A DNA stretch of 34,419 nucleotides from a virus, in IMG/VR virus record IMGVR_UViG_3300030328_002401, positions 1,068 to 35,486 of that record. One strand, 5' to 3'. The notes beneath the pieces are model-generated. The model was not told the DNA's origin and ran no database searches. It was given only the letters and a program-made list of their open reading frames with translations. This document shows positions 1 to 34,419 of this stretch, in pieces. A program made the translations under genes and the position numbers. Within the stretch, counting starts at the first letter, position 1. Every line of letters begins with the position of its first letter.

Positions 1-147
1 GGTTGGATCGCACGAGATTATATGATGAACTATCAGGAGATACCAAGACCTCACCCTGAAATGTTTGATGAAAATGGGAACTTAGTTCCAGATGAGGTTA
101 TAGCATTCCGATTTGAAAATTATGACTACGACGAAGAAGACGACTAA
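1..147 (+). CDS. C-terminal end of an unidentified protein (partial, cut by window start)
   Basis: The frame is open from base 1 and codes for 48 residues before TAA. The tail is strongly acidic and ends NYDYDEEDD. Acidic tails of this kind are common on phage replication and recombination proteins such as UvsX and gp32, and the genes that follow are of that class. The visible part contains no domain signature, so I do not assign it. Its last 26 bases overlap the start of the next gene, whose ATG is at 122, which suggests translational coupling. Confidence 0.6.
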   Translation, partial: GWIARDYMMNYQEIPRPHPEMFDENGNLVPDEVIAFRFENYDYDEEDD

Positions 148-718
148 ATCAAAAAGTACTTTGACAGTAAAGTCGGCTCCTAAAAAACTTCCAAAGTTAC
201 CCAATCAACCTTTAGTGTTTGAAGTTTTAGATTTATTATCTAAACAACGGGCTAAAGCAAAGAAAATAGAGGTATTAAGAACTTATGATGAAATACATTT
301 AAGACGAGTTCTTATTTGGAATTTTAATAAGAATATTATTTCTGCTTTACCTGAAGGGGAAGTTCCTTATGAAGGTTTTGATGAGCAGAATACTTATACT
401 GGTGGTTTAAGTGCTAAGATTTCTGAAACAACCCGTAGATTACATACTAAAGGTAATTTTTCATTAGGTGCTAGTGATCAAGATGGACATACAACCATTC
501 GTAGAGAGTCTAGACATTTTTATAGATTTGTACAGGGTGGAGATAATACTATAAACTCTCTACGTAGAGAAACAATGTTTATTAATATTCTCACAGGTCT
601 TCATCCATTAGAAGCAGAGATATTATGTTTGGTTAAAGATAAGAAACTATCTGATTCTTATAAAATTACTAAAGAGATTGTTGCTGAAGCATATCCTGAT
701 ATTAACTGGGGAGACTAA
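122..718 (+). CDS. DUF6433-like conserved T4-type phage protein
   Basis: The product is 198 residues when read from the ATG at 122. A TTG at 113 would extend the frame by three codons but is less likely. After a Lys/Thr-rich basic N-terminus (about residues 1-25) come motifs I associate with the DUF6433 family of T4-like phages: NFNKNIISALPEGEVPY, then RHFYRFVQGGDNTINSLRRE, then FINILTGLHPLEAEILCLVKDK, and a C-terminal AYPDINWGD. No biochemical function is known to me for this family. It overlaps the end of the upstream gene and is followed three bases later by the next gene, so it is probably part of a replication-region operon. The family call rests on remembered conserved motifs. Confidence 0.6.
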   Translation: MTTTKKTTKSKSTLTVKSAPKKLPKLPNQPLVFEVLDLLSKQRAKAKKIEVLRTYDEIHLRRVLIWNFNKNIISALPEGEVPYEGFDEQNTYTGGLSAKISETTRRLHTKGNFSLGASDQDGHTTIRRESRHFYRFVQGGDNTINSLRRETMFINILTGLHPLEAEILCLVKDKKLSDSYKITKEIVAEAYPDINWGD

Positions 719-721
719 ATT

Positions 722-1081
722 ATGACAGATACACAAACAAAATCACCAGAGGCTAAACCTCCTGAAAAGAAAGTACAATCTTTATGGACAGATGAAGAAA
801 AAGACAATCGAAAATCTCTTTATGGTTGTGATATATTAATAGAGAATGGTTCTTTAGATGATGTTAATACAAAAAATGCACCCAGTGATGCTTTAATTGT
901 AAAATACGTTCATGATGATAGTATTCGTTATGATTTAACTAGAGGGCCAAAGGTAAAGATGTTTGATATGTATTGGGATAAAATGAAGGGGGATCTAAAG
1001 AATATTAATTTTGGTAATGGTAATATAAAACCCAATTTATGGGGTTATCAGGCACCAAAATCTAAAAAGAAAAGAAAATGA
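722..1081 (+). CDS. Hypothetical protein, 119 aa
   Basis: I do not recognise this protein. It starts three bases after the previous stop. Both ends are rich in Lys and Pro (the C-terminus is PKSKKKRK), while the middle is a hydrophilic globular-looking segment with aromatic residues (KYVHDDSIRYDL, KMFDMYWDKM, NLWGYQAP). The basic tail could contact nucleic acid, but this is only a guess from composition. There is no signal peptide or membrane segment. The gene ends ten bases before a strong host-type promoter, so it is likely the last gene of its transcription unit, although I see no hairpin terminator between them. Confidence 0.7.
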   Translation: MTDTQTKSPEAKPPEKKVQSLWTDEEKDNRKSLYGCDILIENGSLDDVNTKNAPSDALIVKYVHDDSIRYDLTRGPKVKMFDMYWDKMKGDLKNINFGNGNIKPNLWGYQAPKSKKKRK

Positions 1082-1090
1082 GGAAAAAGC

Positions 1091-1119
1091 TTGACTAAAT
1101 AAAGTAACTGTGTTAGTAT
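1091..1119 (+). promoter_or_regulatory. Sigma70-type promoter with an overlapping late-promoter motif
   Basis: TTGACT at 1091-1096 and TAGTAT at 1114-1119 are separated by 17 bases, the ideal spacing for a host sigma70-type promoter. The expected start is near 1126. A T4-type late motif, CTAAATAA, lies inside the same element at 1095-1102. The promoter faces the small-gene cluster at 1190-1525. Confidence 0.65.
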
Positions 1120-1125
1120 TAACAC

Positions 1126-1188
1126 AATCGTTCATCCTGATACACTCAGGACGCAAGTAAGCCGACTCGGAACGGAATCGTTCATCCT
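1126..1188 (+). repeat. Direct repeat of 13 bases in the leader of the small-gene cluster
   Basis: AATCGTTCATCCT occurs exactly at 1126-1138 and again at 1176-1188, 50 bases apart. The first copy sits at the expected transcription start. The second ends just before the start codon at 1190. Confidence 0.8.
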
Positions 1189-1350
1189 TATGGAACTACT
1201 TCTCGCTACATTACTTTCATGTGAAAGTGCTCAGAGTCTTATTGATAAGATTAAACCCTCAACTCCTAATAGAGATGAGATAATCGAAGTAATACAAATG
1301 AGTACTGAGAAGGGATGCTTTGAGGACGCAAAAGCCGACTAAAGGAACGG
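1149..1350 (+). repeat. Imperfect 27-base direct repeat flanking a small gene
   Basis: The segment at 1149-1175 begins GGACGCAAGTAAGCCGAC and ends GGAACGG. The segment at 1324-1350 begins GGACGCAAAAGCCGAC and also ends GGAACGG. The two differ by compensating two-base indels and keep equal length. The second copy overlaps the 3' end of the 50-codon gene at 1190-1342. Confidence 0.75.
1190..1342 (+). CDS. Small conserved-looking protein, 50 aa
   Basis: The 50-residue product starts MELLLATLLSCESAQSLIDK and ends FEDAKAD. It has a hydrophobic N-terminus with one Cys (residue 11) followed by an acidic amphipathic part with a second Cys near residue 43. I recall small proteins of this shape, with a hydrophobic start, Ser/Ala/Asp next to a Cys, and the phrase VIxMSTEKGC, in marine Synechococcus/Prochlorococcus and their phages. 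No function is known to me. The reading frame continues upstream without a stop to 1103 but contains no other ATG. The gene lies behind the promoter at 1091-1119 and between the 27-base repeats. Confidence 0.55.
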   Translation: MELLLATLLSCESAQSLIDKIKPSTPNRDEIIEVIQMSTEKGCFEDAKAD

Positions 1351-1381
1351 AGTAAAATCCCTACTACTTTGGAGAAAGCCA

Positions 1382-1525
1382 ATGGCACAAGTTACTTACC
1401 GTGGTGTCGAGTACGACACTGAAGAGTATAGAGCAATGCTCATCAAAGAGCATGATCAAACTCGTAATCACGATCTAATGTATCGTGGTCTCAAGGTTAG
1501 AAGCAAGGCAATACCTTGCAGTTAA
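1382..1525 (+). CDS. DUF4278-like small protein, 47 aa
   Basis: This 47-residue protein starts MAQVTYRGVEYDT and contains a second related segment, LMYRGLKVR, near residues 32-40. The paired YRG(V/L) segments resemble DUF4278, a short cyanobacterial domain of unknown function that is also seen in cyanophages. The start is supported by GGAG at 1371-1374, about seven bases upstream. A rho-independent terminator begins six bases after the stop codon, so this is the last gene of the small cluster started at 1091. Confidence 0.6.
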   Translation: MAQVTYRGVEYDTEEYRAMLIKEHDQTRNHDLMYRGLKVRSKAIPCS

Positions 1526-1530
1526 GATAA

Positions 1531-1556
1531 AGAGGGGTTGCGACCCCTCTTTTTTT
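1531..1556 (+). terminator. Rho-independent terminator
   Basis: AGAGGGGT (1531-1538) and ACCCCTCT (1543-1550) form a perfect 8-bp stem with a four-base loop, followed by six further T residues. It closes the small-gene unit. Confidence 0.9.
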
Positions 1557-1566
1557 ATGGTATACT
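1538..1566 (+). promoter_or_regulatory. Putative sigma70-type promoter embedded in the terminator
   Basis: TTGCGA at 1538-1543 lies in the loop and stem of the terminator, and TATACT at 1561-1566 follows after 17 bases. The predicted start is near 1573, only about 16 bases before the ATG at 1589. The -35 is a four-of-six match, so the call is moderate. Confidence 0.5.
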
Positions 1567-1567
1567 A

Positions 1568-1575
1568 TATAAATA
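1568..1575 (+). promoter_or_regulatory. T4-type late promoter motif
   Basis: TATAAATA is an exact match to the T4 late promoter -10 element. It lies 13 bases before the ATG at 1589. That leaves almost no leader, so it may be fortuitous in this AT-rich stretch or serve the genes further down (1759, thyX). Confidence 0.4.
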
Positions 1576-1588
1576 CCATATAAAAATT

Positions 1589-1762
1589 ATGGAACCAGAA
1601 AGAGAAAAACTAAAACTTATTGTTCGTAATTTAGAACTACTGGTAGATGCTTTGAAAGCAGAAGTTTATTCTGATGTCGATGCCTATACTACTGGAATGG
1701 ATAAATCTAATGTAAAGAGGGTTACTGATTATGATGAAATCTTCGAGGATTATGACGGATGA
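1589..1762 (+). CDS. Small acidic helical protein, 57 aa
   Basis: I do not recognise this protein. The frame is open from 1538, but the terminator occupies that part, so the ATG at 1589 is the reasonable start. The 57 residues are mostly predicted helix (KLKLIVRNLELLVDALKAEV) followed by an acidic tail ending IFEDYDG. Its stop overlaps the ATG of the next gene in the arrangement ATGA, and that gene in turn overlaps thyX the same way. The three are therefore probably translated as a coupled set. Confidence 0.65.
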   Translation: MEPEREKLKLIVRNLELLVDALKAEVYSDVDAYTTGMDKSNVKRVTDYDEIFEDYDG

Positions 1763-1920
1763 GATCTAAAGAAATCTTAAAAAATCTGAGACAGGCACTT
1801 CAGCAAGATTACTTGTATGATAGTACTGAACTTGATTTTATGAGGGAGCAACTTGCTATTCTAGAAGAAGAGGTAGCAAAAGAGAAAAGAAAAAAACCTG
1901 AAGGATTTGGTAAAAAATGA
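1759..1920 (+). CDS. Small coiled-coil-like protein upstream of thyX, 53 aa
   Basis: The 53-residue product starts MRSKEILKNLRQALQQDYLY, continues with a heptad-like helix (MREQLAILEEEVAKEK) and ends in a basic tail, GFGKK. I do not recognise it. The start codon overlaps the preceding stop by four bases and its own stop overlaps the thyX start (ATGA). This is strong evidence that it is a real, translated frame although it is very short. Confidence 0.6.
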   Translation: MRSKEILKNLRQALQQDYLYDSTELDFMREQLAILEEEVAKEKRKKPEGFGKK

Positions 1921-2549
1921 CTGTAAAACTTGTAAGCATCACTCCTGACGCAGAGAAGACAATGGGTTATATTGCCCGTGTCTCCAATCCTGCCAATCAG
2001 GACAATGAGAAGTATTCTGGACTTTTAAAGTATTGCATCAAACATAATCATTGGAGTGTTTTTGAGCAATCTTCGATGACTTTGGAAATAGAGACTACTC
2101 GTGCTATTGCTGCTCAAATACTAAGACATAGGAGTTTCACTTTTCAGGAGTTTTCGCAAAGATATGCCGCAAGCACTGCATTGGGTGATATTGACCTTCC
2201 AGAGCTTCGTAAGCAAGATTTGAAGAATCGTCAAAATTCGACTGATGACCTAGATCCTGAAATGGTGGAAAAATTTGAGAAACAGATGATTACTCTTTTT
2301 AGTTCTGCTAAGTCATTATACGAACAGATGCTTAGTCAAGGTGTTGCGAAGGAATGTGCAAGAATGGTATTACCACTGTGTACTCCTACAAGGATCTATA
2401 TGACTGGTTCTTGCCGTTCTTGGATTCATTATATTAATCTAAGATCTGCTCATGGAACACAAAAAGAGCACATGGAGATAGCAGAGGCATGTCGGAAGGT
2501 ATTTACCGAACAATTTCCTTCTGTTTCAGAAGCCCTTGAATGGGTCTAA
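1917..2549 (+). CDS. thyX: FAD-dependent thymidylate synthase ThyX
   Basis: The enzyme makes dTMP from dUMP using methylenetetrahydrofolate and reduced FAD, supplying thymidine for phage DNA synthesis. The 210-residue length is normal for the family. The ThyX signature RHRx7S is present at residues 73-83 (RHRSFTFQEFS), directly followed by QRY. Further family features are the N-terminal ARVSNP segment, the HNHWSVFEQ segment near residue 45, and the C-terminal CRSWIHYINLRSAHGTQKEH region that carries substrate-binding Arg and His residues. ThyX is common in cyanophages and replaces the T4 Td enzyme. It is translationally coupled to the small gene upstream. Confidence 0.95.
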   Translation: MTVKLVSITPDAEKTMGYIARVSNPANQDNEKYSGLLKYCIKHNHWSVFEQSSMTLEIETTRAIAAQILRHRSFTFQEFSQRYAASTALGDIDLPELRKQDLKNRQNSTDDLDPEMVEKFEKQMITLFSSAKSLYEQMLSQGVAKECARMVLPLCTPTRIYMTGSCRSWIHYINLRSAHGTQKEHMEIAEACRKVFTEQFPSVSEALEWV

Positions 2550-2552
2550 ATA
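2546..2552 (+). promoter_or_regulatory. Possible late promoter motif
   Basis: CTAAATA overlaps the thyX stop codon and lies 21 bases before the next ATG. It matches the motif seen ahead of the structural genes, but the downstream genes look early or middle, so the call is weak. Confidence 0.3.
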
Positions 2553-2573
2553 TTTTTACAATACTTTATCATC

Positions 2574-2822
2574 ATGGCAACATACCCTGTGGTTCACAAA
2601 GAAACTGGTGAACAGAAAGAAGTAGCAATGAGTATCACAGAGTGGTCTCAATGGTGCGAAGATAATCCTGATTGGAAACGTGATTGGAGTGATCCATCCA
2701 CATGTCCCATGGCAGCAGAAGTAGGAGATTGGAGAAATAAGTTAGTTGCGAAAAATCCAGGATGGAATGAGGTACTACATAAAGCCTCAAAAGCACCTGG
2801 TTCTAAAGTAAAGAAAATCTAA
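2574..2822 (+). CDS. Conserved cyanophage hypothetical protein, 82 aa
   Basis: This 82-residue protein begins MATYPVVHKETGEQKEVAMS, a beta-hairpin-like start, and continues with Trp-rich segments (EWSQWCEDNPDWKRDWSDPST, WRNKL, NPGWNEVLHKASK). I recall proteins with this pattern as common unassigned genes in cyanophages. Their function is unknown to me. The start resembles FmdB-like zinc ribbon proteins, but the required pairs of Cys are missing (only two isolated Cys), so that name should not be used. Its stop overlaps the phoH start. Confidence 0.7.
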   Translation: MATYPVVHKETGEQKEVAMSITEWSQWCEDNPDWKRDWSDPSTCPMAAEVGDWRNKLVAKNPGWNEVLHKASKAPGSKVKKI

Positions 2823-3580
2823 TGGCTAGAAAGAAAAGATCTAATACTCCAAATAATATTGGAGTTGGTATGACTGCCAAACAGATGAAGAAGAAAAAAC
2901 CTCTTGGATCTGAATATTTGGTTGACATAGAACCTTTAAATGATAATCAAAAGAAAGTATTTGATTCCTACAAAGCAGGTAAACATTTAGTTACCTATGG
3001 TTGTGCAGGGACAGGTAAGACATTTATTTCTTTATTCAATGCGTTGAGAGATGTGTTGAGTTATAATACTCCATATGAACAGATATATTTGGTAAGGTCT
3101 TTGGTTGCTACAAGAGAGATTGGTTTCTTACCTGGTGACCATGAGGATAAAGCAGATATATACCAAATACCATACAAGAATATGGTAAAGTATATGTTTC
3201 AGATGTCGAGTGATGCTGATTTTGAGATGCTTTATGGCAACTTAAAGGCACAGGATACTATTAAGTTTTGGAGTACTAGTTTTTTGAGAGGTACTACATT
3301 AGATAACTCTATTATCATTGTGGACGAATTTCAAAATCTAAACTTCCATGAGTTGGATAGTATTATTACAAGAGTTGGTGAAAATACTAAGATTATTTTC
3401 TCTGGAGATGCGAGACAAACTGATTTAGTAAAGACGAATGACCGTAATGGTATTGTAGACTTTATGAACATCTTGCGTAAAATGCCATCTTTTGATATAA
3501 TAGAATTTGAGATTGATGATATAATCCGTTCAGGGTTAGTCAAAGAATATCTTATCGCTAAAATGGAAGCTACTGTTTAA
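2822..3580 (+). CDS. phoH: PhoH-like P-loop ATPase
   Basis: This is a 252-residue member of the PhoH family, an SF1-helicase-like P-loop ATPase fold. Walker A is GCAGTGKT at about residues 60-67. Walker B is IIIVDEFQNL near 164-173. The GDARQTDL segment near residue 198 is the conserved sensor region of the family. PhoH genes are nearly universal in cyanophages, and the role is unresolved (RNA-related or phosphate-linked). The basic N-terminus (MARKKRSN) is phage-typical. The gene shares an A with the stop codon upstream and its own stop overlaps the next start, so it sits inside a coupled operon with the nuclease and gp33. Confidence 0.92.
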   Translation: MARKKRSNTPNNIGVGMTAKQMKKKKPLGSEYLVDIEPLNDNQKKVFDSYKAGKHLVTYGCAGTGKTFISLFNALRDVLSYNTPYEQIYLVRSLVATREIGFLPGDHEDKADIYQIPYKNMVKYMFQMSSDADFEMLYGNLKAQDTIKFWSTSFLRGTTLDNSIIIVDEFQNLNFHELDSIITRVGENTKIIFSGDARQTDLVKTNDRNGIVDFMNILRKMPSFDIIEFEIDDIIRSGLVKEYLIAKMEATV

Positions 3581-4260
3581 TGTTTAATCATGTTGATTTG
3601 AACCTCGAACCTCTGGAAAGAGAGACTATCGATGGTGTTCGTTATTATTCTATTCCAGAGGTAGATGAACTAGTTAAACTGGTGTCTATTACTTCTGTTA
3701 CTAGTCATTTTAATAAAGAGATCTTTGTTAACTGGCGAAAGAAAGTTGGTAATGAAGAGGCAGATCGTATTACTAAAGCGGCAACAAGTCGTGGTACTGA
3801 TATGCATACTCTTACTGAGTATTATTTAAAAAATGAAAATCTTCCTGAAGTACAACCCCTATCAAAGTTCTTATTTAAGGTTGCTAAAACAGAGTTGAAT
3901 AAGATAGATAATATATACGCTCTGGAAGGACCACTATATAGTAGGCAACTGGGTATTGCAGGAACCGTTGATTGTATTGCAGAATATGACGGTGAGTTAG
4001 CAATAATAGATTTTAAGACATCTAAAAAACCTAAACCACGAAAGTGGATTGAACATTATTTTGTTCAAGCAATGGCATATGGTTGTATGCTATATGAAAT
4101 GCGGGATATACCCGTAAAAAAACTTGTAATCATTATGGCTTGTGAAAATGGAGAATGTGTCGTCTATGAAGAATCAGACAAAACAAAGTACATCAAACTT
4201 CTCGACAAATATATTAGAAAGTTTGTTGGAGATAAACTGGAGCTCTATGGAACCAAATAA
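3580..4260 (+). CDS. PD-(D/E)XK exonuclease, MGME1/RecB-like
   Basis: The 226-residue protein has the motifs of the PD-(D/E)XK nuclease superfamily in the arrangement of MGME1-like single-strand DNA exonucleases. These are GTVD with D131, then IIDFKTSK with D144 and K146, then a Q-containing helix, HYFVQAMAYG, near residue 155. The N-terminal SITSVTSHF and SRGTDMHTLTEYYL segments are also typical, the latter resembling the GxxxH motif of RecB-like nucleases. It probably acts in recombination or replication-end processing. It lies between phoH and gp33 with overlapping ends. The gp33 start codon lies inside its last codons. Confidence 0.85.
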   Translation: MFNHVDLNLEPLERETIDGVRYYSIPEVDELVKLVSITSVTSHFNKEIFVNWRKKVGNEEADRITKAATSRGTDMHTLTEYYLKNENLPEVQPLSKFLFKVAKTELNKIDNIYALEGPLYSRQLGIAGTVDCIAEYDGELAIIDFKTSKKPKPRKWIEHYFVQAMAYGCMLYEMRDIPVKKLVIIMACENGECVVYEESDKTKYIKLLDKYIRKFVGDKLELYGTK

Positions 4261-4507
4261 AGAATTAGAAAAGGCAATTGAGAGTAAGTTTTTAACACCT
4301 CAAAAGTTTGCTATGGAAATAGAAAAGATTGTAGTAAGTGATGAACTTAACTATATTGATGCTATTTGTCATTATTGCGAAAAGAATAACCTTGAGATAG
4401 AATCAGTAACTAAACTTGTATCCAAACCTCTAAAAGAGAAACTTAAATGGGATGCTCAAGAGTTAAACTTTATGAAAAAAACATCGAGGGCAAAACTACC
4501 AGTTTAA
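4247..4507 (+). CDS. 33: Late promoter transcription accessory protein gp33-like
   Basis: The 86-residue protein starts at 4247, with GGAG six bases upstream. The frame is open further back to 4142 inside the nuclease gene, but that extension looks like a shadow. It matches the cyanophage gp33 pattern I remember: FAMEIEKIV, then YIDAICHYCEKNNLEIE, then LVSKPLKEKLK and a C-terminal SRAKLPV. In T4, gp33 is the coactivator that joins RNA polymerase, gp55 and the sliding clamp at late promoters. Its place next to gp59 and close to gp32 mirrors the T4 order 32-59-33. The stop codon overlaps the gp59 start. Confidence 0.75.
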   Translation: MEPNKELEKAIESKFLTPQKFAMEIEKIVVSDELNYIDAICHYCEKNNLEIESVTKLVSKPLKEKLKWDAQELNFMKKTSRAKLPV

Positions 4508-5103
4508 TGAACGTGTCACCATTTGATACCTATCATGCTTATCTTTCAATGAAGAGTCATTTTACTAATCCTAAATTTGACTATCATAAGTATGGAGGTA
4601 AGTCCCGTGCTACTATGGCCGCTTTTAATAAGAGAAAGGACAAGTATTGGTTTGAGAAGACTAGTCGTAAATACTCTGATGAAGAAGTGGTAAACTTTTT
4701 ATTAGCAAACTTTGTAACAACTGATAACCCACAAAATTTATGGATTGGCGAGATTATAAAAAACGGGGAGGAGAACTACTCCGAATGGCTAAAACGCAAA
4801 CAGAGTTTGACTTACTTGTTCAAAGAACAAATCGAGAGATTACTCTCAGAACACAGATTCGAAACACTGTTCGATTGTTCGAAGGGCCATCCCCCATTGT
4901 TAAGAAAGTATCTGCGTGGAGAGATCTCGCTAGAAACGCTTACGATACTGGAAAAAGTTTTTTCTTTCGTTAAAAACTTTGATAAGAAACTAACTGATCC
5001 AGTGTGGGAATCCGTCAGTTTAAAGATAAAAAAATATATTCCTTTCATAAATATTAATATGCTAAAGTATAAAAAAATCTTACGGGACATTATTAATGAG
5101 TAA
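4507..5103 (+). CDS. 59: Replicative helicase loader gp59
   Basis: The protein is 198 residues from the ATG at 4507, which overlaps the gp33 stop (TAATG). The frame is open back to 4447, but that part lies inside gp33. T4 gp59 is 217 residues. Features shared with the gp59 family are the start SPFDTYHAYLSMKSHFT, the YHKYGGKSR segment, then FNKRKDKYWFEKTSRKY, then NLWIGEI and EWLKRKQSLTYLFKEQIE. Gp59 binds gp32-coated forked DNA and loads the gp41 helicase. Adjacent gp33 and nearby gp32 support the call. Confidence 0.85.
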   Translation: MNVSPFDTYHAYLSMKSHFTNPKFDYHKYGGKSRATMAAFNKRKDKYWFEKTSRKYSDEEVVNFLLANFVTTDNPQNLWIGEIIKNGEENYSEWLKRKQSLTYLFKEQIERLLSEHRFETLFDCSKGHPPLLRKYLRGEISLETLTILEKVFSFVKNFDKKLTDPVWESVSLKIKKYIPFININMLKYKKILRDIINE

Positions 5104-5428
5104 CTTTTTTGATTCTGAAATTATTCAAGATGCACTACATGAAATAAATGAACTTCAACAGGATGTTTATTCTAATTTGATTGGATTTCAATCCATGACC
5201 CGTGAGGAAAAACTAGAGCATGTTGAAACATTACTCCTTCTATTGGAGAAGCAAAAGATTATGTATACGAGATTATCTTTATCAGATGATCCTGATGCTA
5301 CCAAAATGCTAGAGGAGTTGAAAAAGTCAATAAGTGGTTTAGGGTTTGGTGATAATGCTGACATCAATACATTATTCACACAAATGAACAGCACTATCGA
5401 AAAACTTAAGCAATCTATTGACGTATAA
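5096..5428 (+). CDS. DUF1825 family protein
   Basis: The 110-residue protein starts MSNFFDSEIIQDALHEINEL and ends FTQMNSTIEKLKQSIDV. This matches DUF1825, a family of about 110 residues found in cyanobacteria and cyanophages, whose host form begins FFDSEIVQ and ends with FxQMNxTLExMK. It appears to be a mostly helical cytoplasmic protein of unknown function. The conserved middle (EEKLEHVETLLLLLEKQKIMYTRLSLS) is the amphipathic core. The gene overlaps the gp59 end by eight bases. The -35 of the gp32 promoter lies in its last codons. Presence of a host-type domain supports a cyanobacterial host. Confidence 0.8.
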   Translation: MSNFFDSEIIQDALHEINELQQDVYSNLIGFQSMTREEKLEHVETLLLLLEKQKIMYTRLSLSDDPDATKMLEELKKSISGLGFGDNADINTLFTQMNSTIEKLKQSIDV

Positions 5429-5446
5429 TCAAATCCTTGCTATAAT
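5418..5446 (+). promoter_or_regulatory. Strong sigma70-type promoter for gp32
   Basis: TTGACG at 5418-5423 and TATAAT at 5441-5446 are separated by 17 bases. TGC precedes the -10 as an extended element. The expected start is near 5453, giving a leader of about 40 bases. Confidence 0.85.
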
Positions 5447-5479
5447 ATACAAGTAAATCCATTTAATCCAATTAAATCC
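5431..5479 (+). repeat. AAATCC repeats in the gp32 promoter and leader
   Basis: AAATCC occurs at 5431-5436, 5455-5460 and 5474-5479, with the variant TAATCC at 5464-5469. The last three lie in the untranslated leader just ahead of GAGG (5480-5483). T4 gp32 represses its own translation by binding an unstructured leader, so these repeats could be an operator, but this is inference. Confidence 0.5.
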
Positions 5480-5491
5480 GAGGTAATCTAA

Positions 5492-6388
5492 ATGTCTTTC
5501 AGTAATCTGAAAAAAGCGTCCAGACTAGGAACTCTCACTTCTAAGTTAGTCAAAGAAGTAGAGAAGATGAATAATACATCTGGTGGGGACGATAGACTAT
5601 GGAAGTTAGATGTAGACAAGTCAGGTAATGGCTATGCTGTTCTACGTTTCCTTCCAGCACCTGATGGCGAAGACTTGCCATTTGTTAAACTATACAGTCA
5701 TGCCTTTCAAGGACCTGGCGGTTGGTACATAGAAAATAGTTTAACTACCTTAAACCAAAAAGATCCAGTATCAGAGTATAACACTTCACTCTGGAATAAT
5801 GGTACAGAAGCAGGTAAGGACACCGCCCGTAGACAAAAGCGTAAACTTACATACATCAGTAATGTTTATGTTGTGAAAGATCCAGCAAATCCTGAGAATG
5901 AAGGTAAGGTATTCTTATACAAGTATGGTAAGAAGATCTTTGATAAGTTAATGGCTGCGATGCAACCTGAGTTTGAAGATGAGAGTCCTATTGATCCATT
6001 TGATCTATGGCAAGGTGCTAACTTCAAGTTGAAAGCAAAGAATGTTGCTGGATACAGAAATTACGATAGCTCCGAGTTCGCTCAGCCGAGCCCTTTAAAC
6101 GATGACGATGATGCTCTAGAAGCCCTCTGGAAGAGAGAGTATTCCTTACAAGACTTTGTAGGAGCAGACCAGTTTAAGTCATATGATGACTTGAAGAAGC
6201 GTCTTACATATGTACTAGGAAACTCAGTATCTACGAAGAGACTAGATGAAGAAGTTGCGAATGAGGAAGAGACAAGTAATGTTGCTACATCTAACGTAGA
6301 GGAACAACTTACAACATCCAGCACTTCAAAGACATCCTTTGAAGAAGATGATACTCTCCAATATTTTGCTGCTCTTGCAAGTGAGTAG
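5492..6388 (+). CDS. 32: Single-stranded DNA-binding protein gp32
   Basis: The 298-residue length is close to T4 gp32 (301). The basic N-terminus (SNLKKASRL) corresponds to the LAST motif for cooperative binding. The OB-fold core includes LWKLDVDKSGNGYAVLRFLP, KLYSHAFQGPGGWYIENS and ISNVYVVKDPANPENEGKVFLYKYGKKIFDKL. The C-terminus after residue 245 is acidic and Ser/Thr-rich (EEVANEEETS, FEEDDTLQ), as expected for the protein-interaction tail. The T4 zinc-site cysteines are absent. H70 is kept, but the whole protein contains no Cys. Translation starts behind GAGG at 5480-5483. Only two bases separate its stop from the end of the convergent gp53 gene. Confidence 0.93.
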   Translation: MSFSNLKKASRLGTLTSKLVKEVEKMNNTSGGDDRLWKLDVDKSGNGYAVLRFLPAPDGEDLPFVKLYSHAFQGPGGWYIENSLTTLNQKDPVSEYNTSLWNNGTEAGKDTARRQKRKLTYISNVYVVKDPANPENEGKVFLYKYGKKIFDKLMAAMQPEFEDESPIDPFDLWQGANFKLKAKNVAGYRNYDSSEFAQPSPLNDDDDALEALWKREYSLQDFVGADQFKSYDDLKKRLTYVLGNSVSTKRLDEEVANEEETSNVATSNVEEQLTTSSTSKTSFEEDDTLQYFAALASE

Positions 6389-6390
6389 AC

Positions 6391-7089
6391 TTAAAGAGGC
6401 ATAGAAACTCGTGTATTCTCGGTCTTTACTAATCTATCATTGATACGACCTGAAGACCGTTGATATACCATTATATTTCTCATGTCATTTAAGAACTGTT
6501 GAAGATATCCTTCCTTTAAGAGATAGATACTTCTTTTTTCTTCATTTCTCATAACTTCATATTTCCAGTTAGAGACACCTCTGACTGGGTTTATTTGTGT
6601 GGATATTTCGTTACTCTCATCTGGTTTGTATATTTTAAAATCTTTATTAACTCGTTTACCTGCAGGAAGAATCAGAAGGTTGGAATATTTTACATCTTCT
6701 CCGTCTTTATTCTTGACTATCTTATCACTTCTAACTTCTGTAGTCTCATAATATCTGACAGAGTTAAGTTTATCTCCATGAACTTCATAAGCATAATCAT
6801 AGAGGTCTCTATCATCTAAAGGCCATTCATTTCTGACATTTAGAATACCTGCTGTCAATAAGACCACCCAGTCCAACTCTGCATCACCATAAAACTCTTC
6901 GGCAACAGTATCTGGACGGGCAGCTTGTTTAATTTCATACTTATCAAAAACTGTAAAAACATTTTGAAGATCATCACGTAACTTATTTCTTCTGAATAAG
7001 TTTTTAACCGTCAGATAACTTTGTGACGATATTGATGAAGCCAGAAAATTCTGATACTCTACATCTGGTAACTCTCTGAAATAACCCAT
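6391..7089 (-). CDS. 53: Baseplate wedge protein gp53
   Basis: The 232-residue protein shows the gp53 pattern. An N-terminal segment (MGYFRELPDVEYQNF) is followed by LTVKNLFRRNKLRDDLQNVFTVFDKY. Next comes the conserved LysM-like stretch, ARPDTVAEEFYGDAELDWVVLLTAGI, leading into WPLDDRDLYDYAYEVHGD. In T4, gp53 joins the wedges around the baseplate and has a LysM-type fold. The C-terminal region (about residues 150-232) is less familiar. It is the last gene of the minus-strand unit. Its start codon abuts the gp48 stop, and it ends two bases from gp32, with no terminator hairpin visible between the convergent units. Confidence 0.85.
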   Translation of the reverse strand: MGYFRELPDVEYQNFLASSISSQSYLTVKNLFRRNKLRDDLQNVFTVFDKYEIKQAARPDTVAEEFYGDAELDWVVLLTAGILNVRNEWPLDDRDLYDYAYEVHGDKLNSVRYYETTEVRSDKIVKNKDGEDVKYSNLLILPAGKRVNKDFKIYKPDESNEISTQINPVRGVSNWKYEVMRNEEKRSIYLLKEGYLQQFLNDMRNIMVYQRSSGRINDRLVKTENTRVSMPL

Positions 7090-8228
7090 TAGTAACCTAC
7101 TCCATCTGTGTGGATATCATATCCTTTATAATCTTCATTGAATATTGGTAGCAATTCAGTAAATGAAAGAGCAAGACTCATTGAAACAGGAGCACCATCC
7201 TCATAAGTTGACCATGAGGTGAGTCCTGCTGAATAATCGGTAGCTACATTTGTTAGAGCACAAACTTTGATTCGATTCAAATATTTTTTTGCATCTCCTT
7301 CATATGTAATCTCAAAGATATTTGGTGTCTTTAAGAAGTTACCACCACCACCTTTAGGTGTCATATTTCTCTTAAATGCTTTAATAATTGTTCTTACAAC
7401 TTGTGCTTCTTTTTGATGACGTGGAACAAACTGAAAGGCAAAAGAGAAGTTACGAAGTGAAGGACCAGAGAATAATAACTCTTGGTTAGGATTGAGAATA
7501 GCACCTTCACTTCTTTGCATAACTTGTGCGAATGTCATATTACCACCAAAGGCATTAACTGCTGACATTGCTAATCTATTGGCAATCAGGTCTCCACCGT
7601 TTTCCATATTTGAAAAACCTTCTGATCCGATAGCAGACTTGAAACCACGTTTTACTGTATCAATAGCACCTTCTACATCTCCTTCTTTAGTGACTGATTG
7701 TGCAGCACTAAGTCCCATCTCCTGTAAGAAGTTCATACTACCATCTTGACCATAGTTTACTTTATTACTATCCTTGATCTCTCTAGGCATTGGTAATAAT
7801 ATATTGCCAAGAGGATCTGCTTTTAATGTTTGAGAACCTTCCACATCCGTCATACCATCTTCTCCGATAGTACTTCTGGTAACAAGACTACCTTTTGGTC
7901 TTTTATATCTGAATATTCCAAAATTAATATAATCATGACCTTTCTGAATTGGAGCATAAGGATATCTTAAGTCACCAGGTAACTTTTCAGGAGCAGCTTT
8001 TATTTGCTTTTTCTTTGCGATTTGTGACGCTTCACTATTTTTAAACGCTTCTCTCTTTGCCTCCTCTTCCTTTAACGCCTTTTCAGTCGTTTTTTGACCA
8101 GTTTTTGGATCTGTGACTATTTTGTCATCTGGATTATTACTCCAGTCATCAGGTATCCACCCCCAAACATCCCACGATTGGTTCCTATATCCTTCTCTTG
8201 AATCTAATCCTTTTTGATCTCTTCCCAT
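7089..8228 (-). CDS. 48: Baseplate tail-tube cap gp48-like
   Basis: The protein is 379 residues (T4 gp48 is 364). The N-terminal 80 residues are charged and probably flexible. Then come the YAPIQKGHDYINFGIFRYKRP segment, a Gly/Ala-rich helical middle, and the core LLFSGPSLRNFSFAFQFVPR with KEAQVVRTIIKAFKRNMTPK. The C-terminus (KTPNIFEITYEGD, then ALTNVATDYS, then DGAPVSMSLALSFTELLPI) parallels the end of T4 gp48. In the virion gp48 caps the tube initiator on the baseplate hub. The alternative is the related gp54. Two CTAAATA late motifs lie just upstream on this strand. Confidence 0.75.
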   Translation of the reverse strand: MGRDQKGLDSREGYRNQSWDVWGWIPDDWSNNPDDKIVTDPKTGQKTTEKALKEEEAKREAFKNSEASQIAKKKQIKAAPEKLPGDLRYPYAPIQKGHDYINFGIFRYKRPKGSLVTRSTIGEDGMTDVEGSQTLKADPLGNILLPMPREIKDSNKVNYGQDGSMNFLQEMGLSAAQSVTKEGDVEGAIDTVKRGFKSAIGSEGFSNMENGGDLIANRLAMSAVNAFGGNMTFAQVMQRSEGAILNPNQELLFSGPSLRNFSFAFQFVPRHQKEAQVVRTIIKAFKRNMTPKGGGGNFLKTPNIFEITYEGDAKKYLNRIKVCALTNVATDYSAGLTSWSTYEDGAPVSMSLALSFTELLPIFNEDYKGYDIHTDGVGY

Positions 8229-8250
8229 ATTTCTAGAAGATATTCTTTCT

Positions 8251-8265
8251 TATTTAGTTATTTAG
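8251..8265 (-). promoter_or_regulatory. Tandem late promoter motifs before gp48
   Basis: On the minus strand CTAAATA occurs twice, at 8265-8259 and 8257-8251, 22 to 37 bases upstream of the gp48 start at 8228. They overlap the 3' end of the upstream gene, whose stop is at 8254. Confidence 0.6.
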
Positions 8266-8625
8266 ACGAATATTGCCAAAAGGTATTTCTATGGCATCTG
8301 AAAGTTCTTCAGGGTATATTTCATAGATGCCACCAGCAATCTCATTCCATGTATATTGACGCATTTGACCCCAATGATAGTTAAGACCACGGAATCCCCA
8401 TTGAAATTTGTCAGTAACAGCAACTAGAGGATTTTGATCATATTGAATATTAGGAGTTTTTGGTCGATAAACAAATGCATATATCTTTCCAACTTCAGGT
8501 ACCTTATTACCTTCTTGCAGAGCATCTAAAAGTTCTAGCATTAAATCATCAGCACTTTCCGTACCTGTAAGATTATTAATAACCCCACGGATTCTATTTT
8601 CGTTATCATCAGTTGGAAATGCCAA
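8254..8625 (-). CDS. Conserved cyanophage structural-region protein, 123 aa
   Basis: I do not know its function. The conserved-looking core is VGKIYAFVYRPKTP, then YDQNPLVAVTDKFQWGFRGLN, then YHWGQMRQYTWNEIAGGIYEIYPEEL. I remember this pattern from unassigned proteins between gp4 and gp48 in cyanophages. The phrase YxxxPLVxxxxxxxxGFxGLNxHW also occurs in small proteins of other T4-like phages, so a head or tail assembly role is likely. The start overlaps the gp4 stop by 17 bases. No membrane segment or catalytic motif is visible. Confidence 0.7.
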   Translation of the reverse strand: MAFPTDDNENRIRGVINNLTGTESADDLMLELLDALQEGNKVPEVGKIYAFVYRPKTPNIQYDQNPLVAVTDKFQWGFRGLNYHWGQMRQYTWNEIAGGIYEIYPEELSDAIEIPFGNIRLNN

Positions 8626-9052
8626 GTTCTCTCTCCGTTAATATTTTAAATTCCCATAATCTATTGTTACAGAAGTCTTTTGCTGCTTCCCACTTTGCTT
8701 GGTTCTTTGCATAAGTATAGACTTCGTAAATATACCCTCTAGTTTTTTTCTTTTGTATTTTGGGTTCTTTAGTTTGTCTTGCAGGTTTGATTTCAATAAT
8801 GTATTTTTTAATCTTACCACTAGATTCTTTCACTTTAATATAAAAGTCGGGAAAATAACGACGTACCTTTCCTGATGTGGGATCTCTATAAGGTATGACA
8901 TATTCTTCTGAACCCCACTCCAAAATGTATTGTTTGGTATCACAATACTTCATAAATTTTTCTTCCCAACTAGATCTAAAAAAGATATTCTTATAGTCAC
9001 CTTTATATTTTTTAGGATTCTTGGGTCTATAATAACCTTTTTTAGTTGCCAT
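8609..9052 (-). CDS. 4: Head completion protein gp4, TnsA-like nuclease fold
   Basis: The 147-residue protein has the gp4 (gp50/65) pattern: KGDYKNIFFRSSWEEKFMKYCD, then ILEWGSEEYVIPYRDP, then YFPDF and YIIEIKP. Read as a PD-(D/E)XK nuclease, the putative catalytic residues are D69 (PDF) and E87-K89 (EIK), all intact. T4 gp4 completes filled heads before tail joining, and its relatives have a TnsA-N-like endonuclease fold, so it may trim packaged DNA. It lies three bases downstream of the tail-tube-like gene and overlaps the next gene. The T4 order also places gene 4 next to 53. Confidence 0.85.
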   Translation of the reverse strand: MATKKGYYRPKNPKKYKGDYKNIFFRSSWEEKFMKYCDTKQYILEWGSEEYVIPYRDPTSGKVRRYFPDFYIKVKESSGKIKKYIIEIKPARQTKEPKIQKKKTRGYIYEVYTYAKNQAKWEAAKDFCNNRLWEFKILTERELGISN

Positions 9053-9055
9053 TAT

Positions 9056-9763
9056 TTACCGCCTTAAGTTACCAATTAAATCCAACTGTTCAGGTTTTTT
9101 GGGCTTTCTATTAGGTGTACCATTAGGACCTGTTGCAGAAATCATTATATATCTGTCATAAGCAAACTGAATCGTCACTTTCATTATATCTGCTTGACCA
9201 TAGGAAACAGCATTTGTATTTAATGATTTGGGAAAGGCATTAATAAATTCATACCCCAAGAGATTTTGACCATTCTTATCAAATTTAACAATAGATAGAG
9301 TATTGCATTTATAACCTACCTTTCCTTCAGAGTCCATAGGATAATTGAATCTTCTATAATATCCTTCGTCTTTTAATTTCCCTTTAGGATTATCATCTCC
9401 AGAAATATAATCCATCCATCCTTCAAAGAATTTAAGAGTATTATGTCTTACGTCAACATAAAATGAAAATTCGGTGTCTATATAGTTACGAAAGTGTGGT
9501 ATTTGTTGTTTAATTCCTTGGTAGTTATCACTAACTTCCACGGTTGCAAATGAACTACCTGGCAATGTAGCATCTGAACACATAATTCCTATCGCACTAC
9601 CTGATGAATAACTTGAAGGTAAGTTATATTTGGAACTCAAATATCCTCGAAGAGCACCTGTGATTCCACTTATAGTTACCTGATATTGATTTGATAAAGA
9701 TAGCTGAGTGATATCCTTTCTATTAAGAATACCCATCTTAAAATTTTGTATTGCCGATGCCAT
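9056..9763 (-). CDS. 54: Tail-tube-like protein, probably baseplate tube initiator gp54
   Basis: The 235-residue protein looks like the tail-tube superfamily. The segment CSDATLPGSSFATVEVSDNYQG is followed by QQIPHFRNYIDTEFSFYVD, a helix with FFEGWMDYISG, and a C-terminal strand region IMKVTIQFAYDRYIMIS. These parallel the LP-strand, helix-with-Trp and final-strand pattern of T4 gp19 and gp54. A bound gp48 gene in the same unit favours gp54 over the tube subunit gp19, and gp3 (tail completion) is less likely. It starts at the divergent promoter region shared with gp26. The exact T4 equivalent remains uncertain. Confidence 0.6.
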   Translation of the reverse strand: MASAIQNFKMGILNRKDITQLSLSNQYQVTISGITGALRGYLSSKYNLPSSYSSGSAIGIMCSDATLPGSSFATVEVSDNYQGIKQQIPHFRNYIDTEFSFYVDVRHNTLKFFEGWMDYISGDDNPKGKLKDEGYYRRFNYPMDSEGKVGYKCNTLSIVKFDKNGQNLLGYEFINAFPKSLNTNAVSYGQADIMKVTIQFAYDRYIMISATGPNGTPNRKPKKPEQLDLIGNLRR

Positions 9764-9841
9764 CTAAATACCTAGTATTATCTTTTTATTATAAAGTATT
9801 TAGATACTTAATAAATAACCTTACTGAAGTTTGAAAACATT
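9764..9841. promoter_or_regulatory. Divergent late promoter region between gp54 and gp26
   Basis: This 78-base AT-rich gap holds CTAAATA on the plus strand at 9764-9770, CTAAATA on the minus strand at 9803-9797 (34 bases before the gp54-like ATG), and ATAAATA on the plus strand at 9811-9817 (24 bases before the gp26 ATG). It probably drives both tail operons late in infection. Confidence 0.6.
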
Positions 9842-10564
9842 ATGCCTTTACCTAAGATTTCTGCCCCTACATATGAGTTAGTATTACCCTCAAGTGGAAG
9901 GAAAGTAAAGTATAGACCTTTTTTAGTCAAAGAAGAAAAGATTCTAGTTATTGCATTAGAATCAGAAGATACCAAGCAGATTACAAATGCCATTAAAACT
10001 GTTATTAGTAACTGTATTTTAACAAGAGGTATCAAGATTGAGAAACTAGCAACATTTGATATTGAATATTTGTTTTTGAATGTTCGTGCTAAATCTGTTG
10101 GTGAAACAGTTGATGTAAATATCACTTGTCCTGATGATGGAGTAACTCAAGTTCCTTTGAAAATAGATATTGATTCTATAAAAGTTCAAAGGAATGATGC
10201 TCATAGTAATATTATAAAACTGGATGAGAATCTATCTCTTCAGATGAACTATCCTTCATTGACTCAGTTCATTGAAAGTAACTTTGAACTAGCAGGAGTG
10301 GATAGTGACCTTGAGAAATCATTAGATGTGATTATTTCTTGTATTGGTCAAGTATATAATGAGGAAGAATCATGGGATGCTTCTGAGTGTACCAAGAAAG
10401 AACTAAAAGAGTTTGTTGAGCAAATGAATTCTAAACAGTTCAAGGAGATTGAAACATTTTTTGATACAATGCCTAAACTATCTCATAAGATTAAAGTAAA
10501 GAATCCAGAGACTGATGTTGAGAGTGAAGTTGTATTGGAGGGATTAGCGTCTTTTTTCAGTTAG
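9842..10564 (+). CDS. 26: Baseplate hub assembly / tail chaperone gp26-like
   Basis: The 240-residue protein starts MPLPKISAPTYELVLPSSGRKVKYRPFLVKEEKIL, the typical start of T4-like gp26 proteins, and contains the TCPDDGV zinc-ribbon-like remnant near residue 99. The C-terminal half is helical (QVYNEEESWDASECTKKELKEFVEQMNSKQFKEIETFFDTMPKL). In T4, gp26 is needed for hub assembly. Position directly before a tape-measure-like gene also fits a tail assembly chaperone. The last codons contain a T_TTT_TTC slippery heptamer at 10552-10558, three bases before the stop codon. A -1 shift there would extend the protein to 301 residues with a gp51-like C-terminus. Confidence 0.75.
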   Translation: MPLPKISAPTYELVLPSSGRKVKYRPFLVKEEKILVIALESEDTKQITNAIKTVISNCILTRGIKIEKLATFDIEYLFLNVRAKSVGETVDVNITCPDDGVTQVPLKIDIDSIKVQRNDAHSNIIKLDENLSLQMNYPSLTQFIESNFELAGVDSDLEKSLDVIISCIGQVYNEEESWDASECTKKELKEFVEQMNSKQFKEIETFFDTMPKLSHKIKVKNPETDVESEVVLEGLASFFS

Positions 10565-10587
10565 CTCTAGCTCATGAGAGTCTAGAG
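10552..10587 (+). other. Putative programmed -1 frameshift signal
   Basis: T_TTT_TTC at 10552-10558 is in the zero frame of gp26 and fits X_XXY_YYZ. Six bases downstream, CTCTAG (10565-10570) can pair with CTAGAG (10582-10587) across an 11-base loop. The spacing is typical for a stimulatory hairpin, and the zero-frame TAG lies at 10562-10564. Confidence 0.65.
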
Positions 10588-10746
10588 AACTATTATCGGA
10601 CAAACTTTGCTCTTATGCAACACCATAAATATAGCTTAACAGAACTTGAAAATATGATACCGTGGGAAAGAGAAATATACATCTCACTTCTCCAACAATA
10701 TATTGAAGAGGAAAATCTAAAGCAGCAACAGAGTGGCAATTATTAA
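10558..10746 (+). CDS. 51: gp51-like hub assembly segment, read by -1 frameshift from gp26
   Basis: In the -1 frame the sequence after the slip site reads QLALAHESLENYYRTNFA, then LMQHHKYSLTELENMIPWER and EIYISLLQQYIEEENLKQ. The run HHKYSLTELExMxPWEREIY is the pattern I associate with gp51-type proteins of T4-like phages. The frame opens at 10528, but its first ATG is only at 10615, inside the conserved region, and no ribosome binding site serves an earlier start. Fusion to gp26 is therefore the best explanation: 239 gp26 residues plus 62 new ones. An independent 43-residue protein from 10615 cannot be excluded. The end overlaps the start of the next gene by 14 bases. Confidence 0.6.
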   Translation, partial: QLALAHESLENYYRTNFALMQHHKYSLTELENMIPWEREIYISLLQQYIEEENLKQQQSGNY

Positions 10747-12583
10747 CTTAAAAACACAACAAGCATCTTTAAATAAAACACTGATGAAAAGTTCAGTGCT
10801 TGCTTCTGGTGGCCCAAAACTTACTGCATCAAAAATTAAGGTATCTGATATACCTGAGATTAAGTTTGGAAGTGTTCCAAAGGCAATAGGATCACAACCA
10901 AAGATACCTAAGATCAGTAAGTTGGATGTTCCTGTTCTTCCAGAGCCAGAGAAAGGTGGATTAGGAGAACAACCTTTCTTTAGAGCACCCAAGATAGAGG
11001 GATCTTCTGGTCGTGCTAAAATTACTCCTCAGAAAAGTATTACTAAAACTATTACTAAAGAAAGTTCTGGGCAGAATACTACGAAGATGATAAAAAATCT
11101 TCAAAAGTCATTTCAATCTTTAGCATCTAGAGTTGATAGATTAAATAAAATTCAAAGATCCAGAGTTGAGAGAATACATAAAAATCAAAGAAGATCAAAT
11201 AAAAATCAGAGACTACAGAATCAAACGATTAGCTCATTACGAAAGGGTCAAGAGAGTATAGTACAGAGTCAAGGTGATATAATAAACAAACAAGGTGATA
11301 TAATAACGAATCAGCAACAATTGCAAGAGACGGTTCAGCAGACATCACAAGGTGGGGATAATGCTGCTATCACAGATTTACAAGAAACGACTAATAATAT
11401 AATACAAAGTCAATCAGAGATAAAAGATTCATTACAAGAAACGACTACTATTCTTAATGATATAGGAAATGCAATGTCATTAGACTTTGCTGATCGTATA
11501 ACAAAAGAAAGAGAAGCAATACAAAAGGCAAGAAAGAAAAAACGAGATGATAAAAGAAAAGCAGCAGAAGCAAGTGTAGAAGGTTCTGCTTCTGCAGATA
11601 AGCAGTCTAATGCTTTCGTTGAAAAGGCTAAAAAACCTGTAATGGGTTTAATGAGTAAGATTGGAAGTCTACTTACTTTTCTTACTCTAGGATTTATCAC
11701 AAGTCCAGCTTTAAAATGGTTAAGGAAAAATGGTCCAGCAATAGATGCATTCTTTGAATTTTTCAAACGACATTGGATGACGATGTTGGGGTTTGGATTT
11801 GGAAGTGCTATTGTTCAAACTGCACGTAGTTTAAGTCAAGCTTGGAAGAACTTAGGTCAAAAGAACTGGCTTAGAAGAGGTCTAAAGTGGACACGGAATA
11901 AGTTATTTGGTCCTAAAGTTACTAAGACAGGTACAAGAACAATAAGTGAAGTTACAGATGCGGCCTTTGATATTAAACCAAAAACTATATCACAGTTTAA
12001 GAGAACGAAGAGTCCTATTGGAAGACTTCTACAAAAAACTAATATACTTGCTAAGAAAGCAAAAAGATTACCAATTGGTAGAGTTGGTGGAGGTTTATTA
12101 AGTGTTCTTTTTGCTGGTATGGAGTTTAAAGGTAGAAAAGAAGAAGGACAGACTACAGGGAAAGCATTGATAGGTACTGCAGGATCTACACTTGGTGGAA
12201 TAGGAGGTGCTAAGGCAGGTGCTCTTGTGGGTGCTGCCATTGGTAGTATTATTCCAGGTCCAGGAACAGCTATAGGAGCAGTTCTTGGTGGTTTAATTGG
12301 TGGTATTGGTGGTGCTATGCTTGGTGGTAAAGCAGCAGATACTGTATCAGATGCAGTAGGATTGGGTGGTGATACTAGATTAAATAAGAATGTAAATCCA
12401 AATGGTAAACTAGAAGAAGCAGATGCAAATAAAGTTGTTATTAATGATCTTATAAAAGATAAAACTGGAGATATTACACCAATGGAGACACCTGTAGGAG
12501 GAAGTTCATTACCTTTTCTTTCTCCTGAGGATGCATCGAATCCATATGTATCAATGATGGCACAACAGTTGGGGATATTCTAA
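10733..12583 (+). CDS. Tape-measure-like tail protein, 616 aa
   Basis: The frame begins with GTG at 10733; the first ATG is codon 18 (10784), so the start is uncertain. Residues 1-110 are Lys/Pro-rich. Residues 115-245 form a long Gln/Asn-rich coiled coil with two exact 21-base (seven-residue) steps. A hydrophobic segment near 304-325 is followed by FFKRHWMTMLGFGFGSAIV. Residues 480-530 are a glycine-zipper stretch (GGIGGAKAGALVGAAIGSII, then GAVLGGLIGGIGGAMLGG). Length (T4 gp29 is 590), coiled coil, membrane-active segments and position after the gp26/gp51 pair all fit a tape measure protein. I see no direct sequence motif of gp29, so the identification is by architecture and context. Confidence 0.6.
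   Translation: MAIINLKTQQASLNKTLMKSSVLASGGPKLTASKIKVSDIPEIKFGSVPKAIGSQPKIPKISKLDVPVLPEPEKGGLGEQPFFRAPKIEGSSGRAKITPQKSITKTITKESSGQNTTKMIKNLQKSFQSLASRVDRLNKIQRSRVERIHKNQRRSNKNQRLQNQTISSLRKGQESIVQSQGDIINKQGDIITNQQQLQETVQQTSQGGDNAAITDLQETTNNIIQSQSEIKDSLQETTTILNDIGNAMSLDFADRITKEREAIQKARKKKRDDKRKAAEASVEGSASADKQSNAFVEKAKKPVMGLMSKIGSLLTFLTLGFITSPALKWLRKNGPAIDAFFEFFKRHWMTMLGFGFGSAIVQTARSLSQAWKNLGQKNWLRRGLKWTRNKLFGPKVTKTGTRTISEVTDAAFDIKPKTISQFKRTKSPIGRLLQKTNILAKKAKRLPIGRVGGGLLSVLFAGMEFKGRKEEGQTTGKALIGTAGSTLGGIGGAKAGALVGAAIGSIIPGPGTAIGAVLGGLIGGIGGAMLGGKAADTVSDAVGLGGDTRLNKNVNPNGKLEEADANKVVINDLIKDKTGDITPMETPVGGSSLPFLSPEDASNPYVSMMAQQLGIF
11270..11306 (+). repeat. Tandem 21-base repeat unit in the coiled coil
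   Basis: CAAGGTGATATAATAA occurs at 11270-11285 and again at 11291-11306. The 21-base period equals one heptad (QGDII-K and QGDII-N), consistent with coiled-coil growth by duplication. Confidence 0.7.
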
Positions 12584-13657
12584 ATGGCTTGGGTAGCACT
12601 AGGAAAAATTGCATTAAAAGCTGTTGCTAAACAAGGAGCAAAACAGGCTGTTAAAGGTAGTATTAAAGGTGCGGCTAAAGGTGCTGTAAAGAAAAAATTA
12701 AGTGCTAAAAATATTAAAAGTAACTTACTTAAGAAAAGACAAAAATTAAAGAAAGTTCAGTTAGAAAGACAGAAACAAGAAGAGACTGTTAGCAAACCTT
12801 CTAATCAACCACAGGATAGTGGAAAGGGTCGTGGTAAGGTTGGACTTGCAGGACTTGATTTAGGAATTTTTGGAAAGATTATTAATGTGATAAGTATCTT
12901 TATCTGGAGTTATGTAATAAGAAAAATTATCCAATTTAGAGAGGGTATTGGTAAAACAATCAGTGCTATCAAACCCATTTGGGATGTTGTAATGGGAACC
13001 TTGGCGAAAATGGCAGGAGGTATAATGTTTATATTTAAGGCAGCAGGTGCTGTAATGGGGTTGGGTAAGAAGAATAGAGAGTTAGAACAAGCAAAAAACT
13101 CTATCAAACAGAGTAATGAGGGTATTAATAATGAACTTGCCAAGCAAGAATATAGTGGGGAAGAGGATAAGGATGAAGAACAAGAAGAAAAGAAAGAAAC
13201 TGACCAAAAGGATGCAGTAATAAGTAAGGCACTGAAGGAGTCTACAGATTTTATTGAGTCAGAGGCTACTGTTAATCAGGTTGATGATAAACAAATGTCT
13301 CAATCACAAGGAGATACTAATCCTGCAACTATGGTCGGTAAGGTAAATAAAATAGTAAAGGGTAAAGCAGATGCATCAACAAGTAAACTTAATAATACCA
13401 AAGCAGAAGTGAGTCCAGCAGTTCAAAGAGCATTGGATAAAGTGAATGCAAATGAACTAGGTGGATTTAAAACTGTGAAAAATATTAATGATGGATTAGG
13501 CCCTACTCAAAATCAAAAGAATAAAGGTAAAATGGTTATTCAACCTGTAGAAAGAATAGTTCGTGTAGGTGGTGGAAATGGTTCATCTGGTGGAAGTGGA
13601 TCAAGTAATATTAAATCACCTGTTCCATCATCATCAAATGCTATAGGGTTACCATAA
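12584..13657 (+). CDS. Tail-region protein with hydrophobic segments, 357 aa
   Basis: I do not recognise this family. The N-terminus (residues 1-65) is very basic and Ala/Lys-rich. Two hydrophobic stretches follow, at about 93-115 (LGIFGKIINVISIFIWSYVI) and 131-160. Next is a charged Glu/Lys region near 170-215. The C-terminus is low-complexity Gly/Ser (GGGNGSSGGSGSSN). The start codon directly follows the stop of the 616-residue gene, and the stop overlaps the hub gene start. Hydrophobic segments shared with the upstream gene suggest a partner of the tape measure or a second part of it, perhaps acting in DNA passage through the host membrane. That is inference from composition and position. 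Confidence 0.75.
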   Translation: MAWVALGKIALKAVAKQGAKQAVKGSIKGAAKGAVKKKLSAKNIKSNLLKKRQKLKKVQLERQKQEETVSKPSNQPQDSGKGRGKVGLAGLDLGIFGKIINVISIFIWSYVIRKIIQFREGIGKTISAIKPIWDVVMGTLAKMAGGIMFIFKAAGAVMGLGKKNRELEQAKNSIKQSNEGINNELAKQEYSGEEDKDEEQEEKKETDQKDAVISKALKESTDFIESEATVNQVDDKQMSQSQGDTNPATMVGKVNKIVKGKADASTSKLNNTKAEVSPAVQRALDKVNANELGGFKTVKNINDGLGPTQNQKNKGKMVIQPVERIVRVGGGNGSSGGSGSSNIKSPVPSSSNAIGLP

Positions 13658-15018
13658 TGCAAGTACAAGGATCTAAATATGAAAAGTTTAAAATAATTTC
13701 TGCTAATGGTAGAAATAGTGTAGAACTTGGAGATGATGAGTATAAACAATTTGGTGCTCCTTTTAGGATTATTAATATATTCTTTTATGAAAATATTCTG
13801 TCTCCTTATATTACAGGAGTAATAACTATTCAAAGTACTCTTGATGCTGCTGTAGATCAGGATGATACTCAAGGAAGAAGAGGTTCTTTACATAGTGCTC
13901 TTCCTCTTGAAGTAGGATGTAAGATACTTCTTAAAATACAAGATCCTTTAGGTAAAGGAATAGACTATACTGATGAAAAGGATCCATTTAAACAACTATA
14001 TGTTGATGAAGTTCAAATGATAAGTAAAACTGCATCAATGGAAACAGTTCAACTGAGGATTGTATCTAAAATAGGATGGACTAATAATACAAAGAGAGTT
14101 ACTGCTTGTTATAAAAATCGTATTTCTGAATCCGTTAAACGTATTGTTAAAAGTGAATTGAAGATGCCTTCAGATATGATAGAGGTTGATGATTCAAGTA
14201 ACTCATATTCTTTTGCGGGAATGACGAAGAGACCATTTGATTTGATTGCTATGTTGGCAAGACAAACTATACCAACCAATACTGCTAATCCTGGTTATTT
14301 TGCGTTTGAAACTAGAAGTGGATTCCATTTCGTTTCAGCAGACTCTATCATTAATAAAGAACCCTACGAGAAAAAATATTGGTATGCTGGAGGTGGAAAG
14401 GATGAACTTAATGATGAAGAATCAGATTATGAAATAGCAACTTTAACAACAACTCAAGATCAGAATCTATCATCTCAAATTAGATCTGGTGTATATGCCA
14501 ATAAGACAATCTTTTTTAATCCAGCATCTTATCAGTTTACAGAGATTGATATTACTGTTGAGGGTGGTAAACTTTATAAAGATCCTAAGTTCTCTACTTT
14601 AGGAAAGACACCAGAAACTCCTAGTATTTTAGATGATGATTTTAAAGATGGTAGTAAGTTCCATAGAGTTCAAACTGCTGTATTAAATATTGGTGCAGAA
14701 AAAGCAAATGTTGATGTAAATAATAGTCCTGAATTATATTATGCTGCAGGATCTACTAGATATAATATATTATTCTCACAACGACATACTATTACGATTC
14801 CTTGTAATACTGATTTAGAGGCAGGAGATACTTTATCATTAGAAATTGAAAAGGTTTCTGATAATAAAGAACAAGGCCCTGACCAAAAATCAAGTGGTAA
14901 CTATGTTATTCAAGCACTATGTCATTACTTTGAACCAGAGAAATCAGTGACTTCTATTAATTTGATAAGAGATTCTTATGGATTACATTTTGCAAAAAAT
15001 ACTAAGAAAAGAAAATAG
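13657..15018 (+). CDS. 27: Baseplate central hub protein, gp27-like
   Basis: The 453-residue protein is somewhat longer than T4 gp27 (391). The start resembles hub proteins of the gp27/gpD type: KYEKFKIISANGRNSVELGDD, then YENILSPYITGVITIQSTLD. It continues with KILLKIQDPLG, and ISESVKRIVKSELKMPSDMIEVDD, which looks like the hub linker helix. Then come RPFDLIAMLARQTIP and GYFAFETRSGFHFVSADSI. The C-terminal domain has NTDLEAGDTLSLEIEKVSD, the turn typical of the last barrel. It lies directly before the OB-fold spike protein gene, as expected for a hub-spike pair. Confidence 0.7.
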   Translation: MQVQGSKYEKFKIISANGRNSVELGDDEYKQFGAPFRIINIFFYENILSPYITGVITIQSTLDAAVDQDDTQGRRGSLHSALPLEVGCKILLKIQDPLGKGIDYTDEKDPFKQLYVDEVQMISKTASMETVQLRIVSKIGWTNNTKRVTACYKNRISESVKRIVKSELKMPSDMIEVDDSSNSYSFAGMTKRPFDLIAMLARQTIPTNTANPGYFAFETRSGFHFVSADSIINKEPYEKKYWYAGGGKDELNDEESDYEIATLTTTQDQNLSSQIRSGVYANKTIFFNPASYQFTEIDITVEGGKLYKDPKFSTLGKTPETPSILDDDFKDGSKFHRVQTAVLNIGAEKANVDVNNSPELYYAAGSTRYNILFSQRHTITIPCNTDLEAGDTLSLEIEKVSDNKEQGPDQKSSGNYVIQALCHYFEPEKSVTSINLIRDSYGLHFAKNTKKRK

Positions 15019-15026
15019 GAGGTAAT

Positions 15027-15689
15027 ATGGCAGGTAATTTAAGCGATATTGATTATTATGGGTTAGGAACCCACGAATGGATTGGTATGGTTTTACCATA
15101 TGATTCACAAAAAGATCAAGTTGATGGTAATGCTGGATTTGGTTATAGATTTAAGGTTGCTATAATGGGCAATCATCCTAATAATCAAACTATTAAGGAT
15201 AAAGATATTGTATATTCTGTAGTAAGACTTGGTGTTAGTGATGGTAGTGGAGCAGGAGGTAGGAAGAAAACACCATCAATCGCTCAAGGTGACGTTGTTA
15301 CAGGTAAGTTTTTAGATGGTGATAGAAAACAAAATCCTATGATTACTGGTGTTCTGGGAAGAACTAAAGGTGTTAGATATGGTTCAGGAAGATTTGAATC
15401 AAAGACAGGATATGTTGGTTCAACTCAACCAGGAATATTATTGGGAAGACAAGAATTTACAGAACAAGTTCCTTTATGTACACCATCAGCAAGATCGGAA
15501 AACTCAAAACCTAAAAGAGAACCACCAATAGCAGCAATGGAAAGAGCAGGATTACCTACAGGAGAACCAAAATTAGGTGCATTTCCTGAACCACCTACGG
15601 CAGCAGAGGTTGATACTGCTTGGGATGATGCAATGAATGCAACTCAAGAAGAACTGGATGATGCATTTACATTAGCAGGTGAGGAATAA
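15027..15689 (+). CDS. 5: gp5 N-terminal OB-fold-like spike protein
   Basis: The 220-residue protein resembles only the OB-fold part of T4 gp5: HEWIGMVLPYDSQKD, then FKVAIMGNHPNNQTIKDKDI, then YSVVRLGVSDGSG, then QGDVVTGKFLDGDRKQNPMITGVLGRT. T4 gp5 goes on with a lysozyme domain and a triple beta-helix. Here neither follows, and residues 150-220 are Pro/Ala-rich and acidic. A beta-helix resembling the gp5 tip is encoded separately at 17577-18125. Translation starts behind a strong AGGAGG at 15017-15022. The protein should sit under the gp27-like hub. Confidence 0.75.
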   Translation: MAGNLSDIDYYGLGTHEWIGMVLPYDSQKDQVDGNAGFGYRFKVAIMGNHPNNQTIKDKDIVYSVVRLGVSDGSGAGGRKKTPSIAQGDVVTGKFLDGDRKQNPMITGVLGRTKGVRYGSGRFESKTGYVGSTQPGILLGRQEFTEQVPLCTPSARSENSKPKREPPIAAMERAGLPTGEPKLGAFPEPPTAAEVDTAWDDAMNATQEELDDAFTLAGEE

Positions 15690-15697
15690 ATATTATT

Positions 15698-17584
15698 ATG
15701 ACAAATTCAAATATACAACAAGCAAGAGCTAGAAGAGCAGAATTTGATAAAGAATTTGCTGCTTTAGAAGCTAAATATGGTGTTGGTGGTGTTCCTAATG
15801 CTGAATATAATAAGGCATATAATAGAACTGTAGGGGCAGTAAGGCAATCAATCAAAAGTAAAACACCTGCTCCTGAAAAATTAGATGCTCTTCAAACAGA
15901 CTATTTTAAAGAACTTATAGAAGCAAATCCTACAAGTGATTCTTTAAAAAAGATTGCTCAAGAAGCAAAAGATAAGTTTCCCGATCAGTTAGGTGATGTA
16001 ATACCTAAAGACTTTGATAGTCTCACAGAAGCACAGAAAGAAAAAAGAAATCAGTTTATTAGAGCAGCAGAAGAATGTAAAAGAAGTGATAGTGATGTTA
16101 CAGGAAGAACTATAATTCAAGCAGATCCTTGTAAGAATACTGCTTTTGATCAAGTACAAGCAAGTCTTAGTAACTTTTTTGATAAGGTAACTTTACCTGG
16201 TACACCATCTTTAAATATGCCTGAAGAGATTAGACAAGTTTCTGATCAGATTAGTAATAGTATGGGTTCTGTGGTTAATAAAATGACCACTGGAGTTAAT
16301 CTGGAAATGGCATCAAAGATAGCAAGTGGTTATTCAAATATAAAGAATATGGAGTTTGCTAAAATATCTCCTTCATATCCTGAAGCATTAGCTATTAAAA
16401 ATACTATTGCTCAACAACTTCCTCTTGCGTCTGCTGCTAGTAATCTATTCAATAAAGTTACTTGTGGTGGGGTAGATATTCAGAAAGCAATCAAAGATTC
16501 AGTTACTGATTTATTAGCTGCGGCAATTCCAAATATAACAAATCCAACTTCATGTGTCACTGAAGAAGTGATGGGTGGTATTATGAATGATGTAACTAGT
16601 AAACTTGATGATGTTATTGGACCAGCATTGGCACCTATAGCAGATCAACTTGGGTTTTCTTTTAATCCAAAAGAATTCTTGACTAGTGGTATTGATGTGA
16701 TGAATAGAGTTAAAGATACTTTCAACTGTGAAGAGACACCAACTTGTCCACCAAGTAATAAGTACGTAGCAGGTAAAGGACAGACACAGGGTACCAGTGT
16801 TGCTCAAGCAGCAGCAAGTTTTGGTAAAATGTTTCAGGGTGTAGGTGTTGCTCAAGCAGCAGCAAGTCAAATGGATGGACTAACAGACTTCCAGAAAAAG
16901 TATGGTAAATGGGATGTTTTTGGAGCTCCTTCAGGTGGATCTTCATCATCACTCTCTCCGTGTGATCCTGGAAATGATTGTAGTGGACCTAATGTATCTA
17001 TTGTAGGTGGTGGAGGAAGTGGTGGTCGAGGTAAACTTATTTTCGGAGATTTTATTAATAAGATAGATAGAAATGATATTTGGGGTGCTGTAAAAAGAAC
17101 TGCTAGTATTGCGGGAGTATCTCTTGAAAATGCTGGTAGTGGATATACCAGTCCACCTATTGTATCCATTGATGATGATTGTAATGAGGGGTTTGGTGCT
17201 TTTGGTCAAACAACGATTGATAATAATCAGAACTCTCCTACCTATGGTCAGATAACTAGTATCACAATGATTTCTAGTGGTGAAAACTATCCTGCTGATG
17301 GTGAAGAGGTTCCTCTATACATTTCAGGTTTGGTTATTCTTAATGAGGGCAGTGGATATGAAGTAACTGATACTTTAGATGATTTTGAACTGGAAATATT
17401 AGATGGTAAAATAGTTAATGCTAGTCTGGTTAATAGTGTGGCATATACTGGATTGCCTGAACTAAATATTAGTACTAGTACTGGTGTCGGAGCTGTTGTA
17501 CGTCCTATTATGACCAATATTAAACCACAACAGCAAGGTAATATTATTCAAGTAATTGATTGTGTAGGTAAGATTAATGAATAA
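15698..17584 (+). CDS. Tail/baseplate structural protein with GxGY module, 628 aa
   Basis: I do not recognise the first 450 residues. They are Ala/Asn-rich and mostly helical, with Cys residues scattered in pairs (NCEETPTCPP, PCDPGNDCSG). A duplicated segment, VAQAAAS, appears twice 16 residues apart. After a Gly-rich linker (GGGGSGGRG, near residue 440) comes a C-terminal region of about 130 residues with ENAGSGYTSPPIVSI and NEGSGYEVTDTL. This is a repeat type also present in the two large fibre-like proteins of this window. Position between the two spike parts suggests a place at the hub tip or an attached arm. The stop overlaps the next start (ATGAATAA). Confidence 0.75.
   Translation: MTNSNIQQARARRAEFDKEFAALEAKYGVGGVPNAEYNKAYNRTVGAVRQSIKSKTPAPEKLDALQTDYFKELIEANPTSDSLKKIAQEAKDKFPDQLGDVIPKDFDSLTEAQKEKRNQFIRAAEECKRSDSDVTGRTIIQADPCKNTAFDQVQASLSNFFDKVTLPGTPSLNMPEEIRQVSDQISNSMGSVVNKMTTGVNLEMASKIASGYSNIKNMEFAKISPSYPEALAIKNTIAQQLPLASAASNLFNKVTCGGVDIQKAIKDSVTDLLAAAIPNITNPTSCVTEEVMGGIMNDVTSKLDDVIGPALAPIADQLGFSFNPKEFLTSGIDVMNRVKDTFNCEETPTCPPSNKYVAGKGQTQGTSVAQAAASFGKMFQGVGVAQAAASQMDGLTDFQKKYGKWDVFGAPSGGSSSSLSPCDPGNDCSGPNVSIVGGGGSGGRGKLIFGDFINKIDRNDIWGAVKRTASIAGVSLENAGSGYTSPPIVSIDDDCNEGFGAFGQTTIDNNQNSPTYGQITSITMISSGENYPADGEEVPLYISGLVILNEGSGYEVTDTLDDFELEILDGKIVNASLVNSVAYTGLPELNISTSTGVGAVVRPIMTNIKPQQQGNIIQVIDCVGKINE
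16797..16867 (+). repeat. Direct repeat of 23 bases in the 628-aa gene
   Basis: GTGTTGCTCAAGCAGCAGCA followed by AGT occurs at 16797-16819 and 16845-16867. The copies are 48 bases apart and in frame, giving VAQAAAS twice. Confidence 0.8.
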
Positions 17585-18125
17585 ATCTAATGATGCAACT
17601 AAGCAAGAGGTATTAAGCCCTCAACTGTATATTGAGACAGGTAATCCTGATAGTAGTCTTGCTGGTAAAGAAGCATTCTGTATAAAAGGTGAAAACTCTT
17701 CTAATAAAAGAGTTTTACTTGCCCATCATGATGGTGGTCTTACTAGATTTGAAACTGAAGAAAGATTTCAAGTTGATGTTGCCAATAAATCTACCAGTGA
17801 TGATACTGGAATGCAACTCACCTGTTGGAAAGGTAAACTTTCTGTAAACTCAAATGGTGATATTGTAATAAAATCAGCTAATAGTATTACTTTAAGTGCT
17901 GATAAAAATATTAATCTTCATGCTAATGGTACTATTGAATTAGGAACATCTAACTCAGAAACTAGTCAAGTAGTTTTACAAGCAGTTCAGGTAAATGTAA
18001 ATAGTAATGGAGGTAACTTGGGAAAACATTTAAAACAAGGACCATTTTCTCATGTAGTTGATAGTGCTGATAGTTTGGTAAGTAGTTTGGTTGAAGGTAT
18101 TAGAGGTTCTTACGGAGTAGGATAA
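17577..18125 (+). CDS. Spike beta-helix protein (gp5 C-terminal / VgrG-like)
   Basis: The 182-residue protein has an N-terminal part with GKEAFCIKGENSSNKRVLLAHHDGG, followed by regular strand repeats: GKLSVNSNGDIVIKSANSI, TLSADKNINLHANGTIELG, then VVLQAVQVNVNSNG. The eight-residue periodicity with Val/Ile, Asn and Gly is that of the triple-stranded beta-helix in the gp5 needle and VgrG tips. I infer that it forms the membrane-piercing needle that T4 makes as part of gp5. It overlaps the 628-residue gene at its start and the tailspike gene at its stop. A final helix (SADSLVSSLVEGIRG) could close the trimer. Confidence 0.65.
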   Translation: MNKSNDATKQEVLSPQLYIETGNPDSSLAGKEAFCIKGENSSNKRVLLAHHDGGLTRFETEERFQVDVANKSTSDDTGMQLTCWKGKLSVNSNGDIVIKSANSITLSADKNINLHANGTIELGTSNSETSQVVLQAVQVNVNSNGGNLGKHLKQGPFSHVVDSADSLVSSLVEGIRGSYGVG

Positions 18126-20752
18126 TGAAAGAATTTACCGAAACAATTTATACCTCACAAGATTTAATTGCTACAAATGGTGAATTTGATACTGTTACTG
18201 CCAATAAATTTATTGGTATAAATGATGGTGAGAATATATTAAGTGTTAAAGATTTTGGTGCTTTAGGGGATGGTGTTACTGATGATACTGAAGCTATTCA
18301 AGCATGTTTTGATGCTGTAGATGCTCTGGCAACAGGTGATGGTATTGTTAAGGTTACTGAAGTAGGAGCTAACATTATTTTTCCTCCAGGTACCTATAGG
18401 GTTGATGATATGTTGAAACTTCCATTTCCAGGATATATCACCTTGGTTGGAGATGGTGCAAAAATTTTGAGTTATGTTTCGGAAGGTGTTGTTGGAACTT
18501 TCACTGGTGATATCGATATGGGTGTTGGTGTTCCAGGTCCAAATGACAACACTATTATGGTTGCTGGTACTGGTTATCCTGCTACAGATACTAACTCAGC
18601 AGAAGATGTTGCAACAACTAATATAACAGCAGGTGCTACTGGTAGTGGATGTAAAGTTAAGATTACTACAAATGGTGGTGCTGTAACTGGAGTTACAATC
18701 ACGACTGGTGGTACTGGTTATGAAATTAATGATATTTTAACAATTGATGTTGGTGATGGAAATGCAACCTTTAAAATCACTGCTATTAAAGGTCAGATTT
18801 CAAATTGTAGTGATACAAGCAAACTTGCTGTAGGTGCTATTGTTTCATTAATTCCCAACTATCCCGATATTTCACTTGGTGATAATGTTAAGATTAGTAG
18901 TATAAGTGGAACTACTGTAACACTTAGTTCAGCATTCGATAAACCTTTCACTGGATCTGGATCTGTTACTGGTGCTCTTTTTAGTGTTAGTGGGTATGGT
19001 AAACCTACTCTTGCTTATCAGGGTTCTGGTGACACAGCAAGTGTCGTTATTGATGGTTTAGCGTTTGATGGAACTAATGTTGGAACAAATGGGGATTGTA
19101 TTTGGGCCAATCCTAAAGGTACAGGATTTGTAATTAAGAATTGTGTTTTTAAAGGATTTCGTCATCATTTTGTACATCATGATCCTTACAATCCTACCAA
19201 AACTCCACAGGGAGCAAACTTACATTTATTAGAATCTGAGTTTCGTTCAGCTACAGATAGTGCTGTCATTTGGACAAGGATTGATGCTGGAACGATTAGA
19301 AATTGTTTATTCAAGTCTAATGAAGGAATTGGTATTGAAATAGGACAAGTAGGTGATAGATATAACCCTGTCGATTTTAGTAATTTCAATGTTTCTAATA
19401 ATTATTTTGGTGGTTATAATTTTCACACTGGAGCTCCTGTTGCTGGTAAGATTGAATCAGGACAGTCCTCTTGTATGATTATTGATGGTTGTTTGATTGA
19501 GGATAACTGGAGGGGAGGAATTAGAACATATAATGGAAGAAGTATATTAGTTAATGCTGATTTTGAAGTAAATGGTTCTATTAGAGCTAAATTGGATTCT
19601 GGTGCATTAACGGGAACATTCGAACCTGGTGATAGATTAGCACAACCAGTTGGAACAGTAACTGATCCTGGTAGTGGTTATAGTAGTTCAACTGATGTTG
19701 CAGTTAGTGGTGGAAGTGGTACTGGAATGAAAGTTGATGTTACTGATACTGGTGGTGCAGTTACTGCCGTTAAAATCAGAACTATGGGTACTGGTTATAA
19801 AGTTGGTGATGTTATAACAATTACTGGTGGTGGTGGAAACGCAACCTTTACACTCTCTTTAGAATATGGTGGAACTGTAGTGGCTTGGAGCAGTGGTGCT
19901 CGTAATTTGATTATTGCTAGAAAAGGCGATTATTCTTCAACTGATGGTGAGAATATATTAGTAAATAGTGGAGATATTATTGGAGATAAAGGTTCAGGTA
20001 CAATACATTCACTTTATCCTTATTATTGGCAATGCGATCTTACAGGGAATAATAGAGAAGGTGGAGGATTTAATTGTACTATCGGTAGAGGAACTAGGTT
20101 TACAGGAATGGTTCCTCATATCATCACTTCAGGATCTACACTTTTACAATGTGATATTAAAGAAACTTACAAGCCTGCTGCTCCTGGTGTTATTAATACT
20201 TTGAGGGGTACAATTACTGATGCTCGCCAAGTTTCTTGGGGGCAAGATACAGGTACTACGGGTAATAGATATGGACAAGGAGATGTCTATGCTATTGATT
20301 ATCCAGGTACTGGTATTGGAGCATGTGGTGGAATCATGGTTGATGATCCTGTGTCATTTACCCTTTCTAATAGAACTGTTAATCCATTAGTCCATTTTGG
20401 CCCAACTTTTATGTTAGACTATCAGATGGTAGCAGTATTAGCTGGTGCCAATACAGATAATGTTACAAATTTACCTAGTTCTACCTGTGAAACTGTAATA
20501 TATAATGTCACTGATAATACATTAGTTCCAGATTTCGGTGAGGATTATAATAACCTTCTAGAAGTTGATTGGAAAGCAAGTCGGAAAGATAACTTAGAAA
20601 CCTTTAAAGTTCTTTTTTGGACTGATAAGAATAGTGATAGTGGTTATAATCTTAGCGATAGATATAGATTTACATTGACAAATAATAATTCTAATAAGAT
20701 TAATAGCCTGGTACAAGCTGTTCTCTGTCACACACAAACTGCACCTGCTTGA
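18125..20752 (+). CDS. Pectate-lyase-like beta-helix tailspike, 875 aa
   Basis: Residues 41-57 (VKDFGALGDGVTDDTEA) are the classic start of the pectate lyase superfamily beta-helix. It is followed by IIFPPGTYRVDDMLKLP and ITLVGDGAKI, which are typical first rungs. Two copies of a module with GTGY, GGAVTGV and GTGYEINDILTI occur at about residues 145-221 and 513-578, interrupting the helix. Further beta-helix rungs (NCVFKGFRHHFVHHD, IRNCLFKSNEGIGIEIG, DGCLIEDNWRGGIRTYNGRS) lie between them. The protein is probably a trimeric spike that binds or degrades surface polysaccharide; no catalytic residues can be assigned by eye. It is the last gene of the hub operon, and its stop overlaps the next promoter. 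Confidence 0.8.
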   Translation: MKEFTETIYTSQDLIATNGEFDTVTANKFIGINDGENILSVKDFGALGDGVTDDTEAIQACFDAVDALATGDGIVKVTEVGANIIFPPGTYRVDDMLKLPFPGYITLVGDGAKILSYVSEGVVGTFTGDIDMGVGVPGPNDNTIMVAGTGYPATDTNSAEDVATTNITAGATGSGCKVKITTNGGAVTGVTITTGGTGYEINDILTIDVGDGNATFKITAIKGQISNCSDTSKLAVGAIVSLIPNYPDISLGDNVKISSISGTTVTLSSAFDKPFTGSGSVTGALFSVSGYGKPTLAYQGSGDTASVVIDGLAFDGTNVGTNGDCIWANPKGTGFVIKNCVFKGFRHHFVHHDPYNPTKTPQGANLHLLESEFRSATDSAVIWTRIDAGTIRNCLFKSNEGIGIEIGQVGDRYNPVDFSNFNVSNNYFGGYNFHTGAPVAGKIESGQSSCMIIDGCLIEDNWRGGIRTYNGRSILVNADFEVNGSIRAKLDSGALTGTFEPGDRLAQPVGTVTDPGSGYSSSTDVAVSGGSGTGMKVDVTDTGGAVTAVKIRTMGTGYKVGDVITITGGGGNATFTLSLEYGGTVVAWSSGARNLIIARKGDYSSTDGENILVNSGDIIGDKGSGTIHSLYPYYWQCDLTGNNREGGGFNCTIGRGTRFTGMVPHIITSGSTLLQCDIKETYKPAAPGVINTLRGTITDARQVSWGQDTGTTGNRYGQGDVYAIDYPGTGIGACGGIMVDDPVSFTLSNRTVNPLVHFGPTFMLDYQMVAVLAGANTDNVTNLPSSTCETVIYNVTDNTLVPDFGEDYNNLLEVDWKASRKDNLETFKVLFWTDKNSDSGYNLSDRYRFTLTNNNSNKINSLVQAVLCHTQTAPA

Positions 20753-20777
20753 CAAACTAGAAGGTATCTGCTATACT
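20749..20777 (+). promoter_or_regulatory. Strong sigma70-type promoter between spike and fibre genes
   Basis: TTGACA at 20749-20754 overlaps the tailspike stop codon, and TATACT at 20772-20777 follows after 17 bases, preceded by TGC. The expected start is near 20784. This rules out the ATG at 20780 as the start of the next gene. Confidence 0.85.
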
Positions 20778-20818
20778 ATATGAGCCATATTACAGCATGG
20801 ATGGACGAGGAGTATCTA

Positions 20819-20980
20819 ATGAAGTGTGTGGTTGACCCCACCAAGAAAACTTTCTATCTCTATTCAAATGAAGGAGATACGAAAGAAATCGTATGTGATA
20901 ACACAGAACAATTCATGAATGTGTTGGGTGTTGTTCGTGCGACTTGCCCTGAAGATAGATTGGTATATACTGACGTATAA
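20819..20980 (+). CDS. Small early-type protein, 53 aa
   Basis: The start at 20819 is chosen because GAGGAG (20807-20812) lies six bases upstream and the promoter start lies downstream of the longer frame's ATG at 20780. The product begins MKCVVDPTKKTFYLYSNEGDT and ends RATCPEDRLVYTDV. It is a compact mixed alpha/beta protein with three Cys. I recall similar small unassigned proteins in cyanophages (VVDPxxxxFYLYSxxGDxKEV). Function is unknown. A late motif overlaps its stop codon. Confidence 0.7.
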   Translation: MKCVVDPTKKTFYLYSNEGDTKEIVCDNTEQFMNVLGVVRATCPEDRLVYTDV

Positions 20981-20983
20981 ATA
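20976..20983 (+). promoter_or_regulatory. T4-type late promoter motif
   Basis: TATAAATA is an exact late -10 match. It overlaps the stop of the 53-residue gene and lies 23 bases ahead of the ATG at 21007. A good GGAGG follows at 20986-20990. Confidence 0.5.
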
Positions 20984-21006
20984 TCGGAGGTAATGAAAGG
21001 TGACTA

Positions 21007-21135
21007 ATGGAAAAACGAATCAAAGCATTAGAAAGATTACATGATGAGTATAGGAAAGATAGTAAGAAGAAGAAGGAAATAACAGAAGAAGAATGGATAC
21101 GTCTCCAAAGAACTGGTGGCGGTGCTGAAAACTAA
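21007..21135 (+). CDS. Small basic helical protein, 42 aa
   Basis: The 42-residue product starts MEKRIKALERLHDEYRKDSK and ends QRTGGGAEN. It is highly charged and almost entirely helix-forming, and I do not recognise it. The strongest ribosome site nearby, GGAGG at 20986-20990, is better placed for an ATG at 20993. That ATG opens a four-codon frame (MKGD) whose TAA overlaps this start codon, so translation may be coupled to it. Its own stop overlaps the start of the next gene (TAATG). These junctions support it as real despite its length. Confidence 0.5.
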   Translation: MEKRIKALERLHDEYRKDSKKKKEITEEEWIRLQRTGGGAEN

Positions 21136-21446
21136 TGTATCGAATATCTTCTACCTATTGTTGGTATTCTGATTGGTTGAATAAGAATGAGAAAATAGTT
21201 CTCATGTATTTTATCAATGGAATACCTTTTACATGGGATGATTTAGTAGATGTTGGTATAGAAGAGAAAGATGTATTACTGATTGCGAACAATGAAAAGA
21301 AATATAATACAGAAGAACTATATAACTATTATGCTTATTTGATGGAAGAGGAGTTTAATCCTTTAGTGTATGAAATGGAACTAGAGAACCCCGAAGAGTT
21401 ACCTTTAGATCAGTATGAATATGGGGATGAAGATTTACCTAACTAA
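21135..21446 (+). CDS. Acidic hypothetical protein, 103 aa
   Basis: I do not recognise this protein. It starts MYRISSTYCWYSDWLNKNEK and is rich in aromatic residues in the first half (VLMYFINGIPFTWDDL). The second half is strongly acidic (ELENPEELPLDQYEYGDEDLPN). Such acidic, aromatic small proteins are often early phage proteins that bind host factors or mimic nucleic acid, but nothing specific is visible. It is the third gene of the unit started at 20749 and overlaps the preceding stop by one base. No hairpin terminator is seen before the fibre gene. Confidence 0.7.
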   Translation: MYRISSTYCWYSDWLNKNEKIVLMYFINGIPFTWDDLVDVGIEEKDVLLIANNEKKYNTEELYNYYAYLMEEEFNPLVYEMELENPEELPLDQYEYGDEDLPN

Positions 21447-21450
21447 ATAA
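21443..21450 (+). promoter_or_regulatory. Late promoter motif before the large fibre gene
   Basis: CTAAATAA overlaps the preceding stop codon and lies 32 bases ahead of the ATG at 21483. This is a suitable distance for a short late leader. Confidence 0.6.
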
Positions 21451-21482
21451 GATATAGTAATAATTTTAGTAGCCATAATCTC

Positions 21483-24400
21483 ATGCCACTGAATAAATTA
21501 GATAACTTTATAAAGAATACTGATGGACGGATTCTTTATGTGAGTCCAAGCGATTTAGATTCTACCGATAGTATTAGTAATGAAGGTACGTCATTGGCAC
21601 GTCCATTCAAGACTATACAGAGAGCTCTTATAGAGGCGGCAAGGTTCTCTTATGTTAAAGGAAGAAATAACGATCTGATAGAAAGAACAACAATAATGCT
21701 AATGCCTGGTGAGCATATTGTGGATAACAGGCCAGGAGAAGCAATATGGAATGATGGTGGTACTGCCAAAATAAAGAAAGCAGGAGTATCAGGGGCAGGA
21801 AGTGTTGCTAGAACCGATTTAGATTTAAACTTAAATTCAAACTTTGATTTAACTCAAGATAGTAATATACTTTATAAGTTTAATAGTGTAAATGGTGGTG
21901 TAGTAGTACCTAGAGGTACTTCTATTGTTGGACAAGATTTAAGAAAGACTAGAATTCGTCCATTATATGTACCTAACCCTACAGATGATAGCGTACCTAC
22001 TTCTGCTATTTTCAGAATAACTGGTTCTTGTTATTTCTGGCAGTTCTCTATATTTGATGGAAATGATTTAACTGAAGTTTATACTGATGATGAAGATTTT
22101 ACTTTGTTGGCTACTCCTATATTCTCTCATCATAAGTTAACTTGTTTTGAGTATTGTGATGGTGTTAATAAGGTAGAATATACTGGTTCTGGTGGTACAC
22201 TATATTATGATCTAACTGATCTTGATATGTATTATGCTAAGGTATCTAATGCATATAATCAAGGTTCTGGAAGAGCAGTAGAAAACTCTGAAAAATATCC
22301 TGAAAATCCACAAGCATTTGATAAGCAATTGCCCGAATTTGAGATTGTAGGTGCTTTTGCTAGTGATCCTATAGAGATTGATTCAATCTTTGCTGGTGAT
22401 GGTCTTGGTAATGTAACTGAGCAAATAACTGTTAATACAGCAACAGATCATAATCTTGATATTGGTACACCTATTAAGATTAGGGGTGTTTCTGGAGAGA
22501 TTCAGTATAATGTTTCTACTCTTGTATCGGGAGTAAGTAACACTAATCCTAAACAGTTCTATTATAGTATTCCTGGTATTACAGCACCATTTCCTAATGG
22601 TGGAACTTCTGCTGCTACCGTTACAGTTGAAACTGATACTGTAAAAGGTGCTTCTCCATATATCTTTAACTGTTCAATGCGTTCAGTTTATGGTATGAAT
22701 GGAATGAAGGCAGATGGTGAGAAGTGTAGTGGTTTCCGTTCTATGGTTGTTGCCCAGTTTACGGGTATATCTCTACAGAAAGATGATCGTGCGTTTGTAA
22801 AATATGATGATTCATCACGTTCTTATAGTGGTATCACTTATACTGCAGAAAATGGTAGTGCTTTATCAGCTAAGTCATCTGCTACAAGTACAGGTCAAGC
22901 ATATCACTTAGATTCTGGTGCCATATACAGACCAGGATGGGAGACATGTCATATAGACATTACTAATGATGCTGTTCTTCAAATCGTTTCTGTATTTGCT
23001 ATTGGATATACAAAGCATTTTGCTGCACAAAATGGTGGTGATGCTTCTATTACAAACTCTAACTCAAACTTTGGTCAGTTAGCATTAGTTTCTGAAGGAT
23101 TTAAGAAGGAAGCATTTAGAAAAGATGATAAAGCAGTTATAACTTCTATTATACCGCCTAGAGCAATCGAAACAACTGAAGAAGATATTAACTGGTTGGC
23201 ATTTGATATTACTAAAATATTAGCATTTGCATGGACGGAAAGATTATACCTTCAAGGATATACTGATCAAGACGTTCCACCCCCAGTTACTCAACAGGGT
23301 TATAAGATTGGTGCAAGAGTTAACGAAAAGTTATATTTGATTGTAGATGGTTCAACATATGAAGCATCAGTTGTAATCCCTAATAGTAATAATCAGTCTT
23401 CACAAGTAGAATATACTGTTACAAGTTCACCTTCTTCAATGACCAATAGTTTCACTATTGGTACGAATACTTTACAGACTGCTGAAAAGGTTATTGTTCG
23501 TAGTTCTACAGGAGATTATCCTTACAATATTGAGGGTGATACTGTTTATTATATAATCCAAGATGGAACAACTAAAGTTCAGTTAGCATCTTCTTATACT
23601 AATGCTATAAAAGGTAATAATCTTACTGTATCTGGAGGTACTAGCCTTGAAATCATATCCAGAGTAACTGATAAATCTGCTGGTGATCCTGGTCATCCAG
23701 TTCAGTATAGTTCTACTGGATCAATTGGTTGGTATGTTAATGTTAATTCTACTGGAAATACCATATACAGTGCATTTAGTGGACCTCCTGCAAAAAGTGG
23801 CCCTTCTGAAATCAGTACCTTTAAGAGAATAGATGATACTAGAAGTTTAGATGAAAAGATTTATAAGGTAAGGGTGGTAATCCCTAGTAGTGCAGGAGTT
23901 TCTAAGAATCCAGAGGCAGGATTCTCTATTCAACCATCTAGTGATACAGGTGCGAGATCCGATGCAGACTTTACTTTAAATACTCTGTTAACAGAAGAAG
24001 ATTACTTCTTTGAAAGAAATCCAAGGTTTATTGCTACCTGTACTTCACCTGGAACAACTCAACCTGCAACTATTAGAACAGAAATACCTCATGATGTTAA
24101 TGTTGGTGATACAATCATTGTTACAGGTGTTACTGATGGAGTGAACGTAACTGGTGTAGGAAATACTGGTTATAATGGTACATTTGTGGTAAGTGAAGTT
24201 CCTAGTGATATGGAATTCAAATATCTATGTCCTAAAGAACATGGAACTGCATCTACAAATGACAATACTGTTAGATCTACTGCATTACCTCGATATTCAC
24301 GAAATAATATCCAATCCAATCTTTATATTTACAGAAACGAACAGATTTCAGAGTATATAAAGGATAGTCAGGATGGTGTATATCATTTATATGTCTTTGA

Positions 24401-27044
24401 TGCAAAGAATGCACCACCAGAGGTATTTACAAATCAAAAATACAGTCAGAATGTTGTCAATCTTTATCCACAGTTGGATAGGGATAATGTAAATGCTAAC
24501 CCTAGAGCTGCTATATCATTTGCAAAGAGAGATCCTATTGGTGATGTTGTAACAAATGATCTTAAATATAGTCTAACAAGAGAAAGTGTAGATGATTTAA
24601 GTAAAGTATTGGGTATTGGTAAGAGTGTGGCATCAGTAACTCCTAATGGATCTAGTGGAAAAGTCTATAATGTTACATTCTCGCAAAGACATGGATTAGC
24701 TGGTATTTCAACTGCTGATATAAAATTTGGTGCTTCTGGTTCTGGTTATACTAATGGAACCTATCAAAACGTCAAGATATTGACTGGATCGCAGACAGGA
24801 ACATGGCAAGGAGCAACTGCTAATGTAACAGTTAGTGGTACAGCAGTTAACTCTGTTGAGATAGTAGCACCAGGTTCTGCATATTCTGCTGGAGATTATT
24901 ATTTTGACCAGACATCTATAGGTACTGGTAGTGGTGCTAGACTTGAAGTTTTTAATAGTGGTATTTATTATGGTGCTGGACACATGCTGCAGTTTACTGG
25001 AGTTGGAACTACTGATGATACGTATTCAAACATTGATGCTATTACCAATGAAACTACAATTGTTGTTGCTAATGCTTTAGTATCAGATCCTGCACCTGTT
25101 TCAAATCAGATAGCTTTAGAACTTGGTTATCAAAATGATTTTTCTACTACTGCTTCTTATGATGCAGTTACAGATCTTACAACCTTTACTGTTGATGCTA
25201 CATTACCCCATGGATTAGTTGCTGGTAATCAGATTAGACTACAACTAGGTACTGGTACTGTGATAGGTGATTATTTTGTTCAAACAGTTACTAGTCCCAC
25301 AGTATTTCTAGTAAAAGGTGATGTATCTACTGCAACTCTGTTCTTTAAACTTGGATATGCTGCTAATGAGAATGTTTCTGATTCAACTGCTGAAAACTTA
25401 AGTATCAGAGCATTTCCTCTTACACAGCAGTTTCAAACTGCTGTAGCAGCAGATGCTATTCTTGCAGGTGCAGGTGCTAATACTGTTCGAATGTCTGATT
25501 TTAGTACTAATGCTACTACAACTCCTTTGGAGAGGTTCCCTTATGGTTCTTATTTCCAAATAGACGATGAAATCTTTAGGGTAGCACTTCCAACTTTAAG
25601 TGGTGCTGGTAATGATGTAGTTACAGTTATTCGTGGTGCATTAGCAACTCAAACTGATGCACATGATGCTGGTTCACTTATTAGAAAGATTAAACCAATC
25701 CCTATTGAGTTCCGTAGACCTTCACTGATTCGTTGTTCAGGACATACATTTGAATATCTTGGATATGGTCCAGGTAATTATTCAACTTCATTGCCTCAAG
25801 TTCAAGACAGAACACTAACTGAAAGGGAAGAGTTCTTATCTCAATCTCAAGAGAAAGGTGCTGGTATTGTTGTATATACTGGTATGAATAGTAGTGGTGA
25901 CTTCTATATTGGTAACAGGAAAACATCTTCTTCTACTGGAGAGATTACTACATATGATACTCCTGTTTCAACAGTTACTGGTCAAATACCATCAAGATTA
26001 AGTTCTGTATATGATGAATTAGTTGTAAAAGAAAGACTTGTTGTGGAAGGTGGTGATTCTACTGATGTATTATCACAGTTTGATGGTCCTGTTACATTTA
26101 ACAAAACAGTTAGAGTTAATGATACATTAGATGCTTCAGGTAGGTTACAATCAACAGATGGTACTGATGCTACAAGTACAAGTGATGCTGCATTAACCGT
26201 TACTGGTGGTGTTGGTATTGGTTTAACTTTGAGAGTTGGTGGGGATATTATTCTAGGTACTGGTTCAACTATTTCTATTGGTGGGACTCTTGGTGCTGAT
26301 GCTATAGGAGCAGCAAGTTCTATAACGGCTGGTTTTGATTGGCCTCCTATTGGTAAGTTTTATGGTGATGGTTCTCAATTAATCAATATTGGTCTTCCTG
26401 GAGGAACTATACCACTTCATCTTGATGATAGTGTAAAGGCTACCTTTGGTAATACTATTAGTGATCCTGATATGGAGATAGTTCATGATGGTGCTAATTC
26501 TATTGTTAGAGATATAGGTACAGGGTATCTTTATCTTCAAAGTGACCAAGAGGTTTTCGTTACAAAAACAAACGGCACTACCGTAATGGCAAGGTTTAGT
26601 GCTTCTGGAGATCAAGAGTTATATCACACTAATGCTGATGGTAGTGGTTATCAAAAGATTCGAACTGATACAAGTGGAGCTCACGTTGGGATGGCAACCA
26701 TGTCTTCTACGAGTAATCTCTATGTGTTTGGTGACATCTATGCATATTATTCATCTGATCAAAGATTAAAAGATAACATTAAACCTATTGATGATCCTCT
26801 TGCTAAGGTACTTTCAATCAGTGGTAATACTTTTGATTGGAATGAAGCATCTAATAAAGAAGGGTCTGATGTTGGTGTTATTGCACAAGAAGTTGATGAA
26901 CTTGGACTTCCTGGTATTACAACTATTAGAGAAGATGGTACTTATGCAGTTAGGTACGAGAAATTAGTTCCTGTATTGATTGAAGCAATAAAAGAACTAT
27001 CAGAGAAGGTTGATAACCTTGAACAAAAACTATCAGATAAATAA
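21483..27044 (+). CDS. Giant fibre-like structural protein with C-terminal S74 chaperone, 1853 aa
   Basis: The N-terminus (NTDGRILYVSPSDLDSTDSI, then RPFKTIQRALIEAARFSYV) looks like a beta-helix entry found in large cyanophage virion proteins. The long middle is Ser/Thr/Gly-rich beta structure. It includes one GxGY-type module near residues 1083-1160 (nucleotides 24730-24960) and strand-turn segments such as HGLVAGNQIRLQLGTG. The C-terminal 100 residues are a peptidase S74 intramolecular chaperone: YYSSDQRLKDNIKPI, then VGVIAQEVDEL, then VRYEKLVPVLIEAIKEL with a final coiled coil. S1758-D1759 in the SDxRLK motif are the expected self-cleavage residues, so the mature protein should lose the tail after trimer folding. 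It heads the fibre operon behind a late motif. Confidence 0.8.
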   Translation: MPLNKLDNFIKNTDGRILYVSPSDLDSTDSISNEGTSLARPFKTIQRALIEAARFSYVKGRNNDLIERTTIMLMPGEHIVDNRPGEAIWNDGGTAKIKKAGVSGAGSVARTDLDLNLNSNFDLTQDSNILYKFNSVNGGVVVPRGTSIVGQDLRKTRIRPLYVPNPTDDSVPTSAIFRITGSCYFWQFSIFDGNDLTEVYTDDEDFTLLATPIFSHHKLTCFEYCDGVNKVEYTGSGGTLYYDLTDLDMYYAKVSNAYNQGSGRAVENSEKYPENPQAFDKQLPEFEIVGAFASDPIEIDSIFAGDGLGNVTEQITVNTATDHNLDIGTPIKIRGVSGEIQYNVSTLVSGVSNTNPKQFYYSIPGITAPFPNGGTSAATVTVETDTVKGASPYIFNCSMRSVYGMNGMKADGEKCSGFRSMVVAQFTGISLQKDDRAFVKYDDSSRSYSGITYTAENGSALSAKSSATSTGQAYHLDSGAIYRPGWETCHIDITNDAVLQIVSVFAIGYTKHFAAQNGGDASITNSNSNFGQLALVSEGFKKEAFRKDDKAVITSIIPPRAIETTEEDINWLAFDITKILAFAWTERLYLQGYTDQDVPPPVTQQGYKIGARVNEKLYLIVDGSTYEASVVIPNSNNQSSQVEYTVTSSPSSMTNSFTIGTNTLQTAEKVIVRSSTGDYPYNIEGDTVYYIIQDGTTKVQLASSYTNAIKGNNLTVSGGTSLEIISRVTDKSAGDPGHPVQYSSTGSIGWYVNVNSTGNTIYSAFSGPPAKSGPSEISTFKRIDDTRSLDEKIYKVRVVIPSSAGVSKNPEAGFSIQPSSDTGARSDADFTLNTLLTEEDYFFERNPRFIATCTSPGTTQPATIRTEIPHDVNVGDTIIVTGVTDGVNVTGVGNTGYNGTFVVSEVPSDMEFKYLCPKEHGTASTNDNTVRSTALPRYSRNNIQSNLYIYRNEQISEYIKDSQDGVYHLYVFDAKNAPPEVFTNQKYSQNVVNLYPQLDRDNVNANPRAAISFAKRDPIGDVVTNDLKYSLTRESVDDLSKVLGIGKSVASVTPNGSSGKVYNVTFSQRHGLAGISTADIKFGASGSGYTNGTYQNVKILTGSQTGTWQGATANVTVSGTAVNSVEIVAPGSAYSAGDYYFDQTSIGTGSGARLEVFNSGIYYGAGHMLQFTGVGTTDDTYSNIDAITNETTIVVANALVSDPAPVSNQIALELGYQNDFSTTASYDAVTDLTTFTVDATLPHGLVAGNQIRLQLGTGTVIGDYFVQTVTSPTVFLVKGDVSTATLFFKLGYAANENVSDSTAENLSIRAFPLTQQFQTAVAADAILAGAGANTVRMSDFSTNATTTPLERFPYGSYFQIDDEIFRVALPTLSGAGNDVVTVIRGALATQTDAHDAGSLIRKIKPIPIEFRRPSLIRCSGHTFEYLGYGPGNYSTSLPQVQDRTLTEREEFLSQSQEKGAGIVVYTGMNSSGDFYIGNRKTSSSTGEITTYDTPVSTVTGQIPSRLSSVYDELVVKERLVVEGGDSTDVLSQFDGPVTFNKTVRVNDTLDASGRLQSTDGTDATSTSDAALTVTGGVGIGLTLRVGGDIILGTGSTISIGGTLGADAIGAASSITAGFDWPPIGKFYGDGSQLINIGLPGGTIPLHLDDSVKATFGNTISDPDMEIVHDGANSIVRDIGTGYLYLQSDQEVFVTKTNGTTVMARFSASGDQELYHTNADGSGYQKIRTDTSGAHVGMATMSSTSNLYVFGDIYAYYSSDQRLKDNIKPIDDPLAKVLSISGNTFDWNEASNKEGSDVGVIAQEVDELGLPGITTIREDGTYAVRYEKLVPVLIEAIKELSEKVDNLEQKLSDK

Positions 27045-27062
27045 CTAAAAATGTAGACATCA

Positions 27063-29207
27063 ATGGCACAGTATAATAAGTCATTCAACTTTAAAAATGG
27101 ACTTCAAGTTGATAACGATAACTTTATTGTAAATGCAAGTGGATTGGTAGGGATTGGTTCAACTATTCCTACAGCTCATCTTGATGTGAAAGGTAGCACT
27201 GTAGTAAGTGAAAACATAACTGTTGGTCTTAAGGCTGGTATTGGTAGTCTTACTGTAGCAGGTGTCTCTACTTTTCATGATTATCTTCATGTTGGTTCTG
27301 GTGTTTCGGCTGTAGGTGTTATAACTGCTTCATCATTCTCTGGTGATGGTTCATATTTAAGTAATATTGTAGGATTCTCAACAACTAAGTTTATACTTGA
27401 AAAAGCAAAAGGTGCTCCTGCAGGCCCTAACTATGGACCAAGTGGTACATGGGGTTCTGTTGAAAATACTGGTCTTGCTACTGGTGGATATGATTTAAGG
27501 AACACTACAGATAAGATGCTGTCTGTTGGTATAGGAACCAATAGAGGAGATTGGGGATATGATCTTATCATAGGAGTTAACCCAGAAAATAATAAATATG
27601 AAACTTCACCCATGTACTATGGTGGAATTGGTTTTAATGGTATTCAAGGTGGTAGTTTAAAAGCAACTGGTATTATTACTGCTGTTTCTGGATTTGTTGG
27701 ACCAGGTACATCTATCATTGAACTTGATGCTAATAATATTGCCCATAATACGATTAGTAATGCTAGACTTCCTGTTATAGATAATAGTAAGTTCCCTACA
27801 CTTACGAGAATTGGAGTAGGTGTTACTGATGGTATTTCTGTAGGTACACTTGAGGCAAAATATATTGATTTAACTGGATCAGCTGGCCCAGGCCCGAGTC
27901 AACCTCACATTGGTATAGCATCAGCAACAGTTTTTGTGGGTCTTCATACAGGTAATGTCGAAGGTGATCTCACAGGTAATGCTGATACTGCTACTACATT
28001 ATTAGGTAATTCTAGTGTTAATACAAGTGGAAAAATCACAGCACTAACTGGTTTTGTTGGTGGTGCAGTAAGTTTCACAAGTGCTGGTATAGGAACTGCT
28101 TCATCCTTTTCTGGTGACTTACAAGTACAGAATGGTGGTGGAACTCCAGGTGATGATGGTAATGTTGATGTATTTTTCTCAAGTTACAATAATGAAACAA
28201 CCATTGCGATTGGAAGAAGTGAAGTTATTGGTGATAGAAATGCTGTTATTAGATACAATAACACTGCTACTGGATGGTGGGATAAGGACAGATCCAATTC
28301 ATTAGACATTGCAAACTATAGTCAAGGTAATATAAACTTTGTATCTAACCCTTCTTTAGTTTCAGGTGCTTCTAGTGAAGGTGTCTTCTCATGGAGAAAG
28401 GGAGCAAATACAGCTCCTACGATGGTATTTGATCCTACACTTGGAAGATTGGGTATTGGTGTTACCGAACCAGAAGTTGTATTACATGTTACTGGTATTT
28501 CTACATTTAATGGTGCTGCTCAAGTTATAGGTGCTTTAAGAGCAACCTCTCTCACATTAGATAGTAACTTCGTAGGAAGTCTTAATGGTTCTGTCTATTC
28601 AACTGATGGTACTGCACTTTTCTTAGACAAGGGAACAAATGATGCTGGAGCAAATGCTTATTTAAAGATCAATAGTATTGCTACTTCAGGAATATCAACA
28701 TTTGCTGATGTAATGGCTACAGGTGGTATAGGAATAAAAACAGATCCTAATGCACCTGGTGGAGAAAATGACAACCATCTACTTACTCTTAATCCTAAAC
28801 CAAGAAAAAATGTTGATGCTGGACAAAGCCAGTTTATAGTTAATAACATTGGTCAAGTAGCTATTAAGACTTCTACATTTTATTTACAGACTGGTTTACA
28901 AAACCCTTTAACGCCCTCATATTTTAGAATGATTGGTGTGGGAAGAACTCCAGGATCTGCTGTTGACTTTGGAATTGCAGGTAACAGTCCAGAGGATAAC
29001 CATGAGACAGAGTTAATAAAGACTAGATTTATGATACCACCAACGGTAACTGATGCTCAAAGAGGTCTGTTGAGGGACATTACAAATAATAATAGTTCTA
29101 TATTACCTGATGGTGCATTGATATACAATAGTGATAAGCAACAATTACAAATGTATCATCGTCCACAAAATGCATGGATTGGTATAGGAACTGCATGGGG
29201 AGTATAA
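27063..29207 (+). CDS. Tail fibre-like protein, 714 aa
   Basis: The protein begins MAQYNKSFNFKNGLQVDNDNF and then shows repeats typical of trimeric fibres: GLVGIGSTIPTAHLDVKG, LTVAGVSTFHDYLHVGSG, ASSFSGDGSYLSNI, LGIGVTEPEVVLHVTGISTF. The xGIGTxxPxxxLDVxG pattern is common in fibre shafts that lead into S74 domains. Here no S74 domain follows. The end, RPQNAWIGIGTAWGV, is a small beta domain preceded by LPDGALIYNSDKQQLQMYH. It may therefore be a shaft that relies on a partner for folding or tip function, such as the next gene. An ATAAATAA stretch at 27037-27044 overlaps the preceding stop and could be a weak late motif. Confidence 0.7.
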   Translation: MAQYNKSFNFKNGLQVDNDNFIVNASGLVGIGSTIPTAHLDVKGSTVVSENITVGLKAGIGSLTVAGVSTFHDYLHVGSGVSAVGVITASSFSGDGSYLSNIVGFSTTKFILEKAKGAPAGPNYGPSGTWGSVENTGLATGGYDLRNTTDKMLSVGIGTNRGDWGYDLIIGVNPENNKYETSPMYYGGIGFNGIQGGSLKATGIITAVSGFVGPGTSIIELDANNIAHNTISNARLPVIDNSKFPTLTRIGVGVTDGISVGTLEAKYIDLTGSAGPGPSQPHIGIASATVFVGLHTGNVEGDLTGNADTATTLLGNSSVNTSGKITALTGFVGGAVSFTSAGIGTASSFSGDLQVQNGGGTPGDDGNVDVFFSSYNNETTIAIGRSEVIGDRNAVIRYNNTATGWWDKDRSNSLDIANYSQGNINFVSNPSLVSGASSEGVFSWRKGANTAPTMVFDPTLGRLGIGVTEPEVVLHVTGISTFNGAAQVIGALRATSLTLDSNFVGSLNGSVYSTDGTALFLDKGTNDAGANAYLKINSIATSGISTFADVMATGGIGIKTDPNAPGGENDNHLLTLNPKPRKNVDAGQSQFIVNNIGQVAIKTSTFYLQTGLQNPLTPSYFRMIGVGRTPGSAVDFGIAGNSPEDNHETELIKTRFMIPPTVTDAQRGLLRDITNNNSSILPDGALIYNSDKQQLQMYHRPQNAWIGIGTAWGV

Positions 29208-29211
29208 AGTT

Positions 29212-30360
29212 ATGACAATAAAATCAGCAGCTACAGAAACAGATCCTACTAAGGAGAACTATGGACTCCCCACTAATGGATTATCATTTACTGAGATTGA
29301 GAATGAATTTGGACAAGCTTCTAATAGATCATTGGGTCAATATAGAATAAATAAAGTCTATGGAGCTCATAATCAGGGAGGTGGTAGCGGGTCAAATGGA
29401 TTATCATTCCCTCTATCAACTAATGCTGGACCTAGTGCAAACTCAAATATTCCAACTTCAGGCACAATAAAGTTTAGTGATTTCTATAATGGAAAACTTA
29501 CATGTTTAATTGATGGATTCACTGTAACTGGTGGTGGTGTGGGGAGTAATAAGTACTACCATAATAGTACTATAAATGCTAAATCTATGTGGAATTCTGG
29601 TAATAGGATTAGAATAGGTGAAGATAATATTCCATCTCCACCTCCTTCGTTTAATGCTAATAATCCAAGAGCGAAAGTTATTTTATACATTAACAAAGTT
29701 TTTGCAGGACGACCAAGTGGTTCTACTTATAATAGTAAAAAATATGTCACAGTTAAAACTGGAGGTTGGACATCCAGAACTGATCTTCATATATTAGTTG
29801 GAAATAAGGGTAGAATATTGGGTAGTGGTGGAAAAGGTGGTAATGCTGGAGATGGAAATGCAAATGGTACAGATGGTTTTAATGGAATGAGTGCTGTTGG
29901 TGCAAATAATGATGTAACTATAACTATTAAAAATGGTGGTGTAATTCGAAAAGGATTTGGTGGAGGTGGCGGCGGTGGCGGCTATTATACATCAAGTAAG
30001 TGGTCAACCACAACACAGCAAGGTGGCGGTGGTGGCGGCGGTGCTGGTTGGACTATTAATAACAATGGAGCTCCAGGTGGTAGTGGTCATAGTGGTTCTG
30101 GTGGTACTGGTAGTTCAGGTAAAAATGGTGGTGGAGCAGGAAGATCAGGAGATAAAAGTGCTGGTGATGGTGCTGATGGAGCTGATGAAAATGCACCATC
30201 ACCAGGTTCCGCAGGAGCTGGTAATCAGACTGCAGGATCAAATGGTGCTAATGGTGATGCTTTTAGAAAAACTAGTGGGGGTATTGCAGTAAACATTTTT
30301 CCTAGTGCTGGAGCAAACGTGGACGACACAAGTGTCCAAACAGGGCAGGCCCTTCAATAA
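29212..30360 (+). CDS. Glycine-rich adhesin, gp38-like tip domain
   Basis: The first 100 residues carry EIENEFGQASNRSLGQYR and GTIKFSDFYNGK, a short pattern (eIxxEFG ... isfSdFyG) frequent in proteins at fibre or particle ends. Residues 150-200 lead into HILVGNKGRILGSGGKGGNAG. From there to about 365 the chain is built of Gly runs (GGGGGGGG twice) interleaved with Asn, Ser and Ala, as in the polyglycine-II glycine-rich domains of gp38 adhesins from T2/S16-type phages. Position right after two fibre genes matches gene 38 after 37. I infer that it is the receptor-binding tip or a variable adhesin. Repetitive GGTGGT codons make this part prone to recombination. Confidence 0.7.
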   Translation: MTIKSAATETDPTKENYGLPTNGLSFTEIENEFGQASNRSLGQYRINKVYGAHNQGGGSGSNGLSFPLSTNAGPSANSNIPTSGTIKFSDFYNGKLTCLIDGFTVTGGGVGSNKYYHNSTINAKSMWNSGNRIRIGEDNIPSPPPSFNANNPRAKVILYINKVFAGRPSGSTYNSKKYVTVKTGGWTSRTDLHILVGNKGRILGSGGKGGNAGDGNANGTDGFNGMSAVGANNDVTITIKNGGVIRKGFGGGGGGGGYYTSSKWSTTTQQGGGGGGGAGWTINNNGAPGGSGHSGSGGTGSSGKNGGGAGRSGDKSAGDGADGADENAPSPGSAGAGNQTAGSNGANGDAFRKTSGGIAVNIFPSAGANVDDTSVQTGQALQ

Positions 30361-30377
30361 ATCATAAATTATCTTAA

Positions 30378-30385
30378 CTAAATAA
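30378..30385 (+). promoter_or_regulatory. Late promoter motif before the oxygenase operon
   Basis: CTAAATAA lies 27 bases ahead of the ATG at 30413, in the 52-base gap after the adhesin gene. No sigma70-type pair or hairpin is visible in this gap. Confidence 0.55.
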
Positions 30386-30412
30386 ATTTACTTCTATATT
30401 AATGGGTAAGTG

Positions 30413-30934
30413 ATGGAAGTTACAGTTACTACATTAGCACAACTTGATTTAATTCAAGGAGAATCTAGTGCTGATCTTGATGGACTTGAAAAAATACTAC
30501 GAGATAATTATACTACGAGATTAAGTGAAAACGCTCCTAGTATATTATTCGAGGATTCTTATTGTCCCCCTAATCCTATCGTAGATAGTATTGTCGAGGA
30601 AATGAAAACTGCATTTGAAGCAGTTACAGGAGAGAGAATAAAGGTAGAAGGGTATTGGGGACATATCCACGAGAAACATATGTCTACAAATACACATAAT
30701 CATCACCCACATTATGCGTCAGCCGTTCTTTATGTTGCAATTCCTGAAGGATCTGGTACAATAGTATTCAGACCGTCTCTTAATAGACATGATGATACAA
30801 CTTATGCGTCCCATTTTCCACCAAAACGGGGACGTTTTTTTATCTTTCCTAGCTATCTTGACCACTATGTAACAAGAAATCAATCAGACGAAAAACGTAT
30901 TTCAATCTCATTTAATTTTAGTAAAGATGAATAA
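30413..30934 (+). CDS. 2OG-Fe(II) oxygenase (2OG-FeII_Oxy_5-like)
   Basis: The product is 173 residues from the ATG at 30413; a GTG one codon earlier is possible. The C-terminal half fits the 2OG-FeII_Oxy_5 type. A NTHNHHPH segment has candidate iron ligands H95/H97, followed by SAVLYVAIPEGSGTIVFRPS, KRGRFFIFPSYLDHYV with distal H151, and EKRISISFNF with R162 for the 2-oxoglutarate carboxylate. Such enzymes hydroxylate or demethylate substrates, and they are frequent in cyanophages with unknown targets. It heads a run of five overlapping genes directly behind the fibre genes, which hints at virion protein or nucleotide modification. Confidence 0.8.
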   Translation: MEVTVTTLAQLDLIQGESSADLDGLEKILRDNYTTRLSENAPSILFEDSYCPPNPIVDSIVEEMKTAFEAVTGERIKVEGYWGHIHEKHMSTNTHNHHPHYASAVLYVAIPEGSGTIVFRPSLNRHDDTTYASHFPPKRGRFFIFPSYLDHYVTRNQSDEKRISISFNFSKDE

Positions 30935-31274
30935 CATTTTTAAAATAATAGAATATTTTCCTGAAACTGAGCAAATTTGTGTAAGATTTTGTGAGGAACA
31001 ATCACATTATCCTATTAATCAGGCCAAAGCTGTGATGGTAGATCTAAAAGAATTAGATTGTTATAGTGCTGATACTTTTGCTTTTAGTTTGATGAAATCT
31101 TTTGGAGGAGCTAGATTAAGAAAGCAACAGAATAATCGACCTATTCTTCCTAAGAATTCGGGTACTGAAATAGAAGGTAAGTTAAACATACCAGATCTAG
31201 TAGGGAAAGTTATAAAAGTTAAAGATTTGCCTAGAACTATGAATCTATTGAAAACAAGGGAAGTTACACTATGA
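30927..31274 (+). CDS. Hypothetical protein, 115 aa
   Basis: I do not recognise this protein. It begins MNNIFKIIEYFPETEQICVRF and has a beta-rich first half (EYFPETEQICVRFCEE, then AVMVDLKELDCY) and a basic second half (GGARLRKQQNNRPILPKN). The pattern of a short strand pair followed by a loop ending in LVGKVIKVKDL is not diagnostic. The start overlaps the oxygenase stop by eight bases and its stop overlaps the next ATG (ATGA). It is certainly part of the coupled operon and probably works with its neighbours. Confidence 0.7.
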   Translation: MNNIFKIIEYFPETEQICVRFCEEQSHYPINQAKAVMVDLKELDCYSADTFAFSLMKSFGGARLRKQQNNRPILPKNSGTEIEGKLNIPDLVGKVIKVKDLPRTMNLLKTREVTL

Positions 31275-31450
31275 TTGAGGTAGATTATGACCAACTAATC
31301 TATTTGCGTAACACATTATCTTGGAAAAGGACATATTTACCCTATCAAGAGAGAGGGGAGTTGCAATTTGGTGCTAAAATATGGTATGATTATCATCAAG
31401 ACTTACTAGATAAAGTTAATGAGGAGTTAAAAAAATATGAGTGTAACTAG
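31271..31450 (+). CDS. Small hypothetical protein, 59 aa
   Basis: The 59-residue product starts MIEVDYDQLIYLRNTLSWKR and ends LDKVNEELKKYECN. It looks like a short helical protein with many aromatic residues; I do not recognise it. It was accepted because both junctions are overlapping (ATGA with the gene before, 14 bases with the gene after) and because it otherwise leaves a gap in a tightly packed operon. Confidence 0.55.
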   Translation: MIEVDYDQLIYLRNTLSWKRTYLPYQERGELQFGAKIWYDYHQDLLDKVNEELKKYECN

Positions 31451-31919
31451 ATACTTTAAAAAATGTGGGGATTTCTCTCTTTGTTCTACCATTGGTGATG
31501 CAAATGAGATTCATGCAGAACACGCAAGAGAGAGAACATCAATGTATCAGATCATGGTTAGGGGATCTGGTAAAATGGGAGTACCATTTGATGATAGTTT
31601 TACAGAGATAGCCACAGCTCCTGCCTTTGTAGATATAAAGAAATACATGGGAAAACATACAATATTTCATTCTCATGAATCATTTATCATGTATGGATTT
31701 AATACATTAGATAAGAGACAACTATGGGATGCAAAGATAGTTACTGAATCTTTTAGAGGTAATGATGAAGGTCGTCTTGTATGTTTTGATGGTAGACCTG
31801 TGATTAATGGTGTAGAACTAGAGAGAATGGATTACGCAAAGTTAGAAGATAAAGATTATGATGTACAGATAAATGATGGTCTAGTGGGATTATTCTGGAA
31901 GATAAAAGAAGAAGAATGA
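31437..31919 (+). CDS. Hypothetical protein with possible beta-barrel fold, 160 aa
   Basis: I do not recognise this protein. It begins MSVTRYFKKCGDFSLCSTIG and contains HAEHARERTSMYQIMVRGSG, then KKYMGKHTIFHSHESFIMYGF, then GRLVCFDGRPVINGVELERM. The alternation of short strands and the HSHES segment recall cupin-like barrels, but a full cupin metal motif (GxxxxxHxH...E...H) is not present. The name would therefore be unsafe. It lies between two oxygenase-type genes, and its stop overlaps the next start (ATGA), so a role in the same modification pathway is plausible but unproven. Confidence 0.65.
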   Translation: MSVTRYFKKCGDFSLCSTIGDANEIHAEHARERTSMYQIMVRGSGKMGVPFDDSFTEIATAPAFVDIKKYMGKHTIFHSHESFIMYGFNTLDKRQLWDAKIVTESFRGNDEGRLVCFDGRPVINGVELERMDYAKLEDKDYDVQINDGLVGLFWKIKEEE

Positions 31920-32398
31920 TTACCCAAGATGAGTTACAAACACTATATGAATGGGGAAAAGTAACAACATTTCCACTTAAGAAAGTACCTACTGCTATAG
32001 GTTATAGTAATAAAGATATTTACCTAGCATGGTTAAAAGGTGCTGGTAAACGTATAATGATTAGAAGAAAGTTAATGACTGATAAAGTTATTAAGATCTT
32101 TGAGAATGAGGATATAATATATTCAACTTATTCTATATTTCATGCAGGAACTATACTTAATCCACATAAAGACCCTGATGTGTACCCACATCCATATAAA
32201 AGAATACAGTTACCTTTAAATATTCCTGATAAAGATAAGTGTTACATGAACTGGCAAGGTAAGAGAGTATCATGGGAAGAGGGAGTTGCTCAATGCTATC
32301 CTGTAATGGATTATGTACATGATGGTGGTAATATTTCAGATGAATCTATGGATTTTATAATGTTAGATGTGAAGCATGAAACTGAAGTGGAAATATAA
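31916..32398 (+). CDS. Aspartyl/asparaginyl beta-hydroxylase-like protein
   Basis: The 160-residue protein has the core of the Asp/Asn beta-hydroxylase family. IFHAGTILNPHKDPD carries the HxD pair H84/D86. It is followed by KRIQLPLNIPDKDKCYMNW (R96), SWEEGVAQCYPVMDY, and the distal VHDGGN with H135. In the family a conserved Arg usually follows the distal His (typically N-x4-R). Here the segment reads SDESMDFIMLDV, so that Arg appears to be replaced, and 2-oxoglutarate binding may differ. Its partner substrate is unknown. It ends the five-gene operon that starts with another 2OG oxygenase type. A structured, gene-free stretch follows. Confidence 0.7.
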   Translation: MITQDELQTLYEWGKVTTFPLKKVPTAIGYSNKDIYLAWLKGAGKRIMIRRKLMTDKVIKIFENEDIIYSTYSIFHAGTILNPHKDPDVYPHPYKRIQLPLNIPDKDKCYMNWQGKRVSWEEGVAQCYPVMDYVHDGGNISDESMDFIMLDVKHETEVEI

Positions 32399-32477
32399 AA
32401 TCTTATAACTAGCATTGCTAGGGCTTAAGGCAGGGCTCATCAAAAATTTTAAAGGGACGGTTAAAGAACTGTCACAT
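32399..32477 (+). other. Structured gene-free leader or 3' region
   Basis: No reading frame is supported here. Two hairpins are visible: CTAGC-ATT-GCTAG at 32409-32421, and GACGGTT-AAAG-AACTGTC at 32456-32473 (one G-U pair). They lie just before the terminator. It could be the 3' end of the operon mRNA or a short regulatory RNA; neither is proven. Confidence 0.45.
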
Positions 32478-32500
32478 GACCCTTCACAGGGTCTTTTTTT
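32478..32500 (+). terminator. Rho-independent terminator ending the oxygenase operon
   Basis: GACCCT (32478-32483), loop TCAC and AGGGTC (32488-32493) form a 6-bp stem followed by seven T residues. Confidence 0.85.
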
Positions 32501-32510
32501 ATGCTATAAT
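32483..32510 (+). promoter_or_regulatory. Sigma70-type promoter inside the terminator
   Basis: TTCACA at 32483-32488 lies in the terminator loop and stem, and TATAAT at 32505-32510 follows after 16 bases, with an extended TGC. The start near 32517 leaves about 14 untranslated bases before the ATG at 32531. Confidence 0.75.
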
Positions 32511-32530
32511 ACATATAGTCTCATTTTATC

Positions 32531-33490
32531 ATGACTACCAATATTAAAACGAAAAAACTAACGGTAAAGCAAATTGCTGATAAGATAAAGGCAGGTCAAT
32601 GGGCAAAGAAAACAAGTGCTAATGTTACTGACTTCTTTATAGATATAGGTAATGGAAATTACCATGATGGGGATTATATAATTGATAGAGAAACTCGTTT
32701 TCAAGTTAGAGAAAAGGATGTTGATCGTGATCGCATTAAACGAGCAATAAACAAGATCTGGGCAACTGGTGATGCAAGTGGTTTAAACAAAATTACTTTT
32801 ATTTACTATGAGAAACTTGGAATCCTAAAGATCATCAATGGTAATCATACTATTGAAATAATGCTTGGTAGCAACATTTTAAAAGCAGAAGATTGTAATG
32901 TTGTTTCTTTTGAAAATGATTTAGATGGTAAAGAGTCTAACCTAAGAAGACTTGGAAATCTTTTAAATGAGCAAACTGTTGAAACTGTTCCTGCTTCAAA
33001 TGAAGATGTTAGAAATGAGTTATGGGTTATAATGGATGAGAACAAGGAAGAAGGAAATGAATTAGAACCCACCTCTGAACAAAAACAAGAGTTTCTTGAT
33101 GCTTATCCTTTTATTGATGAATATCAATTCGCACAGTTTGTTGCTCGACACCCTGATACAAAGGCATACACTAAATGTGATAAGACTTATACTAAAAACG
33201 AGTTAAAGGTAATCAGGGAAAGTTATCGTCAACAGTTAAAGTATCAAGATTATGCAGTTTTAAGTCCTGCAATTATTGATACTTGGTTTCAAGTACCTAT
33301 TGCTGAAATGTTTAGGCAAACAAGAGATGAGGGTAAAAAGAAAGCTCTTGCAATTTTTTACTGTGATACTATCATTCAAAGAGATAAGTTGATAAAGGGA
33401 GATATTATAAAGAAAATGAACATTGAGTATTCTACTTTATCAGAACACTGGGGAATAACAATAAAGTATGAATTCTTAGCATATCAATAA
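32531..33490 (+). CDS. ParB/Srx-like domain protein, 319 aa
   Basis: The N-terminal third suggests a ParB/sulfiredoxin-like fold. TKKLTVKQIADKIKAG is followed by YIIDRETRFQVREKDVDRDRIKRAI, then GILKIINGNHTIEIMLGSNI (compare the INGNHRxEA motif of ParB-like domains), then CNVVSFEND. The rest is helical and charged, with CDKTYTKNELKVIRESYRQQ and KKKALAIFYCDTIIQRDKL, and no other recognised domain. Some ParB-like phage proteins are nucleases or DNA-binding proteins; here it is only a fold guess. The gene forms its own transcription unit between two almost identical terminator-promoter cassettes, followed by an SF2 helicase. There is no clear ribosome binding site. Confidence 0.6.
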   Translation: MTTNIKTKKLTVKQIADKIKAGQWAKKTSANVTDFFIDIGNGNYHDGDYIIDRETRFQVREKDVDRDRIKRAINKIWATGDASGLNKITFIYYEKLGILKIINGNHTIEIMLGSNILKAEDCNVVSFENDLDGKESNLRRLGNLLNEQTVETVPASNEDVRNELWVIMDENKEEGNELEPTSEQKQEFLDAYPFIDEYQFAQFVARHPDTKAYTKCDKTYTKNELKVIRESYRQQLKYQDYAVLSPAIIDTWFQVPIAEMFRQTRDEGKKKALAIFYCDTIIQRDKLIKGDIIKKMNIEYSTLSEHWGITIKYEFLAYQ

Positions 33491-33510
33491 CCACTTCCAT
33501 AACTGTCACA

Positions 33511-33534
33511 AGACCCTACACAGGGTCTTTTTTT
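33511..33534 (+). terminator. Rho-independent terminator after the ParB-like gene
   Basis: AGACCCT (33511-33517), loop ACAC and AGGGTCT (33522-33528) form a 7-bp stem ending in a T run to 33534. Confidence 0.85.
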
Positions 33535-33544
33535 ATGCTATAAT
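33517..33544 (+). promoter_or_regulatory. Sigma70-type promoter for the helicase gene
   Basis: TATAAT at 33539-33544 has an extended TGC, with TACACA at 33517-33522 as a weaker -35 at 16 bases. The start near 33551 leaves about 15 untranslated bases before the ATG at 33566. Confidence 0.7.
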
Positions 33545-33565
33545 ACTTACAGTTACAAAACATTA

Positions 33566-34419
33566 ATGCCATTACGTCCACACCAAACTGATGCTCTGGA
33601 TGCTATGGCAAAGAATCCTAAAGGTCAAGTTATTGTACCTACAGGGGGCGGTAAGACCATGTGTATGATAGAGGATGCCAAGAGAGTATTCCGTACACAA
33701 GAGGTTGCAACCATTGTCGTAGTCGCTCCACGTATCCTATTAGCAGAGCAACTATCCTCTGAATTCTTGGAAACAGGAGAGTTTAACGATGTAAGAGTCA
33801 TGCACGTTCACAGTGGTGAGACTGACCATTTCTCTTCAACCAAAGTATCTGACATTAGATACCATAACTTCTTATGCTATGAGTCTAATGCAAATCAAAT
33901 GATATTCACAACATATCATTCATTACACAGAGTACAAGAGAGTAATATTGTTGTAGATACAATATACTTTGATGAGGCACATAATAGCGTACAAAGAAAC
34001 TTTATCGGCCCTGTTGAGCATTTCTCATGGGATTCTGATAGGTCTTATTTCTTTACTGCCACACCTAAGCATAGTCTTACACCATTCAAGGCAGGTATGA
34101 ATGATAGTGATATATTTGGTAATGTTATATGTCAAGTACCAGCACCCAAGTTAGTCAAGGAAGGTTACATTCTACCAGCAAAGGTAGAAGTATATGAGTC
34201 ACGTTTATTAGACAAGCATGAGTTAGTTGCTGACAGAGATTGTGAGCAAATGATAAACTCCATTGATAACTTAGGGAAGGATAAGGTATTGATATGTGCT
34301 AAGTCAACCGCACAGATTACTAACTTAACATCACAGACTGATTTTTGTGTACAGTTAAGAGAACGTGGTTATAACTGGATGTATATTACTGCAAAGACTG
34401 GTGCATTTATTAATGGTCA
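33566..34419 (+). CDS. SF2 DEAD/DEAH-type helicase (partial, cut by window end)
   Basis: The frame is open from the ATG at 33566 to the window end, 284 codons. Superfamily 2 motifs are in order: LRPHQTDALDAM (Q-like start, residues 3-14), Walker A VPTGGGKT (about 24-31), motif Ia VVVAPRILLAEQL, motif Ib FTTYHSL, DEAH box YFDEAHNSV (near residue 135), and motif III FFTATP. The second RecA-like domain begins at VLICAKS. T4 UvsW and type III restriction-like Res proteins share this arrangement. I cannot tell which applies without the C-terminus. It directly follows the ParB-like gene with its own promoter. No ribosome binding site is evident. Confidence 0.88.
   Translation, partial: MPLRPHQTDALDAMAKNPKGQVIVPTGGGKTMCMIEDAKRVFRTQEVATIVVVAPRILLAEQLSSEFLETGEFNDVRVMHVHSGETDHFSSTKVSDIRYHNFLCYESNANQMIFTTYHSLHRVQESNIVVDTIYFDEAHNSVQRNFIGPVEHFSWDSDRSYFFTATPKHSLTPFKAGMNDSDIFGNVICQVPAPKLVKEGYILPAKVEVYESRLLDKHELVADRDCEQMINSIDNLGKDKVLICAKSTAQITNLTSQTDFCVQLRERGYNWMYITAKTGAFING

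Follow-up and report, generated by a model that had tools for sequence, protein, structure and literature searches.

Whether the gp51-like segment that follows gp26 in a metagenomic marine cyanophage is a gene of its own, or the C-terminal part of a longer gp26 reached by ribosomes that change frame, is the question raised by the locus described here. The window, a stretch of 34,419 nucleotides that spans bases 1068-35486 in a virus record 35,486 bases long, comes from a phage whose kin are the T4-like cyanophages. Its gp26 reading frame ends at TAG 10562-10564, exactly where an earlier note on this DNA had placed the stop, and in the -1 frame no stop is met between 10528 and TAA 10744-10746 (Table 1). 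That note had proposed that a programmed -1 frameshift joins gp26 to the gp51-like segment, a proposal now supported by the reading frames, the constraint on a slippery heptamer, the point at which homology to the second domain begins, the scarcity of credible start codons and the flanking signals. A conserved programmed -1 frameshift is the single reading that fits all of the data. Judged from sequence, the fusion is very probably made, within what would be the tail assembly chaperone locus of a T4-like cyanophage.

Table 1 Features of the putative tail assembly chaperone locus, in window coordinates
Feature	Coordinates	Strand	Remarks
gp26, short form (TAC-N, 240 aa)	9842..10564	+	PF12322 T4_baseplate E 2e-71; PHROG 150 E 1e-77
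SD-like GGAGG, candidate 5' stimulator	10537..10541	+	10 nt upstream of heptamer
Slippery heptamer T_TTT_TTC	10552..10558	+	T_TTT_TT followed by C (187), T (11) or G (1) in 199/202 relatives
gp51-type C-terminal domain (62 aa, TAC-C), -1 frame	10558..10746	+	PHROG 634 E 1e-29
Downstream stem-loop, core 10565-10587	10559..10591	+	Energy minimum at site across relatives
Tape-measure-like ORF (616 aa, GTG start)	10733..12583	+	Hydrophobic segments, glycine zipper

Relatives of the locus were gathered from IMG/VR and annotated phage records, and after removal of near-duplicates 202 sequences were left, the window included. T4 and Aes012 were left out of this set, as was one relative (L299) because its gp26-like reading frame is broken. 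All 202 carry the gp51 C-domain in the -1 frame, which in the window matches a family (PHROG 634) labelled 'baseplate hub assembly catalyst'. Over the 50 codons past the slip site, the -1 frame was free of stops in 199 of 199 relatives and the 0 and +1 frames in none, and amino-acid conservation of the -1 frame begins at the slip. The 0-frame stop falls 10 nt past the heptamer start in most relatives and 31 nt past it in four others (L207, L233, L252 and L267), yet even in these four, with the stop 21 nt further downstream, C-domain homology begins at the heptamer. The PF12322 domain was found at a single place in the 35-kb record, which is itself a fragment, and tblastn searches of 692 phage records returned one gp26-like place per record, with no second full-length long-form gene of the T4-type arrangement among them.

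The slippery heptamer described in the earlier note was verified and lies in the X_XXY_YYZ register, its 0-frame codons being TTT (10553-10555) and TTC (10556-10558). An in-register heptamer directly ahead of the short-form stop, as in the TAC-N/TAC-NC pairs of the G/GT type, is thus present in the window. Alignment across relatives had been suggested as a check of both the heptamer and the absence of an ATG, and for the heptamer the result was clear: T_TTT_TTN was retained in register close to the gp26 stop in 199 of the 202 non-redundant relatives, with TTC as the last codon in 187, TTT in 11 and TTG in one. The site occurs in Kyanoviridae and in phages of Sinorhizobium, Rhizobium, Agrobacterium, Aeromonas, Vibrio, Stenotrophomonas, Acinetobacter and Methylophilales, and it was also kept in a further set of viral contigs and in Xanthomonas phage X1. 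Codon choice here runs opposite to local usage. The Phe-Phe pair at the site is encoded by TTT-TTC in 187 of 199 cases, compared with 9 of the 219 other Phe-Phe pairs in gp26, the remainder of which are TTC-TTT (132), TTT-TTT (58) or TTC-TTC (20). The base preceding the pair was T in all 199 sequences against an expectation of 119, and synonymous constraint on the two Phe codons was among the strongest in the last 60 codons of gp26, one Ser codon coming close. These conservation counts ignore phylogeny, and the distant relatives (mostly ~30-40% identity to the query) give the same pattern. Given its retention in nearly all relatives together with the inverted codon preference, the heptamer is conserved far beyond chance.

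Conserved signals flank the heptamer on both sides. A perfect complement of at least 4 nt to the anti-SD sequence lies 7-16 nt upstream in 189 of 199 relatives, with a spacing of 8-10 nt in 182; applied to other parts of gp26, this test gave a background of 18.5%. The Glu codon within this SD-like motif is GAG in 76% of relatives versus 30% across gp26, the highest value of the 22 Glu columns. For -1 frameshifting, SD spacings of 9-14 nt have been reported (PMC5009743). On the 3' side, the earlier note had described a 6-bp hairpin starting exactly six bases past the heptamer; its arms, CTCTAG (10565-10570) and CTAGAG (10582-10587), begin at that distance and are extended by CTC/GAG and AGTT/AACT to give -12.1 kcal/mol. 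By itself the hairpin of the window is only modestly stable (z of -1.5 over 45 nt and -0.16 over 60 nt). Across relatives, the 45 nt directly 3' of the heptamer had a mean minimum free energy of -9.45 kcal/mol, the lowest of the scanned positions (others -3.2 to -7.7), and a mean z of -1.52 versus -0.26 at a control position. On a gapless alignment, RNAalifold returned no consensus fold at the hairpin, and our claim is therefore limited to a positional energy signal. Both the SD-like element and the hairpin may stimulate slippage.

Public annotations imply that gp51 is instead a separate small gene, translated from a start of its own or by ribosomes that reinitiate past the gp26 stop. P-SSM2 and S-PM2 are annotated with gp51 beginning at an ATG directly 3' of that stop, and an ATG precedes the conserved core in 132 of the 202 relatives, in many of them 15 or 24 nt past the heptamer start. 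The claim that the -1 frame has no start codon of its own therefore stands for the window, where the first ATG, GTG or TTG in that frame is the ATG at 10615, but is not universal: an ATG before the core is absent from 70 of 202 sequences (the window and 69 others), and 41 are without any ATG, GTG or TTG. A clear start codon with a ribosome binding site in relatives was named in the earlier note among the observations that would speak against frameshifting. An SD core accompanied 6 of the 132 candidate ATGs, compared with 93 of 197 gp26 starts, or about half. Annotated gp51 starts are moreover scattered between -1 and +92 nt with respect to the gp26 stop, and in three records the stretch carries no annotation. 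A separate gene would also leave unexplained why T_TTT_TTC is under codon constraint and why the -1 frame is conserved from the slip itself onwards. On the start-codon and SD tallies we rejected an independent gp51 start, and we regard the separate-gene explanation as very unlikely.

Stop-start overlaps (TAATG or TGATG) are found in 17 of the 202 relatives, such that some separate synthesis of the C-domain is possible in those phages. In four of the relatives (L091, L095, L096 and L100) the slippery heptamer occurs together with such an overlap at the gp26 stop, which suggests that these phages could produce the C-domain in fused as well as free form. The three records with unannotated sequence, from S-BM3, S-CAM1 and metaG-MbCM1 (L280, L281 and L282), each have an annotation gap of ~180 nt that covers the conserved C-domain.

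Two further explanations would retain the fused product, or a single continuous gene, and dispense with ribosomal slippage. Homopolymers are prone to indels, and the break in the frame falls at a T run, as would be expected if a sequencing or assembly error had interrupted one continuous gene. The same break at the same codon pair is, however, common to the relatives, finished reference genomes included, which refutes an error of this kind and reduces its probability to almost nothing. Transcriptional slippage on the T run could likewise make the fusion, as the site is a run of six to seven T and a transcript with an extra U would encode an identical protein. Against it, the run is just six T in 187 of 199 relatives and has not been lengthened, whereas the reviewed bacterial cases use about nine A or T (PMC5009743), and the conserved SD-like spacing and downstream hairpin fit slippage by the ribosome. 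We accordingly consider a transcriptional origin of the fusion highly improbable, though less remote than an assembly error.

A programmed -1 frameshift also has to be reconciled with the few relatives that have no heptamer. Three distant members of the set (Cygsa01, GR28A and D531; 3 of 202) and the Ackermannviridae phages GG32 and phiDP23.1 maintain the -1 relation between the two frames without it. All five have NTT-TTC one codon ahead of TAA, most with a TAATG overlap. The form NTT TTC NNN TAA, usually with TAATG, is common to the members of this branch, which includes the Ackermannviridae (L093, L097, L098, L300 and L301), and GG32 (L300) is without even the ATG of TAATG. A broader proposal, to which we would give an even chance, is that a dnaX-like three-part cassette (an SD-like element 8-10 nt upstream, U_UUU_UUC and a hairpin) has been selected across several phage groups, and that an Ackermannviridae-like branch lost the heptamer and makes its C-domain in a different way, for example through a stop-start overlap or by slipping at T_TTC.

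In the mechanism that we infer, including the occurrence and efficiency of slippage, the majority of ribosomes would terminate at the gp26 stop and release the 240-aa short chaperone. A minority would pause at the downstream hairpin, possibly assisted in slipping by 16S rRNA that pairs with the GGAGG lying 10 nt before the heptamer, and the two Phe-tRNAs would shift from TTT-TTC to TTT-TTT on T_TTT_TTC. Translation in the -1 frame would then run from CAG at 10558 to TAA at 10744, producing a predicted long form (TAC-NC) of 301 aa that consists of gp26 residues 1-239 and the 62-residue gp51-type domain, with a junction spanning GLASFFQLALAHESLENYYR. If lambda gpG/gpGT are a guide, copies of the short form may coat the putative tape measure protein from the next gene, and the C-domain of the less abundant long form may recruit tail tube or hub parts. 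Such a frameshift would account for the stretch that cyanophage annotations either call a separate 'gp51' gene or skip; the predicted fusion protein is absent from the annotations examined. The cassette would be a conserved, natural one, open to testing in cyanobacteria.

A chaperone function for the two forms is suggested by T4 genetics and by the lambda analogy. The gp26 sequence gave no meaningful match to solved structures. An AF2 model of gp26 of good confidence (pLDDT 86) placed the HK97 chaperone 2OB9 at ranks 2-3 in a Foldseek search of the PDB, with an E-value of about 1, which is without significance, and a probability of 0.75 (chain B); the resemblance of the predicted fold is suggestive only. 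The 616-aa ORF that follows is tape-measure-like by its hydrophobic and glycine-zipper segments only, with three TM-like segments and weak family matches, one of them (E 4e-6) to a tape measure family in PHROG. It appears to start at a GTG that overlaps the 3' end of the gp51 frame, roughly where P-SSM2 has an ATG start.

Comparison with T4 itself clarifies how the two parts are related. Both parts of the window locus are homologous to T4 gp26 and gp51. A profile of the predicted fusions aligned colinearly with T4 gp51 over positions 23-284 of 299 (E 2e-10), and T4 gp26 aligned with this profile at 10-239 only. Since gp51 aligns along the fusion and gp26 with its short part alone, the T4 counterpart of the long form is gp51 and that of the short form is gp26. 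In T4, however, the two forms are encoded by separate genes on opposite strands, in contrast to the one frameshifted gene predicted for the window, and the Phe-Phe pair of T4 gp26 is TTC-TTT, which is not slippery, rather than TTT-TTC. Frameshifting is reportedly conserved in several T4-like groups, and the abstract of the 2022 study by Vladimirov and colleagues is said to name T4 genes 26 and 51.

A 2016 review described G-T frameshifting as widely conserved except in T4 (PMC5009743). According to the papers that cite them, Vladimirov, Gautam and Davidson (2022; Virology 566:9-15) subsequently identified the chaperone genes of T4-like phages (PMC10274946, PMC10885494, PMC12846349), poly-T slippery sites lie in the TAC-N genes of these phages with TAC-NC made by frameshifting (PMC12846349), and some T4-like phages have separate short and long chaperone genes (PMC10885494). 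A literature search on frameshifting in cyanophage gp51 found nothing relevant. Given the 2022 proposal as represented in the citing papers, the concept of a frameshifted chaperone in T4-like phages is already known, and the window locus is a strong further case of it and not a new concept. The suggestion in the earlier note that this locus would unite T4 gp26/gp51 with the lambda G/GT logic is thus upheld as regards the homology of T4 proteins to both forms, but it had been published in 2022, and T4 uses two genes.

As compared through the citing papers, the T4-like set of Vladimirov et al. shares with the window a gp26-type TAC-N, a poly-T site and a frameshifted TAC-NC; the present case differs in concerning a metagenomic cyanophage and in adding 202 relatives, codon-constraint statistics, the SD-like element and the hairpin. 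This broad sample confirms for T4-like phages the short/long logic of tail chaperones that T4 was once thought to lack. In lambda (G/GT), -1 slippage close to the 3' end likewise lets one gene encode chaperones of both lengths, just ahead of a tape-measure-type gene (PMC5009743); the slippery heptamer of lambda differs from that of the window, and the likeness drawn here is one of arrangement. Escherichia coli dnaX likewise combines an SD-like element, a heptamer and a 3' stem-loop, within the reported range of -1 SD spacings given above (PMC5009743), but it uses another heptamer and its shift leads to early termination, whereas the shift predicted in the window would extend the protein.
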